This document shows positions 1-63,767 of a stretch of 63,767 bases of DNA, one piece after another (within the stretch, counting starts at the first letter, position 1; every line of letters begins with the position of its first letter). Made by a program: the position numbers and the translations under genes. The notes below the pieces were generated by a model that saw only the letters and a program-made list of their open reading frames with translations, was not told the origin of the DNA and searched no databases. Origin of the DNA: Alphaproteobacteria bacterium (GTDB lineage Bacteria > Pseudomonadota > Alphaproteobacteria > Micropepsales > Micropepsaceae); contig CANJBZ010000024.1 of the NCBI GenBank assembly GCA_947473475.1, forward strand, positions 1 through 63,767. Direction: 5' to 3'.

Positions 1-146
1 AATTGATTGTTAGCTGGCAGGATCGCGGCTGAGGCTTATGGCAGCCAGCTTGGTGGCAGCGATCTGCGCCTTGGGGGTAGGCTTGGGGGTAGGTATTTGT
101 ATCGTTTATAAGTAACTGATTATATTGTTTATTTTATATTTTATGG
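1..146. other. AT-rich flank of tRNA-Ser, no gene recognised
   Basis: The first 70 bases are GC-rich. They are followed by a perfect tandem duplication of a 12-mer (cttgggggtagg, at 70-81 and 82-93) and then about 50 bases that are clearly AT-rich, unlike the rest of the window. The AT-rich part abuts the 3' end of tRNA-Ser, a usual integration target for mobile elements. No integrase reading frame can be seen in this short piece, so an integrated element to the left is only a possibility. Confidence 0.35.
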
Positions 147-233
147 CGGACAGGGAGGGATTCGAACCCCCGGTACGGTTGCCCGTACGTCGCATTTCGA
201 GTGCGGTGCTTTCAACCGCTCAGCCACCTGTCC
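147..233 (-). tRNA. tRNA-Ser (anticodon CGA)
   Basis: Read on the minus strand this folds as a type II tRNA with a long variable arm. The seven-base acceptor strands GGACAGG and CCTGTCC pair perfectly, the anticodon loop reads CTCGAAA giving anticodon CGA, and the T arm carries GGTTCGAATCC. The discriminator base is G, as expected for tRNA-Ser. The CCA end is not encoded (the template continues CC then A-T rich sequence). It would decode UCG serine codons. Confidence 0.95.
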
Positions 234-482
234 GTCTAACTTTAGTCAACTACTTAAGCTTGCTCGGGAGCGCAAGGTGAGCGGCGTTGGCGCCCGAAAG
301 CCACCCGAGCACGGCCATCGCTCCCGGATGCCCATCGGATAGCACCCCCGGACGCATTTTCAAACAGCGCCCGCGCCGGATAACTCGCGCCTGCCAATAC
401 GCGCCCTTAGGACCTTTCGTATTATTGACGGCGAGCGGCCCTTTGTTGACAAACCAGGGCGCTGCTAGGGACAGTCCGGCTT
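234..482. other. Intergenic region between tRNA-Ser and a secreted-protein gene
   Basis: No gene is supported here. A short possible ribosome binding site (aggg at 467-470) precedes the ATG at 483. No convincing promoter pair or terminator was found. Confidence 0.4.
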
Positions 483-1355
483 ATGGACCTACGATTGCTT
501 TCGATGCGCCGGGCCCTGCCCGGCCTGATTTGCGCCGCTGGAATGGCGCTCTGTTCGCTATCCGTTTCGCGAGCCGCGGTCCCGGAAAGCGCGATCCCGA
601 ATTTTGCGGCCGATGCCAATGCGATGTGGGTTCCGGATCGCCCCGCGGGCGATGACTTCCTTCCCCCCGCAAGCGGCGCCGGCCCTATCACATCGGACGC
701 GGCCCATACCTACAGCCCGCTGGCCCAAGCGCAGGGGCAGTTGATGTTCCATGTCGCCGATCTGGGAAACCCGATCCTGCAGCCCTGGGCCGCGGCGCAG
801 ATGAAGAAAGCCAATGACGACGTGATCGCCGGGAAATTCCCTTTTACGGCGCGCGACCGCTGCTGGCCGGGCGGAGTTCCCGGATTTGACGTCTACGAGC
901 GCGACCGGCCGATTTACTTCCTGCAAACCCCCAATGAGGTGCTGATCGTCACCGAATACGACCAGCAGGTGCGCCACATCCGCATGAATGTGCCGCACGC
1001 GCCCAATCCGCGAACCGCCTGGTACGGCGATTCCGTCGGCCGCTATGAAGGCGATGTGCTGGTCGTCGACACGATCGGGTTCAACGACAAAACCTTTGTC
1101 GACAATTACCGCACGCCGCACACGGCCCAGCTGCACGTGATCGAACGCTTTAAGCTGCTGGACGGCGGCAAGACTTTGGAGGCGGCGATAACGGTAGAAG
1201 ATCCCGGCGCCTTCACCATGCCCTGGTCGGCGGTGCAGCGTTGGAAGCGCAGAGACGGCCGTCCGGTGGTCGAAGTGGTGTGCGCGGAAAACAGCGCCAG
1301 TTATTTTCAGTACGATGTGAGGCCGATTCCGGCGGCGGAGAAGCCTGATTTCTGA
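483..1355 (+). CDS. Secreted GDSxG/DF-family protein, paralog A
   Basis: A 290-residue exported protein of unknown function. Residues 1-31 form a Sec signal peptide ending near SRAAVPES. The mature part has the marks of a family repeated five times in this window: an N-terminal IPNF, a NPILQPWAAAQ segment, a first conserved Cys in RDRCWPGGVPG, the block GDSVGRYEGDVLVVDTIG, HVIERFKLLD, EDPGAFTMPW, a second conserved Cys in EVVCAEN, and the C-terminal PDF. The two Cys residues probably form a disulfide. Start ATG at 483 has a weak aggg upstream; ATG 504 is an alternative with no better site. It is followed 33 bases later by paralog B, probably in one transcript. I do not recognise an enzymatic function. 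Similar proteins are common as hypothetical proteins in Proteobacteria and Acidobacteria. Confidence 0.85.
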   Translation: MDLRLLSMRRALPGLICAAGMALCSLSVSRAAVPESAIPNFAADANAMWVPDRPAGDDFLPPASGAGPITSDAAHTYSPLAQAQGQLMFHVADLGNPILQPWAAAQMKKANDDVIAGKFPFTARDRCWPGGVPGFDVYERDRPIYFLQTPNEVLIVTEYDQQVRHIRMNVPHAPNPRTAWYGDSVGRYEGDVLVVDTIGFNDKTFVDNYRTPHTAQLHVIERFKLLDGGKTLEAAITVEDPGAFTMPWSAVQRWKRRDGRPVVEVVCAENSASYFQYDVRPIPAAEKPDF

Positions 1356-1388
1356 AGTGGGCCGGATTTCTGATTGGGAGTGATGTGC

Positions 1389-2297
1389 ATGATTGAAACC
1401 CGCGCCTTGGCGGTGCTCCTGCTGGCGGCAATGGCGGTTCCGGCTGCCGCGGTTTCCTCCGCGCCCATCCCCGATTTCGGCGGCACATGGGGGCGGAACG
1501 CCTTCAATCTGGAAGCGCCCGCATCTGGCCCTGGGCCCCTGCGCAATCTGAGGCGCATCGGCAAGGATGCCAGCACCCCGACGACCGGCGGTGGCGATCC
1601 GATTCCCTTGGTCGGGGATTATATGAGCCCGCTGCTCAAACCGCATGCGGCTGAAATCGTGAAGCGCATGGGGGAAGGCTCGGCGAGCGGTCACGATATT
1701 CTAGACCCGTCCAACCAATGCCATCCCTATTCGCCGCCTTACCTGCTGGGCATGCAGCAGCGCGTGACGGTCTTACAGACGAAAACGGAGGTGACGCTCG
1801 TGTACGGCCAGGATGTGCAGGTCCGGCACGTAAAGTTAAACGTCGCGCATCCGGCGAATCTGCGGCCATCGGCAATGGGCGATTCGGTAGGCCACTATGA
1901 AGGCGATACGCTGGTTGTCGACACCGCCGGCGTCGAACTCGGCCCCTATACGATGGTGGACCGTTTCGGTACGCCCCAGAGCAAAGCCATGCACGTGGTC
2001 GAGCGCTACCGTCTGATCGACGATGCGGAAGCCCGCGCCGCGCAAGAGCGGCACGAACAGACATCGGGGCGGCTTGGCGGCAGGCAAGGCAACACAACAT
2101 TTGCGCCGAATAAGAACGGCCTTCGCGTGCATGTGACGATCGAAGACCCGGAAACATACACCGCGCCCTGGTCCGGCGATGTTACCTACCGCTTCACCCG
2201 CGATGAATTTGACGAGCGCGTTTGCGCCGAAAACGCATCGCAAGGGCGCACTTTGGGGATCGAGCATCCGCCGATTGCCGAAAGGCCGGACTTCTAA
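1389..2297 (+). CDS. Secreted GDSxG/DF-family protein, paralog B
   Basis: About 302 residues, related to paralog A just upstream and closest in features to paralog E (51.0-51.9 kb). The signal peptide is MIETRALAVLLLAAM and following residues, ending near AAAVSS. Then come IPDFGGTWGRN, SNQCHPYSPPYLL with the first Cys, GDSVGHYEGDTLVVDT, HVVERYRLID, EDPETYTAPW, ERVCAEN with the second Cys, and C-terminal RPDF. ATG 1389 is preferred over TTG 1374 and ATG 1383 because gggag at 1376-1380 then lies eight bases upstream. It contains an insertion relative to A around residues 205-240 rich in Arg/Gln/Gly. Function unknown. Confidence 0.85.
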   Translation: MIETRALAVLLLAAMAVPAAAVSSAPIPDFGGTWGRNAFNLEAPASGPGPLRNLRRIGKDASTPTTGGGDPIPLVGDYMSPLLKPHAAEIVKRMGEGSASGHDILDPSNQCHPYSPPYLLGMQQRVTVLQTKTEVTLVYGQDVQVRHVKLNVAHPANLRPSAMGDSVGHYEGDTLVVDTAGVELGPYTMVDRFGTPQSKAMHVVERYRLIDDAEARAAQERHEQTSGRLGGRQGNTTFAPNKNGLRVHVTIEDPETYTAPWSGDVTYRFTRDEFDERVCAENASQGRTLGIEHPPIAERPDF

Positions 2298-2321
2298 TTG
2301 CCGCGCCCGGGCGCCCTGCCG

Positions 2322-2633
2322 TTACGCCGCGTGTGGAAAGAAGAATTCGGCGGCCTCCAATTCGGCTGCTTCATTCTCTAATTCACTTGCGAGCGCCTCG
2401 ACTTCCACGACAACGTCCGGATTGTAAAATATTTTGGCGAGGTCGCGATACCGTTGGGCACGCTCGCGCAAACTCGCGGCTTTCGCGGATACGGCTTGCT
2501 GCCCGTCGAATATGATGGCCCTACAGGGTTCCGGCCTTAATCGCCTAAGATAGTTCACAGGCGCCTCCACCTTGAGTCGCCCCCCATCGCAGGCATCAAT
2601 ATCGGGCCCACCCGTAAACAAATCGTAAACCAA
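2322..2633 (-). CDS. Small protein with C-terminal acidic helix
   Basis: A 103-residue frame converging on paralog B. The C-terminal half, SLRERAQRYRDLAKIFY then EVEALASELENEAAELEA, is strongly heptad-like and acidic and resembles short helical hypothetical proteins frequent in Alphaproteobacteria. The N-terminal 50 residues have no recognisable pattern, and no ATG/GTG/TTG start was found closer to the helix. It lies 24 bases upstream (in transcription order, downstream) of rlmJ on the same strand. Function unknown; the reading frame is probably real because of the helix pattern, but the start is uncertain. Confidence 0.55.
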   Translation of the reverse strand: MVYDLFTGGPDIDACDGGRLKVEAPVNYLRRLRPEPCRAIIFDGQQAVSAKAASLRERAQRYRDLAKIFYNPDVVVEVEALASELENEAAELEAAEFFFPHAA

Positions 2634-2657
2634 ACCTTTAAGAAAACGGGGCGACGT

Positions 2658-3497
2658 TCACCGTTCCGCGAGCACGTGTACCCGCCCCGATGCGCCGGGA
2701 CCTTGCGCCAGGTGCTGTTCCAGAAAGGGCATGATCTCCCGCATTGAATCGGCAAAGCCAAAGGGCGGATTGACGACCAAAAGTCCGGTTGCCGACAGGC
2801 GCCCTTCGCGCCCTTCAATCGGCGGCAGCCGTCCGACATCAATCTCTATCCGCACCAACGCCTTGATCCCGGCGGTCAGCAATTCGCCCGCCGACGCCTC
2901 GACCGCCGGTCTTTCCTTTGCCGGGTACCAGAATAGAAAGATGCCGTTCGCGAAGCGCTGGTGCGCCGCAATCAGCGATTTCGTCGCTTCGGCGAATTCC
3001 CCATCCTTTTCGTAAGGCGGGTCAATCAGAACCAAGCCGCGCCGCTGCGGCGGCGGCAGGAGCTTGGTCAGCTCTGTGACGTAATCGCCCTGGATCAGCC
3101 GGACCCGGCGGTTGTTGGAAAGAACTGAAGCAAGCGCCGCATATTCCTCGGGGTGCTTTTCAACGGCGACAAGCCGGTCCTTGTCCCGTAGAAGCCGCGC
3201 CGCGATCAGTGGCGATCCGGGATAGGCGGAAGGTCCAAACCCGCGCACAATTTCGGCGTAATCCTGCAGCACCCCAGGAAGCGCATCGCGCTGCAGCAGC
3301 CGGCCTATGCCGGCATCCGCCTCACCCGTCTTTTTCGCTTGTTCGCTGCCGAGGTCGTAAAGGCCGCGCCCGCCGTGGCAATCGATCACGGCGAAAGGCG
3401 TCTCTTTCTTGCGCAGATGCAGCAGCACCGCGACGAGACTCGCGTGCTTCAGGACATCGGCAAAATTGCCTGCGTGATAGGCGTGGCGGTAATTCAT
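2658..3497 (-). CDS. rlmJ: 23S rRNA (adenine2030-N6)-methyltransferase RlmJ
   Basis: 279 residues, the usual family length. RlmJ transfers a methyl group from S-adenosylmethionine to N6 of A2030 in 23S rRNA. The N-terminus NYRHAYHAGNFADVLKH is the family signature, VIDCHGGRGLYDL is the SAM-binding region, and LIDPPYE is the catalytic [DN]PPY motif of N6-adenine methyltransferases. It sits 28 bases downstream of efp on the same strand, so the two translation-related genes may be cotranscribed. Confidence 0.95.
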   Translation of the reverse strand: MNYRHAYHAGNFADVLKHASLVAVLLHLRKKETPFAVIDCHGGRGLYDLGSEQAKKTGEADAGIGRLLQRDALPGVLQDYAEIVRGFGPSAYPGSPLIAARLLRDKDRLVAVEKHPEEYAALASVLSNNRRVRLIQGDYVTELTKLLPPPQRRGLVLIDPPYEKDGEFAEATKSLIAAHQRFANGIFLFWYPAKERPAVEASAGELLTAGIKALVRIEIDVGRLPPIEGREGRLSATGLLVVNPPFGFADSMREIMPFLEQHLAQGPGASGRVHVLAER

Positions 3498-3525
3498 TGG
3501 CGGCCCTTAAACGGCTGCCGCCAGA

Positions 3526-4095
3526 TTATTCCTTGGCCCGTTCCAAGTACGCGCCGTCTTCCGTCTGCACGACCACGCGCGTGCCCGCGCTGATATGCGG
3601 GGGCACCATGGTGCGCACGCCATTGGACAGCACCGCGGGTTTGAACGACGACGACGCCGTCTGGCCCTTCACCACCGGTTCGGTTTCCATGATTTCCAGC
3701 ACGACGCGGGCCGGCAGCTCGATCGAAATCGGCGTGCCGTCATGCAAGCTCATGCTCACTTCCATGTTTTCCGTCAGATACACATTCATGTCGCCTAGGA
3801 TATCGCCGGACACATGAATCTGCTCGAAATTATTGGGGTCCATGAAGACGTAGTGCTCGCCGTCCTGATAGAGATAATTGTACTTGCTCTGCTCGATGAA
3901 CGCCTTCTCGACCGAATCCGTGGTGCGGTAGCGCTCGGCGGTCTTTACGCCATCCGAGATGCGGCGCATTTCCAGATGCGTCACCGGCGTGCCCTTGCCA
4001 GGATGGATGTTTTCGGCGCGTATGACGACATAAAGTTTGCCGTCCTTTTCGACGACGTTACCCTTGCGAATGCTGCTGGCGATGACGGAAACCAC
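3526..4095 (-). CDS. efp: Elongation factor P
   Basis: 189 residues, typical length. EF-P binds ribosomes stalled at polyproline and stimulates peptide bond formation. The modification loop reads HPGKGTP, putting a lysine at position 34, the residue that EpmA/EpmB beta-lysylate in the known system. The three-domain architecture (KOW-like, OB, C-terminal) is intact: [32 protein letters not shown]. It is divergent from epmA with about 125 bp between starts, a likely shared promoter region. Both modification enzymes are encoded next door, which supports Lys34 being modified here. Confidence 0.97.
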
Positions 4096-4220
4096 GCTGT
4101 GCCTCTTTTCTGCTGCCGGGAAGCGACGTTCGAACGCGCTCCAGCGTTCGTGGCGTCATAGCAGGTGCCTTCTGCCCGGCCAAGATGGCCTGCTGGGCGG
4201 GCGCGAGACGGGCTTCTAAG

Positions 4221-5264
4221 ATGATTGCGCGCTCGCCATGGTGGCGCCCAAACGTCCACGCGGATCGCCGTCCCCTGCTGCTGGCGCGGGGGCGGGTGCG
4301 CGACGCCGTCCGCCGCTATTTCACCGAGCAGGGTTTTCTGGAAGTCGTGTGCGGGGCGCTGCAGGTTTCCCCCGGTAATGAGGCGCATCTGCACGCCTTT
4401 GCCACGGAGCGGACCGGCCCGGACACGGTCAAGCAGACTTTCTACCTGCACACGTCGCCGGAATTTGCCTGCAAGAAACTGCTGGCGGCAGGCGAGCGGC
4501 GCATCTTCAGCTTGGGCGCGGTCTATCGCAATCGCGAGCGGGGCGTTTTGCACGCCCCCGAATTTACCATGCTGGAATGGTATCGGGCGGGCGAACCATA
4601 CGATGCAGTGATCGCCGATTGCCTGGCGATCCTGAGGCTGGCCGCCGCCGAAGCCGGTAATCCGGTGTTCCGGTTTCGGGAACGGGAAGCGGATGTGTCC
4701 TGCGCAGCCGTTCGGACCAGTGTGGTGGACGCATTTCGCGCTTATTCCGGCATTGATCTCCTTGCCACGCTGGACGCTGACGGAGCGCCGGATGCGAACG
4801 CCCTCGCAGGCGCGGCGCATGCAGCCGGCATCAAGACGGCGCCGGACGACACCTGGTCCGACATGTTCAGCCGCATCCTGACCGAGCGCGTGGAGCCTCG
4901 GCTGGGACTGGATGCGCCAACGATCCTGGACCGCTACCCCCGCGCGGAAGCGGCGCTCGCGCGGGCGTGTGCCGACGATCCGCGATTGGCGGAGCGGTTC
5001 GAGCTGTATGTCTGCGGTGTGGAATTGGCCAACGGGTTTGGCGAGCTGACCGATGCCACCGAACAACGCCGCCGCTTCGAAGCGGAAATGGCTGAAAAGC
5101 AACGCGTCCACGGCGAACGCTACCCCATCGACGAAGATTTCCTCGCGGCGCTGTCAGAGATGCCCGACGCATCCGGCGTCGCGCTCGGCTTCGACCGCCT
5201 GATCATGCTCGCCACCGGCGCCCCCTCAATCGATCACGTCATCTGGACGCCGATGGCACTATGA
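4221..5264 (+). CDS. epmA: EF-P lysyltransferase EpmA (class II LysRS-like)
   Basis: 347 residues. EpmA (PoxA/GenX) activates (R)-beta-lysine as the adenylate and attaches it to Lys34 of EF-P. It has only the class II aminoacyl-tRNA synthetase catalytic core, with no anticodon-binding domain: HTSPEFACKKLL (motif 2 region begins), FTMLEWYR, GVELANGFGELTD and GVALGFDRLIML (motif 3). I chose ATG 4221 because the encoded start aligns with the family N-terminus (RRPLLLARGRVRDAVRRYF follows); ATG 4185 would add 12 residues. It is divergent from efp and upstream of the two small genes and epmB, giving a compact EF-P modification locus. Confidence 0.93.
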   Translation: MIARSPWWRPNVHADRRPLLLARGRVRDAVRRYFTEQGFLEVVCGALQVSPGNEAHLHAFATERTGPDTVKQTFYLHTSPEFACKKLLAAGERRIFSLGAVYRNRERGVLHAPEFTMLEWYRAGEPYDAVIADCLAILRLAAAEAGNPVFRFREREADVSCAAVRTSVVDAFRAYSGIDLLATLDADGAPDANALAGAAHAAGIKTAPDDTWSDMFSRILTERVEPRLGLDAPTILDRYPRAEAALARACADDPRLAERFELYVCGVELANGFGELTDATEQRRRFEAEMAEKQRVHGERYPIDEDFLAALSEMPDASGVALGFDRLIMLATGAPSIDHVIWTPMAL

Positions 5265-5292
5265 CCTTCGACGTCATCGGTTCCATTCTCAT

Positions 5293-5502
5293 ATTGAGAC
5301 GTTTGCAAGCGGCGCGGCCATACGCGAAATCAGCCGCTTGCGGAAAGTGTATGGCCGGGGCCGATGGCGAAAATGCAAGGGCGTGGCGCGCATTCGATTG
5401 GCTGATGGCTCCATCCAGCTGGCTGAGTTACACTGGTACGAAGCTGCCGGAATCGGCCGCAAGGAATTCAAGATCAAGCATTTTCTGGAAGATCATGGCT
5501 AA
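5293..5502 (+). CDS. Small conserved protein, first of a coupled pair; no canonical start codon
   Basis: The frame encodes about 69 residues: ETFASGAAIREISRLRKVYG, then GRWRKCKGVARIRLADGS, AELHWYEAAGIGRKEFKIKH and EDHG. This matches a family of small conserved hypothetical proteins I know from Alphaproteobacteria and cyanobacteria (DGxxxxAELHWYEAxGIGRKExKIK). The frame is open from 5203 but has no ATG, GTG or TTG before the conserved part. ATT at 5293 sits where the family N-terminus should be; TTG 5338 and GTG 5347 would cut into it. Its stop TAA (5500-5502) overlaps the ATG of the next gene (ATGGCTAA), indicating translational coupling. Either an ATT start or a small mutation upstream is implied. 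Confidence 0.65.
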   Translation: METFASGAAIREISRLRKVYGRGRWRKCKGVARIRLADGSIQLAELHWYEAAGIGRKEFKIKHFLEDHG

Positions 5503-5725
5503 GGGCGAATCCAAACATCTCGTTGTCTGCATCGAAAACGACGGCTATTCCGTCTCGCTCGAGAAGCGGAAAATCTATGTATCCCTCAGCGATACTACCG
5601 CGCAGAAGCTGGGGCTTCTTCGGGTTATCGATGAATCCGGGGAAGATTATCTTTACCCCAAGGCATTCTTCCGGCCGATCGATTTGCCGCCAACGGTAAA
5701 AAAAGCCGTCCTGGCTGCGGCCTGA
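5495..5725 (+). CDS. Small conserved protein, second of a coupled pair
   Basis: 76 residues beginning MAKGESKHLVVCIENDGYSV and containing SLEKRKIYVSL and RVIDESGEDYLYPKAFF. This is a recognisable uncharacterised family, often encoded directly after the AELHWYEA-type protein, as here. ATG 5495 overlaps the stop of the preceding gene by eight bases, and the longer in-frame extension to 5261 is only out-of-frame reading of that gene. It ends two bases before epmB. The pair resembles small toxin-antitoxin-like modules in size and coupling, but nothing in the sequence proves that role. Confidence 0.8.
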   Translation: MAKGESKHLVVCIENDGYSVSLEKRKIYVSLSDTTAQKLGLLRVIDESGEDYLYPKAFFRPIDLPPTVKKAVLAAA

Positions 5726-5727
5726 TC

Positions 5728-6774
5728 ATGCTTGATAGAAGACGCACATTGAGGACGCCCGCCGAATTGGCGGCGGCTGGCTTGATTGCGCCGGAGCGCG
5801 TCGATGCGCTGGCGCCGGTTGCCGCCCGTTACGCCGTGGCCGTGACGCCTGCGATGGCCGATCTGATCGATGCCAACGATCCAAACGATCCGATTGCCAG
5901 ACAATTCGTGCCGACGGCCGCCGAACTGGACGCTCAGCCGTTTGAGCGGGACGATCCGATTGGGGATGAACGTCACAGCCCGGTCAAAGGGATTGTGCAC
6001 CGCTATCGCGACCGGGTGCTGCTGAAGCCGACGCATGTTTGCCCGGTCTATTGCCGCTTCTGCTTCCGCCGCGAGATGGTCGGCCCCGGCGAAGATCAGA
6101 TGCTTTCCCCTGGCGAATTGGACGCGGCGCTCGATTACATCGCCGCGGATTCCAATATCTGGGAAGTCATCATGACGGGGGGCGATCCGCTGACATTGTC
6201 GCCCCGGCGGATCGCGCAGATCACGGCGCGCCTTGCCGCCATACCACACGTCAAAATTCTTCGCTGGCATACGCGCATGCCGGTCGCCGATCCGGACCGC
6301 ATAACCGCCGAACTGATCCGGGCACTGAAATGCGCCAAGACGCCATATCTGGCCGTGCATGTGAATCACGTGCGGGAACTGTCCCCCGCCGCCCGCGCCG
6401 CGATTGCGCGGCTTGCCGATGCCGGCATTGCGCTGCTTTCCCAAAGCGTGCTGCTGCGCGGCATCAATGACGACGCGGCGATATTGGAAGAGCTGATGCG
6501 CGCCCTCGTCGAGCTGCGCGTACAGCCTTATTATCTGCACCATCCCGATCTGGCGCCGGGCACCGGGCATTTCCGCGTCACCATCGCAGAGGGGCAGACG
6601 ATTCTGCGCGAATTGCGCGCCCGTGCCTCAGGTTTGTGCCTGCCGCATTATGTGCTCGACATTCCGGGCGGCTACTCCAAAGCCAATCTTGGCTTGTCCG
6701 ATGTAGAAGCAAACGGAGACAGCCACCTTCTGCGCGATGCCGAAGGCACTGTTCACCACTATCCGCATTTATGA
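5728..6774 (+). CDS. epmB: EF-P beta-lysylation protein EpmB (lysine 2,3-aminomutase-like)
   Basis: 348 residues. EpmB is a radical-SAM, PLP-dependent lysine 2,3-aminomutase giving (R)-beta-lysine, the substrate of EpmA. The radical SAM cluster motif is HVCPVYCRFCFRR (CxxxCxxC), followed by GGDPLTLS for SAM binding. The C-terminal DIPGGYSKANLG holds the likely PLP lysine. Start ATG is two bases after the stop of the small gene upstream, so it belongs to the epmA operon. The longer clostridial KamA C-terminal extensions are absent, as in EpmB proteins. Confidence 0.93.
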   Translation: MLDRRRTLRTPAELAAAGLIAPERVDALAPVAARYAVAVTPAMADLIDANDPNDPIARQFVPTAAELDAQPFERDDPIGDERHSPVKGIVHRYRDRVLLKPTHVCPVYCRFCFRREMVGPGEDQMLSPGELDAALDYIAADSNIWEVIMTGGDPLTLSPRRIAQITARLAAIPHVKILRWHTRMPVADPDRITAELIRALKCAKTPYLAVHVNHVRELSPAARAAIARLADAGIALLSQSVLLRGINDDAAILEELMRALVELRVQPYYLHHPDLAPGTGHFRVTIAEGQTILRELRARASGLCLPHYVLDIPGGYSKANLGLSDVEANGDSHLLRDAEGTVHHYPHL

Positions 6775-6913
6775 ATTTCGGCTGAACGCGCTCATCTTCG
6801 CGTGAAAATATTCCCGGTCTGGTTGAAATTCCTCGCTTGCGGCTCACCTGTTTCCTGCTTCTTATACTTGACAGTCTGCCCGCCCGGCAGGCGCAAGCGC
6901 ATTGGAGGATTCG

Positions 6914-7219
6914 ATGAAGACGAAATTTGTCCTTCCCCTGCTACTGGTTGCGGCAGCGTTTGCCACGCCGGCAGCGGCTGGGAACTGGTTTCACAACCCG
7001 CAGCAGAACATCAATCGCAACATCGGCTCGGCCCCAAATCCGACGCCGGCCGACATTCGCGAAATGCGGCTTCCCATGGTCACGCAGGCCGAGACGCCGA
7101 TGCAGGGCTACACCGTGATCGAGCCCGCACAGGCTGGAACGAAACAGGCCAGCAACACCGTTCAGCCGTCCCCGGCTCAGGGCAGCGGACCCGTCCCGGC
7201 GGCCTCGCCGTCGCGGTAA
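6914..7219 (+). CDS. Small secreted Pro/Ala-rich protein
   Basis: 101 residues. Strong ribosome binding site ggagg (6904-6908) five bases before ATG 6914. Signal peptide MKTKFVLPLLLVAAAFATPA with cleavage near AAAG. The mature part starts GNWFHNPQQNINRNIGSAPN and ends in a low-complexity tail (SPAQGSGPVPAASPSR). No known domain. It stands alone, with its own terminator 35 bases downstream, so it is probably monocistronic and well expressed. Function unknown. Confidence 0.8.
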   Translation: MKTKFVLPLLLVAAAFATPAAAGNWFHNPQQNINRNIGSAPNPTPADIREMRLPMVTQAETPMQGYTVIEPAQAGTKQASNTVQPSPAQGSGPVPAASPSR

Positions 7220-7254
7220 GCCGGACTTTTACCTGGACTAACGAACGAAACCTC

Positions 7255-7290
7255 AAAGGCCATGGCGCTGCCGCCATGGCCTTTGTTTTT
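7255..7290 (+). terminator. Rho-independent terminator
   Basis: A 13-bp perfect stem (aaaggccatggcg, 7255-7267, with cgccatggccttt, 7272-7284) with a four-base loop is followed by gttttt. It ends the small secreted-protein gene. Confidence 0.9.
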
Positions 7291-7511
7291 GTTAGGCAAT
7301 AATCCCGCACTCGGCCAAAAAATTTCCGCCAGACCGCGTTTCATGGTGTAAATAGACCTTCGGGAAAAAGGCCGCCCGATTCCTGCGCCGAAAAGTGCGC
7401 ATGGGCGGCGTTAGCATTGCCGCGCGTGAGGAAGAACAAGAGCCAACCAGAACACGTCGGTGATTCACACGGCCTATAGAGCCAATTTGGGGTGGAGCAG
7501 CGGTTACGGAC
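7291..7511. other. Intergenic region upstream of the 2-oxoacid oxidoreductase operon
   Basis: About 220 bases without a supported gene. It must hold the promoter of the korCAB-like operon, but I could not find a convincing -35/-10 pair. Confidence 0.4.
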
Positions 7512-9407
7512 ATGGATGGTCAAGCGGCGGGTGTTGAGGCCGGAGAATCGGCGGCCTCACGATTGAGCCCAGGTGTAACGCAAGCGCCGGGGCCTATTTC
7601 AGACCCAGGAATGCCTCCCACCAATATCAAGGACCCGAACTACTTTCATAAGGTGGTCGATTGCCAATGGGCATGTCCGGCCCATACGCCCGTGCCGGAG
7701 TATATCCGGCTGATCGCGGCAGGGCGTTACAGCGACGCCTACATGATCAACTGGCACTCGAACGTGTTCCCCGGCGTGCTGGGCCGCACCTGCGACCGCC
7801 CCTGCGAACCGGCCTGCCGCCGCGGACGCGTCGAGGAAGGCGCCAAGACGGCGCAGCCGGTGGCGATCTGCCGTTTGAAACGCGTCGCGGCCGACAACAA
7901 AAGCGATATCCGCGACAGGCTCCCGGTTGCCCCCGCGCAGAAGAACGGCAAGCGCATCGCTTTGATCGGCGCAGGTCCGGCATCGCTGACCGTCGCACGC
8001 GATCTGCTGCCGCTCGGCTACACCTGTGTGCTGTACGATCAGGACCCCGGCGCCGGCGGGATGATGCGCACGCAGATCCCGAAATTCCGTCTTCCGGAAG
8101 CGGTGCTCGACGAGGAAGTAAATTACATCCTCGGTCTCCAGCCGGAATTGCGGCTGGGCCAGCGTGTCTCCTCGCTGAAAGCCATTGTCGATGAAGGCTA
8201 TGACGCCATCTTTGTCGGCTGCGGCGCGCCGCGCGGGCGCGAGCTGGAAATGCCGGGCCGTAAGGAAGCGGCCGCCAATATCCATATCGGCATCGACTGG
8301 CTGGCCAGCGTGTCCTTTGGGCACACGACCAAAATCGGCAAGCGCGTCATCGTGCTCGGCGGCGGCAACACCGCCATGGATTGCTGCCGCACCTCGCGCC
8401 GTTTGGGCGGCGATGAAGTAAAAGTCGTCGTGCGGTCCGGCTTTGAGGAAATGAAGGCGTCACCCTGGGAAAAGGAAGACGCCATGAACGAAGGCATTCC
8501 GATTCTCAATTTCCTGGTGCCCAAGGAATTCAGGCATGACAACGGCACGCTGACCGGCGTGGTGTTTGAAAAGGTCAAAGCCGAATACGACGCAAAGGGG
8601 CGCCGCTCGCTCGTTGCGTCCGGCGAACCGGACGTACATATCGAATGCGACGATGTGCTGGTCGCTGTCGGCCAGGAAAACGCCTTCCCCTGGATCGAGC
8701 GCGATCTGGGTATCGAGTTCGACCGCTGGGACATGCCCAAGGTCAGCGCAACAACCATGCAGTCCACCAATCCGAAGATTTTCTTCGGCGGCGATGCGGC
8801 GTTCGGCCCGAAGAATATCATCTGGGCGGTGGCGCACGGACACGAGGCCGCCGTTTCGATTGATCTGCACTGCAGCGGCAACAATGTGAATGTGCGGCCC
8901 TCGCCGCTGACCAATCTCTCGAGCCAGAAGATGGGCATTCATGAATGGAGCTATGACAACGGCATCTCGCCGGACAACCGCTACAAGGTCCCCCACGCGC
9001 CGCCCGAAGTGACGCTGAAGGATGTGCGGCTTGAGGTCGAACTTGGCTTCGACGTGAAGCAGGCGTTCCTGGAAGCCGAACGCTGTCTCAACTGCGATGT
9101 GCAGACGGTTTTTGAAGGACCCAAATGCATCGAGTGCGACGCCTGCGTCGACATCTGCCCAATGGATTGCATCACCTTCACGCCGAACGGTCCGGAGCGC
9201 GAATTGCGGCAGCAATTGACCGCGCCGTCCACCCATCCCGAGACCCAGGACCTTTATCTTTCCGAGGCGCTGAAAACCGGCCGCGTGATGGTGAAGGACG
9301 AAGATCTTTGCCTGCATTGCGGTCTGTGCGCGGAACGTTGTCCGACCGGCGCCTGGGACATGCAGAAATTCCTTTTCAACACCGCGAAGGCGGGCTGCCA
9401 TGTCTAA
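7512..9407 (+). CDS. korC: GltD-like FAD/NAD(P) oxidoreductase subunit with two 4Fe-4S clusters (KorC-like)
   Basis: 631 residues. The N-terminal GltD-type cysteine region (DCQWACPAHTP, then CDRPCEPACRRGR) is followed by an FAD Rossmann motif (IGAGPASLTVARDL), an NAD(P) motif (VLGGGNTAMDCCRTSRRLG) and GGDAAFGPKNIIWA. The C-terminus holds two 4Fe-4S motifs, CIECDACVDICPMDC and CLHCGLCAERCPTGAW. This is the arrangement of the third subunit of the 2-oxoglutarate:NADP+ oxidoreductases (KorABC) described for Azoarcus/Thauera, which moves electrons from the TPP enzyme to NAD(P). The stop overlaps the start of korA by eight bases, so the subunits are coupled. Gene name is by analogy. The first 30 residues lack family features and the true start could be later. 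Confidence 0.85.
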   Translation: MDGQAAGVEAGESAASRLSPGVTQAPGPISDPGMPPTNIKDPNYFHKVVDCQWACPAHTPVPEYIRLIAAGRYSDAYMINWHSNVFPGVLGRTCDRPCEPACRRGRVEEGAKTAQPVAICRLKRVAADNKSDIRDRLPVAPAQKNGKRIALIGAGPASLTVARDLLPLGYTCVLYDQDPGAGGMMRTQIPKFRLPEAVLDEEVNYILGLQPELRLGQRVSSLKAIVDEGYDAIFVGCGAPRGRELEMPGRKEAAANIHIGIDWLASVSFGHTTKIGKRVIVLGGGNTAMDCCRTSRRLGGDEVKVVVRSGFEEMKASPWEKEDAMNEGIPILNFLVPKEFRHDNGTLTGVVFEKVKAEYDAKGRRSLVASGEPDVHIECDDVLVAVGQENAFPWIERDLGIEFDRWDMPKVSATTMQSTNPKIFFGGDAAFGPKNIIWAVAHGHEAAVSIDLHCSGNNVNVRPSPLTNLSSQKMGIHEWSYDNGISPDNRYKVPHAPPEVTLKDVRLEVELGFDVKQAFLEAERCLNCDVQTVFEGPKCIECDACVDICPMDCITFTPNGPERELRQQLTAPSTHPETQDLYLSEALKTGRVMVKDEDLCLHCGLCAERCPTGAWDMQKFLFNTAKAGCHV

Positions 9408-11229
9408 GCCGATCAAAGCCACCAACGACTTTGTCGTCAAATTCGCCAATGTGAACGGCTCGGGCTCCGCGTCGGCGAACGAGTTGTTCGCGCGCGCGAT
9501 CCTGCGCATGGGCGTGCCGATCGCCACGCGCAATATCTTCCCATCGAACATCCAAGGCCTGCCGACCTGGTTCGAGGTCCGCGTCTCCGGTCAGGGCTGG
9601 GTCGGGCGGCGCGGCGGTTGCGATATCGTCGTCGCGATGAATCCCCAGACCTGGGACAAGGACATCGCCTCCATCGATCCGGGCGGGTATCTGTTCTACG
9701 ATTCGTCCAAGCCGATGCCGGAATCGAAATTCCGTTCCGATGTGAACGTGATCGGCATGCCGCTGACGGAAATCTGCAATCGCACCTACAGCGATCCGCG
9801 GCAGAGGCAGTTGTTCAAGAACATCATCTATGTCGGCGCGCTGACCTCGATCCTGGACATGGAATTGCCCGCGGTCGAAAAGCTGATCAGCGACCAATAT
9901 GGCTCCAAACCGGCGCTGCTGGAGTCCAACATCCGCGCCGTGCGCATGGGGCACGAATACGCGCAGGAACATCTGTCCGGCATTTGCAATCTGCGCGTCG
10001 CGAAAGCCGATGCCGTGGGCGACCGCATTTTCCTGAACGGCAACGATGCCGCGGGGCTCGGCTGCGTCTATGGCGGGGCGACGGTCGCCGCGTGGTATCC
10101 GATCACGCCGTCCACGTCGCTGGCCGAAGCGTTCATGAAGTATTGCCGGAAATATCGCGTCGATCCGGAAACCAAGAAGAACAAATTCGCGATCATTCAG
10201 GCGGAAGACGAAATCTCCGCCATTGGCGCTGTCATCGGCGCGAGCTGGAACGGCGCCCGCGCGTTCACCGCAACGTCCGGTCCGGGCATTTCGCTGATGC
10301 AGGAATTTTTGGGCTTGGCCTATTTTGCCGAGATTCCCGCGGTCATTTTCAACGTGCAGCGCGGCGGCCCCTCCACGGGCATGCCGACACGCACGCAACA
10401 GGCGGACATTCTGCTGTGCGCCTATGCCAGCCATGGCGACACCAAGCATGTCATGCTGTTCCCGGAAGACCCGCGCGAACTGTTCGAAATGGGCGCATCG
10501 GCGTTCGATCTTGCCGAACGCTTGCAGACTCCCATCTTCGTCATGGAAGATCTCGACATCGGCATGAACGACTGGCTCTGCGAGCCGCTTACATGGGACG
10601 AATCCCGCGTTTATGACCGCGGCAAGATCATGAGCGCCGAAGATCTCGACGCTGGAAAAACGTTCGGCCGCTATCTCGATGTTGACGGCGACGCCATTGC
10701 CTACCGCACGCTGCCGGGCACGCACGCCACCAAGGGCGCCTATTTCACCCGCGGCTCCTCACGCGACCGCTTCGCGAAGTACAGCGAAGACGGCTCGGTC
10801 TATGTCGACAACATGCAGCGGCTGCTGCGGAAATTCGAAACCGCCAAGTCGCTGGCGCCGGCGCCGGTGGTGCACAAGGCGCGTGAAAAAGCCCGGTATG
10901 GCGCGATCTATTTCGGGTCGACCTCGGCTGCGATGGCAGAGGCGCGGGCCTCTCTGGAGGGGTTGGGGCTGCATCTCGACACGCTGCGCATCCGCGCCTT
11001 CCCATTCGCGGACGAAGTCGTCGAGTTCATCAATTCCTACGATCAGGTGTTCGTCATCGAGCAAAACCGCGATGCGCAAATGCGCATGCTGCTGGTGAAC
11101 GAATGCGCCATCGACCCGGCGCGGTTCATCTCGGTTCTGCACTATGACGGAACGCCCATCACGGCGCGCTTCATCACGTCGGCAATCGCCGAGCGCCTGC
11201 ACATGAAGGCCAAAGAGGCTGCGGAATGA
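9400..11229 (+). CDS. korA: 2-oxoacid:acceptor oxidoreductase, fused gamma-alpha subunit
   Basis: 609 residues. The gamma domain comes first (SASANELFARAILRMGVP, SGQGWVGRRGG), then the alpha/pyrimidine-binding domain (GNDAAGLGCVYGGATVAAWY, PITPSTSLAEAF, SGPGISLMQEF, RGGPSTGMPTRTQQADI). This gamma-alpha order is typical of 2-oxoglutarate:ferredoxin oxidoreductases. With KorB it decarboxylates a 2-oxoacid to its acyl-CoA using TPP, 4Fe-4S and CoA; 2-oxoglutarate is the likely substrate given the KorC-type partner. It overlaps korB by four bases (ATGA). Confidence 0.9.
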   Translation: MSKPIKATNDFVVKFANVNGSGSASANELFARAILRMGVPIATRNIFPSNIQGLPTWFEVRVSGQGWVGRRGGCDIVVAMNPQTWDKDIASIDPGGYLFYDSSKPMPESKFRSDVNVIGMPLTEICNRTYSDPRQRQLFKNIIYVGALTSILDMELPAVEKLISDQYGSKPALLESNIRAVRMGHEYAQEHLSGICNLRVAKADAVGDRIFLNGNDAAGLGCVYGGATVAAWYPITPSTSLAEAFMKYCRKYRVDPETKKNKFAIIQAEDEISAIGAVIGASWNGARAFTATSGPGISLMQEFLGLAYFAEIPAVIFNVQRGGPSTGMPTRTQQADILLCAYASHGDTKHVMLFPEDPRELFEMGASAFDLAERLQTPIFVMEDLDIGMNDWLCEPLTWDESRVYDRGKIMSAEDLDAGKTFGRYLDVDGDAIAYRTLPGTHATKGAYFTRGSSRDRFAKYSEDGSVYVDNMQRLLRKFETAKSLAPAPVVHKAREKARYGAIYFGSTSAAMAEARASLEGLGLHLDTLRIRAFPFADEVVEFINSYDQVFVIEQNRDAQMRMLLVNECAIDPARFISVLHYDGTPITARFITSAIAERLHMKAKEAAE

Positions 11230-12281
11230 CGTATCTCGCCAAACCGAAATTCCATCATCCCGCGCTGCCCAAGAACGAACATGGTTTCACGCACCGCGAC
11301 TACGAGGGCTCGATTTCGACGCTGTGCGCCGGCTGCGGGCACGACTCCATCAGCGCGGCCATCATTCAGGCATGTTTCGAGCTGAACATCGAACCGCACC
11401 GGCTGGCGAAGCTGTCGGGCATTGGCTGCTCGTCCAAGACGCCGGACTATTTTCTAGGCCAAAGCCACGGTTTCAACTCCGTGCACGGGCGTATGCCCTC
11501 CGTGCTGACCGGCGCCAATCTGGCGAACAAGCAGCTGATCTATCTCGGCGTATCCGGCGACGGCGATTCCGCATCCATCGGTCTTGGCCAATTCATGCAC
11601 TGCGTCCGGCGCAGCGTGAACATGCTGTATGTGACCGAAAATAACGGCGTCTACGGCCTGACCAAAGGCCAGTTTTCGGCCACAGCCGACCGCGGCTCCA
11701 CGAGCAAGGCAGGCGGCACCAACAACGATTCCGCGCTCGATCTTGTGGGGCTGGCCTTGCAGATCGGCGCTACCTTTGTCGCGCGCAGCTTCTCCGGCGA
11801 CAAGAAACAGCTCGTGCCGCTGCTGATGGCCGGCCTGTCACATCCCGGCCCCGCATTCATCGATGTGGTCAGCCCCTGTGTTGCCTTCAACAATCACGCC
11901 GGCTCGACCAAAAGTTTCGAATTCGTCCGCGCCCACAACGAAGCGGTGAACCGCCTGGATTTCATGGACGCGCGCGAACCGATCACCGTGGATTACGAAC
12001 CGGGGACCTCCACAGAAGTGGCGCTGCACGACGGTTCGAAATTACGGCTGGCCAAGCTGCATGGGGATTACGATCCGCACAACCGCATCGCCGCCATGAA
12101 TTATCTGCAAAGCCGCGCGGCGGCCGGCGAATTGGTGACCGGCCTGATCTATCTGGACGACAATCCACGCGACATGCATTCCATGCTGAACACGGTGGAT
12201 GTGCCGCTCAATGGCTTGGGCGAAAAGGAGCTGTGTCCGGGGTCCGCGACGCTGGATAAGATCAACGCCAGCTTGCGGTGA
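11226..12281 (+). CDS. korB: 2-oxoacid:acceptor oxidoreductase, TPP-binding beta subunit
   Basis: 351 residues. TPP-binding beta subunit: STLCAGCGHDSISAAI, GIGCSSKTPDYF, HGRMPSVLTGANLAN, and the GDGDSASIGLGQFMHCVRR to TENNGVYGLTKGQ metal/TPP motif. The cluster-ligating Cys residues are in CAGCG, GCSSK and SPCVAFNNHAGSTKS. It completes the operon with the two genes upstream. The predicted NAD(P) coupling would allow 2-oxoglutarate oxidation, or reductive carboxylation, without free ferredoxin. Confidence 0.92.
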   Translation: MTYLAKPKFHHPALPKNEHGFTHRDYEGSISTLCAGCGHDSISAAIIQACFELNIEPHRLAKLSGIGCSSKTPDYFLGQSHGFNSVHGRMPSVLTGANLANKQLIYLGVSGDGDSASIGLGQFMHCVRRSVNMLYVTENNGVYGLTKGQFSATADRGSTSKAGGTNNDSALDLVGLALQIGATFVARSFSGDKKQLVPLLMAGLSHPGPAFIDVVSPCVAFNNHAGSTKSFEFVRAHNEAVNRLDFMDAREPITVDYEPGTSTEVALHDGSKLRLAKLHGDYDPHNRIAAMNYLQSRAAAGELVTGLIYLDDNPRDMHSMLNTVDVPLNGLGEKELCPGSATLDKINASLR

Positions 12282-12298
12282 TGATTTGCAGTTGCAGC

Positions 12299-12355
12299 TA
12301 CCCTGCGTGCTTCGAGGCGCGTCCGTAAGAACGGCCGCGCACCTCAGCATGACGC
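12299..12355. repeat. Dispersed intergenic repeat (imperfect palindrome)
   Basis: The segment gtgcttcgaggcgcg ... cgcgcacctcagcatgac is an imperfect inverted element of a type I recognise between genes in many alphaproteobacterial genomes. Only one copy is seen in this window, so its repeat nature rests on prior knowledge. Confidence 0.5.
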
Positions 12356-12405
12356 GTATTATTAAAGGCGTGGTTCGCCGCGATTGACGAGGAGGCGAGC
12401 GAACT

Positions 12406-13326
12406 GTGGCGCGGATAATTTTTCTTGCCCCCTTTCGGAAGCATGAAATCACCGGCGGCATAAAGGTGTTTCACCGCCATGCGGAACTGCTGGCGGAGAT
12501 GGGTTTCGACGCCTGGGTGTATCAGCCCGATGGCCAGCCAACCTGGCTGGAAAGCAGTGCCAAGCTGCTGACACGCCTGAATGCCGGCGACGATGACCTT
12601 TTGGTCTTCCCGGAAGCGTTGAACGGACCGCTGCTCGATCTGCTGCAATTGCCGTCGCGCAAGGTGCTGTTCTCGCAGGCGCATTATTACACGCTGTTCA
12701 ATCCGATTGCGCCGGAGCGGTACGGCTCCCTTGGGTTCGAGCGCATAGCCTGTCAAAGCGAGATCGCCAAAGGATTTCTGGAACGCGTTCTCAAGCTTTC
12801 GGACATTGCCGTTTTGCCCTGCTTTGTCGATCCGGCCCTTTTCCAGCCGCGAGAGAAGCACAATCAGATTGCGGTCATTCCCAGAAAGCTGCCGCGCGAA
12901 GCCGCCGCCATCCAGAAAATCTTCACGCTGAAATATCCACAGCTCGGCACCGGATGGGACATCATCGACAACCGCACGGAACGCGAGACCGCCGAGATTT
13001 TCGGGAGATCGATGGCGGTTTTATCGCTGCCATTCTTGGAATCGTTCGGTCTCGTGCCGCTTGAAGCCATGTCGTGCGGCGCCATTGTTGCGGGCTTCAC
13101 CGGCTACGGCGCAAAGGAATACGCGACGCCGGAAAACGGCTTCTGGTTTGCGCCGGATCATCTGGAAGAAGTCGCGGACGCGCTGGCGCGGATCGTCATC
13201 GGCACCCAGCAGAACGATTCTCAAATTGGCCGGATGCGCGAGGCGGGATTTGCGACAACGGCACGATACAACAAAGAGCGGGCACGGGCCGCGTTGCGGG
13301 AATTTTACGGGCCCCTTGCCCGGTGA
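12406..13326 (+). CDS. Glycosyltransferase family 4-like protein
   Basis: 306 residues, starting at GTG 12406 with aggagg at about 12389-12394. The C-terminal half has the GT-B donor-site pattern: AEIFGRSMAVLSLPFLESFG, LVPLEAMSCGAIVAGFTGYG and AKEYATPENGFWFAPDHLEE, where the Glu of LESFGLVPLEAM is the usual EX7E. The N-terminal half (GGIKVFHRHAELLAEMGFDA) is a reduced acceptor domain. Substrate unknown. It is isolated between the kor operon and an esterase gene and flanked by repeats, so context does not help. Confidence 0.8.
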   Translation: MARIIFLAPFRKHEITGGIKVFHRHAELLAEMGFDAWVYQPDGQPTWLESSAKLLTRLNAGDDDLLVFPEALNGPLLDLLQLPSRKVLFSQAHYYTLFNPIAPERYGSLGFERIACQSEIAKGFLERVLKLSDIAVLPCFVDPALFQPREKHNQIAVIPRKLPREAAAIQKIFTLKYPQLGTGWDIIDNRTERETAEIFGRSMAVLSLPFLESFGLVPLEAMSCGAIVAGFTGYGAKEYATPENGFWFAPDHLEEVADALARIVIGTQQNDSQIGRMREAGFATTARYNKERARAALREFYGPLAR

Positions 13327-13424
13327 GACCGCCCCCTCATCCCGGCCTTCTCCCCCGAGGGGGAGAAGGAGACGGCGCGTTATCTCCCTCGCCCCCGAAG
13401 GGGGAGAGGGTTGGGGTGAGGGGG
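13325..13424. repeat. Tandem pair of GC-rich palindromic repeats
   Basis: Two adjacent hairpin units: ctcccccgagggggag around 13350-13366 and ctcgcccccgaaggggga at about 13388-13405. The leading gagaccgccccctca (13325-13339) recurs exactly at 57335-57349, and a related unit lies at 59650-59685. This is a REP-like intergenic family. Confidence 0.8.
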
Positions 13425-13509
13425 AGCTCTCTCCGTCACACAGGTTGCCATAATTATCCTGCTGGCAAGATATGCGATAGAAATCAAAACACTCGTACGA
13501 GGCTTTTAC

Positions 13510-14517
13510 ATGCGACGCGATCCGACGACGCCGGCTGGCGCGGTAAAACGGTTCACCATTGAGAGCGCGGTGCTCAGAGGCAATCCGCTTGGTGACCCCA
13601 CGGCGCGCACCGTCGACGTCTACATTCCCGCCGGGCATGACGGACGCGGGTTGCCTTTGCTGATCGATCTGGCCGGCTTTACGGGCGGCGGGCCGTCGCA
13701 CACAAATTGGCGCAATTTCAACGAGAATATCCCCGAACAGTCCGACCGGCTGATCGCGGCGGGGGACATGCCGCCGGCGGTGATTGCGTTTCCCGATTGC
13801 TTCACCAAGCTCGGCGGCAATCAATACATCAACAGCGCCGGCGTCGGACGCTGGGCCGATTTTCTACTGCAGGAAGCAGTGCCGTTTGTCGAAGCGCAAG
13901 TAGGTTGTGGCGGTCACGGCCATCGCGGCGTTTTCGGCAAAAGCTCCGGTGGATACGGCGCGATCGTACACGCCTTGCTGTATTCGGATTTCTGGTCGGC
14001 GGCGGCGTGCCATTCCGGCGACATGGGTTTTGAGCTGCTCAACCTGCCCGATATTCCCCGTGCCCTGCGCGCTATTGCGAAAGAAGGCGGCAGCATTCAG
14101 CGCTGGCTGGAAAACTTCTTTGCCAAGCGCAAGGTGAAGGACGACGACGTGCATGTGCTGATGACGCTCTGCATGTGCGCGACCTACGATCCCGACCCCA
14201 GCGCATTCCTGGGCGTGCGTATGCCTGTCGATCTGGAAACCTGCGAGTTCATTCCGGAACGCTGGGAAAACTGGCTGAAGTGGGACCCACTCACTTTGGC
14301 CAAAGCGCACCATGAAGGTTTAAAGCGGCTGAAACTGCTGTTCATCGATTGCGGTACGGTCGACCAATACAATCTGGTTTATGGCGCGCGCCGTATGCAC
14401 CGGACGTTAACCGGCCTGGGCGTACCGCACATCTATGAGGAATTCCCGGACGACCATTCCGGAATCGATTACCGGATGGACATCAGCCTGCCGTTGCTGG
14501 CGAAGGTGTTAACCTAG
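13510..14517 (+). CDS. Alpha/beta-hydrolase, esterase D-like
   Basis: 335 residues, cytoplasmic, no signal peptide. Family features are RTVDVYIPAGHDGRGLPLLI, an aromatic-rich substrate region, the nucleophile elbow GKSSGGYGA (Ser in FGKSSGG), a plausible Asp in LLFIDCGTVDQYN, and the His in FPDDHSGIDYR. It belongs to the putative esterase (esterase D / trehalose mycolyltransferase-like) fold group; substrate unknown. Its stop codon lies inside the palindrome at 14508-14523. Confidence 0.8.
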   Translation: MRRDPTTPAGAVKRFTIESAVLRGNPLGDPTARTVDVYIPAGHDGRGLPLLIDLAGFTGGGPSHTNWRNFNENIPEQSDRLIAAGDMPPAVIAFPDCFTKLGGNQYINSAGVGRWADFLLQEAVPFVEAQVGCGGHGHRGVFGKSSGGYGAIVHALLYSDFWSAAACHSGDMGFELLNLPDIPRALRAIAKEGGSIQRWLENFFAKRKVKDDDVHVLMTLCMCATYDPDPSAFLGVRMPVDLETCEFIPERWENWLKWDPLTLAKAHHEGLKRLKLLFIDCGTVDQYNLVYGARRMHRTLTGLGVPHIYEEFPDDHSGIDYRMDISLPLLAKVLT

Positions 14518-14590
14518 GTTAACAAAATTCCCGGGAAAACTTGCGCAATTAACCTTTTGCTAAGCACTTAACAAAGGTTCGGTTAACCAA
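14508..14590. promoter_or_regulatory. Cluster of TTAAC-type palindromes upstream of the cupredoxin/kinase operon
   Basis: A perfect 16-bp palindrome gttaacctaggttaac (14508-14523) overlaps the preceding stop codon. A palindrome ttcccgggaa and a ggttaacc (14581-14588) follow, and ttaa-ccttttg-ctaa (14549-14563) is one mismatch from the alphaproteobacterial CtrA site TTAA-N7-TTAA. The density of such motifs in 80 AT-rich bases suggests operator sites for the operon starting at 14611. Which regulator binds is unknown. Confidence 0.5.
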
Positions 14591-14610
14591 ATTCCCTTAG
14601 CTTTTAAGCC

Positions 14611-15264
14611 ATGGGGAAATGGCTTTTTCCGCTCGCATTGGGGGTGTTGCTCGCTTCGGGTCGAGCGGCGCTTGCCACCAATTTTACCGGAGAGGTTGTC
14701 GATCAAGACGGCCATCCGGTTCCCAATGCTGTTGTGACATTGGTTCCCGATTCGAAAACGGCGATGCCTGCTGCGTCGACGCGGCTGGCAACCGATAAAA
14801 CGATCGACCAGCGCAATGAAACATTTCTGCCGCTGGTGACCCTTATTCCCAAAGGCGGCCACGTCACCTTCTCCAACAACGATCAGACCACCCACCAAGT
14901 CTATTCGTTCTCGGCCGCGAAACAGTTCGAGATCACGCTGGCGCGCGGAGAAAAATCGCAGCCCCTCGCCTTCGATGCGCCCGGCGTTGCCGCACTCGGC
15001 TGCAATATCCACGATCACATGATCGCCTATGCCTACATCGCCGAAAGTCCATGGACGGCGCTGACTGGCGCGGATGGGCGAGCCGCCATATCCGACGTTC
15101 CAGCCGGAAATTATCGTGCGGTTGTCTGGCATCCCAAATTCCCGCCGGGGCGCGAACTGCCAAGTTTGCGCGCCGCACTGTCCGGCGATTCCACGCGTCT
15201 CATCATCACGATGAAGCTTTTGTCGTCCGCGCCAACGTCCCGCAGCCATGCCGGAAGCTACTGA
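14611..15264 (+). CDS. Periplasmic cupredoxin (plastocyanin-like, 'methylamine utilization'-type)
   Basis: 217 residues. Signal peptide MGKWLFPLALGVLLASGRAA, cleaved near ALAT. An N-terminal carboxypeptidase-regulatory-like strand segment (GEVVDQDGHPVPNAVVTLVP) precedes a cupredoxin domain whose type 1 copper ligands are visible: His in QTTHQVYSF, then Cys, His and Met in GCNIHDHMIAY. This resembles proteins annotated as methylamine utilization protein that are encoded beside signalling proteins, though no amine dehydrogenase is nearby. It ends ten bases before the histidine kinase gene. No clear ribosome binding site precedes the ATG. Confidence 0.85.
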   Translation: MGKWLFPLALGVLLASGRAALATNFTGEVVDQDGHPVPNAVVTLVPDSKTAMPAASTRLATDKTIDQRNETFLPLVTLIPKGGHVTFSNNDQTTHQVYSFSAAKQFEITLARGEKSQPLAFDAPGVAALGCNIHDHMIAYAYIAESPWTALTGADGRAAISDVPAGNYRAVVWHPKFPPGRELPSLRAALSGDSTRLIITMKLLSSAPTSRSHAGSY

Positions 15265-15273
15265 GCCGATGCG

Positions 15274-17088
15274 ATGAGCTTCCGCAAACGCCTCGCGCTG
15301 TTTCTGATTGCAACGCTGGTCGTGCTGCAAGGCGTGACGGCGCTGTTTGCGTATGGCGTGATACGCAGCAAGCTCGTCGAACAGGCAAAAGCCGAACTGC
15401 AAGCGACTGCGTCGGTCTTCGTGCGGCAACTCAATGTCTTGTCGGAACGCGTGACCGACGATGTCGAAGTTCTTTCGCTGGATTACGGCTTACGCAAAGC
15501 CGTCGCCGAGCACGATGAGGCGACGGCGCTTTCGGCGTTGCGCAATCACGGCAACCGCGTCGGCGCCACACGCATGCTGCTGGTCGGACTCGACGGCAAG
15601 ATTACCGCCGACACGACGGATGGGCGCGATGTTGGCAATGCGTTTCCGTTCTCGGAACTGATCACGACCGCCAACGACAACGACAAGGGCACTTCGCTCG
15701 CTGTGCTCGACGGTGTTGTCTATTGGATCGTGGTCGTCCCCGTCCGCGCTCCGGTTCCGATTGCCTTCATTGCCGCCTGCGTGCCGGTAAATGATGCACT
15801 GCTCGAGAAATTGCGCGAGCTTTCGCCCATTCCGCAATCGCTTGCACTTGCGACGACAACCAGCAACGGGGCATGGGCCGTCGTCTCCAAGACTAAAGGC
15901 TACCTGCCCACGCTCCAGATTGCCTCTCCGGAAGCGTTGTCCGCCGAAGCGGCGGTTGCCACAGAGCAGAAGGGCGACCGCCTCGCGATGATGGCCCGCC
16001 TCACCGCAGCGGAGGGTAGCCGCCCTATTGTGGCGATTCTGGACTATTCGCTTGAGCAAGCGTTGAGCGCCTATCGGGCGGTGATTACCCCGATGCTGCT
16101 CCTGCTTGGCGGCGCATTAGTCCTCGCATTGATCGGCGCGATGTTCATTGCGCACAGCGTTTCCCGGCCTCTCGAATCGCTCGCCACGGCCGCACGGCGC
16201 ATCGCCAAGGGCGATTATCGTCCGATGCCCTACATCAGGCGTGACGATGAAATCGGCGAGTTATCCTCGGCGTTAAACCATATGACCCAATCCATCGCCG
16301 AACGCGAAACCGCCCTTAAGGGGGCGGTAACGTCGCTGGAACTGGCACACAACCAGGCGGTCAAAGCCAACGAAGCCAAAGCGCAATTCCTGTCGAACAT
16401 GAGTCACGAATTGCGCACGCCGCTCAATGCCATCATCGGCTTTTCGGAAATGCTGTACCGGCAATTTCTTGGCCCCCTCAACAACGCACGTTACGTCGAA
16501 TATGCTGGACATATTCTGGACAGCGGAAAGCATCTGCTGGTTGAAGTCGAAGAGATGCTGGACCTGTCAGAAGCCGAAGCGGGCAAACTGGCGATCGCAC
16601 GAAAGACGGTGAGCCCCGGCGGATTGCTGTCCGGAAGCATTGAGACTCTGGCGCCTTTCGCCGCGAAGGGCGGCGTGACCCTTGAGGTCATCGGGGATGC
16701 AGACTCGTGGCCGCTGATCGAAGCGGATGCTGCGAAGCTGCAGCAGAGCCTCACAAACATCATGCACAATGCCATCAAATTCACGCCGTCCGGAGGGACT
16801 GTGAGCATATCGGGCGACTGCGTCGGCGATATGCTGAAGATCACGGTCACCGATACCGGCGACGGAATTGCCGCCGAAGACCTGGATATCGTGCTGAAGC
16901 CGTTCCATCGCCGGAAGGCTGTCTTCGATGCAGTGCATCAGGGCGCGGGGTTGGGACTTCCTTTTGCCAAGACAATCGTCGACCTGCACGGCGGCACACT
17001 TTCGATTGAAAGCACACAAGGCATCGGCACGACCGTGGTAGTCGAGCTGCCCCTCGCCGCGGATGCGGCGCTCACGGACGCGGCATGA
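15274..17088 (+). CDS. Membrane sensor histidine kinase (periplasmic sensor, HAMP, HisKA, HATPase)
   Basis: 604 residues. TM1 at about 8-30, a periplasmic sensor of about 240 residues, TM2 at about 270-292, HAMP (SVSRPLESLATAARRIAKGD), a coiled coil, HisKA with the phospho-His in SHELRTPLNAIIGF, and an HATPase with N box (NIMHNAIKFTPSGG) and G boxes (DTGDGIAAEDL, GAGLGLPFAKTIV). No receiver domain and no response regulator gene nearby, so the partner is unknown. It overlaps the outer-membrane protein gene by four bases. Lying between a copper protein and a porin-like protein, it may report on periplasmic copper or redox state (inference). Confidence 0.9.
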   Translation: MSFRKRLALFLIATLVVLQGVTALFAYGVIRSKLVEQAKAELQATASVFVRQLNVLSERVTDDVEVLSLDYGLRKAVAEHDEATALSALRNHGNRVGATRMLLVGLDGKITADTTDGRDVGNAFPFSELITTANDNDKGTSLAVLDGVVYWIVVVPVRAPVPIAFIAACVPVNDALLEKLRELSPIPQSLALATTTSNGAWAVVSKTKGYLPTLQIASPEALSAEAAVATEQKGDRLAMMARLTAAEGSRPIVAILDYSLEQALSAYRAVITPMLLLLGGALVLALIGAMFIAHSVSRPLESLATAARRIAKGDYRPMPYIRRDDEIGELSSALNHMTQSIAERETALKGAVTSLELAHNQAVKANEAKAQFLSNMSHELRTPLNAIIGFSEMLYRQFLGPLNNARYVEYAGHILDSGKHLLVEVEEMLDLSEAEAGKLAIARKTVSPGGLLSGSIETLAPFAAKGGVTLEVIGDADSWPLIEADAAKLQQSLTNIMHNAIKFTPSGGTVSISGDCVGDMLKITVTDTGDGIAAEDLDIVLKPFHRRKAVFDAVHQGAGLGLPFAKTIVDLHGGTLSIESTQGIGTTVVVELPLAADAALTDAA

Positions 17089-18308
17089 AACCCATGCGGA
17101 AAATTCTCGCAGGCCTCTTTGCGCTCTGCCTATCGGCCCCGGCGCAGGCGATCGATTTCCACTTCGACGGCTATGCGGATTTGCGTCTGATCGTGCCCTC
17201 GGATCAGGTGTCCTGGCAAAACGGGCAGCTCGGCAAGCTGCGATACGGCGCTGAGGACAACAAACCCGAGCTGCGTCTGGCGGAAGCCGTCGGGCAAGTT
17301 GTTGCGCTGATCGCGCCGGAAGTGACCGCCCTTGCGGTTGCGCGTATCGAGCCAGAGCAACGGACCTTTTTCGATTTGCTGGAAGCCTATGTGCGCTATC
17401 GTCCGGTCTCGACGAACGCTTGGCGATGGTCGGTCAAAGCCGGCGCCTTCTTTCCGCCTATCTCGCTGGAAAATACGGAAATCGGCTGGACCAGCCCATG
17501 GACGCTGACGCCGTCGGCGATCAACACCTGGGTAGGCGAAGAGCTCCGCACCATAGGGGCGGAAGGCGCCCTGGAATATCGCAGCGAGGCCCGCACCATC
17601 ACGGCGATGGCGTCCGTGTACGGATGGAACGATCCGGCGGGCGTACTGGTCGCCGCCCGGGGCTGGGCGCTGCACGACCGCGTCACCGGATTGATCGATC
17701 GTCCGCACCTGCCCGACGCGATTGCCGCCGCGCAACATCTCCCAGCCCCGCTCTACACCTACGAAGTGCTGGAAATCGACGATCGTCCGGGCATGTATGC
17801 GGCCGCGTCGTGGGACGAGGCCGGACTCGGCACCATCAATGTTATCTTTTACGACAACGATGCCGATCCGGCTGCCGTTCGCAGAAAAACTATCGCTTGG
17901 GAAACCGATTTCTGGAACGTGGGCGCACGCACGCAGATCGGCGATGTCACCCTTCTGGCCCAGGGCATGATCGGAAATACGCTTATTAGGCCAAGCAAAT
18001 TCTTCTACAGCGATACGCATTTTGAATCCGCCTATCTGCTGGCGGGCTGGACGCTCAACGAAGATTGGCGCATTGCGGCGCGCGCCGATGTTTTTTCGAA
18101 TGACGAAAAGCGACCGTCCACCAAAAACCTCAGTGAGCACGGAAATGCTCTTACGCTGGCGGTGAATTATCTGCCCTACGACTGGTTGCGTGTTACCGCG
18201 GAGGCCATCCGCGTCGACAGCACGCGCAATCAGCGTAAACAGTCCGGCCTTGCAGCACATGCGGTGGAAAATCAACTGCAGCTCAGCGCGAAATTCTACA
18301 TTCCGTAG
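17085..18308 (+). CDS. Outer-membrane beta-barrel (porin-like) protein
   Basis: 407 residues. Signal peptide MKPMRKILAGLFALCLSAPA, cleaved at AQAID. The mature protein alternates hydrophobic and polar residues with many aromatic girdle positions (FHFDGYADLRL, WRWSVKAGAFFPPISLEN, GMYAAASWDEAGLGTINV) and ends LQLSAKFYIP, a beta-strand-like terminus, though not the classic final Phe. Likely a 12-16 strand barrel. It is translationally coupled to the histidine kinase (ATGA), so the three genes act together. Confidence 0.75.
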   Translation: MKPMRKILAGLFALCLSAPAQAIDFHFDGYADLRLIVPSDQVSWQNGQLGKLRYGAEDNKPELRLAEAVGQVVALIAPEVTALAVARIEPEQRTFFDLLEAYVRYRPVSTNAWRWSVKAGAFFPPISLENTEIGWTSPWTLTPSAINTWVGEELRTIGAEGALEYRSEARTITAMASVYGWNDPAGVLVAARGWALHDRVTGLIDRPHLPDAIAAAQHLPAPLYTYEVLEIDDRPGMYAAASWDEAGLGTINVIFYDNDADPAAVRRKTIAWETDFWNVGARTQIGDVTLLAQGMIGNTLIRPSKFFYSDTHFESAYLLAGWTLNEDWRIAARADVFSNDEKRPSTKNLSEHGNALTLAVNYLPYDWLRVTAEAIRVDSTRNQRKQSGLAAHAVENQLQLSAKFYIP

Positions 18309-18339
18309 GCTCGTTTTGCATTGAGCAAGTGGATATTTC

Positions 18340-18485
18340 ACCATGGCCGGCCTCCGAGCCGACCAACCAGCAGGCGAGCGCCTGTGGCCGGGCTTGACCC
18401 GGCCATCCGCGAGCCGTTGACTTCTTTTGCGCCCGCAGGCGCGGGCGCGCTGGGTGGCCGGGTCAAAGCCCGGCCATGGTGAGTG
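18340..18485. repeat. Inverted copies of a GGCCGGGC/GCCCGGCC repeat
   Basis: gtggccgggcttgacccggccat (near 18383-18405) and tggccgggtcaaagcccggccatgg (near 18454-18478) are two copies of one palindromic unit, flanked by a further ccatggccgg at 18341. They sit between convergent genes and may act as a bidirectional transcription terminator. Repeats with ggccgggc...gcccggcc are frequent in alphaproteobacterial intergenic DNA. Confidence 0.75.
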
Positions 18486-18523
18486 AGTTCTGAGACGACG
18501 GATAAACCCAAAGCGAAACGAGT

Positions 18524-19993
18524 CTAATCGAGCGGGTCACCCTTCGGGCCGCTGACCCGGTAGATGGCGTAGCGGTCGATGACGGCGCCGCCGCGCGTGC
18601 GGTCAATGCGCGCGAGCGGGGCAATTTCGCTGAAGCGGTCCTTCAGCAGCGCGGATTGGTCGTTCCGCACTTCCGTCACATAGATGAAGGGCTTGTCGAA
18701 CAGAGTGCCGTCAAGCGGTGGCTCGTTCAGATAGCGATATCGCTCGTTGAGCTGAACGACCGGCACGTCGCGCGGCATGTAAAACCGGAACCACGCCGCC
18801 AGCGCATAGCTGGTCGTGGCGATGGCTTGCGCTTGCTGTTGGGTGCGCAGGTTTTCGAGATCGCGTGTGACGGGGGCCATGTTGAACGCGAGGAGGCGTG
18901 ACACGGGTTCGCGAATGGGCACGACATCGAACAGCGCCTGCGCATACACAGCGGCAATCAAGACGGCGGCAACGGGAATCGCAGCGGCACGAGAAACACG
19001 CAATCCCCAGGGTGGCGCCCTGCCCGCGCGCCGACAGGCGCCCGCAGCCGCAAGTGCCAATGCCGGATAGAGAAACGAGGGCCAATTACCCTGTACCCGA
19101 TCGTGCAGGCAGTGCCACATGAAATAGAGCATCGCTGGCACAATCATCGCCGCAGCCAACGCGAGCCCTTGCTGCCCGGCAGCACGTCCACGCACGGAAG
19201 AGGCAATCCCGATCAAGGCAAGCGCAAGAATGAACGGCGTCGCCAGCCCGATCTGACCGCCGATAAATTCACCCAGGAAGCGCAAGGTGAAGCCGCCGTT
19301 CTCGACGCGGCCGAACTGCAACGCAAACGATGCCCAGCTGTGCTGCGCGTTCCACAGGACCACCGGCACAAACATCGACAGCGCAACCGCGCCACCGAGG
19401 TACGGCCAGAGGGACAAAAACCAGCGCCGCTCCTTGGACACCGCAACAAGCCAAACCAGAATGCCCAGACCCAGGAAGAACCCCGTGTATTTCGACAGCA
19501 GCGCAAAACCGGCCGCAACGCCGGTTGCCAACCACCAGATCCCCTTTTCCGTCGTGGCGATTTTGGCCAGCGCGTAAAGCAGAAACGATGCAGCCGCGAT
19601 TTCCGGCGAGTCCGGTGTTGCGACAAGCGCCTCCACACCGATCATCGGCATCAGGTTGAAAAACAGCACCGCCAATGCCGCGCCCGCTTCATCCCGTAGC
19701 AGCATGGCGCCGGCACGCCACACCGCCCAGCTTGCCGCAAGCGACAGCAGCCACGGCACGAAACGCACGCCTAGGCTTGTGTCGCCGAACAACGCGGTGC
19801 CGATCCCGATGACGTAAGCGACCGCAGGGGGATGATCGTAATACCCCGCCGCCAGATGCTGGGACCACGTCCAGTAATACGCCTCATCGAAGGACAGCGG
19901 CGTCATGGCCGCCACCACGGCGCGCAATACGATCAGGACAAAAACGCCGAGCAGGGCGCCGCGCACGCCGGACGCACCGTCGCGAAGGATCAC
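18524..19993 (-). CDS. GT39-family membrane glycosyltransferase (ArnT/PMT-like)
   Basis: 489 residues using GTG at 19993, whose GTGA overlaps the stop of the upstream gene. About ten membrane spans. LSFDEAYYWTWSQ near residue 35 contains the DEAYYW motif with catalytic acidic residues of family 39 enzymes, and YYDHPP is a second family motif. It would use a polyprenyl-phosphate sugar donor at the periplasmic face. The gene upstream makes or flips such a donor (GT2 plus GtrA domain), so the pair probably decorates lipid A or another envelope glycan. Confidence 0.87.
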   Translation of the reverse strand: MILRDGASGVRGALLGVFVLIVLRAVVAAMTPLSFDEAYYWTWSQHLAAGYYDHPPAVAYVIGIGTALFGDTSLGVRFVPWLLSLAASWAVWRAGAMLLRDEAGAALAVLFFNLMPMIGVEALVATPDSPEIAAASFLLYALAKIATTEKGIWWLATGVAAGFALLSKYTGFFLGLGILVWLVAVSKERRWFLSLWPYLGGAVALSMFVPVVLWNAQHSWASFALQFGRVENGGFTLRFLGEFIGGQIGLATPFILALALIGIASSVRGRAAGQQGLALAAAMIVPAMLYFMWHCLHDRVQGNWPSFLYPALALAAAGACRRAGRAPPWGLRVSRAAAIPVAAVLIAAVYAQALFDVVPIREPVSRLLAFNMAPVTRDLENLRTQQQAQAIATTSYALAAWFRFYMPRDVPVVQLNERYRYLNEPPLDGTLFDKPFIYVTEVRNDQSALLKDRFSEIAPLARIDRTRGGAVIDRYAIYRVSGPKGDPLD

Positions 19994-21138
19994 TTCACGC
20001 GCCACACAAGCAGCGAGGACATGGAGTAATTCCACACCGCGCCCATCACCGCGCCCGCCACGCCGGCCAGCCACCACACGGGCTGATGGGCGTAGAGCCA
20101 CGACGCCATACCGACATTGGTCAGCGCACCGACGGCGCTGACGGCATAAAAACCAAGCAGTCCTTTGACGAAGCCGAGCCCCGTCAACCGCCTGTCGCGA
20201 TAGGTCAGTTGATTGTTGAGAATGAAATTGCCGGTCATCGCGACAAACGTCGCCAGGCTCTGCGCCTCGGCAAACTCCAAACCAAAACCGGCGAGCCCGG
20301 TTCTCAGGACGGCCAGGTGGACGATCAGGCCGAGCGCGCCCACAAGCCCGAACGATAGGAAGCGCGGCGTCACGACGCCGCCGGTCAGCTTGCCGGCGAG
20401 CAGGCCCAGAAAGTCGAGCGCCACTTGCGTGTTCAGCTTGGATTCCCCATGCGCGCGCGCGGCAAAGACATAGGGCTCCTCAACAATCCGCAGCGAGCCT
20501 TTCGCCGTGATGACGATATCGAGCAGGATTTTGAATCCCTGGGTGGTTAGCTCGCGCGCCAGCGGTTCGAAGCGGTCACGGCGCATCATGAAGAAGCCGC
20601 TCATCGGATCTTTCAGATCGACGCCCGTGAAGCGCCGCGCCATGGCGGTCGCGAAACGGCTGATGAAACTGCGGTGTTTTGAAAATACGTCGGAACTGCC
20701 GCCCGCGATGTAGCGGCTTCCCACGACCATGTCGCTTTCGCCCGCCTGCAAAATCGCCAGCATCCGGGGCAGTAGCTTTTCATCGTGCTGCAGGTCGGCA
20801 TCCATGATGGCGACAAAGGGCGCGCTCGACGACAGCACACCTTCGATACAGGCGCCCGCCAAACCGCGGCGGCTGATCCGCCTCAGGCAGCGTACCCGCG
20901 GATCGACGGCCGCGATGGACCTGACCGCCTCTGTCGTCCCATCCGGGGAATCGTCATCGACGAAGATGGCCTCCCAGGCGTGGCCCGAAAGGGCGGCATC
21001 CAGCCTCTCGACCAGGATCGCGACGTTCGCCCGCTCCTTGAAGGTCGGGATGACGACGGACAGCTCCGCTGCCCGCGCCTCGCTCTGGGAGTGCGCGGCC
21101 TGGGCAAATCGCTGCGGAAAGGGGGTAACCTGAGGCAT
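19990..21138 (-). CDS. Polyprenyl-phosphate glycosyltransferase GT2 fused to GtrA domain
   Basis: 382 residues. The N-terminal dolichol-phosphate-mannose-synthase-like GT2 domain has [36 protein letters not shown] and [13 protein letters not shown]. The C-terminal GtrA domain has four membrane spans ([31 protein letters not shown], ending [11 protein letters not shown]). It would transfer a sugar from a nucleotide to undecaprenyl phosphate and help present it across the membrane for the GT39 enzyme encoded next. Confidence 0.9.
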
Positions 21139-21309
21139 AGACGGGGCGACTCGCGAAAAACAACGCAGCTACCGAAGCCGTGGTACCGGATGGCAGGAGG
21201 CCCCGCAAGCAGGCGGCCAGCCGGGGAGAGCCGGCGCAGCTGGCAAACCCGGCCTTGGATTAATCGGGGCGGCTCCCTATCATCCCGCCCCTCTCGCGGG
21301 AGAATTAAG
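21139..21309. other. Divergent intergenic region, GT2 gene / prpC
   Basis: 171 bases between divergent starts with no gene. gggag at about 21297-21301 serves prpC. No operator was recognised, and no prpR regulator is encoded in the window. Confidence 0.4.
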
Positions 21310-22461
21310 GTGAACGACCAGAACCCCGGCTTCAAACCCAAGAAATCCGTCGCCCTGTCCGGCGTCGTCGCCGGCAATACGGCGCTGTCCACCGTGGGGC
21401 GGACCGGCAACGATCTGCATTACCGCGGCTACGATATCCTGGACATTGCGGAGCGCTGTGAGTTCGAGGAGATCGCCTACCTCCTCATCCACGAAAAGCT
21501 GCCCAGCGCGGCGGAGCTGATGGCGTACAAGGCAAAGCTGCGGTCCCTGCGCGGCATCCCCGCAAGCGTCCGGACCGTGCTCGAAGCCTTGCCCGCGTCC
21601 TCCCACCCCATGGACGTGATGCGGACCGGGGCCTCAGCGCTCGGCTGCGTTGAGCCGGAACGGGACAGCCATAATCTTTTCGGCGCCCGCGACATTGCAG
21701 ACCGCCTGATGGCGTCTTTCGGCTCGATGCTGCTCTATTGGCACCACTTCGCCCATAGCGGCAGGCGCATCGAGGTGGAAACCGACGATGAGTCCATCGG
21801 CGGCCACTTGCTGCATCTGCTGCATGGGAAGAGGCCGAGCGCGGCTTTCGTGCGAGCCATGCACACCTCACTTAATCTGTACGCGGAGCATGAGTTCAAT
21901 GCGTCCACCTTTACCGCGCGTGTGATCGCCGGCACGGGCAGCGATGTTTATTCCGCCGTAGCCGGCGCGATTGGCGCGTTGAGGGGCCCCAAGCATGGCG
22001 GCGCCAACGAATTCGCCTTCGAGGTGCAGAGCCGGTACCCAGGGCCCGATCAGGCCGAAGCCGACATTCGGGCGCGGGTCGCGGCAAAGGAAGTCATCAT
22101 CGGCTTCGGCCATCCCGTCTACACGGTCAGCGACCCGCGCAACCGCATCATCCGGGACGTGGCCCACAAGCTGTCTCAGGACGCTGGGTCGATGGGGCTG
22201 TACAACATTGCCGAGCGCATCGAGAGGGTGATGTGGGACGCGAAGAAAATGTTCCCCAATCTCGATTGGTACAGCGCCGTCTCTTATCACCTGATGGGAT
22301 GGCCGACGGCGATGTTCACGCCGCTCTTCGTCGTTGCCCGCACCTCCGGCTGGAGCGCGCACATTCTCGAGCAGAGACTCGACAACAAGATCATCCGCCC
22401 TTCCGCCAATTATACCGGCCCGGAAAACCGTCCTTTCGTGCCGATCGCAGAGCGCCATTGA
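21310..22461 (+). CDS. prpC: 2-methylcitrate synthase
   Basis: 383 residues from GTG 21310. Condenses propionyl-CoA with oxaloacetate to 2-methylcitrate. Citrate synthase motifs: [13 protein letters not shown], the catalytic His in [40 protein letters not shown] and [13 protein letters not shown]. The GYDI and short length match methylcitrate synthases rather than housekeeping citrate synthase, and the neighbours prpD and prpB settle the assignment. The stop overlaps the prpD start (TGATG). Confidence 0.94.
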
Positions 22462-23912
22462 TGAGCACTTCCTTTGACGCGGCGCGGCCTAAGCCCGACG
22501 CCGTCTTTACCGATATTGCCGATTATGTCCTGAATTACCGGGTCGAAAGCCCGCTGGCCTTTGAAACGGCCCGCAACTGCCTGATCGATACGCTGGGCTG
22601 CGGACTGGAGGCATTGGAATATCCCGCCTGCACGAAACTGCTCGGGCCGATTGTCCCCGGAACGGTGGTGCCCCATGGCGCGCGCGTGCCCGGTACGCCC
22701 TTTCAACTCGATCCCGTGCAGGCCGCGTTCAATATCGGCGCGATGATCCGGTGGCTGGATTTCAACGACACCTGGCTGGCCGCGGAATGGGGCCATCCGT
22801 CCGACAATCTGGGCGGGATTCTGGCCGTGGCGGACTGGCTGTCGCGCAACCGGATCGCGGAAGGCAAGCCGCCGCTTCTGATGCGCGACCTGCTCACCGC
22901 GATGATCAAGGCACATGAAATTCAGGGCGTGATCGCACTGGAAAATTCGTTCAACAAGGTTGGCCTGGATCATGTCGTCCTGGTGAAGCTGGCGACCACG
23001 GCGGTTGTGTCGCAACTTCTGGGCCTGTCGCGCGATGCCCTCATCAATGCGCTGTCGCAGGTGTTCGTGGACGGCCAATCGCTGCGCACCTATCGCCACG
23101 CGCCTAATACGGGTTCGCGCAAAAGCTGGGCGGCGGGCGATGCCACCAGCCGCGGCGTGCGTTTGGCCCTGATCTCGGCGACGGGTGAGATGGGCTACCC
23201 CACGGCGCTGAGCGCGCCGGGTTGGGGCTTTTACGACGTGCTGTTCAAAGGCAAGCCGTTCCGCTTCCAGCGGCCCTACGGCTCCTACGTGATGGAAAAC
23301 GTGCTGTTCAAGATTTCCTTTCCGGCGGAATTCCATTCCCAGACCGCGGTCGAAGCGGCTATGACGCTGTACCGGCAGATGGCGGCTCAGGGCCGGCGCG
23401 TGGAAGACATCGCCACGATCAACATCCGCACGCATGAAGCGGCCATGCGAATTATCGACAAGCGCGGGCCGCTCGCAAACCCCGCCGACCGCGACCATTG
23501 CATTCAATATATGGTCGCGGTGCCGCTGATCTTCGGGCGGTTGACGGCGAAGGATTACGAGGACGAGATCGCTACAGACGCGCGCATCGATGCGCTGCGC
23601 GACAAGATGACGTGTGCGGAAGACACGCAATTCACCCGCGACTACCACGATCCCGAGAAGCGCTCGATCGCCAATGGCCTGACCGTTCTGTTCAAAGACG
23701 GGACCGCGCTGCCGGAAGTCGTGGTGGAATATCCCATCGGGCACAAGCGCCGGCGTACCGACGGCATTCCGTTGCTGGTCGAGAAATTCCGCACCAATCT
23801 TGCGCGGCGCTTTGCGCCGAAGCGGCAGGAAAAAATACTTTCCGTATCGTTGGATCAGTCACAGCTCGAAGCAATGAGCGTGTGCGATTATGTCGACTTG
23901 TATGTTGTCTGA
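22461..23912 (+). CDS. prpD: 2-methylcitrate dehydratase
   Basis: 483 residues. PrpD dehydrates 2-methylcitrate to 2-methyl-cis-aconitate without an iron-sulfur cluster. Family motifs: [40 protein letters not shown] (with the DFND), [15 protein letters not shown] and [18 protein letters not shown] 22461 overlaps the prpC stop. There is no acnD/prpF in the window, so the PrpD route is used. Confidence 0.94.
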
Positions 23913-23927
23913 TTAGGAGCCGAACCG

Positions 23928-24842
23928 ATGCCGTTCCTTGTGGGCGCCGATCTACCCGAAAAGCCAGCCGGTGAGCGGTTCCGCGCGCTGCTGGCGCGGC
24001 CGCAAATTCTCCAGATCCCCGGCGCGCATACGGGCATGGCGGCGCTGCTGGCCAAGCGCGCCGGCTTCGACGCACTCTACTGCGGTGGCAGTGCGATGAC
24101 GGGCACCATGGGCTTGCCCGATCTGGGCATCATCACGGTCGAGGAAGTCTGCTTTTTCATCCGGCAGGTCGCCCGCGCGTCGGGTTTGCCGGTGCTGGTG
24201 GACGGCGACACCGGGCATGGCGAGGCGCTGAACACCATGCATATGGTCCGCAGCTTTGAGGATGCGGGCGCGGCCGCGGTTCATATCGAAGATCAGCTAT
24301 TGCCGAAGAAATGCGGCCATCTGAACGACAAGAAACTGGCGGACGCGCGCGATGCCGCCGCGAAGATCGCCGCCGCCGTCAAAGCGCGCCGGCACTTGTT
24401 CATCATCGCCCGCACGGATGCCGCCGATGCGGAAGGCATGGACGGCGCCGTGGCCCGCGCCAAGCTGTATCTGGAAGCCGGCGCCGATGCGATTTTCCCG
24501 GAGGCATTAACCAATGCTGAGATGTTCCGCGAATTTGCCTCCCGCGTGAAAGCGCCACTGCTTGCCAATATGACAGAATTCGGACGCACGCCCGTGTTCA
24601 CCGCGAACGAGTTCGAGGCCATGGGCTATAAAATGGTGATCTGGCCGGCCAGCGCCATGCGCGTGGCGGCCAAGGTGCAGGAAGAACTCTACGCCGCCAT
24701 CAAACGCGACGGCGGTACGCACAACATGCTTTCGCGGATGCAGACGCGCAAAGAGCTGTACGAGACGATCGGTTATTCCGATTATGAGAAGCTGGACGCG
24801 ACCATCGTGGCCAGCGTGGCGCCGGAAAGGTCGGGCCGGTGA
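23928..24842 (+). CDS. prpB: 2-methylisocitrate lyase
   Basis: 304 residues. Cleaves 2-methylisocitrate to pyruvate and succinate. The isocitrate lyase superfamily motif is seen as LPKKCGHL (catalytic Cys), with VDGDTGHGEALN for Mg binding and IIARTDA. It completes prpCDB, the propionyl-CoA oxidation pathway. The stop overlaps the GTG of the next gene. Confidence 0.94.
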   Translation: MPFLVGADLPEKPAGERFRALLARPQILQIPGAHTGMAALLAKRAGFDALYCGGSAMTGTMGLPDLGIITVEEVCFFIRQVARASGLPVLVDGDTGHGEALNTMHMVRSFEDAGAAAVHIEDQLLPKKCGHLNDKKLADARDAAAKIAAAVKARRHLFIIARTDAADAEGMDGAVARAKLYLEAGADAIFPEALTNAEMFREFASRVKAPLLANMTEFGRTPVFTANEFEAMGYKMVIWPASAMRVAAKVQEELYAAIKRDGGTHNMLSRMQTRKELYETIGYSDYEKLDATIVASVAPERSGR

Positions 24843-25228
24843 GCGCCGAACTGGCACATTTGTTCTGGGCCATGGTGCTTTTCCAGGTGAAGCACTTCAT
24901 CTGCGATTTTGTGATCCAGACGAAGTATCAGCTGCGGAATAAGGGGACTTACGGCCACCCCGGCGGCCTGCTGCATTCCGGGCTGCACGGCATCATGTCG
25001 GTACCGGCTGTCGCACTCCTAACAGGGGCGCCGCTGCTGATCGTCGGGCTGCCTCTCGCCGAGGCCGTAGTCCACTATCACGTCGACTGGACCAAGGCCG
25101 GGGTCACGCGCCTAAGCGTCGTTAAAGACGACTCAAACCTATATTGGGCCTTGTTCGGTGCCGATCAATTCGTCCACCAGGCGACGTACCTCGTCATGCT
25201 TGGACTACTTGTCCGGTTGGCAGCATAG
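24839..25228 (+). CDS. DUF3307 family membrane protein
   Basis: 129 residues, GTG start overlapping the prpB stop (GTGA). FQVKHFICDFVIQTKYQLRN, GLLHSGLHGI and HYHVDWTKAG carry the conserved Asp and His residues of DUF3307, a small 3-4 span membrane family of unknown function. The GADQFVHQATYLVML segment is the conserved C-terminal D-x-x-x-H motif. Coupling to prpB implies coexpression with propionate catabolism, although the family itself is not known to take part in it. Confidence 0.85.
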   Translation: MSAELAHLFWAMVLFQVKHFICDFVIQTKYQLRNKGTYGHPGGLLHSGLHGIMSVPAVALLTGAPLLIVGLPLAEAVVHYHVDWTKAGVTRLSVVKDDSNLYWALFGADQFVHQATYLVMLGLLVRLAA

Positions 25229-25265
25229 GCCGGCTGTTTAAGCGGCCTGATTACCAGCCTGCGAC

Positions 25266-26819
25266 ATGAGATTCCGTAAGCCCTATCTTGACGGCTCGCT
25301 CGCACTCCTATCTCCTTTCGCATATGCAGCAAACGCTGTTCGCCGACGCGCAGGACCATGCCCGCTTACCGGGCTCGTGGATGCATTCTGGGCATTATGC
25401 GAATTACCGCCTCGGGGCGCCCTAGACGAAATGTTCGCTTCGGACGGTACCGTTCGGCGGCATTATGCCGAGCTATCCGAGCGCGTTTCGGAACTGTCCA
25501 GCGACGAATTGCGGCGGCGCCAGCAGGCTTGCGAGCAATCGTTCCTGCACCAGGGCATCACTTTCACCGTCTATGGCGACAATTCGTCGACGGAGCGGAT
25601 CATCCCCACCGACCTGTTGCCGCGTATCATCACGGCGGCGGAATGGGCCCGGCTTGAAGCGGGATTGAAGCAGCGTATTCAGGCGCTGAACCTTTTCCTG
25701 CACGACATCTATGCGGACGGCCGCGTGCTGCGGGACGGCCTCGTCCCGCGCGCACTCATTTACGGCTCGAAACATTATCGCCGCGAGATGCGCGGCATTC
25801 CCGTGCCGCATGGCGCCTATGTCAATGTATGCGGTACCGATCTGGTGCGGCGCGAGGACGGCACGTTCGTCGTACTGGAAGACAATCTGCGCGTGCCCTC
25901 GGGCGTGTCCTACATGCTCGCCAATCGCGACGTAGTGCGGCGGGCCTTTCCGGCGCTGTTCCGCACGGCGGGCGTGCGCCCCATTGAACATTATCCGCAA
26001 GACCTGCTGGCGACGTTGCGGTCGCTGGCGCCGTTTCAGGACGATGTGTCCATCGCGGTGCTGACGCCGGGCGTGTTCAACTCGGCCTATTTCGAGCATG
26101 CGTTCCTCGCCCGCCAAATGGGTGTCGAACTGGTCGAAGGCCGCGACATCGTGGTTAACGACAATTGCGTCTACGCGCGGACCACCTCGGGGTTGAAGCG
26201 CCTCGACGTGATCTATCGCCGGATCGACGACGATTTCATCGACCCGCTGGCGTTCCGCGCGGACTCCACTTTGGGTGTGCCGGGTGTGTTCAACGCCTAT
26301 CGCGCGGGTAACGTCGTAATCGCCAACGCGCCGGGCACGGGCATTGCCGACGACAAGGCGGTTTACGCCTATGTGCCGCGGCTGATCCGGTACTACCTCT
26401 CGGAAGAACCGATTCTCGCCAGCGTCGAGACCTTTCTCTGCCGTGAACCAAAATCGCTGTCCCATGTGCTCGCCAATCTGGACTCGCTGGTCGTCAAAGC
26501 GGTCGGCGAATCGGGCGGCTATGGGATGCTCGTCGGACCGCACGCTTCGACGGCCGAGCGCGAAGCTTTTGCCGAGAAGATCAAAGCCGATCCCGACAAT
26601 TACATCGCCCAGCCCACGATCCAGCTTTCGACCGCGCCTTGTTTTATCGAGGGCGCCATCGAACCCAGGCACGTCGATTTGCGCCCGTTCATCCTGCACG
26701 GCGAACAGACGACTATCGCGCCGGGCGCCCTGACGCGCGTAGCGTTGAAGCGCGGAAGTCTGGTGGTCAATTCCAGCCAGGGCGGCGGTTCCAAAGACAC
26801 CTGGGTGCTGAGCGCGTGA
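25266..26819 (+). CDS. Circularly permuted ATP-grasp protein (COG2308)
   Basis: Open frame of 517 residues; recognisable family sequence begins only at [17 protein letters not shown], so the true start is probably near 25377 (GTG) or 25431 (ATG), giving about 462-480 residues. Features: [61 protein letters not shown] and HVDLRPFIL. The family is a circularly permuted ATP-grasp ligase, predicted to form peptide-like bonds on an unknown substrate. It is always found with the next gene (alpha-E) and often with a transglutaminase, as here; the three are spaced by 1-15 bases. Confidence 0.9.
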
Positions 26820-26820
26820 C

Positions 26821-27768
26821 ATGCTGAGCCGCGTCGCCGACAACCTCTACTGGATGAGCCGCTATCTGGAGCGCGCCGAGCACACCAGCCGCCTCCTGGC
26901 CGTCAAACTTGAAACACTCCTGGAGCAAACACCGCGCGAAGCGGAGTTGTCGTGGCGTCGCGTCGCGGCCGGTTTATCCGGAGACGAGCATGTGCCGTCC
27001 GCGGCTGCCGATGCATTCGAGATTACGCGGGCATTGGCGTTCGACCCGGAAAATTCTTCTTCCCTTATCGCCTCGCTGCAATCGGCCCGCGACAATGCCC
27101 GCCAGGTTCGGGAGCAGATTTCCACCGAGATGTGGAATCAGCTCAACCGGCTTTATCTGCGGCTCGCGCCAATGGACCTTGCGACCGTGTGGAACGACCA
27201 ACCGGGCCACATCTTCCGCGACGCCGTGGACGAATTGCTGATGCTGGAAGGCATTACCTATTCGACCATGCGCCACGGGGAGGGCTGGTACTTCCTGGAG
27301 CTCGGACGCTACATCGAGCGCGCCCAGCTGCTGAGCCGTCTGTTGGATCTGCATTTCGGCCGTGCGTCGCGGTCGGGAACGGCGCCGAGTTACCTCGATT
27401 GGGTGGTTCTGCTGCGCTTCTGCACCGCGTTCGAGGCCTATTGCAAAGTCTACACGGCCAATATCCGCCGCGACCGCATCGCCGAATTCCTGCTGTTCGA
27501 TCCGGAGTTTCCCCATTCCGTGCGGTTTGCCGTGGAGCGGCTGACCGACGCTTTGACGCGCGTGGCGTCAGGGGCCCCTGCGCAACGGCGCGCGGCTTGC
27601 GAAAGACTGGCGGGACGCCTGAAAGCCAGTGTCGATTTCGGCCAGATCGAGGAATTGATGGGCGGCACCATCGACCTTTTCCTCACCAACATCATGTCGC
27701 AATGCGAACAAATCCATGAAGCGGTCCAGGCCGCTTACATCAGTTATGACGCCGAAACGGTGCTGTAG
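26821..27768 (+). CDS. Alpha-E domain protein (COG2307)
   Basis: 315 residues, all helical. The N-terminal MLSRVADNLYWMSRYLERAE is the family hallmark, with LEGITYSTMRHGEGWYFLELGRYIERA and SYLDWVVLLRFCTAFEAY further in. The biochemical role is not established; it is the obligate partner of the COG2308 ATP-grasp protein in a widely conserved cassette. Starts one base after the stop of that gene. Confidence 0.92.
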   Translation: MLSRVADNLYWMSRYLERAEHTSRLLAVKLETLLEQTPREAELSWRRVAAGLSGDEHVPSAAADAFEITRALAFDPENSSSLIASLQSARDNARQVREQISTEMWNQLNRLYLRLAPMDLATVWNDQPGHIFRDAVDELLMLEGITYSTMRHGEGWYFLELGRYIERAQLLSRLLDLHFGRASRSGTAPSYLDWVVLLRFCTAFEAYCKVYTANIRRDRIAEFLLFDPEFPHSVRFAVERLTDALTRVASGAPAQRRAACERLAGRLKASVDFGQIEELMGGTIDLFLTNIMSQCEQIHEAVQAAYISYDAETVL

Positions 27769-27783
27769 GAACGGAACGCTCTG

Positions 27784-28752
27784 ATGTTTTATTCGGTCCG
27801 GCACGTCACGCGCTTCCGCTACTCCAATCCGGTGCGCCAATCGGTGATGGAACTCAGGATGCAGCCGCGGTCCGAAGGGCGCCAGTCGCTGCGCAATTTT
27901 CAGATCGCCACCATGCCGCGCGCGCAGCTTTATGCGTATACGGATCATTTCGGCAACGCCGTCTACCATTTCAACGTGCTGCGGGAGCATTCGGAGCTGC
28001 GCATCGAAGCGCAGTCCGTCATCGAGGTTAGCCACGCGGTTGCGCTTCCCGCCACCGCCGACGCGCTGGAATGGCAGCGGTATAACGGCCTCAATTTGCG
28101 CGCCGAACATTACGACCTGCTCGGTCCATCGGACTTCGCCTGCCTTTCGCCGGAGCTGGCCAGGTTTACCGCGGCTCACCAGCTTGAACGGCCGGAAGGC
28201 GACACGCTGACGGCGCTACGAAAGCTCAACGCGGTCATCTATGGCGCGTTCGAATACGAAGTGGGCATTACCCAGGTCCACTCCCCGATTGCACAGGCAA
28301 TCAAAGAACGCCGGGGCGTCTGCCAGGACTTCGCCCATATCATGATCGCGATCGCGCGGAACTGGGGCGTCCCTGCGCGCTACGTCTCGGGGTATCTCTA
28401 CCATCGCCGCCAGGACAAAGACCGTTCGGCCGAGGACGCGACCCATGCCTGGGTCGAGGCCTATCTCCCGAGTTTCGGCTGGGTTGGTTTCGATCCGACC
28501 AACAACATCATGGCCGGGGAGCGCCACATCCGGGTGGCCGTCGGGCGCGACTACGCCGACGTCCCGCCGACGCGAGGCACGTTCAAGGGCGATGCGGAAA
28601 GCGAGCTGGCAGTGGCTGTGACTGTGGAACCCACATCGGCCCCGGTCCGGCACGAGGAATTCCTGCGGGTCGCCCGCCCGATCAGCGCGACCAAGGAAAA
28701 GACCGGTCCCACCGAGCAGTCCTATTTCCAGCAGCAGCAGCAACAGCAGTAG
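27784..28752 (+). CDS. Transglutaminase-like cysteine peptidase (COG1305)
   Basis: 322 residues. An N-terminal beta-rich domain (YSVRHVTRFRYSNPVRQSV) precedes the transglutaminase core with the catalytic triad: Cys in ERRGVCQDFAH, His in EDATHAWVEAYLP and Asp in FDPTNN. It probably cleaves or forms an isopeptide/amide bond on the product of the ATP-grasp/alpha-E pair. Odd feature: the C-terminus is a run of seven glutamines encoded by cag/caa triplets (about 28730-28749), which would be prone to length change. Confidence 0.92.
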   Translation: MFYSVRHVTRFRYSNPVRQSVMELRMQPRSEGRQSLRNFQIATMPRAQLYAYTDHFGNAVYHFNVLREHSELRIEAQSVIEVSHAVALPATADALEWQRYNGLNLRAEHYDLLGPSDFACLSPELARFTAAHQLERPEGDTLTALRKLNAVIYGAFEYEVGITQVHSPIAQAIKERRGVCQDFAHIMIAIARNWGVPARYVSGYLYHRRQDKDRSAEDATHAWVEAYLPSFGWVGFDPTNNIMAGERHIRVAVGRDYADVPPTRGTFKGDAESELAVAVTVEPTSAPVRHEEFLRVARPISATKEKTGPTEQSYFQQQQQQQ

Positions 28753-28869
28753 CGCGCCCCCCGGCACGAAGCCGCCCTGAGCACGATTGACGGCCAGTGG
28801 CGTCCTTCCGGCTGGCAGAATGCCCTTCCTTGTGGCAAATTGGCCCCTGAGGATCAGGGAGGATCTACA

Positions 28870-29919
28870 ATGAAAAGATTACTAGGGATCGCGCTTTTGA
28901 TGGGAAGCGCCTTTGTGGGCGTGAGCGCGTTGCAGGCTGCCGACTCGAATTACCCCGCATGGGCTTACGGCGTACCGCCCGCGGGCACGCCGGCTGCGCC
29001 GCCCGCGCGCGACGATGGCAAGATGCTGTCGCTGCCGGGCGCCGACAAACAGTTCACGTTCAACCAGATCCGCGGCCGGAAGGATAACGACACGCCGGCC
29101 CGCGTTGCGCCCGCCGACTGGTTCCCTGGCGATCACCCGTCCATGCCGAAGATCGTCGCCGAAGGTGACGACTCGCGCGGCATCGTTGCCTGCTCGCTTT
29201 GCCATTATCCCAACGGCAAAGGCCGCTCGGAAAATGCCAGCCCTGCCGGTCTGCCCAAGGAATATATCGTTCGTCAGCTCCAAAACATGAAGAACGACCA
29301 GCGCGCCAGCGCCGAGCGCCGCAAGGCCAACACACAGGCCATGGTAACCTTCGCCAAATCCATGACGGATCAGGAGATCGAACAGGCCGCCGCTTACTTC
29401 GCCACATTGAAGTGGACGTCGTGGGTCAAGGTCGTCGAAACCGACACCGTGCCGAAAACCCGCAGTCAGGGCGGTCTGTTCCTTCCGCTGGAAGGCGCAC
29501 AAGCCGGCACGGAGCCGATCGGCGCCCGCGTCATCGAAGTCCCGGAAAAGCCGAATGACACCGAGACGCTGCGCAACCCGCGTTCTGGCTTCATCGCCTA
29601 TGTACCGAAAGGCGCAACCGAAAAGGGCAAGCAGCTCGTGACCACCGGCGGCAACGGCAAGACCATCGCCTGCACCGTTTGCCATGGCGACGATCTGCAC
29701 GGATTGGGTTCGGTACCGGGCATCGCCGCCCGCTCGCCGAGCTACATCGCGCGGCAGCTTTACGACTTCCAGCAGGGCGCGCGCCATGGCGACATGGCCG
29801 ACCTGATGAAGAAAGTCGCGGCCAATCTGACCAATGACGACATGGTCAACATCACGGCCTATCTGGCATCGCTGCCGGCGCCGGCGACCGTGGCCTACAC
29901 CAGCACCGCGAACCGCTAA
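28870..29919 (+). CDS. Secreted dihaem cytochrome c (c4-like)
   Basis: 349 residues from ATG 28870, with ggagg at about 28858-28862. Signal peptide MKRLLGIALLMGSAFVGVSA, cleaved at LQAAD. Two haem c motifs: CSLCH near residue 112 and CTVCH near 271, each in a cytochrome c4-like fold (SPAGLPKEYIVRQLQNM, RSPSYIARQLYDFQQGARHG). A long extra N-terminal segment and a linker containing GLFLPLEGAQAGTEPIGARV set it apart from classical c4. It would carry electrons in the periplasm. No oxidase or dehydrogenase genes are adjacent, so its partner is unknown; it is monocistronic with its own terminator. Confidence 0.88.
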   Translation: MKRLLGIALLMGSAFVGVSALQAADSNYPAWAYGVPPAGTPAAPPARDDGKMLSLPGADKQFTFNQIRGRKDNDTPARVAPADWFPGDHPSMPKIVAEGDDSRGIVACSLCHYPNGKGRSENASPAGLPKEYIVRQLQNMKNDQRASAERRKANTQAMVTFAKSMTDQEIEQAAAYFATLKWTSWVKVVETDTVPKTRSQGGLFLPLEGAQAGTEPIGARVIEVPEKPNDTETLRNPRSGFIAYVPKGATEKGKQLVTTGGNGKTIACTVCHGDDLHGLGSVPGIAARSPSYIARQLYDFQQGARHGDMADLMKKVAANLTNDDMVNITAYLASLPAPATVAYTSTANR

Positions 29920-29940
29920 TCGTTCGCGGGAATGTTGCAA

Positions 29941-29981
29941 TCGCCCGCGCGGTCCCAAGGGATCGCGCGGGCGAAGTTTTT
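29941..29981 (+). terminator. Rho-independent terminator
   Basis: An 11-bp stem tcgcccgcgcg (29941-29951) with cgcgcgggcga (29964-29974), then agttttt. It lies between convergent genes and ends the cytochrome gene. Confidence 0.85.
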
Positions 29982-29987
29982 GGGGGG

Positions 29988-31202
29988 TTAGACGCGTTCG
30001 AGCGCGACGCTGACGCCTTGGCCGACGCCGACACACAACGTCACAAGGGCGCGTTTGCCGCCGGTTTTTTCCAGCTGATGGATAGCGGTGAGTACAAGGC
30101 GCGCGCCGCTTGCGCCCAAGGGATGGCCCAATGCGATGGCGCCGCCATTGGGATTCACATGCGCGGCATCGTCGGGCAGACCAAGGCCGCGTGTGACGGC
30201 AAGCGATTGCGCCGCGAAGGCTTCGTTCAATTCGATCGTATCGAAGTCACTGATTTTCATTCCCAACCGCGCCATCAGCTTTTGCGTCGCCGGGACGGGG
30301 CCAATGCCCATAACGCGCGGCGCCACACCGGCCGTTGCCATACCGAGCACCCGGGCGCGCGGCCGCAGGCCATGCTTATTCAGAGCTGGCTCCGACGCCA
30401 GGATCATGGCCGCCGCGCCGTCATTGACGCCCGACGCGTTGCCCGCTGTCACGGTGCCGGGATTACGGAACGGTGCTTTCAGCTTGGTGAGGTCTTCCAG
30501 CGTGGTCTGCGGACGCGGATGTTCGTCCTTATCGAAAACGAGCGGCTTGCCGCGCGCGTCCTTGGCCTGAACCCGCACGATTTCCTCGGCGAAATAGCCG
30601 CTGTCCATGGCCCGGCCTGCCCGTTGCTGGCTGCGCCACGCAAACTGGTCCTGATCGGCGCGGCTGATCTTGTGCTCCTCAGCCAAATTCTCCGCCGTGT
30701 CGGGCATGGCATCGACTCCAAACCGCGCCTTCATGATCGGATTGACGAAACGCCAGCCGATGGTGGTATCGAACACCTCCGCCGAACGCTGAAACGCGGT
30801 CTCGGCCTTGCCCATCACCAGCGGCGCGCGGGTCATGGATTCGACGCCCCCGGCAATCGCAAAGTCGATCTCGCCCGCCCGGATGGCCCGGGCTACCGTC
30901 CCCACCGCATCCAGGCCTGACGCGCAAAGCCGGTTGATCGTCGCTCCCGGCACTGATTCGGGCAGTTCCGAAAGCAGCGCCGCCATGCGCGCGACGTTGC
31001 GGTTGTCCTCCCCGGCCTGGTTGGCGCAGCCAAGGATCACCTCATCCAGCGCGCCCCAGTCCGCATCCGTATTGCGCGCCATGAGCGCCATGATGGGAAC
31101 CGCCGCCAGATCGTCCGTCCGGACATAAGCGAGGGCGCCGCCAAAGCGGCCAATCGGGGTGCGCACGGCATCGCAGACATAGGCGTGGCGAAGTTCAGTC
31201 AT
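29988..31202 (-). CDS. Acetyl-CoA acetyltransferase, 3-oxoadipyl-CoA thiolase (PcaF)-like
   Basis: 404 residues. Thiolase with the acyl-enzyme Cys in NRLCASGLDAVG, NEAFAAQ, the catalytic His in GGAIALGHPLGASGAR and the second Cys in LCVGVGQGVSVA. ADWGALDEVILGCANQAGED, SMTRAPLVMGKAE and TTIGWRFVNPIMK are close to PcaF/PaaJ 3-oxoadipyl-CoA thiolases, so the substrate may be 3-oxoadipyl-CoA. No other pca or paa gene is in the window, so a general role in beta-oxidation remains possible. Confidence 0.88.
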   Translation of the reverse strand: MTELRHAYVCDAVRTPIGRFGGALAYVRTDDLAAVPIMALMARNTDADWGALDEVILGCANQAGEDNRNVARMAALLSELPESVPGATINRLCASGLDAVGTVARAIRAGEIDFAIAGGVESMTRAPLVMGKAETAFQRSAEVFDTTIGWRFVNPIMKARFGVDAMPDTAENLAEEHKISRADQDQFAWRSQQRAGRAMDSGYFAEEIVRVQAKDARGKPLVFDKDEHPRPQTTLEDLTKLKAPFRNPGTVTAGNASGVNDGAAAMILASEPALNKHGLRPRARVLGMATAGVAPRVMGIGPVPATQKLMARLGMKISDFDTIELNEAFAAQSLAVTRGLGLPDDAAHVNPNGGAIALGHPLGASGARLVLTAIHQLEKTGGKRALVTLCVGVGQGVSVALERV

Positions 31203-31315
31203 GGGGGCGGTTATCCATCAAGGCAAAGCCTAATAAGGCCAGCGGACCCGGCGCGGTCAATATGGACGGGGATGGGGGTTGCGCGAGGCGGAAATTGGCC
31301 CCTACAACATCAGCC

Positions 31316-32380
31316 ATGGAGCAAAAAAGCCTGATCCCTGTGACGGTTCTGACCGGCTACCTTGGCGCCGGCAAGACCACCCTGTTGAACCGCATCCTGT
31401 CCGAGGACCACGGCCGGAAATACGCCGTGATCGTGAACGAGTTCGGCGAGATCGGCATCGACAACGAGCTGATCCTGAACACGGATGAAGAATTGTTCGA
31501 AATGAACAATGGCTGCATCTGCTGCACGGTTCGTGGCGACCTGATTCGCACGATGCACGGCCTTCTCGCCAAAGGCGGAAATTTCGACGCGATCATCGTG
31601 GAGACGACCGGCCTCGCCGATCCCGGGCCGGTGGCGCAGACCTTTTTCGTCGACGGCTTCCTGCGGTCGAAAACCGAACTGGATTCGGTTACGACCGTGG
31701 TTGACGCCAAGCACGTCGAGATGCGGCTGGCCGACAGTCGCGAGGCGCTCGAACAGATCGCTTTTGCCGACCAGATCGTGCTGAACAAGACCGATCTCGT
31801 CAGCGAGGAGGAGCTGCGCGCGATCGAGGCGCATATTCACCGGATCAACCCGATGGCGCCCATCCACCGGGCGCAACGGGCGAACGTTAACCTCGATCTC
31901 ATCCTCGGACGCGGCGGGTTCAATCTGGAGCGCATTACCGAGCTGGAGCCGGATTTCCTCAATCCGGAGCATGGAGAAGCGGGGCACGTCCATGACGAGC
32001 ACTGCGGCCACGATCACGATCACGGCCATGAGCACGCGGCATCCGATCATGAGCACGACCACGGCATCGAAAGCATTTCGCTGAAGACGGACAAGCCAAT
32101 GGACCGCCGCAAGATCGGGCGCTGGCTGACAGAATTGTGCAAAGTTAGAGGCCCGGACATTCTGCGCGCCAAGGGCATCATCGACGTGAAGGACAATCCG
32201 CGACGTCTGGTCTTTCAGGCGGTACACATGATCCTGGAAGGCGACATGCAACGCGAGTGGCGTCCGGGCGAGCCGCGCTATTCGCGCATGGTGTTCATCG
32301 GGCGCAATTTAGACCGCGCCGAACTGCAAAATGGCTTCGAGGCCTGCATCGCGGAAGAAACGCCGGCAACGGCCGAATAA
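31316..32380 (+). CDS. CobW/COG0523 family metal-chaperone GTPase
   Basis: 354 residues from ATG 31316. Walker A GYLGAGKTTLLN, the metal-binding CxCC motif in NNGCICCTVRGDL, Walker B region ETTGLADP and NKTDL for guanine. Between the GTPase and the C-terminal CobW_C domain is a His/Asp/Glu-rich stretch (HVHDEHCGHDHDHGHEH), which would buffer zinc, cobalt or nickel. The target enzyme is unknown. The small YCII gene follows 15 bases later. Confidence 0.92.
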   Translation: MEQKSLIPVTVLTGYLGAGKTTLLNRILSEDHGRKYAVIVNEFGEIGIDNELILNTDEELFEMNNGCICCTVRGDLIRTMHGLLAKGGNFDAIIVETTGLADPGPVAQTFFVDGFLRSKTELDSVTTVVDAKHVEMRLADSREALEQIAFADQIVLNKTDLVSEEELRAIEAHIHRINPMAPIHRAQRANVNLDLILGRGGFNLERITELEPDFLNPEHGEAGHVHDEHCGHDHDHGHEHAASDHEHDHGIESISLKTDKPMDRRKIGRWLTELCKVRGPDILRAKGIIDVKDNPRRLVFQAVHMILEGDMQREWRPGEPRYSRMVFIGRNLDRAELQNGFEACIAEETPATAE

Positions 32381-32395
32381 ACAACGGAGGATCAG

Positions 32396-32689
32396 ATGGC
32401 GCTTTTCGTGGTGTCTTACATCGACAAGCCGAACAGCCTTGCCTTGCGCATGGCCAACCGGGAAGCGCATTTGGCCTATGCGCATCAAGACGGCCAAGTC
32501 GCCCAAGTCAAACTCGGCGGGCCGTATCTCGACGAGCAGGGCAACATGGCGGGCTCGCTCCTGATCCTGGAAGCGTCCGACAAAGCCGCCGCAATCGCCT
32601 TTACGCAGAACGATCCGTACGTGACTTGCGGCCTGATGCAGAGCGTGGACGTGAAGCCCTTCCGCATCACGATGAATCAGTTGGGTTAG
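32396..32689 (+). CDS. YCII-domain protein
   Basis: 97 residues. Ferredoxin-like YCII fold: ALFVVSYIDKPNSLALR, NREAHLAYA (His-Asp/Glu pair region), GGPYLDEQGNMAGSLLILE and NDPYVTCGLMQSVDVKPF. The family is a putative small enzyme related to muconolactone isomerases. ggagg lies seven bases upstream of the start. It is probably cotranscribed with the CobW gene. Confidence 0.88.
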   Translation: MALFVVSYIDKPNSLALRMANREAHLAYAHQDGQVAQVKLGGPYLDEQGNMAGSLLILEASDKAAAIAFTQNDPYVTCGLMQSVDVKPFRITMNQLG

Positions 32690-32734
32690 TGCTCCGCGAC
32701 TCTCCGCGCCTCCGCGAGAAACGATTTTCGCGCG

Positions 32735-32790
32735 GCCGCCCCCTCCACCGCTTCGCGGTCCCCCTCCCCCGCGAAGGCGCGGGGGAGGAG
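32735..32790. repeat. GC-rich REP-like repeat, family ccgccccctccaccg
   Basis: gccgccccctccaccgcttcg...gtccccctcccccgcg...gggggaggag. The same unit occurs inverted at 34985-35040 and direct at 35116-35169. It lies between convergent genes. Confidence 0.8.
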
Positions 32791-32794
32791 CCGT

Positions 32795-33091
32795 CTAGCA
32801 GCAGTCCCAACTGGAGTTGTCGTGGCTGGCGGGGGAGCCGATCAGCCAGCCGATGTCGTCATAGGTGACGTCGAGCAGCGGCTTGTACAGTTTGAACTGA
32901 TGCCGCTGTTCGTCCTCGGTCCAGAACGCCACCACCGTTTCCAGCGGCGGACAGCCTGGCAGGCGGCACGCCATTTCCGACACCAGCACAGCGGCTTCGG
33001 GCTTCAGTTTGAAACGCCGCCGCGTCCAGCCCTGAACGGATTCCAGGGCGGCCAAAAACGCCGGTGCCTGTCTCGGCTGGCCAATCAACAT
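32795..33091 (-). CDS. Small conserved protein with Cys motifs (GCPP...WDCC)
   Basis: 98 residues from the ATG at 33091. Recognisable conserved block: RRRFKLKPEAAVLVSEMACR followed by LPGCPPLETVVAFW, RHQFKLYKPLLDV and a C-terminal SSWDCC. The four cysteines and the location opposite a CobW metallochaperone gene hint at a metal-binding or metal-dependent function, but the family is uncharacterised as far as I know. Upstream in-frame codons to 33118 give no better start. Confidence 0.75.
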   Translation of the reverse strand: MLIGQPRQAPAFLAALESVQGWTRRRFKLKPEAAVLVSEMACRLPGCPPLETVVAFWTEDEQRHQFKLYKPLLDVTYDDIGWLIGSPASHDNSSWDCC

Positions 33092-33231
33092 GGGTTTACG
33101 AACACTCAGGCCCGGCAAGGGTTGGCGGCTTAGGCCGCGTATTTGAACGGGTGCAGCGGCACCCTAAAGCCAGGACAATATGCTAAGCAATCCGCCATCG
33201 AATATGGGAGCGGTGAGACGGGGCGGCATGC

Positions 33232-34035
33232 ATGGATAAGATGCGTCATGCGCCAAAATCTTTGCGGGCACGGCTGCGGCTTTGGCACGCCGCCGTGGCT
33301 ATCGCTGCACTCGTTCTGGGCTATTCCGCCTATGCGTGGGCGGACGGCTATCTGCTGAACCGCCGCTTGGTGATGGAGCCCGCCGATCGTATCCCGATGG
33401 ACACGGCACTTGCACCCTACGCTATGTCCATGGGGCGCAGTGCATTCCAGGCGAACTGCGCTTCCTGTCACGGCGCGGACATGCGAGGCAGCACACGCAC
33501 GGGTGTGCCGAACCTCAGCGACAACATCTGGCTCTACGATTTCGGGCGCGTGTCCGACATCGAGCGCACGGTGCTGTATGGCATCCGCGCGGGAGTGGGA
33601 AAATCCCACAACGTCACCGACATGCCCGCCATCGGCAGACAAAACGCCCTGAGCCCAGCTGAGATCAAAGACGTGATCGCCTATATGCATACCCTGCGCA
33701 AACAGGAAGCCGATCCAGCCGCAGCCGAGCGCGGCAGCGCCATCTTTCAGGACAAAGGTGTCTGCTACGATTGCCATTCGCGCGATGCGAGCGGGATTTC
33801 CGATTACGGCGCCCCCAGCCTGCTCGACGACGATACGCTGTTCGGCAACAGCGATGAGGCGCTCTACAAATCCATCTACGATGGGCGGCACGGCAAGTGT
33901 CCGGCCTGGGCCGGCAAGCTGTCCTTCGCCACCATTCGCGCCATTGCCGTCTACGTGCATTCCTTATCGCAGGAGGCTCCGGCGTCTCCGAGCAACCAAC
34001 CGCCCGGCGCGGAAACGGAGCAGACCGCAGGATAA
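33232..34035 (+). CDS. Membrane-anchored dihaem cytochrome c (CcoP-like)
   Basis: 267 residues. One N-terminal anchor (HAAVAIAALVLGYSAYAW) then two haem c domains: CASCHGADMRG and CYDCHSRDASG, with Met ligands probably in VTDMPAIGR and the C-terminal domain. The layout and segments such as GVPNLSDNIWLYD and IERTVLYGIRAG are those of subunit III (CcoP/FixP) of cbb3 oxidases, but no ccoNOQ genes are present. It starts a plus-strand group with a prolyl isomerase (two bases downstream) and a HupE-like protein. Confidence 0.88.
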   Translation: MDKMRHAPKSLRARLRLWHAAVAIAALVLGYSAYAWADGYLLNRRLVMEPADRIPMDTALAPYAMSMGRSAFQANCASCHGADMRGSTRTGVPNLSDNIWLYDFGRVSDIERTVLYGIRAGVGKSHNVTDMPAIGRQNALSPAEIKDVIAYMHTLRKQEADPAAAERGSAIFQDKGVCYDCHSRDASGISDYGAPSLLDDDTLFGNSDEALYKSIYDGRHGKCPAWAGKLSFATIRAIAVYVHSLSQEAPASPSNQPPGAETEQTAG

Positions 34036-34037
34036 CC

Positions 34038-34964
34038 ATGGACCAGAGAACACCAAAAGCGGATTTCTGGACACGCATGGCGGAGGTGCATCCGCGCCGT
34101 TCGCTGACACTGTTCGCGTGCGGCACCGCACTGGGGCTCGGCATCGCCGCGTATGGTCTGTTCACGGCAGCGGGCACGCGCATCGCCGGTGTTCCGCCGG
34201 AAGACATCGCGCTTATCAACGGACGTCACATCCTGCGCTCCGATTTCGTTGCCCAGACGCAGGTTGAAACGGCGATGCCGTACGATCAGACGACGAAGGA
34301 GCAGCGGCTCAAAGTTTTGCAGGAAATGATCGACGAAGAGATCATGGTCCAGCGCGGGCTGGAGGTGGACCTTGCCGCTTCCGATCCGGACGTGCGCGCC
34401 GCCGAAGTTGCCGGCGTGCAGCTTGAGGTCGATGCCGACGTGCTAGCGCAGCAGCCTTCGGACCAACAGCTCGAAGCCTATTTCAACGCGCATCGCGATA
34501 AATATTCCGGCGAGGGCATCATGACCCTGCGCGACTTGATCGTGCAGCCGGACGAAACCACCACGCCTGAACAGGCGCGCGCGAAAGCGAAAACGGCGGC
34601 GGACGCATTTCGCAAAGGCACCAGTGGCGACGATGCCGCCGCGACCAACGGATTGAAAGATTCGGGCAAGCTCGACCGCGGCGACATGTTCGACTTCGCC
34701 GTTCGCATTAAACTGAGCCCGCAACTTTATGCGGTCGCATCGAAGCTCGCGGCGGGCCAAGCCTCCGACCCGGTGGAGGACGGCGGCATCACGCATGTGC
34801 TGTTTATGGAGAAACGCCAGCAAGCGGCCGAGCGCACCTTCGCCGACGCACGCGACGCGGTGTTTCAGGATTACAAGAAAGACGAGCAGGCCCGCGTTGA
34901 GTCAGCCAACCTGCAATATCTAAAAAGCAAAGCCGACATCCAGCTCGCCCCGGAGTTCCGATGA
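34038..34964 (+). CDS. Periplasmic peptidyl-prolyl isomerase, PpiC/SurA-like
   Basis: 308 residues, ATG two bases after the cytochrome stop. One N-terminal membrane anchor (RSLTLFACGTALGLGIAAYG), a SurA-N-like helical part (KVLQEMIDEEIMVQRGLEVD) and a parvulin-like domain (EAYFNAHRDKYS, IMTLRDLIVQP, GLKDSGKLDRGDMFDFAVRI, GGITHVLFMEKRQ). The parvulin core is divergent, so chaperone rather than isomerase activity is possible. It may help fold the cytochrome or the HupE-like protein encoded alongside. Confidence 0.8.
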   Translation: MDQRTPKADFWTRMAEVHPRRSLTLFACGTALGLGIAAYGLFTAAGTRIAGVPPEDIALINGRHILRSDFVAQTQVETAMPYDQTTKEQRLKVLQEMIDEEIMVQRGLEVDLAASDPDVRAAEVAGVQLEVDADVLAQQPSDQQLEAYFNAHRDKYSGEGIMTLRDLIVQPDETTTPEQARAKAKTAADAFRKGTSGDDAAATNGLKDSGKLDRGDMFDFAVRIKLSPQLYAVASKLAAGQASDPVEDGGITHVLFMEKRQQAAERTFADARDAVFQDYKKDEQARVESANLQYLKSKADIQLAPEFR

Positions 34965-34984
34965 TGGGGGCGCGCATGCAGATG

Positions 34985-35169
34985 CTCCTCCACCGCGAAG
35001 CGGGGGAGGGGGACCATGCAAAGCATGGTGGAGGGGGCGGGTGCGCCTCTGCTCGTGGACGTTCAAGTACAAATAAATCAGCGGGGCACCTTTGTTGAAT
35101 AGGTCCAAGCGCCCGGCCGCCCCCTCCACCGCCTGCGGCGGTCCCCCTCCCCCGCTTCGCAGGGGAGGA
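34985..35169. repeat. Inverted pair of REP-like repeats flanking the start of the HupE-like gene
   Basis: The unit at 34985-35040 (ending tggagggggcgg) is the reverse complement of the unit at 35116-35169 (ccgccccctcca...). The two can form a long hairpin with a 75-base loop holding the TTG at 35092. The unit also occurs at 32735-32790. Confidence 0.8.
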
Positions 35170-36372
35170 TCTCTGTTTTGCGTAGTCCTTCTTTTTTTGC
35201 TTAGCCTTGCTTTCCCCGCCCTTGCCCATACCAAAAGCGAAACGCAGTCGGTTTGGCAGATTGCCGGCACCACCGTGCATGTGGCCTTCACCATTCCCGA
35301 AATTGAATTGCCGCGGCTAGCGCACCCCGACCGCACGCCCATCACCAATGCCGAGCTGACGGATTATGTGCGCAAGAACGTCGCCGTCGTGGAAGGCGAT
35401 GACGCGTGCAAGCGCAGCGAGGATGTGCGCGCTGTTGGCGCCACGGAAGGCTTTCGCCGTTTTGAAATGGTGTTCAGCTGCACCGATGCGGCGAAGATGG
35501 CGATCCATTCATCCGCCTTCTTCGACATCGTGCCCACGCACATCACCTATGCGCAGATCATCACGGAAAAAGGCGATCTGATTTCGCAAATCCTGACACC
35601 GGATCAACGGACGCTGGGCTTGGCGTCGGCGTCCGGTGACAGCCCGCTGCAAAATGCGAGTTTCCTGCAATACATCGCCATGGGCATCGATCATATCTTC
35701 ACCGGATACGATCATCAGGCCTTTCTGCTGGCGCTGGTGCTGCTGTCGAGCCGGCTGCGGGACCTGGTCTTCGTCATCACCGGTTTCACCATCGGGCACA
35801 GCATTTCGCTCAGCCTTGCGGTGACCGGCATCATTCGTCCGCATGCCGAGTACATCGACTCACTCGTCGGCCTCACCATCGCGTTGATCGCGGCGGAGAA
35901 CATCGCGGAGAGCGCGCATCGCCGGGGCACGATCGCGCTCGCCTTTGGCGGCATCATGCTGGCGTTTGCGCTTGCGGGTTTCGCCGGATTCAACGCCTTG
36001 CCGGTTTATCTGGTGATTGGCGCGGCGATCTTCGCCACCAATTACATGATGATGGCGGGGTTCATCAAAGACGCGGCGCGCTTGCGCCTGCTGGTGACGC
36101 TGGTCTTCGGCACGATTCACGGCTTCAGTTTCGCGGCCAATCTTCTGGAAATGAAGCTGCCCCCCGAACGCCTTGCCGAACTTCTTGTCGGCTTTAACGC
36201 GGGCGTCGAAATCGGTCAGCTGGCCGTGGTGGGCGTGATTTTGCTGGGGCTCGCGCTGCTCCGATATTTCAAGCTGACGCTCCCGCGGGCGATCACCGTG
36301 GACGTTCTCTCCGCGGTGCTTGTGGCCCTGGGGCTGTATTGGTTCGTCAGCCGCGGTTATGCGGTGGTGTGA
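35092..36372 (+). CDS. HupE/UreJ-like membrane protein with periplasmic N-terminal domain
   Basis: About 426 residues from TTG 35092. A hydrophobic signal segment (SLFCVVLLFLLSLAFPALA) is followed by a 150-residue soluble domain, then about seven membrane spans. IAMGIDHIFTGYDHQAFLLAL is the HupE/UreJ_2 signature with its conserved His/Asp, followed by TGFTIGHSISLSLA, GTIHGFSFA and GFNAGVEIGQLAVV. HupE/UreJ relatives are linked to nickel or metal handling, but this subfamily is uncharacterised. No ATG exists before the mature protein: the possible starts are TTG 35092/35095 upstream of the repeat or CTG 35173 within its end, so the repeat unit probably encodes part of the leader. Confidence 0.85.
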   Translation: MLNRSKRPAAPSTACGGPPPPLRRGGSLFCVVLLFLLSLAFPALAHTKSETQSVWQIAGTTVHVAFTIPEIELPRLAHPDRTPITNAELTDYVRKNVAVVEGDDACKRSEDVRAVGATEGFRRFEMVFSCTDAAKMAIHSSAFFDIVPTHITYAQIITEKGDLISQILTPDQRTLGLASASGDSPLQNASFLQYIAMGIDHIFTGYDHQAFLLALVLLSSRLRDLVFVITGFTIGHSISLSLAVTGIIRPHAEYIDSLVGLTIALIAAENIAESAHRRGTIALAFGGIMLAFALAGFAGFNALPVYLVIGAAIFATNYMMMAGFIKDAARLRLLVTLVFGTIHGFSFAANLLEMKLPPERLAELLVGFNAGVEIGQLAVVGVILLGLALLRYFKLTLPRAITVDVLSAVLVALGLYWFVSRGYAVV

Positions 36373-36864
36373 TCAGACAAACCCGATCAGCCGGCCGCAT
36401 ACGACGACCATCAACCAGAATCCGAGCGAAACGGCGCCCTGAACGCGCACCGCTTGCGGCGGAATCCGCTGCCGGTCCCATAGCGCCACATCCCTGAATG
36501 TGACGAACTGGAAGTAGAGCATGTTGAGGCCGGCAAGCAGCATGAGGATCATCTTCATGTCGAAGAAGGCGATCCCGAAATAGGTCAGCGGCTTCGACAT
36601 CCAGAGCATGGCCCCGAAGATGGCGGCGATGACGAAGCTGGTCCACGTCCAGGGAAGCATCTCGTCCGCAACCTCGGTCACCGGACGGTCGCGCCAGACC
36701 AGGCCCATCAATCGCATATCGAGGCGCGTGATCGAGCCGAGCACGATGACGATGGCGATGACGTGAAGCGTCTCGAACGCCGGAAACATCCAGAAGGAGC
36801 TGCGCATCCCTTCCGAGAAAGACAGATCGTTGACCCACTGAAAAATGCCGATGAGGAAATCCAT
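36373..36864 (-). CDS. Four-span membrane protein, DUF6644-like, member 1
   Basis: 163 residues. Four membrane spans: FETLHVIAIVIVLGSITRLD with His34, WTSFVIAAIFGAMLWMSKPL, FDMKMILMLLAGLNMLYFQF and GFWLMVVVCGRLIGFV. Shares with the two neighbours and with the C-terminal third of the 477-residue protein a His at the start of span 1, a W-x-SKP motif after span 2 and a GRLxx(Y/F) motif at the end. Start is ATG 36864. It converges with the HupE-like gene, with stops abutting. Function unknown; His pairs could ligate haem b. Confidence 0.8.
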   Translation of the reverse strand: MDFLIGIFQWVNDLSFSEGMRSSFWMFPAFETLHVIAIVIVLGSITRLDMRLMGLVWRDRPVTEVADEMLPWTWTSFVIAAIFGAMLWMSKPLTYFGIAFFDMKMILMLLAGLNMLYFQFVTFRDVALWDRQRIPPQAVRVQGAVSLGFWLMVVVCGRLIGFV

Positions 36865-36881
36865 TGCCAGCTGCTCCGCCG

Positions 36882-37394
36882 TTATTGGGGGCGTAGATCG
36901 AGATAAGCGATCATTCGTCCGGCCGCCGCTATGCCGATCCACAGCACCAGGGAGACGCTTGCCAAAGCATTCGCGAGATTGCGATTCGCGGGCGCACTCC
37001 AATAGTTCGGATCGCGTTTCGTGGTCCGCTCATAAAACATCATGATGAGGACCGTGATGAACAGCAGGACCATTTTCGTCTTGAAGCCGATGTTGAGAAG
37101 CTCACGCGCGGGTTCGGCAAGCGTCTGCACGGTTCCCGTGAGGAACAGAACAATGAGGGCCGTCCAAAACCACGGCATGAGATCGGCGGACATTTTAGCA
37201 AAGCTTTGCTGCCTGCCCGTAAAGCCCAAGAGGCGCATGTTCAGAAGCCCAGCCGACATCATAACTATCGCGACGCAAATGATGTGAATGCACTGCGAGA
37301 GCGGAATAATCAGCCAGGTCAAAAATTCATTGGTGTCTGAAACGACCGCATTGGCAGGCGTCAAAGACAGCCATTCGGCAAAGCCTTCCAGCAT
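36882..37394 (-). CDS. Four-span membrane protein, DUF6644-like, member 2
   Basis: 170 residues from ATG 37394. LIIPLSQCIHIICVAIVMMS carries the family His (His37), then WTALIVLFLTGTVQTLAEPA in place of the SKP motif, FKTKMVLLFITVLIMMFYE, and the final span ending GIAAAGRMIAYLD. It precedes member 1 by 17 bases, so both are in one transcript, separated from member 3 by a terminator. Topology and His position match members 1 and 3. Confidence 0.8.
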   Translation of the reverse strand: MLEGFAEWLSLTPANAVVSDTNEFLTWLIIPLSQCIHIICVAIVMMSAGLLNMRLLGFTGRQQSFAKMSADLMPWFWTALIVLFLTGTVQTLAEPARELLNIGFKTKMVLLFITVLIMMFYERTTKRDPNYWSAPANRNLANALASVSLVLWIGIAAAGRMIAYLDLRPQ

Positions 37395-37516
37395 CGAGCC
37401 CCCACAATTATCAGTCCGAATGTAAGCATACCTTAGCCGCAAAAAGCTTCGCCGCTAAAGGATTTTGCTGGACAACAGAGGTTCGCCAACAGGCGCCCAC
37501 TCACATAGAAACCCAA

Positions 37517-37553
37517 TAAAAAACCGCCGCACCCGATTGGAGTGCGGCGGTTT
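37517..37553 (-). terminator. Rho-independent terminator (minus strand)
   Basis: On the minus strand a 12-bp stem aaaccgccgcac / gtgcggcggttt with a nine-base loop is followed by tttta. It ends the operon running from 39695 to 37585 and separates it from the 36882/36373 pair. Confidence 0.85.
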
Positions 37554-37584
37554 GAGCCTTCGACTTCCGAAAAGGCGGAAGCGT

Positions 37585-38067
37585 TTATGCTGTATAAAGC
37601 TGGCCAAGATAAGCGGTCAGACGGCCAACGACGAGCACGGCGGCCCAGACGAGGGCGGTGATCGCCACGAACCGCATCGCACTCGGCGGCGCTTTTCCTG
37701 CAGCCTGCCAACTGGCGGCTTCCGCCTTCAGACGCTTCTGGAAGTAGATCGTCACGATCGCGCCTGTGAGCACGAAGATCAGCTTCCACTCGAACATGCC
37801 GTCAGCCAGATAACGCGCGGGCTTTGAAACCCACAGCGTCGTGCCGCTGTAAACCTGAATGATGAAGCCGACCCAAATGACCGGGATCAGGCGCGGCAGC
37901 GCCGTGATCGGAATTGTACGGAACAATCCGAACAGCCGCAGCGCAATAATGAAAATCAAACCAACAACAATCGCGTTGCCAAAGGCATGGAGCGTCAGCG
38001 CATACGGCCACCCCCAAGACTCTCTGACCCACGTCGCGTACTCAGTACTTTGGATTACCTCGAGCAC
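37585..38067 (-). CDS. Four-span membrane protein, DUF6644-like, member 3
   Basis: 160 residues from GTG 38067, with gggagga seven bases upstream. The N-terminal amphipathic STEYATWVRESWGWP is followed by span 1 LTLHAFGNAIVVGLIFIIAL with His27, then VWVGFII-type span 2 ending TTLWVSKPARYL, EWKLIFVLTGAIVTIYFQ and VLVVGRLTAYLG. I recognise the ESWGWPxALTLHAFG N-terminus from uncharacterised membrane proteins in other Proteobacteria. It is in one operon with the 34-residue peptide and the 477-residue fusion protein. Confidence 0.85.
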   Translation of the reverse strand: MLEVIQSTEYATWVRESWGWPYALTLHAFGNAIVVGLIFIIALRLFGLFRTIPITALPRLIPVIWVGFIIQVYSGTTLWVSKPARYLADGMFEWKLIFVLTGAIVTIYFQKRLKAEAASWQAAGKAPPSAMRFVAITALVWAAVLVVGRLTAYLGQLYTA

Positions 38068-38131
38068 GTCATCCTCCCCACGATAGTAATGTCATGTTCC
38101 GGCTCATACTGGCCGGACAACGATTGGCCGG

Positions 38132-38236
38132 TTAGCGATTGGTGTCGTCGATAGCCTTGTTCAGGAGGTACATGCCCCCGAACGTGATGCCCAACACCAC
38201 AATCGCCAAGCCAATAACCAAAAGAAGCAAATTCAT
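38132..38236 (-). CDS. 34-residue single-span membrane peptide
   Basis: A short frame of 34 residues with a hydrophobic span, NLLLLVIGLAIVVLGITFGG, a positively placed Lys and an acidic tail KAIDDTNR. A ribosome binding site (aagga) precedes ATG 38236. It lies in the 194-base gap between the 477-residue protein and member 3, same strand, with short spacing both sides, like the small accessory subunits found in membrane redox complexes. No known family. Confidence 0.7.
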   Translation of the reverse strand: MNLLLLVIGLAIVVLGITFGGMYLLNKAIDDTNR

Positions 38237-38261
38237 GGTCTAAATCCTTCCCCGGTCGATA

Positions 38262-39695
38262 TCAGACGTACGGCAGCAAACGGCCGCCCATGATCACGCC
38301 TATCCATGAGATAAGCAGGATCACGGCGAACCACTTGGCCGTAATTGGCGCGTCCTCTCCCGCTTTGACGTTCCACAGGGAGTCGGACAGGGAGAAATAC
38401 ATGACGACGATCGCGCCGATCGGAAGGAAGAACATCTTCGGAATGAAGCTGGTCTCATTCACGTAGCGATAGGTGTCCGCCATCAGCATCAGCATGCCCG
38501 TGAACACGTTCATGATCACCCCGAAGACGCCGAGCGGCAACAGACGGTGGACAGCGGAGAACGGCACCGCCTTCCAGAAGCCCAGCACGCGCAGGACGAC
38601 GGCCAAAACGGTGCCGAAGACCAGCGAGTAGCCGAAGAAGTGGATCGTCTGCCATGGCACGAACCAGATCACGTTATTGATCAGGTTCTCGATGTTCGGG
38701 CTCCAGAAGATGTTGGGGTCCGTCGGCATTGGCGAGGTCCGAATTTCCGGATGGTTGATCAGACCGCCGCGATGGCCGGTTTCCGCCATGATGCCCAAGG
38801 TCACGATCGCCAGGACCAGGACCGAGTTAAGCGCGGGCTTGGAGAAGCGGCCGCGATAGCGATAGCGCCAGAGTTCGAAATAGGCCGAAGCTCCAGTCGC
38901 CGCCAGGCCGAATAGCGACAGAATCGCCATATCGCGATGGGCATTGATCGCGGCCTTTGTTATTTCGAGAATCGGCGGATCGGTAAGCGCCCACATGGCA
39001 GCCGCGCCGGTTACATAGGTCGGAGCGCCGAGGATGCCGCAAGCGGCGAACAACACCAGCGAGGTGCGCTTGATCACCGTGTTATCCCGCATAAGCCCGT
39101 AGATGAAGAAGGCGAGCGTGATAACGAAGCCGATGGTCGGAAAGTGGTTCAGGATCATGTGGACATGCGACCAAGCCTGAGGCGTACCTACGCCTTCAGG
39201 AATGTCGCTGGCCGAGACGCCTGGCGAAGCGCGTGTCGCGAGATGAAGCTCCGGGTGGTCGCTTTCCCATCCGGTTTCGCCGGCCACGATCATCAGCATA
39301 AGCGTGATGAACGAAAGGCCGAGAACCAAATGGACGATATTGTTCGACACGCGGCCCGACTTCATCGACCGTAATGCTTCCCAACCCGCCACCGCGCCGG
39401 TTACGACCAGAACAACGAGCGCCGCAATGGACCAAGCATAATGATAACCCGTGATGTCCGCCGAAACGCGCTTGGTATCGGCCGCGACTTTCGCGAGAGT
39501 CATATCGCCACTTAGGTAGGTCGGTATCGCGATGACGCCGAGCACGCCAATGGCGCCCAAGCAGGCCCATTGCATCGTCTGATTCTTGGTGACGACGGAC
39601 GTCACATAGAAACAGAGCACGAAAATGAGGCCCACCAGCGGAAACACGCTGATCAGCATGTGCAAGTGTGGCCAAGTATCCGGTATTAAATGCAT
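38262..39695 (-). CDS. Large membrane protein: internally duplicated module plus DUF6644-like module
   Basis: 477 residues, about 12 membrane spans. Residues 8-151 and 175-318 are two copies of one module, in register at an offset of 167: WPHLHMLISVFPLVG against WSHVHMILNHFPTIG, IPTYLSG against APTYVTG, a His at 85 and 253, GETG against AETG, and HPEL against HPEI. Residues 345-477 form a third module with IHFFGYSLVFG (His352) and a terminal MGGRLLPYV, matching the separate four-span proteins at 36.4-38.1 kb. Pairs of conserved His in adjacent spans would suit haem b ligation. No function known. First gene of its operon. Confidence 0.85.
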   Translation of the reverse strand: MHLIPDTWPHLHMLISVFPLVGLIFVLCFYVTSVVTKNQTMQWACLGAIGVLGVIAIPTYLSGDMTLAKVAADTKRVSADITGYHYAWSIAALVVLVVTGAVAGWEALRSMKSGRVSNNIVHLVLGLSFITLMLMIVAGETGWESDHPELHLATRASPGVSASDIPEGVGTPQAWSHVHMILNHFPTIGFVITLAFFIYGLMRDNTVIKRTSLVLFAACGILGAPTYVTGAAAMWALTDPPILEITKAAINAHRDMAILSLFGLAATGASAYFELWRYRYRGRFSKPALNSVLVLAIVTLGIMAETGHRGGLINHPEIRTSPMPTDPNIFWSPNIENLINNVIWFVPWQTIHFFGYSLVFGTVLAVVLRVLGFWKAVPFSAVHRLLPLGVFGVIMNVFTGMLMLMADTYRYVNETSFIPKMFFLPIGAIVVMYFSLSDSLWNVKAGEDAPITAKWFAVILLISWIGVIMGGRLLPYV

Positions 39696-39928
39696 ATACC
39701 CCCCAACCTTCCTTAATCTCCCACCTGCTCCACTGAAGACAATTCATACAAATGTCAATGTTTTAGTCATCTTTGCTCGGGAGATTTCCAAAATTTAACG
39801 GCGCGTGATTTTCGTTTTCCGAGCGTAACGGAGCCCCTCTTGGCCATTTGGCGCACGTTGTGCGCAAACCGCATGTGCCATTCCGGAAAAGATATCCACA
39901 GGCCGGGGCCCTGCCTGACGCCGGCGGC
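39696..39928. other. Gap between the membrane operon and the DUF6152 gene
   Basis: 233 bases without a gene. It should hold the promoter of the minus-strand membrane operon; ttgaca is present on the minus strand at 39758-39753 but without a matching -10 at normal distance. Confidence 0.4.
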
Positions 39929-40345
39929 TTAGTGCTGACAGACCTCTTCGCCCGGCGGCTGCAGCCACAACACGCCCTTGGCCGGCTGGCCGTTAACCAG
40001 CAATTGCTGCTCGTCGGCAAGCAAGCCGCCGGCCGCTCCGTCCTTGCGGGGGTGAATGCCGAGCGAGATTTTATCGCCGGGCCGCAACAGCGAACTGGTC
40101 CAACCTCCGCGCGCAAGCACCGTGGGAGAACTACCTTCGATCTGCCACGTCGCGCGTCCGTTCCTGGCCGTATCGGCGAGGACCTGAATCATCACATGCG
40201 GGCTGGTCCAGACATATTCTTTGACGGTGCCGGACAGCGTTACGGTCTTGTCGCGCAGATACATAGCGAAGGAGTGGTGCGCATAACCGGGTGTAGCCCC
40301 AAGACTTAGGGCCATCACAGCGAGCGTGAGCAACCGACTTTTCAA
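39929..40345 (-). CDS. Secreted DUF6152 family protein
   Basis: 138 residues from TTG 40345. Signal peptide SRLLTLAVMALSLGATPGYA, mature protein starts HHSFAMYLRDKTVTLSGTVK. The family features are all there: AHHSFA at the mature N-terminus, GTVKEYVWTSPHVMIQVLA, ATWQIEGSSPTVLARGGW, LLRPGDKISLGIHPRKDGAAGG. The N-terminal His-His and the PH motif could bind a metal. DUF6152 proteins are often encoded near proteins of the GDSxG/DF type, five of which are in this window. It is upstream of, and codirectional with, the membrane operon and divergent from the ECF sigma operon. Confidence 0.88.
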   Translation of the reverse strand: MKSRLLTLAVMALSLGATPGYAHHSFAMYLRDKTVTLSGTVKEYVWTSPHVMIQVLADTARNGRATWQIEGSSPTVLARGGWTSSLLRPGDKISLGIHPRKDGAAGGLLADEQQLLVNGQPAKGVLWLQPPGEEVCQH

Positions 40346-40414
40346 CGCCTACCCCATGCCTTCCGCCTTTACACTCCCAAGATACGCTGTGGAGGGCAAT
40401 GTCCCTCAACCGCG

Positions 40415-40456
40415 CTAGAGCATGATCCGATCAAAAGGAATCGGATCATGCTCTAG
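40415..40456. repeat. Perfect 16-bp inverted repeat (ctagagcatgatccga), possible bidirectional terminator/repeat element
   Basis: ctagagcatgatccga at 40415-40430 pairs with tcggatcatgctctag at 40441-40456 around a ten-base loop, followed by atttttta on the plus strand. The core agagcatgatccga is a dispersed palindrome I recognise from Hyphomicrobiales genomes. It lies between the divergent DUF6152 and ECF operons, so it would insulate them or affect their expression. Confidence 0.8.
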
Positions 40457-40536
40457 ATTTTTTAGTTTGGCGCGCAATCTAACGACGAACCGGCGTCCAC
40501 TTCGTCGGATTGCGCTCTAGGGTAATGAAAACGAGG

Positions 40537-40562
40537 GGAATGCCCGATCTTTCGCGTATAAT
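40537..40562 (+). promoter_or_regulatory. Possible promoter of the CnrYXH-like operon
   Basis: tataat at 40557-40562 is a perfect -10 hexamer, with an ECF-like ggaat at 40537-40541 and cgta at 40555-40558. The 13-base spacing is short for an ECF promoter, so it could equally be a sigma-70 -10 with a weak -35. It lies 35 bases before the operon's first start codon. Confidence 0.4.
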
Positions 40563-40596
40563 GGAAGGAACGCCCTGGGCTTTGGAGCTAGCAGCG

Positions 40597-40896
40597 ATGA
40601 ATGACCGGATGGATTTCATGTTGCAGCGGCTGAAAACGGCCTCTGGCGACCGCGACCTGTCGCGGCTCGAATCCGACGTGTGGCGGCGGATCGATGCCGG
40701 CAAGCGCCGGGACTTTTTCGGCGGTCACACGGTGCAGGTACAATTGGCGGTCACCTGCGCGGCCCTGGTGGCAGGTCTGATGATCGCGAAACTGACGGAC
40801 TACGATGCGATGCCGCGGGCGCTGAACAGCGAATTGGTCGTGCTTTCGGACGACAGCGCCATGGCTCCCTCGGTAATGCTTGAGGGCGGAATTTGA
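40597..40896 (+). CDS. Small single-span membrane protein, CnrY-like anti-sigma candidate
   Basis: 99 residues from ATG 40597 (ggag about nine bases upstream). A 45-residue cytoplasmic helix-rich part (LQRLKTASGDRDLSRLESDV) precedes one membrane span (LAVTCAALVAGLMIAKL) and a short periplasmic tail. Size, topology and position before a CnrX-like sensor and an ECF sigma factor match CnrY, the anti-sigma factor of the Cupriavidus CnrYXH system. Sequence similarity cannot be judged by eye, so the role is inferred from context. Overlaps the next gene (TTGA). Confidence 0.7.
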   Translation: MNDRMDFMLQRLKTASGDRDLSRLESDVWRRIDAGKRRDFFGGHTVQVQLAVTCAALVAGLMIAKLTDYDAMPRALNSELVVLSDDSAMAPSVMLEGGI

Positions 40897-41357
40897 ACCC
40901 GTTTTGGCGCAATCTTCTGATCACAGTGGTGGTGGCGCTGCTGGCCGGCGGCATCGGCGGCTGGATGGGCGCGCAAAATGCGCTGGATTCCGATGCGCAG
41001 ACCCTGCCCTTGCGCCAGACCGTACACGAGATCGTCCGCCGCGATTTGAATCTGACGGGCGACCAGTCGAAGGAAATCCAGGCGATCGAAGACAAATATT
41101 ACGATCGCCGCATCACGCTGCGGCAAGACGTGGCGACGGCGAACCACGAGTTGGCCGATGCCCTTATGTCCGACATGGCCTTCGGACGGGAAGCGCAGCA
41201 AGCCAGCACCCATGTCGAACGCGGGCTGGGTGAACTTCAGCGCGCGACCATCATGTACGTGCTGGAAGTGCGTGATGTACTGACGCCCGAGCAGCAGATG
41301 GTCTACGACCGCAAAGTTCGCGATGTGCTGACCGCGTCGGCGTCTCCGAAATCGTGA
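40893..41357 (+). CDS. Periplasmic heavy-metal sensor, CnrX-like
   Basis: 154 residues, TTG start overlapping the previous stop. N-terminal anchor NLLITVVVALLAGGIGGWMG, then a four-helix CnrX/CpxP-like hairpin: LRQTVHEIVRRDLNLTGDQS, IEDKYYDRRITLRQDVATAN, FGREAQQASTHVERGLGELQ, TPEQQMVYDRKVRDVL. The helix pattern LTxxQxxxIxxIExxY is that of the periplasmic heavy metal sensor family. His27-type residues in TVHEIV and the TANHEL His could bind metal. It would control release of the ECF sigma factor. Confidence 0.85.
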   Translation: MNPFWRNLLITVVVALLAGGIGGWMGAQNALDSDAQTLPLRQTVHEIVRRDLNLTGDQSKEIQAIEDKYYDRRITLRQDVATANHELADALMSDMAFGREAQQASTHVERGLGELQRATIMYVLEVRDVLTPEQQMVYDRKVRDVLTASASPKS

Positions 41358-41953
41358 GGGAAGCCAGCGAGCCATCGGATGCGTCGCTGGCCGTCGCGGC
41401 GCGCGCCGGGAACGAAGTGGCCTTCGCCGCTTTGATGCGCCGGCATAAGGGCTGGCTTTATCAATTCATTCGCCGCTACGTCGCCGACCGGGACGAAGCC
41501 TATGACGTGCTGCAGGAAAGTTTTGTTTCCACGTGGGCGGCCCTTGCCCGCTACGATCCCGAGCGTCCGTTCGAAGCCTGGCTCCGGCGCATCGCGCTGA
41601 ACAAGTGCCGGGACCGGGCACGCCGTAATGCCGTCAAGCGTGCCGCCTTCCGTGTGCTCGGACTTGAAGTAGCGTCCAAGCCCGACGAGAACGCCGCGCC
41701 ATCGGCCGATGCGCGCGCCCGCGTGGATTCCGCGCTGCAGCGCCTGGAGGCCGCTATCGCCCAGCTTCCGCGCACTCTGAAGGAGCCGCTGGTGCTGACG
41801 ATGCTGGAGGGCCTGTCGCATCGCGAGGCGGGCGACATCCTGGGCACCAACGCAAAAGCCATCGAGACAAGGGTTTATCGCGCCAAGCGCCGCCTCGCTG
41901 AAATGCTCGACCCGGAGATCCTGGACGACATGACCGAGCTGCAAACCTATTAG
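41354..41953 (+). CDS. ECF-family RNA polymerase sigma factor (CnrH-like)
   Basis: 199 residues, GTG start overlapping the sensor stop (GTGA). Sigma region 2: FAALMRRHKGWLYQFIRRYV, DEAYDVLQESFVSTW, PFEAWLRRIALNKCRDRARR. Region 4: LPRTLKEPLVLTMLEGLSHR followed by EAGDILGTNAKAIETRVYRA. Third gene of a Y-X-H type operon, so its activity is probably held by the two upstream membrane proteins. Likely targets are its own promoter and the divergent DUF6152/membrane operons (inference). Confidence 0.92.
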   Translation: MREASEPSDASLAVAARAGNEVAFAALMRRHKGWLYQFIRRYVADRDEAYDVLQESFVSTWAALARYDPERPFEAWLRRIALNKCRDRARRNAVKRAAFRVLGLEVASKPDENAAPSADARARVDSALQRLEAAIAQLPRTLKEPLVLTMLEGLSHREAGDILGTNAKAIETRVYRAKRRLAEMLDPEILDDMTELQTY

Positions 41954-41962
41954 GCGGACCTG

Positions 41963-42553
41963 TCAGGCGGGATTGGGCCACGGATCGTCCAGTCCGCTCG
42001 GCGGATGGACATCGAAGGCGTTGAGCATGGCGGCAAGCGCGACATAGTAGCCGACGGTGTTCGCCAGCTCCACGAGCTGCGCTTCGCCGAGCAGTCCCAG
42101 GGCGAGGCCATAGGTTGCGGCCCCTACCCGCCTTCCGGTCACCAATTCGTGGACAAAAGCGTAGACGGCCTGCTCGTCGGGTTGCTCCAGCACAGGCGTT
42201 TCGCCGTTGCGGAATGCAGCGATGACGGTGTCGCTAATGCCCGCATCCTTCGCCAGCTTCGCGTGCGCCGCCCATTCGTGCCCGCTACGCCAGTACACGG
42301 CGATGACGAGGATCGCCAGTTCGAACAGCCGCCGGTCCAAAGTCGTGTGAAAGCGCAGGGCTTCGCCGACGGACGACCAATGTTTGCCCAGCGCCGGCAG
42401 ATGCAAGAAGGCGTTGAAAGGCCCCGTCAGATGGCCTTGCGCGTCGACCAGCGACGCGCGCTTGGCGGCGCGTGGGCCGCTCGCGACGGAGTCGTACAGC
42501 TCCTTCTGTGCCGGCGTAAGATTGGCGGGATCGACATAGGACAGACGAGACAT
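41963..42553 (-). CDS. Carboxymuconolactone decarboxylase family protein
   Basis: 196 residues from ATG 42553 (gggag six bases upstream). All-helical CMD/AhpD-type fold: RLFELAILVIAVYWRSGHEW with E and H of the core, AAHAKLAKDAGIS, and a C-terminal half with LVELANTVGYYVALAAMLN. The AhpD CxxC is absent, so peroxidase activity is not expected; a decarboxylase, hydrolase or unknown role is possible. It converges with the ECF gene, nine bases apart. Confidence 0.88.
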   Translation of the reverse strand: MSRLSYVDPANLTPAQKELYDSVASGPRAAKRASLVDAQGHLTGPFNAFLHLPALGKHWSSVGEALRFHTTLDRRLFELAILVIAVYWRSGHEWAAHAKLAKDAGISDTVIAAFRNGETPVLEQPDEQAVYAFVHELVTGRRVGAATYGLALGLLGEAQLVELANTVGYYVALAAMLNAFDVHPPSGLDDPWPNPA

Positions 42554-42565
42554 GATGGCTCCCAA

Positions 42566-42750
42566 TCAGCCGAGCGCGATGTCCGCAAGACGGCCGATAC
42601 CGTAGATGACGAGGACTGCGGCATAGCCGATGCCAAGCTGCCTTGTCGCGGAGAAAACGACGCTGCGTCCCGTGAACAAGGATGTCCCCGCCCCGACCGC
42701 GATGAGCGCCCCCTGCGGAAGCAAGGCTGGCCACCACGGCGGCCGTGCCG
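42566..42750 (-). pseudogene. Frameshifted C-terminal remnant of a VIT1/CCC1-type transporter
   Basis: Reading the minus strand, GTAAVVASLASAG runs in one frame and GALIAVGAGTSLFTGRSVVF then SATRQLGIGYAAVLVIYG, IGRLADIALG and a stop run in the next. The shift is at a run of five G that would be in frame with four. This is the C-terminal end of VIT1/CCC1 iron/manganese transporters (TSLFTGRSxxFSxxRQ...GIGRLIG). The N-terminal two thirds are missing and the adjacent SLC13 gene ends exactly where the remnant begins, pointing to a deletion junction. Confidence 0.7.
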
Positions 42751-42751
42751 G

Positions 42752-44188
42752 TTAGATGCCAAGGAACGGCCAGTAAAACGCGACGCACAGCGCCAGCCCG
42801 AAAAATTCCACGATGGTGAGAAAGACACCGATCTTGATCAGATCGATGTGCCGGAAATAGCCATAAGAATAACCCACGACCAGCGGCGCGGATTGATAGG
42901 CAAACAGTTTGCCGCCAGCCGAGAAGGCCCAGATCATTCCCACCCACAGCACGTCCAGATGTTCCGCCTTGGCGTATTCCATCAGCACCGGCAGCGACGT
43001 GGCCAGCATGGAAATCTCCGACGCCGTGGCGAAGTGATACAGGAAGCCGCCCCAATAGAGCGCGGGCACGGCGAGCACCTTGTTGGATAGGAATTGCGTG
43101 ACGCCGCCGAAGAAGAAATCCGTCAGCAGCTTCAACGCGCCGGTTTCCTGGGCGACATTGCTCATCGACAAGGCCGCGGCCACGAAGAAGACCGGCATCA
43201 AGTTCGTCTTCTGCATGTCCTCCGCTTCCAGGACATTGACGAAAGGCAGAAACGCCACCAACGCCAAACCCAAGGCGATGACGGATGGCGGGATGTGGTG
43301 GATGAAGTCCGTCATCCACAGGACGATGGCCAGGATGCTGAGCGCGGTGGCTTTTTTGGCCGTCGGCGTCCATTCCAGATTGCCGCGAAGCTGCGCTTGC
43401 AGCTCCTCTATGCTTCCGGTCGCAGTCTCCCGCTCAGGCGGATAGAAAACTCTAGCAAACCACCACGCAGAGAAAATCGTCAGCAGCGCGCAGGGCAGAA
43501 AGGCGAAGAACCACAGCGCATAGGAAACATGGATTTCACCGAAGCGCGTGATGTTGCCGACCGCCGTGATGGCGCCCGCACCGGCGATGACCATCTTGTC
43601 GAAGACGGCCGCCGTATAGGTGAGCACCAGAAAAATGCCGCGTCCGATGTTCGAGCCTTTGCCGACACCGAACACGTTGATCACGCTGATGGCGAAGGAC
43701 GCCATGATGACGAGGCGCGCATTTCCGGACGGCACGAACAGCGTCAGGATAAACGACGTGATGATCAGGCCGAGCAGCAGGCGCGAATAGCTGGCGCCGA
43801 CACGCGAAACGACAAACGAGCCGATCCGCTGCGGAACGCCGGTCTTATTGGCCGCAACGCCGAGCATGATAGCGCCGAACAAAAACCAGGGTGTGTCGGA
43901 GGTGAAGCCCGAAAACGCGGTCTCGATCTTGGTGACGCCGGTCGCCCAAAACAGCAGGCAGCCGATCAGCCCCGCCGCGCCGTATTCCATGATGTTGGTC
44001 ATCCAGGCCAAAATCATGAAGCTGGAAATCGCCATGGCGCCCTTAGCGGCGCCCGGAACAGCCATAGGCGTCAGCCAGATCGCGAGCGGCACCGCCACGC
44101 AAATGAAGGCAAAAAGGGCGCGCAAGGATGCCGAGCGGTCATCCGCTGCGGCGTGCGGCTTCACAATCGCGTAGTCGCTGGCAGTCAT
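42752..44188 (-). CDS. SLC13 (DASS) family anion/dicarboxylate transporter
   Basis: 478 residues from ATG 44188, with agggggg just upstream. About 12 spans with the divalent anion:sodium symporter features: FVPSGNARLVIMASFAISV (SNT-like motif region), TGALKLLTDFFFGG, and FATASEISMLATSLPVLMEY. Substrate probably a di- or tricarboxylate or another small anion. No signal of a regulator nearby. The frame extends upstream to 44383 but the extra sequence is not transporter-like. Confidence 0.88.
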   Translation of the reverse strand: MTASDYAIVKPHAAADDRSASLRALFAFICVAVPLAIWLTPMAVPGAAKGAMAISSFMILAWMTNIMEYGAAGLIGCLLFWATGVTKIETAFSGFTSDTPWFLFGAIMLGVAANKTGVPQRIGSFVVSRVGASYSRLLLGLIITSFILTLFVPSGNARLVIMASFAISVINVFGVGKGSNIGRGIFLVLTYTAAVFDKMVIAGAGAITAVGNITRFGEIHVSYALWFFAFLPCALLTIFSAWWFARVFYPPERETATGSIEELQAQLRGNLEWTPTAKKATALSILAIVLWMTDFIHHIPPSVIALGLALVAFLPFVNVLEAEDMQKTNLMPVFFVAAALSMSNVAQETGALKLLTDFFFGGVTQFLSNKVLAVPALYWGGFLYHFATASEISMLATSLPVLMEYAKAEHLDVLWVGMIWAFSAGGKLFAYQSAPLVVGYSYGYFRHIDLIKIGVFLTIVEFFGLALCVAFYWPFLGI

Positions 44189-44286
44189 AGGCCCCCCTGG
44201 TTCCGATACCAGGGAAGCTACAGAGAGACCGTGGCGGGCACAATTGCCCCAGGACAAGCCATACTTGGAGCAGGTTACGGGTGGCC

Positions 44287-44919
44287 ATGGGCAAACCCTT
44301 CCGTAAAATGGCTCCACACCAGGCAGGAAAATCTCGGGCAGATATGGGCTCCCACGCCAAATTGGATCGGCACTTTTTTGCACGGGATGCGCTGACCGTC
44401 GCGCGCGACCTGATCGGCGTGACGCTGCTGGTGAAAGGTGTTGGCGGCATCATTGTGGAAGCGGAAGCCTATGACCACACCGATCCGGCCTCGCACAGCT
44501 TCGGCGGCAAGCGCACCGCGCGCAATGAGTCGATGTTCGGCCCGGCGGGCCATGCCTATGTCTATCGCTCCTACGGCATCCACTGGTGCCTGAACTTCGT
44601 CTGCGGCGCCGAACCGATGGGCGGGGCGGTTCTGATCCGTGCGCTGGAACCAAGCGAGGGACTCGCGGCCATGCGCAGGCGGCGAGGCGATTTTGAAACG
44701 CGCGCGCTATGCGCCGGTCCAGGCCGCTTGACCCAGGCGCTCGGCATCACAAATGCGCTCGACGCTAAGCCCTTGGACGAGCCGCCCTTCGAATTGCTGC
44801 CGCGCGTGCCGCCGGTTGAAATCGAAGTTGGACCACGGATCGGCATCACCCGGGCGATGGATTTGCCCTGGCGGTTCGGCCTTGCCCGTTCGCCCTTCGT
44901 GAGCCGCCGTTTTCGGTAG
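44287..44919 (+). CDS. 3-methyladenine DNA glycosylase (AAG/MPG type)
   Basis: 210 residues from ATG 44287 (GTG 44281 and ATG 44344 possible). Removes alkylated purines from DNA. AAG family motifs: [15 protein letters not shown], the catalytic Glu in [54 protein letters not shown] and [15 protein letters not shown]. Divergent from the SLC13 gene. Confidence 0.93.
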
Positions 44920-44988
44920 GGGCGCGCAATCCGGCGGTTCGGCCTTCCGCACGCGCAGGCTTTCGGCTAAGCAAGCTCACCCTCTATA

Positions 44989-45065
44989 GGGCCTGTAGCT
45001 CAGTTGGTTAGAGCCGGCCGCTCATAACGGTCTGGTCGCTGGTTCGAGTCCAGCCGGGCCCACCA
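44989..45065 (+). tRNA. tRNA with CAU anticodon, probably tRNA-Ile2 (alternative tRNA-Met)
   Basis: 77 bases including an encoded CCA. Acceptor GGGCCTG pairs with CGGGCCC (one T-G wobble), D arm gctcagttggttagagc, anticodon loop CTCATAA (CAU), T arm CTGGTTCGAGTCCAG, discriminator A. The T arm and the TGGTCGCTGG stretch resemble bacterial tRNA-Ile2, whose C34 is converted to lysidine by TilS, and C4-G69 and C5-G68 fit TilS recognition. An elongator tRNA-Met cannot be excluded by eye. It is not an initiator because the first pair is G-C. Confidence 0.92.
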
Positions 45066-45172
45066 CGCTTCGCTCTTACGGGCTACGCGTGGCGCAGCCA
45101 CGCCGAGGCCGTAAGGGCGAAGCAGTGCCCGGCGTAGCTCCGCAGGAGCGAAGACGGGCTGAAGGCAGCGTG
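45066..45172. repeat. Repeat-like element between the tRNA and a GIY-YIG gene
   Basis: A nested inverted stretch: cttcgctcttacgg...ccgtaagggcgaag around gcgtggcgcagccacgc, then cgtagctccgcaggagcgaagacgggctgaaggcag. I recognise such sequence next to solo GIY-YIG genes in alphaproteobacteria. A related GC-rich stretch follows the gene at 45414-45518. Confidence 0.6.
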
Positions 45173-45413
45173 ATGTGGTACGTCTACATAATCCGCAGCG
45201 TCTCCTCTCCGGACCAGGAATACACCGGCTCTACCGCCGATCTCAAACGGCGGATGACAGATCACAATGCCGGTAAATCGCCGCATACGTCCAAGTTCAT
45301 TCCTTGGGAGCTGGCTTGGTATTGTGCGTTTCAAAAACAAGCATAGAGCACTCGCATTCGAAAAATATCTGAAATCCCATTCCGGCAGAGCATTTGCCAA
45401 GAAACGCCTGTGA
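45173..45413 (+). pseudogene. GIY-YIG domain protein, frameshifted
   Basis: MWYVYIIRSVSSPDQEYTGS is the GIY-YIG core (YVYII...YTGST), then DLKRRMTDHNAGKSPHTSKF and WELAWYCAF. The frame then hits a stop at 45344-45346, while the next frame continues with KHRALAFEKYLKSHSGRAFA and KKRL, the normal C-terminus of this family. The shift is at the caaaaac run near 45332. A single-base indel, real or a sequencing error, has broken the gene. The full protein would be about 80 residues, similar to UvrC-type solo GIY-YIG proteins. Confidence 0.8.
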
Positions 45414-45518
45414 CGAGCATCGTCGCGCAGCTACGGCTCGGCAAGCCATACTCTTTTTGTTTGGGGCGAAGCGAGCGCAGGCTGCCGCGCCGAAGCCTGT
45501 AGGCGAAAGCCCGCGCGG

Positions 45519-46424
45519 CTACTTCACTTGCGTGCATTGAAGGTCGGCGCCCACGGTCAGGGGGCCGCTGTACGAGGTCTTCAGCTCGGCGACCGCTTCA
45601 TCGAGATTGAATTGACCGATGTGGCTTACCACAAGCCGCTTCACGCCCGCCTGTTGTGCGATACGGCCTACCGTCACGGGCGCGGCGTGACCGGGATTGG
45701 GAGGCGATTTCGCGGCGATCGCCATGTGCATCAGCAAAAGATCGGCATTCTTGGCGAAATCGACGAATTTCGGGTTGGTGCCGTTTTGATCGGAGCTGAA
45801 GACAACGGACACGCCGCCTGTCTCGACCCGATAGGCAATCGCCGGCAGGGTATGGGGAATGCGCGTCGCCGTCACCGTGATCCCATCGCGATCGTACACT
45901 TTCGTCGGTTCGTCCTTGGTCGCATCGACCACGCTGACATCAAGCACGGGACGGTCGGCGCCCGCCTGTTCTGTCCCCAGGACGGGTCCGAGCACTTGAT
46001 AGCTTCCCGTTTTCGCATCGAACATGCGGTTCAAAAACGTCTTCACGTCGGGCGCGGCGCCGTTGCCGGACGGGCCAAACACCGGGAGAGCGGCTTCGCG
46101 CGCGCGGTTGCTGCCCCACATAAGTGCGGCGATATCGGAGGTGTGATCGGGGTGCAAATGGGTGATGCCGACCATGGCAAGGTCCGAGAGTTTCGCGCGG
46201 CTTTGCCCAAAGCGCAGAAATCCACCACCGCCAAGATCGATCAGTATTTTTGCCTGCGAACCAACCCATAGAAGATAGCCCGCCGACGCACGATCGGGGT
46301 TGATGCCTGGACCGCCCGAACCGAGAATTTGGATGGCCACCGGATTGCCCGAGCACGTCTGCGCCGCCGCATGAGACGTGACCGCAAGCATCGCAAAGAG
46401 AGAAACCACGGTACGTTTGATCAT
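45519..46424 (-). CDS. Secreted metallo-beta-lactamase-fold hydrolase
   Basis: 301 residues. Signal peptide MIKRTVVSLFAMLAVTSHAA. Metal motif THLHPDHTSD, with further ligands in FSSDQNG and LVVSHIGQF. GSGGPGINPDRASAGYLLWV at the N-terminus places it with the ribonuclease Z / arylsulfatase-like branch, and the export signal suggests a periplasmic phosphodiesterase- or lactonase-like enzyme with unknown substrate. Monocistronic, with a 3' flank of repeat-like sequence. Confidence 0.88.
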   Translation of the reverse strand: MIKRTVVSLFAMLAVTSHAAAQTCSGNPVAIQILGSGGPGINPDRASAGYLLWVGSQAKILIDLGGGGFLRFGQSRAKLSDLAMVGITHLHPDHTSDIAALMWGSNRAREAALPVFGPSGNGAAPDVKTFLNRMFDAKTGSYQVLGPVLGTEQAGADRPVLDVSVVDATKDEPTKVYDRDGITVTATRIPHTLPAIAYRVETGGVSVVFSSDQNGTNPKFVDFAKNADLLLMHMAIAAKSPPNPGHAAPVTVGRIAQQAGVKRLVVSHIGQFNLDEAVAELKTSYSGPLTVGADLQCTQVK

Positions 46425-46510
46425 GTTCTTGCCCTACCCATCCGAATTTGCGTGCGAGCCTATCTACACCTGACAGCCGTGAAAAGCCCGCGCGCTTCTG
46501 TCGACACCGA

Positions 46511-46873
46511 TCAGCCCGCCGGTATCGGCAGGACCGGCATGACTTCGACCGAATCGCCCGGAAAGATAGTGAAATGCGGATGGTTTTCGAACATCCTGGC
46601 CGCCGCTTCGTGCGAGTCCGCGCGCACGACCATAAAGGCGCTCATGTCGTTGCTGACATCGGCGATGCCGCCGGGGCCAATTTTCTTGGTCTTTCCGAGT
46701 GGCCCGCCCATGGCGATGACGGCCTGCCCCTGCTTCGCCATCCAGGCTTTCCAGGCGGCAATGCCTTCCTGCTGCTTGGGGCCGCGTTCGGCATCTGAAA
46801 GCGCCATCCAGGCCTGCATGCGCGGGCTCGTTTTGCTGCCGATAAAAACGGCAAGATAGTCGTTCGTGCTCAT
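46511..46873 (-). CDS. YCII/DGPF-like protein
   Basis: 120 residues. YCII-related fold: DYLAVFIGSKTSPRMQAWMA, AWKAWMAKQGQAVIAMGGPL, SAFMVVRADSHEAAARMFEN and FPGDSVEVMPVLPIP. The family is of unknown enzymatic function, and members with the MGGPLGKTK motif are common in Alphaproteobacteria. Divergent from the TMEM175-like gene, with only about 40 bases between starts. Confidence 0.82.
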   Translation of the reverse strand: MSTNDYLAVFIGSKTSPRMQAWMALSDAERGPKQQEGIAAWKAWMAKQGQAVIAMGGPLGKTKKIGPGGIADVSNDMSAFMVVRADSHEAAARMFENHPHFTIFPGDSVEVMPVLPIPAG

Positions 46874-46914
46874 CGGATTTCGTCCTCTGCGTGAGTGGGG
46901 GCAACAATAATTCG

Positions 46915-47586
46915 ATGGCGGATTTTTTCGCCAGCCGATTTGGCGCTAAACTTTACGCGCGATATTTTCGCAAGGCCAAGGCGGACAAAAAGAAAATGAG
47001 GCGGGGCAGGCTTGAGGCATTCAGTGATGGCGTTCTTGCGATCGTCATCACCATCATGGTCTTGGAAATGAAAGTGCCCGAGGGCGGCGATTGGGCGGCG
47101 CTCGGCGCGCTATGGCCGGTGTTCCTGAGCTATGTCCTGAGCTTCGTTTATGTCGGCATCTATTGGAACAATCATCACCATCTGATTGCCGCGGTCGATC
47201 GGGTAAACGCCTCGATCATGTGGGCAAATCTGCATCTGCTGTTCTGGCTCACGCTGGTTCCGTTTGTCACGGGCTGGATGGGTGAGAACGAATTCGCGGC
47301 AACGCCCACGACACTGTATGGCGTTGTGCTCATCATGGCCGCCTTTTCCTATTTCATATTGCAGGGGCGGATTCTTGCGAGCCATCCTTCCGATTCCGCA
47401 CTGCGGCATGCCTTCGGCCGCGACCTCAAGGGCAAGCTTTCGCTGGTGTTGAATGTGGTAGGCATCGTGGCGGCACAATTCGCGCCGATGGTCGCCTTTG
47501 GCATTTACGGCCTGGTCGCGATCATTTGGATCATCCCCGACCGGCGCATCGAACGCGCCCTTCGCGAAGCCGGTCACCACGAATAG
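46915..47586 (+). CDS. TMEM175 family (DUF1211) membrane protein, potassium-channel-like
   Basis: 223 residues from ATG 46915; GTG 46891 and ATG 46996 are alternatives, the latter starting just before the conserved part. GRLEAFSDGVLAIVITIMVL holds the FSDG selectivity-region motif of TMEM175 proteins. YVGIYWNNHHHLI, NLHLLFWLTLVPFVTGWMGE and four further spans follow. Bacterial members are K+-permeable channels. The charged N-terminus (FRKAKADKKKMRRGR) may be cytoplasmic. Confidence 0.87.
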   Translation: MADFFASRFGAKLYARYFRKAKADKKKMRRGRLEAFSDGVLAIVITIMVLEMKVPEGGDWAALGALWPVFLSYVLSFVYVGIYWNNHHHLIAAVDRVNASIMWANLHLLFWLTLVPFVTGWMGENEFAATPTTLYGVVLIMAAFSYFILQGRILASHPSDSALRHAFGRDLKGKLSLVLNVVGIVAAQFAPMVAFGIYGLVAIIWIIPDRRIERALREAGHHE

Positions 47587-47670
47587 CGAGCCCGTTTCGG
47601 GAGGAGTGCTCCGCCTAAGCGCGGGATGGGTGGCCATGCTATGGTTCAGCGCGTTCATGAACGGCACGAG

Positions 47671-48282
47671 ATGAGGCGTTATCCCAGCCTTCCAGTCCTT
47701 GGCGTAGCCCTGGCGCTGAGCGTGCCCCCCATGATGTGGCACGCGGAAGCGCAGCCCCGGCCAGCGGTCCAGGATGCGCCGCAAGCCGCGTTTGGCGGGC
47801 CATTCTCGCTGACCGATCAGAACGGTATGCGCCGCACGGAAAAAGACTTCCGCGGCAAGTATATGCTGGTGTTCTTCGGCTACACCTATTGCCCCGACGT
47901 CTGCCCCACGACGCTTGCGGTGGAAGCGGAGGCTCTCGGCAAATTGGGCGCACGCGCCGCCCGCATCGTGCCCATTTTCATTACCGTCGACCCAAAGCGC
48001 GACACGGCGCAAAAACTGAAGCCTTACCTCGCCTCGTTTGGACCCGGATTCGTGGGCTTGACCGGGACGGACGCCGAAATTTCCCAGGTTGCGCAAGCCT
48101 ATCGGATCTATTACCGCGCGCATCTCGATGGGCGCGCGGCGAATTCCGCGAATTATTCCGTCGATCACACGGGCAATGTGTACCTGATGGGCCCGGACGG
48201 CAAATTCGTCGCCTACTACGCGCCTGGAATTTTGCCTGACGAGCTTACTACCGATTTGATGCGGAAGGTTCCGCCCGGCTAA
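47671..48282 (+). CDS. SCO1/SenC family copper chaperone
   Basis: 203 residues from ATG 47671. Signal segment YPSLPVLGVALALSVPPMMW. Thioredoxin-like fold with the copper-binding CPDVCP in FFGYTYCPDVCPTTLAVEAE and the partner His in NYSVDHTGNVYLMGPDGK. SCO proteins load CuA into cytochrome oxidase or protect against redox stress. No oxidase genes are nearby; the next gene 38 bases later is a GDSxG/DF family protein, so an envelope copper/redox link with that family is possible. Confidence 0.92.
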   Translation: MRRYPSLPVLGVALALSVPPMMWHAEAQPRPAVQDAPQAAFGGPFSLTDQNGMRRTEKDFRGKYMLVFFGYTYCPDVCPTTLAVEAEALGKLGARAARIVPIFITVDPKRDTAQKLKPYLASFGPGFVGLTGTDAEISQVAQAYRIYYRAHLDGRAANSANYSVDHTGNVYLMGPDGKFVAYYAPGILPDELTTDLMRKVPPG

Positions 48283-48319
48283 GCTACCCTTTCAAGGCTT
48301 GGTTGAGGGGCGTGGGACG

Positions 48320-49219
48320 ATGCGTAACGGTTGGACAATCTCTATTGCTGCTGTGTTGGCGCTGGCGCTTTCGCCGGTCTGGCAGAGCGCCAAAGCGGCG
48401 GACACAGGGCCGGTAAACTTCTCGGGCATGTGGGTGCATCCGTTTTTTCCGGGTATCGAACCGCCGGCAGAGGGACCCGGACCGGTGTTCAACCTCACGC
48501 GGCGCCCCAACGGCCAGAGCAACAACAACCAGTTCGTTGGCGATTTCTCGAACCCCATACTCAAACCGGAAGCCGCCGCAATCGTAAAGCAGCATGGGGA
48601 GATTTCACAGAAGGGTTTGACCTATCCCACACCCAGCAATCGCTGCTGGCCGTCGGGCGTGCCCTACATCTTCTTCCAGCCGGGCATGCAGATGCTGCAA
48701 CAGCAGGACGAAATCGTTTTCATCTATATGCGCAATCATGAAGTCCGCCATGTGCGCCTGAACCAGAAGCATCCGGAGCATGTAACACCGTCCTGGTATG
48801 GCGATTCCGTGGCCCATTATGAAGGCGACTCACTTGTCATCGACACCGTCGGCATTAAGGCCGACCGCCCCTATGCCATGGTGGACATGTTCGGCACGCC
48901 GTTCAGCGCCGGCATTCATGTCGTCGAGCGTTATCGCATGATCGATTACGACGATGCCAAGGAAGCAATGCTTCGCAATATGAAGATCAATCCGCGCGTG
49001 CCCGACACCCGCGCCGATCTGGACTACCGCGGCAAGCAATTGCAGGTGATTTTCACGGTCGAAGACAATGGCGTCTTCACCATGCCGTGGTCGGGCGCCA
49101 TTACCTACGAAAAGCCCAAAATGGAATGGGAAGAAATCGTTTGCGCCGACAATCCGTTCGATTTCTTCGCGGAAAAAATCGGCGCGAAAGTTCCGACCGC
49201 CGCCAAGCCGGATTTTTGA
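48320..49219 (+). CDS. Secreted GDSxG/DF-family protein, paralog C
   Basis: 299 residues from ATG 48320. Signal peptide WTISIAAVLALALSPVWQSA, cleaved near AKAAD. NFSGMWVHPFF at the mature start, NPILKPEAAAIVKQHGE, SNRCWPSGVPYIFF with the first Cys, GDSVAHYEGDSLVIDTVG, HVVERYRMIDYDDAK, EDNGVFTMPW, EIVCADNPF with the second Cys, and C-terminal KPDF. Most similar to paralog D, which follows nine bases later, so C and D are a tandem duplication in one operon after the SCO1 gene. Confidence 0.87.
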   Translation: MRNGWTISIAAVLALALSPVWQSAKAADTGPVNFSGMWVHPFFPGIEPPAEGPGPVFNLTRRPNGQSNNNQFVGDFSNPILKPEAAAIVKQHGEISQKGLTYPTPSNRCWPSGVPYIFFQPGMQMLQQQDEIVFIYMRNHEVRHVRLNQKHPEHVTPSWYGDSVAHYEGDSLVIDTVGIKADRPYAMVDMFGTPFSAGIHVVERYRMIDYDDAKEAMLRNMKINPRVPDTRADLDYRGKQLQVIFTVEDNGVFTMPWSGAITYEKPKMEWEEIVCADNPFDFFAEKIGAKVPTAAKPDF

Positions 49220-49227
49220 AACCCATC

Positions 49228-50136
49228 ATGCGCGGCCGGCGCTTTCTTTGGGCCCTGGCGTTGGCCGCCGCACTTTCTCCCGCTTGGGCACAGGGGCCCT
49301 CGCCCACCGCTTCGACGGTCGCAATTCCCGATTTCTCCGGTGTATGGCACCGCTGGTTTCGTCCCGGTCTCGGCCCTGCCGTCTCAGGTCCAGGGCCGGT
49401 GACGAACCTGTCGCGGCTGAATGGCGTCAGCAATTACAACCAGCTTGCCGGCGATTACAAAAATCCCATCCTGAAGCCAGAGGCCTCCGCCCTTGTGAAA
49501 AAGCGCGGGGACCTTTCGCTGAGCGGCGTGGGATATGAGACGCCGAGCAATCAATGCTGGCCTGGCGGCGTACCTTATGTGTTCTGGAATTTCGGCGTGC
49601 AAATTCTGCAACAACCGAAGGAAGTCACCATGGTCTATTTCCACGATCATGAGGTGCGGCGGGTGCGGATGAACGGGGCGCACCCTGCCCATGTAGCCCC
49701 GTCATGGTATGGCGACTCGGTCGGCCATTATGAAGGCGACACGCTGGTCATCGACACGGTGGGCGTCAAGCAAGGACCGTTCGCCATGGCCGACATGTAC
49801 GGCACGCCCTACAGCCAAGCCCTGCACGTCGTCGAACGCTACCGCGTGGTCGATTACGACACCGCCAAAGCCGCCATAGACCGCGAAGCCAAGGTCAATA
49901 CCCTCTATCCACGCGGGCTGAACGCCATCGAGTTCGACCCCAACTACAGGGGTAAGCACCTTCAGCTGGAACTGACGGTCGAGGACGAAGGCGTCTTCAC
50001 CACGCCCTGGACTTCGGTCATGATCTACGGGCGCCCTATCGGTGCGTGGATCGAACATGTCTGCGCCGAGAACACGCAGGAATATTACAACAACGGTCAA
50101 TCCGCCGTGCCGACGGCGAAAACGCCGGATTTCTGA
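49228..50136 (+). CDS. Secreted GDSxG/DF-family protein, paralog D
   Basis: 302 residues from ATG 49228. Signal peptide RFLWALALAAALSPAWAQG. Family marks: IPDFSGVWHRWF, NPILKPEASALVKKRGD, SNQCWPGGVPYVFW, GDSVGHYEGDTLVIDTVG, HVVERYRVVDYDTAK, EDEGVFTTPW, EHVCAEN and C-terminal TPDF. Followed 33 bases later by an alpha/beta hydrolase gene on the same strand. Function unknown. Confidence 0.87.
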   Translation: MRGRRFLWALALAAALSPAWAQGPSPTASTVAIPDFSGVWHRWFRPGLGPAVSGPGPVTNLSRLNGVSNYNQLAGDYKNPILKPEASALVKKRGDLSLSGVGYETPSNQCWPGGVPYVFWNFGVQILQQPKEVTMVYFHDHEVRRVRMNGAHPAHVAPSWYGDSVGHYEGDTLVIDTVGVKQGPFAMADMYGTPYSQALHVVERYRVVDYDTAKAAIDREAKVNTLYPRGLNAIEFDPNYRGKHLQLELTVEDEGVFTTPWTSVMIYGRPIGAWIEHVCAENTQEYYNNGQSAVPTAKTPDF

Positions 50137-50169
50137 ATTTCAGCTCGGTATCTTTGGGGAGGAGACGCC

Positions 50170-50925
50170 ATGCCTTTCTATGAAAAAGGTCCCGTCCGCA
50201 TTTTCTACGAAGAAACGGGCACGGGTTTTCCACTGCTGCTGATCGCGGGCGGCGGACTGAATTCCACGATTGCAGGTCTGAAGCGCGGCGATCCGTTCAA
50301 TCCGATCGAAGAATTCAAAGGCGAATATCGCTGCATCGCTACCGACCTGCGCAACGCCAATACCGGGCAATCGACGGGGCCGCTGGAAATCGACCGTCCC
50401 TGGGATTCGCTCACCGACGACCACATCGGCCTGATGGATCATCTGGGCGTCGACAAATTCATGGTTATGGGTTTTTGCATCGGCGGGCCGCTGATCTGGA
50501 ATTTGCTGAAGCGCGCGCCAACCCGCGTGGTCGCAGCCGTGCTGGCGCAACCCAGCGGTTCGCGCCCGGAATCGCGCGATCAGTTTTACCAAGGGAATAT
50601 GACGGGCTGGGGCCCAGAGCTGGTCAAGCGGCGGCCGGACATCAAGATGGATACGGTCGACAAGTTCCTGACCAAAATGTACCGCAACAATCCGGATTTC
50701 GTCATCAGCGTCAGCCGCGATTTCGTGCGCAGCTGTCAGACGCCGGTGCTGATTTTGCCGGACGATATCCCGCCACATCCCTACGCCGTAGCGATGGAAG
50801 CAGCGATGCTGGCGCCGAAGGCGGAGGTGAGCATCTTCCCGTGGAAGCAGCCGAAGGAGCGGATACCGCTTGCGGTGCGGCAGATACGTTCGTTCATGAA
50901 AGCCCACAGCCCGCTGACGGTTTAA
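50170..50925 (+). CDS. Alpha/beta hydrolase with Cys at the nucleophile position
   Basis: 251 residues, cytoplasmic, preceded by ggggagga. Fold marks are FPLLLIAGGGLNST, ATDLRNANTGQSTG and the nucleophile elbow GFCIGGP, where Cys103 replaces the usual Ser, as in dienelactone hydrolase. The acid may be Asp in LPDDIPPHPYAVAME. No His stands in the usual C-terminal place (FPWKQPKERIPLAV), leaving the His of PPHP as the only candidate. So the catalytic triad is atypical and a hydrolytic role is not certain. Probably in the operon with paralogs C and D. Confidence 0.82.
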   Translation: MPFYEKGPVRIFYEETGTGFPLLLIAGGGLNSTIAGLKRGDPFNPIEEFKGEYRCIATDLRNANTGQSTGPLEIDRPWDSLTDDHIGLMDHLGVDKFMVMGFCIGGPLIWNLLKRAPTRVVAAVLAQPSGSRPESRDQFYQGNMTGWGPELVKRRPDIKMDTVDKFLTKMYRNNPDFVISVSRDFVRSCQTPVLILPDDIPPHPYAVAMEAAMLAPKAEVSIFPWKQPKERIPLAVRQIRSFMKAHSPLTV

Positions 50926-50937
50926 CCGCGCACATCA

Positions 50938-50982
50938 GTGTCATCCCGGACGGACGCATAGCGTCCGATCCGGGACCCACGG
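50938..50982. repeat. Palindromic intergenic repeat (tcatcccggacggacgc)
   Basis: cccggacggacgc...gcgtccgatccggg is an imperfect inverted repeat lying between convergent genes. Elements starting gtcatcccggacgg are frequent in Alphaproteobacteria. It may terminate transcription from both sides. Confidence 0.65.
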
Positions 50983-51010
50983 CAAACACAAACGCCGTCA
51001 AACCACGCGT

Positions 51011-51898
51011 TCAGAAATCCGCCCGCCCCGCCCGCGGCAGCCCTACCCACTCGTCCTTATAGTGTTCCTGCGGATTGTCGGCGCAGACGCTTTCCGTCCA
51101 TTCGGAAATCAAACGGCGATAGGTGACGCGCGCGGTCAGAGGCTGCGTAAAGGTCTTCGGGTCTTCCATCGTGACCTGCAGCTCCAGCCCCTTAAGATTG
51201 GTGTTGGGATCGTAGCCGGCATCGCGTCCGCCGCCGCCGACAGTGCCCTCTGAGGTTTCATATTTGTCGATTTGCGCTTTTGCCGTCGGGCCGTCGATCA
51301 GGCGGTAGCGCTCGACCACATGCATCTGTTCGCTCTGCGGCGTGCCGAAGCGATCTACCGACGTGTAGGGATCTACTTTCACGCCCACCGTATCGACAAC
51401 CAGCGTGTCGCCTTCCCAGTGGCCGATGGAATCGCCCATTGAACTGGGCACGATCTTCGCCGGATGCGACGCATTCATCCGTATGTGCCGCGTGTTGGCG
51501 TTCTGATCGTACAGGATGTCGATGTCGCCATTCTTGGCGGGCAGCATGACCAAGCCGAGTTGCATGGCAAACGTGAAAGGCGGCGCAATCGAGCGGCACT
51601 GATCCTGTGAATTGCGAAATCCGCCCTTTGTCGCCATCTCGCCCTTCTGCCGCACGACGGCAGCGGCTTCACGCGTAAGAATCGGATTGTTGTAATCGCC
51701 GACCAGGCGGCCCGCATTGGCTTTGCCGTCGGGAAGACGGCTGAGATTGCGCAACGGCTGCGGCCCCGCCGGCATGCCTTCGAAATTGAACGCGTTCTTG
51801 CCGTAGCGATGCCCGAACATCTCAGGCTCGGCGGCGAAGGTGGGCACAGACAGGGCTGCCAGTGAAACCACACTGAAGAACAGAGCCTGACGTTTCAT
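51011..51898 (-). CDS. Secreted GDSxG/DF-family protein, paralog E
   Basis: 295 residues from ATG 51898. Signal peptide KRQALFFSVVSLAALSVPTF. Family marks: NAFNFEGMPAGPQPLRNLSR (as in paralog B), NPILTREAAAVVRQKGE, DQCRSIAPPFTFAM with the first Cys, GDSIGHWEGDTLVVDTVG, HVVERYRLIDGPTAK, MEDPKTFTQPL, ESVCADN, and C-terminal RADF instead of PDF. B and E form one subgroup (Cys followed by H/R, then PP), A, C and D another (CWPGG). Convergent with the hydrolase gene; monocistronic. Confidence 0.87.
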   Translation of the reverse strand: MKRQALFFSVVSLAALSVPTFAAEPEMFGHRYGKNAFNFEGMPAGPQPLRNLSRLPDGKANAGRLVGDYNNPILTREAAAVVRQKGEMATKGGFRNSQDQCRSIAPPFTFAMQLGLVMLPAKNGDIDILYDQNANTRHIRMNASHPAKIVPSSMGDSIGHWEGDTLVVDTVGVKVDPYTSVDRFGTPQSEQMHVVERYRLIDGPTAKAQIDKYETSEGTVGGGGRDAGYDPNTNLKGLELQVTMEDPKTFTQPLTARVTYRRLISEWTESVCADNPQEHYKDEWVGLPRAGRADF

Positions 51899-52020
51899 CT
51901 TAAGTCTCCCTCTCCCGTATTTTGTGTAGCCAACTCTAGCACCCGAGCAGACCACGGATAAGAGAGTGCGCAAACGCCTCCTGTCGCTCTCGAAATGCGG
52001 CTCAGACAATTTCAGTATTG

Positions 52021-53115
52021 ATGGGAACGAAAACGGAACATAAAATGGGGGCGGATGAACAGCGATCCGGCAAACTGGAAACCATCGAAAGCGATCTCAA
52101 ACGGCCGGCAAGCGAGATTTTTGCCTCATACATCTGCAAACCTGGAGAACGCATGTTGCGGAAAGCTGACCCTGAACACTGGAAGAAGCGCCTTCTGCAA
52201 ATGAAGGTGAATGGCAAAGCCGCGTTTCTATGGTCGAAGTTGGCACGGCCAAACATCCGGTTGATGCCAAGCGCAGCGATGGAGACCGACACTACGCCGC
52301 CGCGTACCAGCAAGTTTGGTGGATTGCCCGATTTGCCGAAGGGCGCGATGTGGCCAACATGGACCTACATCAAATCACCACCTCCGATGCGTGCTCCATC
52401 CGTCGGTTTCATTGGCAAGCTGCTCGGCCGCAAGCCGGGTCCACCTCCGCCGCCCCCACGTCCGTCTGAGCCACAAATCCGGCCGCTGTCCTTTTTGGCG
52501 CAAATCAATTTGGCGGATGTCGCCAAGTTTGGACTAGACGTGCCGCTGCCCGAGGCCGGTTTGCTGCTCTTCTTTTACGACATGGAAATGCTGGACTGCG
52601 GGCTGACGGACGCGGAAACAACCGGGGCTCGTGTCATATTTGTACCCGATGGCACCGAGACCGAGCGCCTCGCATCGAGTCCGATTGCTCTGCTGAAAAC
52701 GCGCAGTTTCGCATTTGAGCCGGGTGAAGTTTTGCCTCACCTGGAATACGTCGCAGAATGTATCCCAGCCTACTCTCAAGGCGACTTCGAAGATGCCCTC
52801 GAGGTCGTGGACGAGACGGTATTTGCGGGCGGCCATGTTTTTGGCGGCTGGCCAAACCCGATACAAACTATGATGGAACTTGAGTGCGAGCTCTATGCGA
52901 ATGGCCTTGATGCAAGTCCACAAGGCTATAAGGACGCCGAAGAGCGCGGCCTGAACAAGAAAGCGCCCAATTGGCGATACCTGCTGCGACTTGAATCAAA
53001 TGGCATACCGGAATGGGATTGGGGCGATTGGGCCGAGATCTGCTTTTTCTGCCGGAAGGAAGATATCGCCGCGCAGCGCTTCGACCGGTGCTGTGTGATT
53101 GAACAGATGTCATAG
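52021..53115 (+). CDS. DUF1963 (YwqG-like) protein
   Basis: 364 residues from ATG 52021 (TTG 52018 and ATG 52048 possible). DUF1963 features: SKFGGLPDLPKGAMWPTW, SFLAQINLADV, GLLLFFYDMEM, GWPNPIQTMMELECELYANG and LESNGIPEWDWGDWAEICFF. A proline run (GPPPPPPRPSE) interrupts the domain between strands. The family has no established activity and is often part of antitoxin or immunity-like gene sets. The first 80 residues are charged and unlike the family. Codon use looks slightly less GC-rich than the neighbours. Confidence 0.85.
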   Translation: MGTKTEHKMGADEQRSGKLETIESDLKRPASEIFASYICKPGERMLRKADPEHWKKRLLQMKVNGKAAFLWSKLARPNIRLMPSAAMETDTTPPRTSKFGGLPDLPKGAMWPTWTYIKSPPPMRAPSVGFIGKLLGRKPGPPPPPPRPSEPQIRPLSFLAQINLADVAKFGLDVPLPEAGLLLFFYDMEMLDCGLTDAETTGARVIFVPDGTETERLASSPIALLKTRSFAFEPGEVLPHLEYVAECIPAYSQGDFEDALEVVDETVFAGGHVFGGWPNPIQTMMELECELYANGLDASPQGYKDAEERGLNKKAPNWRYLLRLESNGIPEWDWGDWAEICFFCRKEDIAAQRFDRCCVIEQMS

Positions 53116-53130
53116 GAGGGTGAAGGTACG

Positions 53131-53241
53131 ATGCAAACACGATGGACTGCGCGCGACGGCGAAATCCGCGTTACAAAGCATTATTCTTCGTGCCCAGACG
53201 ACGGATCACCGGGAAAATTTTTGGACGAAAGCGATAAATGA
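53131..53241 (+). CDS. Possible 36-residue peptide gene
   Basis: ATG 53131 is preceded by taggagggtgaagg, a strong ribosome binding site, 15 bases after the DUF1963 stop. The frame begins MQTRWTARDGEIRVTKHY, continues SSCPDDGSPGKF and ends DESDK. It is hydrophilic, with no known family. It may be the start of a gene broken downstream, since the next 200 bases hold nothing recognisable. Confidence 0.4.
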   Translation: MQTRWTARDGEIRVTKHYSSCPDDGSPGKFLDESDK

Positions 53242-53449
53242 TATGGGCCGCCTCTAACGGACAGTGCCCATTTCGCACCACCGCGCTTAGCGGTTACCAA
53301 CGTGTGTGTTATCCAGCAAAATGCGCAACGCTACTGTGCTTGAATACACAGTGGCGCGGCAATCCTTCGCGTAGTGTTGATATAGTTCCAGGCACGAAGC
53401 CCACATACCATCTGCGCCAGTTGGGGCAGGCAGCAACAAGGCGAGATGC
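53242..53449. other. Gap before the PAS_5 gene
   Basis: 208 bases with no supported gene. It presumably carries the promoter of the PAS_5 gene; tatagtt near 53381 is a weak -10 candidate only. Confidence 0.35.
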
Positions 53450-53941
53450 ATGATTTCCGACGCCTTGATCGTTCCGGGTTCCACAACCCGGCTGCTAACC
53501 CTTGATCAATGCCGTCCCGAGCTGAAGCAGATTTTCGCGTTGTGGGATTTGCTGCGCGGCGAGCGCTCAATGCCGTCGCGAAGTGATTTTAATCCGGCGG
53601 CTGCGAGGTCCTTGCTGCCGCATCTTATTCTGGTCGATGTGTTTCCAGACCAATCGCAAAAGCGGCGCTTCCGCGTCAGGCTGCACGGGACGGCGCAAGT
53701 CCGCTATCAGGGGGACGATTGGACCGGCGCCTATATTCACGAAAAGACCGACACCGCGTCGGCCGATCGTCTGTGCGCCGTGGGCGACTATATCTTAGCA
53801 AAGCACGAGCCGTGGATTTCGACAGGCAATCTCTATTGGCAGCCGAACAAGCGCTACCGCAAATTTGAATCGATACTACTGCCCATGTCGGACGACGGCA
53901 CGACGGTCAATATGATCCTGGGGCTGACGATTTTCTTTTGA
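53450..53941 (+). CDS. PAS_5 domain protein
   Basis: 163 residues, almost all one PAS_5 domain: IFALWDLLRGERSMPSRSDF, NPAAARSLLPHLILVDVF, RRFRVRLHGTAQVRYQGDDW and ILLPMSDDGTTVNMILGLTI. Stand-alone PAS_5 proteins are numerous in Alphaproteobacteria and are thought to sense small ligands or redox state without an attached output domain. Convergent with the aldolase/dehydrogenase gene, four bases apart. Confidence 0.85.
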   Translation: MISDALIVPGSTTRLLTLDQCRPELKQIFALWDLLRGERSMPSRSDFNPAAARSLLPHLILVDVFPDQSQKRRFRVRLHGTAQVRYQGDDWTGAYIHEKTDTASADRLCAVGDYILAKHEPWISTGNLYWQPNKRYRKFESILLPMSDDGTTVNMILGLTIFF

Positions 53942-53945
53942 CCCT

Positions 53946-56003
53946 TCAGCGCAGACTGGCTTCGATGTTGCCGCCGTCGACGGTGATAACCGCCGCCGTG
54001 GTTTTGTTTGCCAATGCCAAAAAGACGAACGCATCGGCCACATCGCCGGCCGTCACTTCGCGGCCCAGCAAATTGCCGCCCATGTAATCGGCTTCCGAAA
54101 GGCCACGCGCCTTGGAGCGCGCCGCGATCATGTCGTCGGTAAGCAGCCCCGTGCGGATGCGATCGGCGTTCACCGCGTTGGAGCGGATGCCGTCTTTCCC
54201 GTGGTCCAGCGCATATTGTTTGACCAGGAACAGCGTCGCCGCTTTCGGCAAACCGTATGGGCCGAAATCCTTGCCGGGATTGACCGCCTGCTTGGAGGTG
54301 TTGAACAGCAAACAGCCGCCGGTGCCTTGCTGCTTCATGATGCGGACCGCGTTTTGCGCCACCGCTTGATGGGCAAAGAAATTCAGCTCGAACGATTGCC
54401 GCAGAACCGCGTCATCCACATCGCCGATGCGCCCCTGCCATGCCGCGCCCGCATTGGACACCAGGATATCGACGCCGCCGAATGTTGCTGCCGCCATGTC
54501 GAACGCGCGGCGTACATCGCCCGCATTGGTGACGTCGCAGGCAATGCCGATCGCGGCCCCGCCGATTTGCTTGGCGACGCGCTTGGCCGCTTCCTCGTCG
54601 CGATCCAGCACCGCGACTTCCGCGCCCTGCTTGGCAAAAGCTTTCGCGGTGGCCGCGCCGATGCCCGAGCCGCCGCCCGTCACCACCGCCACTTGGCGCG
54701 CCAACGGCTTTTCGGCGGCTTTGCCAAGCTTGGCCTGTTCCAGCGACCAATATTCGACATCGAACTGGTCTTCCACGGAGATGCAGCGATATTCGCTCAT
54801 GCTTTCGGCGTCGGTGATGACGTCCACCGTATTTTCGGCGATGTCGGCGGCGATTGCCGCATCCTTTGCCGAGCCGCCAAGTCCGAACAGTCCAATTCCC
54901 GGCACGAGAATGACGCGGGGTAAGGGGTCGAGCTCCGTCTTCACGCCGTTCAGACGCGCATTGTTCTGCGCGAAATAATGGTGATAGCGCGCAACAAATG
55001 CGTCCACCGCCAGACGAACCGCGCCCGCCCATTCGTCGAGTTTGCCGGCTTCCGGCGCCGGCACAACCAGCGGCCAATTCTTGGTGCGGATCGTATGGTC
55101 GGGCGTTGCGACGCCCACCTGCGAGTAGCGCGACACCTCGGCGCCGTTCACATAATTCAGGATCTTCTGATTGCTGCGGAAGCAAAGGATTTGCCGCTTC
55201 GCCACGCCCTCGTGCGGCTTGTTCTCCAGCGCAACCGCCCCGCGCAGGATCGGCGCGATGTCCGCCACCGAAGCAAGCTCGCGTGGCAACCGTGCTTGCG
55301 CAATCGCCTTCTTGCCGCGCGCGATCCGCTCCTCGGCGCGCGTCACCATCTCGATCATCAACTCGTAGGCTGTGCGCGCGTCATTGGCGAATGTGAATAT
55401 GCCGTGGCGCAGCAGGATCAGCCCTTCCACTTTGGGATTGGCGGCGTAAATCTCGGCCACGCTTTTTGCCAGCGCGAAGCCCGGAATTGTGTAAGGCACA
55501 TAGGCCATCCGGTCGCCGAAGATCTCGCGCGCAATCGCCTCGCCGTCCGGCTGATCGGTCAGCGCCAGCACCGCCGTTGAATGCGTGTGGTCGACGAATT
55601 TGTGCGGCAGAAACGCGTGCAGCAGTGTCTCGACCGACGGATTGGGCGCGGAGGAATCCAGCAAATGAATCCGCTGGTAATTGACCATGTCCTCGTCGGA
55701 AAGCTTGGGCAACGCTAGCAGCTTGCGCAGCGGCGCCAGTTTCACCGCAGGAAGGCCGGCGGGCTCGATATTGCCCATGTCCCAGCCCGACCCCTTGACG
55801 CAAATCACCTCGACAGGCTCGCCCAGCAAATCCTTTTCAAAGGTTTTGACGCTGGTATTGCCGCCGCCGTGCAGCACGAGAGACGGATCGCCCCCCAACA
55901 GCCGCGTGGTGTACACGCGCAGGGCCAGATCGGACGAAACGCCTTTGGCGGCGTAGCGGGTGACGTAATCTTGGGCTTCGGTATCGGACCAGCGGGACTT
56001 CAT
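53946..56003 (-). CDS. Bifunctional class II aldolase / short-chain dehydrogenase (RhaD-like)
   Basis: 685 residues. The N-terminal class II aldolase domain (about 1-420) has LVLHGGGNTSVK, FVDHTHSTAVLAL with metal His, and LLRHGIFTFAND. The C-terminal SDR (about 430-685) has VVTGGGSGIGAATAKAF, NAGAAWQG and YGLPKAATLFLV (YxxxK). This fusion is known as rhamnulose-1-phosphate aldolase/lactaldehyde dehydrogenase in some rhamnose operons, but no rhamnose genes are here, so the sugar or hydroxyacid substrate is open. The start overlaps the stop of the small gene upstream. Confidence 0.88.
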   Translation of the reverse strand: MKSRWSDTEAQDYVTRYAAKGVSSDLALRVYTTRLLGGDPSLVLHGGGNTSVKTFEKDLLGEPVEVICVKGSGWDMGNIEPAGLPAVKLAPLRKLLALPKLSDEDMVNYQRIHLLDSSAPNPSVETLLHAFLPHKFVDHTHSTAVLALTDQPDGEAIAREIFGDRMAYVPYTIPGFALAKSVAEIYAANPKVEGLILLRHGIFTFANDARTAYELMIEMVTRAEERIARGKKAIAQARLPRELASVADIAPILRGAVALENKPHEGVAKRQILCFRSNQKILNYVNGAEVSRYSQVGVATPDHTIRTKNWPLVVPAPEAGKLDEWAGAVRLAVDAFVARYHHYFAQNNARLNGVKTELDPLPRVILVPGIGLFGLGGSAKDAAIAADIAENTVDVITDAESMSEYRCISVEDQFDVEYWSLEQAKLGKAAEKPLARQVAVVTGGGSGIGAATAKAFAKQGAEVAVLDRDEEAAKRVAKQIGGAAIGIACDVTNAGDVRRAFDMAAATFGGVDILVSNAGAAWQGRIGDVDDAVLRQSFELNFFAHQAVAQNAVRIMKQQGTGGCLLFNTSKQAVNPGKDFGPYGLPKAATLFLVKQYALDHGKDGIRSNAVNADRIRTGLLTDDMIAARSKARGLSEADYMGGNLLGREVTAGDVADAFVFLALANKTTAAVITVDGGNIEASLR

Positions 56004-56239
56004 GCTTCCTCATTCATCACGGCAGTGAGCCACTCGGGCGGCTCGGCATCTATGTCGAAGGCGTTCGTGGACGCAATCATCCCAAAGGTTTCCTCGGACA
56101 TCCATCGCGGCGCTTCGTCCGCGATTTTCAGCTTCGGATATTTCTGGGCAATTTCGTCTTTCGAACGCGCGTAGATATAGGCCCAAATGCCGCCCGCGCC
56201 ATAGGCCACGAGGTAGCCCGTTTTGGAATCTTCGCTCAT
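56000..56239 (-). CDS. Small conserved protein (GGIWAYIYARSKDEI family)
   Basis: 79 residues: GYLVAYGAGGIWAYIYARSK, DEIAQKYPKLKIADEAPRWM and FDIDAEPPEWLTAVM. I recall similar short conserved hypothetical proteins in actinobacteria and proteobacteria. Its ATGA overlap with the aldolase/dehydrogenase gene indicates coupling. Function unknown. Confidence 0.75.
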   Translation of the reverse strand: MSEDSKTGYLVAYGAGGIWAYIYARSKDEIAQKYPKLKIADEAPRWMSEETFGMIASTNAFDIDAEPPEWLTAVMNEEA

Positions 56240-56264
56240 TTTTGGAACCGTGTCTGGCTAACGA

Positions 56265-57236
56265 TTAAGGCCCGCTGATTTCCCCGGCGCGGCGCTTGCG
56301 GGCCATGGTGCGCTCTTCCGCATAGGGGTCGGGGGCGGTTTTTGCCAGCTTATCCAGCTCGCCCACATCCACGGAACGCTTGTCCAGTTCATGCACGCCG
56401 GCACGCCCCACCGATGTGAGGATGCCGCCCGGCAATGTCACGTAGCGCAGCGGATCGAGAAAGAAGTCCACCGCCTTACCCCCGAGATCGCGAGGATTGG
56501 ACGGCCCGATTATCGGCACCAGCAGATAGGGGGCATCGCTGACGCCGTAATTGGCCAGCGTCGCGCCGAAATCGTTGTCGCGATAATGCATCCCGGTCTT
56601 GCCCGCCACATCGATGAGCCCACCCAGCCCCAAGGTGGTATTCACCAGGAAGCGCGCGACAGTATCGCCGGCGCGGCCGATGTCGCCCTGGAACAGGTCG
56701 TTCGCCAACACGCTGGGCGTTTCGAGGTTGAAGAAGAAATTGTGCACCCCATAGCGGGCGGGTGATGGCACGACGTAGATATAGATGCGTTCTACCGGAT
56801 CGATGATGCTCCGATGCAGCCAGACATGGCCCGCGAAACGCCCCCGATTGGTTTCCTCATAGGGATCGCTCAGCCGGTCCGCGGTGATAACGATCGTGTC
56901 GGGGACGGCATCGGGTTCGTCCTCCAGCGTGTTCAAGTCCGGGACTGGCGCGCCGCTTGTCAGGTCGACGGCGTGCGTGCGCGGCGCTTTGGCTCCCACC
57001 GTTTGCCGCAACCTCGTAGGCGTTGCTCCATCGGTCAGATCGACAAATGCCATTCCCGATACGGGATTCAATTCGCCTTGCCGCACCGCACCAGCCGTCC
57101 GCGCGGCCCCGTTTGCCGCGTTGGTCAAATCGACGACGCGCGTCTCCACGCTGCCTGCGGAAGCGGCAAAGCCTTGCTCCACGCTGGCGGCGATGAGAAC
57201 GGAGCAAACGATGGTGGTCGCAAGAATTTTGGTCAT
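56265..57236 (-). CDS. mlaA: MlaA (VacJ)-like protein with an extra N-terminal repeat region
   Basis: 323 residues. MlaA removes mislocalised phospholipids from the outer membrane outer leaflet. The MlaA domain spans about 120-310: DPYEETNRGRFAGHVWLHRS, FFFNLETPSVLANDLFQGD, RFLVNTTLGLGGLIDVA, NDFGATLANYGVSDAPYLLV and PIIGPSNPRDLGG. Unusual: the signal peptide ends at GFAAS and has no lipobox (the only early Cys follows TIV), and residues 30-100 hold three copies of VDLT-x-GA (at about 34, 64 and 90). So it is probably not lipidated like E. coli MlaA. No mlaFEDB genes are in the window. Confidence 0.88.
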   Translation of the reverse strand: MTKILATTIVCSVLIAASVEQGFAASAGSVETRVVDLTNAANGAARTAGAVRQGELNPVSGMAFVDLTDGATPTRLRQTVGAKAPRTHAVDLTSGAPVPDLNTLEDEPDAVPDTIVITADRLSDPYEETNRGRFAGHVWLHRSIIDPVERIYIYVVPSPARYGVHNFFFNLETPSVLANDLFQGDIGRAGDTVARFLVNTTLGLGGLIDVAGKTGMHYRDNDFGATLANYGVSDAPYLLVPIIGPSNPRDLGGKAVDFFLDPLRYVTLPGGILTSVGRAGVHELDKRSVDVGELDKLAKTAPDPYAEERTMARKRRAGEISGP

Positions 57237-57334
57237 GCAGAGGAGGGTCTCATTTCGCGGCTATCCTCGCATAACGGCAAGACCCGCTGAAAGAGCGTGC
57301 CGCGTTACATTTTTCGGGGAGAGGTGTGTGTGGA

Positions 57335-57380
57335 GAGACCGCCCCCTCACCCTGACCCTCTCCCCCGAGGGGGCGAGGGA
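57335..57380. repeat. GC-rich palindromic repeat
   Basis: gagaccgccccctca...ctcccccgagggggcgag; the first 15 bases are identical to those at 13325-13339. It lies just after the 3' end of mtnA. Confidence 0.8.
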
Positions 57381-57384
57381 ACTA

Positions 57385-58470
57385 CTACTCTTCCGGGAAG
57401 AGAGAGCGAAGACCGGATTCAGTGGCGAGACAGGTTCCGCGTTCGGTGACGAAGCCGGTGACCAGACGCGCGGGTGTGACGTCGAAGCCGGGGTTGGCGG
57501 CAGAGGAACCCGCAGGCGTGATCTCGACCGTGGCGACGCTGCCGTCCGGCAGACGGCCCGTCATGTGCGTGACTTCAGTCCCTGAGCGTTCTTCGATGGG
57601 AATGAGATCGCCGGACGCCAGGGTCCAATCGAGGGTCGAAGACGGCAGCGCGACATAGAAGGGCACGGCGTTGTCCTTGGCCGCGAGCGCCTTCAGATAG
57701 GTGCCGATCTTGTTGGCAACATCGCCATTGCGCGTCACGCGATCGGTGCCGACGATGCACAGGTGGACTTTTCCGGCCTGCATCAGATGTCCGCCCGCAT
57801 TGTCGGCGATCACCTTGTGCGGCACGCCGTGACTGCCAAGCTCGAACGCCGTCAGCGAGGCGCCTTGATTGCGCGGGCGGGTTTCGTCCACCCACACATG
57901 CAGCGGGATGCCCGCGTCGTAAGCCATGTAAATCGGCGCCAGCGCCGTACCCCAATCGACACAGGCAAGCCAACCGGCGTTGCAATGCGTTAGCACGTTG
58001 AGGGTCTCGCCGTTCTTTTTCGCGGCGGCCTCGCGGAACAATTTCAGCCCGTGCTCGCCGATGCGGCGGCAGGTCTCGACATCTTCATCGCAGATGGCGG
58101 CCGCTTCCTGCCACGCGGCGTCAGCGCGCACGTCACGCGGACGGTTGCGCACCGCATTGCAGATGCGCTGCAACGCCCAGCGCAGATTCACTGCCGTCGG
58201 ACGTGTCTCAAGCAGTACGTCGTGGGCGCGGTCCAGCGCCTCCTCGGACGCATCAACACGCAGAGCAAGCGCGACGCCATACGCAGCCGTCGCGCCGATC
58301 AGCGGGGCGCCGCGCACGATCATGGCGCGAATGGCGTGCGCCGCTTCTTCCATGGACGCAATCCGCAACGTCTCAAAACGATGCGGCAGCTTGGTCTGGT
58401 CGATAACCTCGACGGCGGAATTGTCAGGCGTCGGCCAGATGGTGCGATAGGGCTTGCCGTTGATCTTCAT
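57385..58470 (-). CDS. mtnA: Methylthioribose-1-phosphate isomerase
   Basis: 361 residues from ATG 58470. Converts 5-methylthioribose-1-phosphate to methylthioribulose-1-phosphate in methionine salvage. Family motifs: [40 protein letters not shown] (catalytic Cys), [35 protein letters not shown] (catalytic Asp) and [20 protein letters not shown]. It overlaps the GST gene by four bases. Confidence 0.95.
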
Positions 58471-59081
58471 GCCGGTGGTGGCTTCGTGGCTTCTACGGAA
58501 GGGTAGCGCGAGAAGGTTTCGAGCCAAGCGGCCAATTGCGGATAGCGGTCCCGCCAGCCGTCGTTGGGGATGCGCAGATCGAGATAGCCGATGGCGCAGG
58601 CGATGGCGATTTCGCCAATGGTTGGGTATTCGGGAAATTTCGGCGCGGCGCGATCGGCGACGCCAAACGACGCTTCTATGGACTTGGTCTGGCGTTCGAT
58701 GACTTCCGCGGAACGCTTGTCTTCCGGCAGGCGCATTTCCTGATTGCGCCGCACGACCGCATCGGCGAGGCCATCGCCCAGCGCCTGCAACGTCAGCGCG
58801 CGCCAGCGTCCCTGCGCTTCGCGAAACAGGCTGGCGCGCGGGAAAAATTTCCCCTGCCCCAATTCATCCAGATATTCGCAGATGACCGGCGAGTCGTAGA
58901 TCACCGAATTGTCGTCAAGGACGAGTGCCGGGATCTTCCCCAGCGGGTTGATGGCGCGAAATTTTGCATCGGCCGGAAGCGTCACGGGCACTTCCGTCAC
59001 GCGCGCTACAAGGCCGAGTTCGTGAATAATGATCCGCGCTTTGCGTGCGTAGGGCGAGTTGGGGGAATAGTAGAGCTGCAC
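58467..59081 (-). CDS. Glutathione S-transferase
   Basis: 204 residues. N-terminal thioredoxin-like domain ([48 protein letters not shown]) and a C-terminal helical domain ([20 protein letters not shown] region, [18 protein letters not shown]). Beta/theta-type. It sits between apt and mtnA with a one-base gap and a four-base overlap, so it is expressed with the methylthioadenosine salvage genes, although GSTs have no known step in that pathway. Confidence 0.9.
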
Positions 59082-59082
59082 G

Positions 59083-59610
59083 TTAGTGTCCTTCGAAAGC
59101 GACCAGCGTTGTTACTTCCTTACCAAGCGCGCGGATTCTGTCGGCGCCGCCAAGTTCCGGAAGATCGATCACGAAGCAGCAGCCAATCACTTTCGCGCCG
59201 GCGCGTTCGAGCAGTTTGATACCCGCGAAAGCCGTCCCACCCGTGGCGATCAGATCATCGACGACGATAACGTGCTCACCCTTCTTCACCGCGTCTTCGT
59301 GAATTTCGACGCGGTCGGTGCCGTATTCGAGCGCGTAGTCCTCGCCCATGGTCTTCCAGGGAAGCTTGCCCTTCTTGCGAATGGGAACGAAGCCGGTGGA
59401 AAGCTGATGCGCGACCGCGCCACCCAAGATGAAGCCGCGCGCTTCTATGCCCGCGACTTTGTCGATGCGTACGCCCGCATAGGGCTGCACCAACTGATCG
59501 ATCGCGGCGCGAAACGCGCGCGGATTGCCGAACAACGTCGTGATGTCGCGAAAGATGATTCCCGCTTTGGGAAAATCGGGAATCGAGCGAACGGTCGATG
59601 CGAAATCCAT
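59083..59610 (-). CDS. apt: Adenine phosphoribosyltransferase
   Basis: 175 residues. Converts adenine and PRPP to [23 protein letters not shown], the [17 protein letters not shown] loop and the PRPP-binding [18 protein letters not shown] are diagnostic. It would recycle the adenine released by MtnP, encoded upstream. Confidence 0.96.
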
Positions 59611-59649
59611 GAATGCCTCTTTTTCTTCGGGGTGCGCTTCCGACGCCGC

Positions 59650-59685
59650 CCCTCACCTAACTGTCTCCCTGAAGAGGGAGAGGGG
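59650..59685. repeat. Partial copy of the GC-rich palindromic repeat
   Basis: ccctcacctaactgtctccct...agggagagggg resembles the units at 13325-13424 and 57335-57380. It lies between mtnP and apt. Confidence 0.55.
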
Positions 59686-59686
59686 A

Positions 59687-60568
59687 TTAGTTGTGTTTGT
59701 TCAGCACACGGCCGGCCACTGCGTCCAGCTTCCTGAACAGTTCCGGATCGCGCTTCTCCGGCGCCGTGATGAGCGCGGTATCCAGTGTGCGCTCGATCCC
59801 AAGCGGCGAGGGCGTGCGCTCCGGTCCCAGTTTCGGCACGACCCGCTTCAGCAAGGCGCGCGCTTTATCTCCGTTCGAGAACAGCACCCGGATCACCTGC
59901 TCGACCGTGACGCTGTCATGATCGGGGTGCCAGCAGTCGTAATCGGTGACCATGGCGACGATGGCGTAGGGCATCTCTGCCTCGCGTGCGAGCTTGGCTT
60001 CGGGCATGGCGGTCATGCCGATCACGTCGCAGCCCCAGCTACGGTACAGGTTGGATTCGGCCAGTGTCGAGAATTGCGGTCCTTCCATCGCGAGATAGGT
60101 GCCACCGGTGTGGCAACCAATCCCTTCCTCGGCGGCAGCTTCGGCAAGCGCGTTGACCAGCCTTGGGCAAACCGGATGCGCCAGCGACACATGGGCGACG
60201 AACCCGCGTCCGAAAAAGCTTTTCTCGCGCGCGTGGGTACGGTCGATGAACTGATCGGGCAGCACGAAATGGCCGGGCGGAAATTCTTCCTTCAGCGACC
60301 CGCACGCAGACACCGAGAGAATATCCGTGCAGCCGACACGCTTCATGGCGTCGATATTGGCGCGGTAATTGATCGACGATGGCGAATGCACATGGCCGCG
60401 CCCGTGCCTGGGCAGGAACGCCATATCCACGCCCATCAGGCGGCCGAGAAGAATATCGTCGGACGGCTCACCCCAGGGCGAATCCACATGCTGCCAGCGG
60501 GCGTCTTCCAACCCGCTGATGTCGTAGACGCCCGAGCCGCCGATAACGCCGAGAACCGTTTTGGTCAT
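59687..60568 (-). CDS. mtnP: S-methyl-5'-thioadenosine phosphorylase
   Basis: 293 residues from ATG 60568. Cleaves methylthioadenosine to adenine and methylthioribose-1-phosphate. Motifs: LGVIGGSGVYDISGLED, FLPRHGRGHVHSPSSINYRA, GTYLAMEGPQFSTLAESNLY, WGCDVIGMTAMPEAKLARE and TDYDCWHPDH. First gene of the mtnP-apt-GST-mtnA group. Confidence 0.95.
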   Translation of the reverse strand: MTKTVLGVIGGSGVYDISGLEDARWQHVDSPWGEPSDDILLGRLMGVDMAFLPRHGRGHVHSPSSINYRANIDAMKRVGCTDILSVSACGSLKEEFPPGHFVLPDQFIDRTHAREKSFFGRGFVAHVSLAHPVCPRLVNALAEAAAEEGIGCHTGGTYLAMEGPQFSTLAESNLYRSWGCDVIGMTAMPEAKLAREAEMPYAIVAMVTDYDCWHPDHDSVTVEQVIRVLFSNGDKARALLKRVVPKLGPERTPSPLGIERTLDTALITAPEKRDPELFRKLDAVAGRVLNKHN

Positions 60569-60666
60569 AATGCGCGAATCCGTGAGGAGGTATCGTCGGA
60601 CGATAGCCTCCTTACGGCGCACGACGCCACCGCTTTACGCTTAGCCCCGCGTTGGCCGCGTGGGTA

Positions 60667-61485
60667 TCAATGCTCGGCGTGCCACACTTTGCGGTAGGTG
60701 AAAAAGAGCAGCGTCGCGAAGCCGATCAGGAACAGCATCACTTTGAAGCCCATTTGCTTGCGCTCTTCCATCTTGGGCTCTCCGGCCCAGGTGAGGAAGG
60801 TCACCACATCGCGCGCTTGCTGATCGATTGTGGCCTTGGTCCCGTCGGAATACATGACCGCGCCTTCGGACAAAGGCGGGGGCATCGCGATCTGATGGCG
60901 CGGGAAATACGGATTGTAGTTCATCCCGCGCGCCATCTTTTCGTTGGCCGGCGGCTTCTGACCAAAGCCGGTGAGGATCGAATAGACGTAGTCCTCATGC
61001 TCCTCGCGGCTTTTCACGATCAGCGACAGGTCCGGTGGGTACGCGCCATTCATAGCGGCGCGCGCGGCCTTTTCGTTCGCGAAGGGCGGCGGGAAATAAT
61101 CCGACGCCACGGCAGGCCGCGTCAGCGGCTGCCCCATATCGTCGGTCGTTTTGCCCTGCTCGTTGGGCTCGGCCGGCACCTTGTATGCACCGGCCAGTGC
61201 CGCGACTTCCTTCACCGTGAATTCGGGACCGCCCTTGTCGGCGAGGTTGCGGAACGCAATTCGCGACAGCGAATGGCAGGCCGAGCAGACTTCCTTGTAA
61301 ACCTGGAAACCGCGCTGCAGCGCCCCACGGTCATACATGCCGAACGGACCGTTGAAGGACCATCCGGGATTCTTAGGCTCAAAGGCTTCGGTGGAGGGCG
61401 CGGGCACTTTGTTCTGTGCCAGGGCCGGTACGGCCAATGCACCGAAAACCAGGGCGGCGAGAAGCGTGCGTTTCATCGAGATCAT
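60667..61485 (-). CDS. petC: Ubiquinol-cytochrome c reductase cytochrome c1 subunit
   Basis: 272 residues. Signal peptide MKRTLLAALVFGALAVPALA. Haem c motif VCSACHSLSRIAFRNL, axial Met region in IAMPPPLSEGAVMYSDGTKA, and C-terminal anchor GFKVMLFLIGFATLLFFTYR. Last gene of the fbcFBC/petABC operon, 10 bases after cytochrome b. This is a normal-length alphaproteobacterial c1. Confidence 0.96.
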   Translation of the reverse strand: MISMKRTLLAALVFGALAVPALAQNKVPAPSTEAFEPKNPGWSFNGPFGMYDRGALQRGFQVYKEVCSACHSLSRIAFRNLADKGGPEFTVKEVAALAGAYKVPAEPNEQGKTTDDMGQPLTRPAVASDYFPPPFANEKAARAAMNGAYPPDLSLIVKSREEHEDYVYSILTGFGQKPPANEKMARGMNYNPYFPRHQIAMPPPLSEGAVMYSDGTKATIDQQARDVVTFLTWAGEPKMEERKQMGFKVMLFLIGFATLLFFTYRKVWHAEH

Positions 61486-61495
61486 CTGCCTACCC

Positions 61496-62758
61496 CTATT
61501 CCGCCGGCGTCGTTGCGAGCACGGACTTGGCGATGCTGTCCGGTATCGGTTTCGGCGTTTCGATCAGGCCGGCGATCGGCATGACGATCAGGAAATGCAG
61601 GAAGTAATAGGCAGTCCCGATGCGTGCGATCCACACCAGCGGAACCGGCGTGCTGAGCAGCATTGCGTCCACCGGCTTGGAGCCGCAATAGCCGAGGATC
61701 ACGCAGTCAACCAGCAGGATCCAGAAGAACTGTTTGTACAGCGGGCGGAAGCGGCACGACCGCACGCGCGACGTATCCAGCCATGGCACCAGCACCAGGA
61801 CAATGAGCGAGCCGAACAGAGCGAGCACGCCCATCAGCTTGTCCGGGATCGAACGCAGGATCGCGTAGAACGGCAGGAAGTACCATTCCGGAACGATGTC
61901 TTCCGGCGTCTGCAGCGGATTGGCCGGCGCGTAATTGATCGAATGTCCGAGCGTGTTGGGCGAGAAGAAGACAAAATACGCAAACACGATCATGAAGCAG
62001 GACAGATAGAACAGGTCCTTGACCGTGTAATACGGATGGAACGGCAGCGTGTCCTGCGGGCCCTTCACGTCGATGCCGAGCGGGTTGTTGTTGCCCGGCA
62101 CGTGCAGCGCCCAGATGTGCAAGCCGACGACGGCGGCAATCACGAACGGCAGCAGATAGTGCAGGCTGAAGAAGCGATGCAGCGTCGCGTTGTCCACGCC
62201 GAAGCCGCCCCACAGCCACGTCACGATGGCCGTGCCGAAGCCCGGAATGAGCGAATCGAAGGCGCTGAAGAAATTGGTGATGACGGTGGCGCCCCAGAAC
62301 GACATCTGGCCCCACGGCAGCGTATAGCCGAGGAATGCGGTGGCCATCATCAGGATGTAGAGCACGACGCCCAGGATCCAGATGATCTCGCGCGGCTCCT
62401 TATACGAGCCGTAATAGAGGCCCCGGAACATGTGGATGTAGACGGCAAGGAAGAACATCGACGCGCCGTTGGCATGCACATAGCGCAGCAGCCAGCCGGA
62501 ATTGACGTCGCGCATGATGCTCTCGACCGAGTCAAAGGCGAGGCGCGAGTCGGGCGTGTAGTGCATCGCCAGCACGATGCCGGTGATAATCTGCACGCCA
62601 AGGCAGAACGTCAGGATGCCGCCGAAGACATACCAGATGTTCAGATTGCGCGGGGTCGGGTAACTGGACAGGTGCTCCTGCGCGAAACGGATGATCGGCA
62701 GGCGTCTGTCGAGCCAGCGCTCGATGCCGGAATTGGGTGTGTAGCGCGATCCGTGCAT
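61496..62758 (-). CDS. petB: Ubiquinol-cytochrome c reductase cytochrome b subunit
   Basis: 420 residues from ATG 62758. Eight spans with haem ligands in [20 protein letters not shown] and [20 protein letters not shown], the Qo site [16 protein letters not shown], and [20 protein letters not shown]. Core of the cytochrome bc1 complex. Longer upstream in-frame sequence is overlap with the Rieske gene in another frame and is not used. Confidence 0.97.
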
Positions 62759-62766
62759 GGGTTTCC

Positions 62767-63354
62767 TCAACCGACTTTGATGCGGGTGTCGGACAAAAAG
62801 ACATATTCCGGCACGTCGAGATTGCGTGGCGCCGGGCCGACGCGCACCCGTCCGGACGTGTCGTATTGAGAGCCGTGGCAGTGGCAGAGCCAGCCGCCAA
62901 ATTCGCCCTGGACCGATTGCGCCGTGCTGGCCTCGGGGGTGCAGCCCAAATGCGTGCAGACGCCGACGAGCACCAACCACTCAGGCTTGGCCTCGCCGGA
63001 CGTCGGGCGCAGCCGGTTTTCATCGGTGGCAGGCGTGTTTTCGGGCAGGCTGGCGTTGCGGGCAAAAGGATCGAGGAACTGGCCTGGCTGGACCGCGCGG
63101 GCGGCCGAGATTTCCTCGGGCGTACGCCGGCGCACGAACAACGGATGGCTGCGCCAGGTGAAGGTGACGGACTGTCCCGTCTGAATGGGGGCGAGGTCGA
63201 TTTCAATCGACGCCAGCGCCAGCACATCGGCGGCGGGATTCATTTGATTGACCAACGGGACCAGAACGGAACCCGCGCCCACCGCGCCCATCGCTGCAGA
63301 GGCGATGAACAGGAAGTCGCGGCGTGTCGGTTCGGCCGTTTGCGAATGAGCCAA
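62767..63354 (-). CDS. petA: Ubiquinol-cytochrome c reductase Rieske iron-sulfur subunit
   Basis: 195 residues from TTG 63354 (gaggg seven bases upstream). Twin-arginine-type N-terminus [18 protein letters not shown] acting as membrane anchor. 2Fe-2S ligands in [10 protein letters not shown] and [11 protein letters not shown], and the [12 protein letters not shown] loop. First gene of the petABC operon, so the promoter lies in 63355-63600. Confidence 0.96.
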
Positions 63355-63713
63355 GATGGAACCCTCTGAAAAAAGGCCAGGGGCGCTGAGAGCGTCTCAA
63401 GCGTAAACGCCGGCCGCCGCTTCTCGCACCCAAAGCCCGTGTGTAGTGGCGCGGCCGAAAATGATCCGTCCGCATCCGCCTTTCGCGCTGCACCATATAG
63501 TGAGAGTCGTAAACGCCCGGTTTGTGGCACGATGCCGCATAAACCAAGAAATGACCGTTATGCCGCCAAAAATGGCGACAAATTGGCGCGGGGCTTACCA
63601 TAACCGACCAAGCTGACTGCTAGAGCACGTTTGAGTTAATTGGAATCGGGAGGGGATTCCCAAAGGGCCGCGAGTCAGATTCAAGATGCTGGCTGGGATG
63701 GAGGCCAGCATGG
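63355..63713. other. Upstream region of petABC and left flank of an IS630 element
   Basis: 359 bases without a gene. The right half (from about 63620, ctagagcacgtttgag, to 63713) is the 5' non-coding end of an IS630-type element, including attcccaaagggccgcgag and atgctggct...aggccagcat, an inverted pair. The left half should contain the petABC promoter; tatatg near 63496 on the minus strand is only a weak -10 candidate. Confidence 0.5.
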
Positions 63714-63767
63714 ATGGCGCGCCCCTATTCTGAAGATTTGCGAGAGCGGGTTGTTGCGGCGGTCGAA
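63714..63767 (+). mobile_element. IS630-family transposase, 5' end only (cut by window edge)
   Basis: The last 54 bases encode MARPYSEDLRERVVAAVE, the typical N-terminal helix-turn-helix start of IS630-family transposases (SxDLRxRVVxAVE). The upstream 95 bases fit the non-coding end of such elements. The rest of the transposase lies outside the window. Confidence 0.85.

Follow-up and report, generated by a model that had tools for sequence, protein, structure and literature searches.

Gene content of the locus

The window analysed here is a stretch of 63,767 nucleotides from an alphaproteobacterial genome (contig CANJBZ010000024.1), in which a preliminary description had drawn attention to six adjacent genes and treated them as one envelope set. 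All six genes, here called A to F, lie where that description had placed them and all are on the minus strand. Together with their neighbors, they are as follows:

33232-34035, plus strand: secreted c-type cytochrome, two matched stretches (PF13442, 1.4e-19)
35092-36372, plus strand: HupE/UreJ_2 permease with a secreted N-terminal domain (PF13795, 2.7e-37; start codon uncertain)
36373-36864, minus strand: A, four-span DUF6644 protein, second of a pair (PF20349, 3e-8)
36882-37394, minus strand: B, four-span DUF6644 protein, first of the pair (PF20349, 1.9e-8)
37521-37553, minus strand: intrinsic terminator after C, 14-pair stem plus T run (z -5.65)
37585-38067, minus strand: C, four-span DUF6644 protein, last gene of E-D-C (A2 profile, 4e-56)
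38132-38236, minus strand: D, 34-aa peptide with one hydrophobic span and a conserved Asn in [LMF]N (recurrence between E and C)
38262-39695, minus strand: E, 477 aa, two DUF2231 repeats and a DUF6644 domain (PF09990, 1.1e-7)
39929-40345, minus strand: F, DUF6152, small secreted protein with predicted mature start HHSF (PF19649, 4e-27)
40597-40896, plus strand: one-span protein at the position of an anti-sigma factor (from gene order; L052 has a relative)
40893-41357, plus strand: CnrX/NccX-family periplasmic sensor (CnrX structures 3.5e-15, NccX 5.7e-13; PF13801)
41354-41953, plus strand: ECF sigma factor, best solved match CnrH (6.8e-30)

The notion of a single six-gene set had to be abandoned, as the strong terminator (stem 37553-37521) lies between C and B and splits E-D-C from B-A. 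A single complex of all six genes was rejected on account of this terminator and of the differing combinations in which the parts recur elsewhere. The conserved units are DUF6152 together with DUF6644, E-D-C, and DUF6644 pairs, and B-A is a separate pair of the last kind.

DUF6644 proteins and their secreted DUF6152 partner

The four membrane units (A, B, C, and the last third of E) had been proposed to share a common descent, which was borne out by Pfam, own-profile, and hhalign matches that place all of them in one family, DUF6644. Both A and B match the Pfam family above its cut-off, while Pfam returned no match of their own for C or the end of E. Against A2, a profile of 25 DUF6644 relatives that includes A, B, and C and excludes E, the end of E scores 9e-32 (C, itself part of the profile, scores 4e-56), and hhalign relates the end of E to DUF6644 with a probability of 100, the DUF6644 set in this case including E-type members. 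C also shares 46-70% identity with its counterparts in related loci. A search of PDB sequences with the DUF6644 profile yielded no match up to E 10. The span-1 motifs (LHVIA, IHIIC, LHAFG, and IHFFG) and terminal motifs (GRLIGF, GRMIAY, GRLTAY, and GRLLPY) of the four units read just as previously described. Residues were counted among 118 distinct DUF6644 sequences, 116 of which have letters at the scored columns. In C numbering, the span-1 His27 is found in all 116, as is Gly75, while Arg44, Lys95, and Trp141 are each found in 115, and the terminal Gly-Arg is likewise retained (Gly148 in 116, Arg149 in 114). Judging from this alignment, the shared His and Gly-Arg motifs are a family signature and not a product of chance. 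His27 is the only invariant His of the domain, so a His-His pair within a single DUF6644 domain is not available.

The secreted protein F matches DUF6152 with 94.6 bits against a cut-off of 27. Among 36 relatives, His23, His24, and His50 are invariant, which correspond to a His-His and a Pro-His found in every sequence, and the His-His is preceded by Ala in at least 90%. It is located at the presumed signal cleavage point, which was read from the sequence and not obtained from a prediction program. The residues that a putative histidine brace would use, a free N-terminal His and a second His sharing one copper, are conserved in this family. A low-confidence model of F (pLDDT 48.6) has an OB-like strand order and returned OB-like rows in a structural comparison, while Foldseek yielded no match for F at E 0.001 or better and Pfam yielded no CopC match. 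Neither DUF6152 nor DUF6644 was mentioned in the literature searched.

A secreted partner beside DUF6644 had also been anticipated, and indeed DUF6152 is directly upstream on the same strand, with a gap of -40 to 240 nt, in 31/31 loci fetched from a 240-genome sample of the class. Three genomes were dropped before counting: G145 (a weak 27-residue match), G065 (DUF6152 only, at a contig end), and G293, which was not fetched and has its two genes adjacent by coordinates. One locus (L135) was scored as adjacent despite a short DUF6152 frame (73 aa, 9e-9). In a phylum sample, 41 other genomes had a match, of which 29 contributed loci and 12 did not, and DUF6152 was near 19/19 single DUF6644 genes. 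Annotated pairs are likewise present in Paracoccus denitrificans PD1222, P. pantotrophus, P. versutus, and Azospirillum ramasamyi. In PD1222, the DUF6152 gene is PDEN_RS23965 and the other gene of the pair is PDEN_RS23970. Many proteobacteria carry these unstudied DUF6152 and DUF6644 genes side by side. Plasmid records of sphingomonads are arranged differently: in Novosphingobium humi, DUF6152 and a DUF6644 pair occupy opposite strands and are separated by about 2.6 kb, and in Croceibacterium there are two DUF6152 genes with no DUF6644 annotated within 7 kb of them. Metal-type flanks of the pair were also seen (metal ABC permeases in L136, a FecCD-type ABC system in L150, and cydAB in L148), in too few loci to serve as an argument.

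The E-D-C operon

E consists of two DUF2231 repeats (about residues 1-150 and 165-325) followed by its DUF6644 domain (about 335-477). The match to Pfam DUF2231 reaches 32.5 bits against a cut-off of 26.4, with its best stretch at 178-312. The first repeat alone reaches 21.8 bits, which is below that cut-off, and hhalign relates the two repeats to each other with a probability of 100. The single-chain structure model has 12 long helices (pLDDT 76.8, pTM 0.81). No match was obtained for E by Foldseek at E 0.001 or better or for the E profile among PDB sequences up to E 10.

The order E-D-C is kept in 12 loci, a count that leaves out partial E genes at contig ends (L059 and L060), and D lies between E and C in 11 of the 12. 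Contig ends also cut the E genes of L077 and L080. Among the 12 loci, a second DUF6644 pair was found in the fetched DNA of the window and L079 only. The codon differences of D (8 synonymous and 19 replacing between the window and L071; 4 and 4 between L072 and L077) do not by themselves show purifying selection. D is nonetheless probably a genuine gene, given that its location is conserved, as are its start site, its hydrophobic span, and the Asn.

Relationship to CopD and interpretation of the module

The DUF6644 profile aligned to CopD with an hhalign score of 28.4, whereas block-shuffled controls had a mean of 13.9 (sd 2.0) and 0/40 reached the score; as a yardstick, HemJ and CopD score 27.8. 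Once YebZ was included, the His and Lys that are invariant in DUF6644 aligned with YebZ His154 and Lys230, each present in 12/12 CopD sequences. With a score above the shuffled null and both residues aligned, DUF6644 appears to belong to the CopD superfamily, even though the cut-off of the CopD Pfam family (PF05425) was not reached (2/25 DUF6644 members match at E up to 10, the best at 0.0045). By profile, CopD is the closer relative of DUF6644, a result that favors metal handling no less than it favors haem. In B. subtilis YcnJ, the equivalent domain depends on a conserved CopD His, H295 (PMC13344008), which may be the His aligned to DUF6644.

The CopC-CopD systems (YobA-YebZ and YcnJ) resemble the DUF6152-DUF6644 pair in that a small secreted protein has a His at its mature start (for DUF6152, after presumed cleavage) and is encoded directly upstream of a CopD-superfamily membrane protein; E. 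coli yobA-yebZ has this same layout with the genes 3 nt apart. They differ in that DUF6152 starts with His-His and is predicted to be OB-like instead of a CopC beta-sandwich, and DUF6644 is a single four-span unit whereas YebZ is about twice as long. In addition, a copper role of the DUF6152-DUF6644 pair is putative. A second comparison is provided by the N-terminal-His metalloproteins found by signal strapping, which include DUF4198, DUF6702, and Ang-1/Ang-2 on HupE/UreJ_2 permeases (PMC12537917). These similarly have a His exposed by signal cleavage, and some are fused or linked to a permease (PMC12537917). The HupE/UreJ_2 protein of the window also carries such a His, as its secreted N-terminal domain starts with His after FPALA (among PDB sequences this protein had no match up to E 1). 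DUF6152 differs from the signal-strapping proteins in its CopD-like partner, and its metal binding is putative.

At slightly less than even confidence, we favor the core being a two-part CopC-CopD-like envelope metal module, to which E-D-C adds two DUF2231 bundles. DUF6152 would be exported and cleaved to begin with His-His, and its free amino end, His-His, and conserved Asn-Pro-His would probably bind a transition metal, with copper as the most likely candidate. The metal would then pass to DUF6644, the four-span CopD relative, via the invariant span-1 His, aided by the invariant Lys and Arg residues. In E, such a unit is fused behind two DUF2231 four-helix bundles with histidines at their periplasmic helix ends. 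The one-span D may hold the complex together in the manner of CydX in cytochrome bd, and C, a second DUF6644 protein, would complete it. Via nearby c-type cytochromes, the resulting E-D-C complex would link the respiratory chain to the entry of the metal or to its redox state. The proposal builds upon family relations, invariant residues, gene adjacency, and operon order, while the metal identity, transfer direction, complex formation, and redox coupling are what we infer. Several results count against a metal module. The DUF6644 domain of E alone showed no similarity to CopD (probability 0.5), and reversed controls in other hhalign comparisons reach a probability of 9.9. DUF6152 is near E-D-C in 5/12 loci, and in the phylum sample it was within the locus for 2/10 DUF6644 pairs and absent for 8/10. 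In the window's own genome, 17/20 DUF6152 genes lack a DUF6644 gene within the fetched DNA, and two single DUF6644 genes (L048 and L050) lack DUF6152. Lastly, most genes flanking the pair have no connection to metals, and the CnrX-like neighbor lacks most CnrX metal ligands despite its family match of 3.5e-15.

Somewhat less probable is a role in electron transfer, akin to the haem or quinone module first suggested for this locus. E and DUF6644 would contain b-type haem, or have quinone bound at the periplasmic face, and would relay electrons between the quinone pool and either periplasmic enzymes or c-type cytochromes, with DUF6152 as a redox or assembly partner. Such chemistry stays a live rival to the metal module because lone DUF2231 genes are mainly beside redox enzymes: 12/36 of their loci contain a glucose/sorbosone-type PQQ dehydrogenase, and another 9/36 contain cytochrome oxidase subunit I and a HemJ-like protein, with CtaG also present in 4 of those 9. 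Likewise, the DUF6644 pairs of L277 and L282 adjoin PQQ dehydrogenases, an E paralogue adjoins a Fer4_5 protein and ApbE (L046), the E-C genes of L054 adjoin an FMN-binding protein, and c-type cytochrome genes are near E-D-C in the window, L072, L073, L076, and L053. The architecture is suggestive as well, since cytochrome bd (CydA-CydB-CydX) similarly combines two four-helix bundles in one chain with a one-span peptide (34-47 residues), and the seven top rows in a structural comparison of the tandem bundles of E were all CydA, at Z values of 12.5-14.0 that can reflect a common helical arrangement. This comparison barely covered residues after 320, hence not the DUF6644 fold in which E, unlike CydA, ends. 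However, E has no sequence relation to CydA, and homology of the DUF2231 repeats to CydA was rejected (hhalign probability 0.4, below reversed controls). HemJ (UPF0093) shares four spans and an early His with DUF6644, but their direct score of 19.3 was reached by 7/40 shuffles and is not above the null. The single invariant His per DUF6644 domain also argues against electron transfer, as does the missing span-1 His in 3/12 PQQ-linked DUF2231 proteins (L331-L333), and the His-His start of DUF6152 would be left unexplained.

A bolder and unlikely version is that E-D-C represents a new class of respiratory membrane complex that exchanges electrons and copper, having reached a cytochrome-bd-like architecture independently. 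It would combine a protein in which a DUF2231 duplication is joined to a CopD-like domain, a CydX-like peptide clamp, and a second CopD-like subunit, with the histidine-tipped periplasmic protein, c-type cytochromes, and quinone pool as exchange partners.

We consider it improbable that the module serves metal export, sequestration, or stress sensing instead of supply, protecting the periplasm under divergent CnrX/CnrH-like control. CnrX-family and CnrH-like genes, reminiscent of CnrYXH, do diverge from DUF6152 in the window, L052, and L053, the HupE/UreJ permease adjoins the locus, and some lone DUF2231 genes occur in apparent copper-resistance operons (L256 and L257, from gene lists read by eye) or beside an HMA-domain gene (L328). 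However, the positions we take to be CnrX metal ligands are mostly replaced in the CnrX-like neighbors, the window's own included, sigma/sensor genes are beside only 3/12 E-D-C loci, and no P-type ATPase or RND pump was seen adjoining E-D-C in the gene lists. Slightly less probable still is that loosely related envelope genes have stayed adjacent through inheritance of an old operon, with DUF6152 acting alone, for example as a metal-free ligand-binding OB domain, which would suit its ordinary OB-like model and its many copies without DUF6644 in the window's genome, but not its tight same-strand adjacency to DUF6644 across many families with differing flanks or the invariant His-His at its presumed cleavage point.

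How bacteria import copper across the inner membrane is poorly understood, with CopC-CopD among the few routes proposed. If the metal-module reading is true, there would be a second, widespread CopD-like pair with a different secreted partner, found in laboratory strains including Paracoccus denitrificans PD1222, and the use of His and Lys by CopD-like proteins would become directly testable. The window holds an unusually elaborate version of the DUF6152-DUF6644 pair, which may connect it to respiration, and as a membrane complex E-D-C would be unusual in having a mini-subunit of its own. Three families, DUF6152, DUF6644, and DUF2231, thereby gain a testable context.

Six window genes and the DUF6644 family

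The window derives from an alphaproteobacterial genome (3.87 Mb, 66 contigs). Six genes of the window, between 36373 and 40345, are arranged on the minus strand in the order F, E, D, C, B, A:

39929-40345 (-): F, DUF6152 protein
38262-39695 (-): E, 477-residue membrane protein
38132-38236 (-): D, one-span peptide of 34 residues
37585-38067 (-): C, four-span DUF6644 protein
36882-37394 (-): B, DUF6644 protein
36373-36864 (-): A, DUF6644 protein

Pfam assigned A and B to DUF6644, F to DUF6152, and E to DUF2231. It returned no match for C or for the end of E, and these were placed in DUF6644 by a profile built from 25 relatives, with concordant results from hhalign. Among 118 distinct DUF6644 members compared, the His that opens span 1 was found in all 116 aligned sequences, while Arg44, Gly75, Lys95, Trp141, Gly148, and Arg149 (C numbering) were each found in 114 to 116 of them. 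This near-invariance indicates that the two motifs noted in the preliminary description, the span-1 His and the terminal Gly-Arg, are real. Its proposal that the six genes form one set was not borne out, because a strong terminator lies 3' of C and F/E-D-C and B-A are therefore separate units. A gap of 233 nt separates F from E.

A one-span protein is encoded divergently from F, along with a member of the CnrX family (3.5e-15) and an ECF sigma factor, for which CnrH is the best solved match (6.8e-30). Relatives of the CnrX-like gene adjoin E in two other loci (L052 and L053). Because most of the CnrX metal ligands are not kept in the window protein, metal sensing by it is doubtful. The intergenic region between the DUF6152 gene and the divergent one-span gene contains a hairpin of 17 pairs with a T run after it (40415-40456). 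The window also carries several copies of a secreted family (about 290-350 residues, with PDF or DF at the C-terminus), and relatives reappear in the listed neighbourhoods of DUF6152 and DUF6644 genes; the copy at 48299 had no Pfam match at 0.001.

Copies of the PDF/DF secreted family
483-1355 (+)
1374-2297 (+)
48299-49219 (+)
49087-50136 (+)
51011-52009 (-)

Pairing of DUF6152 with DUF6644

In the class sample of 240 genomes, DUF6152 was present in 33 and DUF6644 in 34, with 32 common to both. All 31 loci fetched from other genomes have DUF6152 directly upstream of DUF6644 on the same strand (gap -40 to 240 nt), including L135, although its DUF6152 frame is short. The flanks of the pair vary between loci, and it also occurs in named records of Paracoccus and Azospirillum. 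In the phylum sample, DUF6644 was present in 42 of 398 genomes, and in 21 of 29 tested loci DUF6152 lies no more than about 1.5 kb away (19 immediately upstream, one downstream, and one on the opposite strand). These include 19/19 single DUF6644 genes and 2/10 adjacent DUF6644 pairs; thus, DUF6644 is accompanied by either DUF6152 or a second DUF6644. The DUF6644 pairs of L277 and L282 lie between or beside PQQ dehydrogenase genes.

Several observations count against a strict pairing rule: in the genome that contains the window, DUF6644 is missing from the DNA fetched for 17 of the 20 DUF6152 genes, DUF6152 is missing for two single DUF6644 genes, and on sphingomonad plasmids the arrangement differs. 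The 20 DUF6152 genes are distributed over the window and contigs C40 (L152), C15, C47, C6, C5, C16, C29, C7, C28, C39, C19, C8, C14, and C21, with C40 carrying four inside 2.7 kb. In the one literature collection searched, no paper naming DUF6152 or DUF6644 was found; DUF2231 is named by one paper, in a database of cysteines.

The E-D-C genes and DUF2231 neighbours

E is made up of two DUF2231 repeats, related to each other, and a single DUF6644 domain; its structure model has 12 long helices (mean pLDDT 76.8, pTM 0.81). Ten His are invariant among ten aligned E proteins (85, 147, 177, 179, 184, 253, 308, 315, 352, and 383), and another three (2, 10, and 12) are almost invariant. Within each repeat, these His lie where helices one and three begin and where helix four ends, and would share one face of a four-helix bundle, which we infer to be periplasmic. 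CydA chains made up the seven best structural rows for the model (Z 12.5 to 14.0, spanning 267 to 283 residues), followed by unrelated helical proteins at Z 11.1, values that can, as the comparison tool warns, reflect a common helical arrangement. Sequence comparison found no relation between E and CydA. In cytochrome bd, the 37-residue, one-span CydX keeps the CydA bundles together, according to PMC6853902. D is likewise a small one-span protein and could, by analogy, play a CydX-like part in holding bundles together.

When 84,980 species genomes were scanned by a search that detects close relatives only, E was found in 10 loci, all in alphaproteobacterial MAGs; two of these lie on contigs where relatives had already been identified. 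Counting the window and L046, its paralogue on contig 58, there are 12 E-D-C loci. Each of the 12 has a C gene after E, and in 11 the two are separated by a one-span peptide (34 to 47 residues), the exception being L080, where E and C are just 34 nt apart. DUF6152 is present in the fetched DNA of 5/12, and redox genes are frequent nearby.

Lone DUF2231 genes likewise have redox neighbours: a glucose/sorbosone-type PQQ dehydrogenase is encoded in 12 of 36 loci, and a further 9 contain cytochrome oxidase subunit I together with a HemJ-like protein, CtaG being present as well in 4 of the 9. Lone DUF2231 is possibly the membrane partner of the adjoining PQQ dehydrogenase; the span-1 His is absent in 3/12 of the PQQ-linked proteins. 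A few lone DUF2231 genes lie among apparent copper-resistance genes or genes with a heavy-metal domain. The arrangement of a DUF2231 protein next to a HemJ-like four-span protein has a fused counterpart in E.

Neighbours of E-D-C and of lone DUF2231 genes (L numbers, individual fetched loci)
DUF6152 upstream of E: window, L071, L075
DUF6152 downstream of C: L072, L077
Cytochrome c' gene near E-D-C: L072
Class I cytochromes c near E-D-C: L073, L076
c-type cytochromes near E-D-C: window, L053
ApbE and Fer4_5 protein near E: L046
FMN-binding protein near E: L054
Lone DUF2231 directly beside PQQ dehydrogenase (glucose/sorbosone-type): L307-L311, L323, L326, L327, L329, L331-L333
Lone DUF2231 beside cytochrome oxidase subunit I and HemJ-like UPF0093 protein: L252, L253, L312, L313, L315-L319

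Likeness to CopC-CopD and probable role

The DUF6152-DUF6644 gene layout is that of yobA-yebZ, the CopC-CopD genes of E. coli. Four of 25 DUF6644 members matched DUF2214 (best 5.2e-5) and two gave weak CopD matches, the best of which (0.0045) fell below the cut-off. Profile comparison of DUF6644 with CopD scored 28.4, as high as HemJ with CopD (27.8); block-shuffled controls averaged 13.9 (sd 2.0), and 0/40 reached the score. The comparison with HemJ was not above its null (7/40 shuffles), and the isolated end of E gave no CopD signal. With YebZ added to the CopD set, the invariant DUF6644 His and Lys align with its His154 and Lys230, each conserved in 12/12 CopD sequences. In B. subtilis, the CopC-CopD fusion YcnJ depends, when copper is limiting, on both His24 of its CopC part and His295 of its CopD part (PMC13344008, PMC12362106); His295 is not necessarily the DUF6644-aligned His.

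Among 36 DUF6152 sequences, His23, His24, Gly39, Pro49, and His50 are invariant, and conservation reaches at least 90% at Ala22, Trp67, Gly81, and Gly90. The His-His sits directly after an Ala-X-Ala-like site, so that signal cleavage there, judged from the sequence, would expose a free N-terminal His. Proteins with a variety of folds bind metals through such a His, as work on signal strapping has shown for DUF4198, DUF6702, and Ang domains on HupE/UreJ_2 permeases (PMC12537917). The gene adjoining A encodes a HupE/UreJ_2 protein with its own signal followed by His, for which a search of the sequences of solved structures detected no relative. The model of F was poor (pLDDT 48.6), with an OB-like strand order and OB-like best structural rows (Z up to 6.9).

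A haem or quinone module ranks just below metal handling as an explanation, chiefly because of the redox neighbours of DUF2231. Metal handling is the most probable role of DUF6152-DUF6644, with copper the most likely metal, and we read E-D-C as an enlarged form of this pair with a likely redox link.
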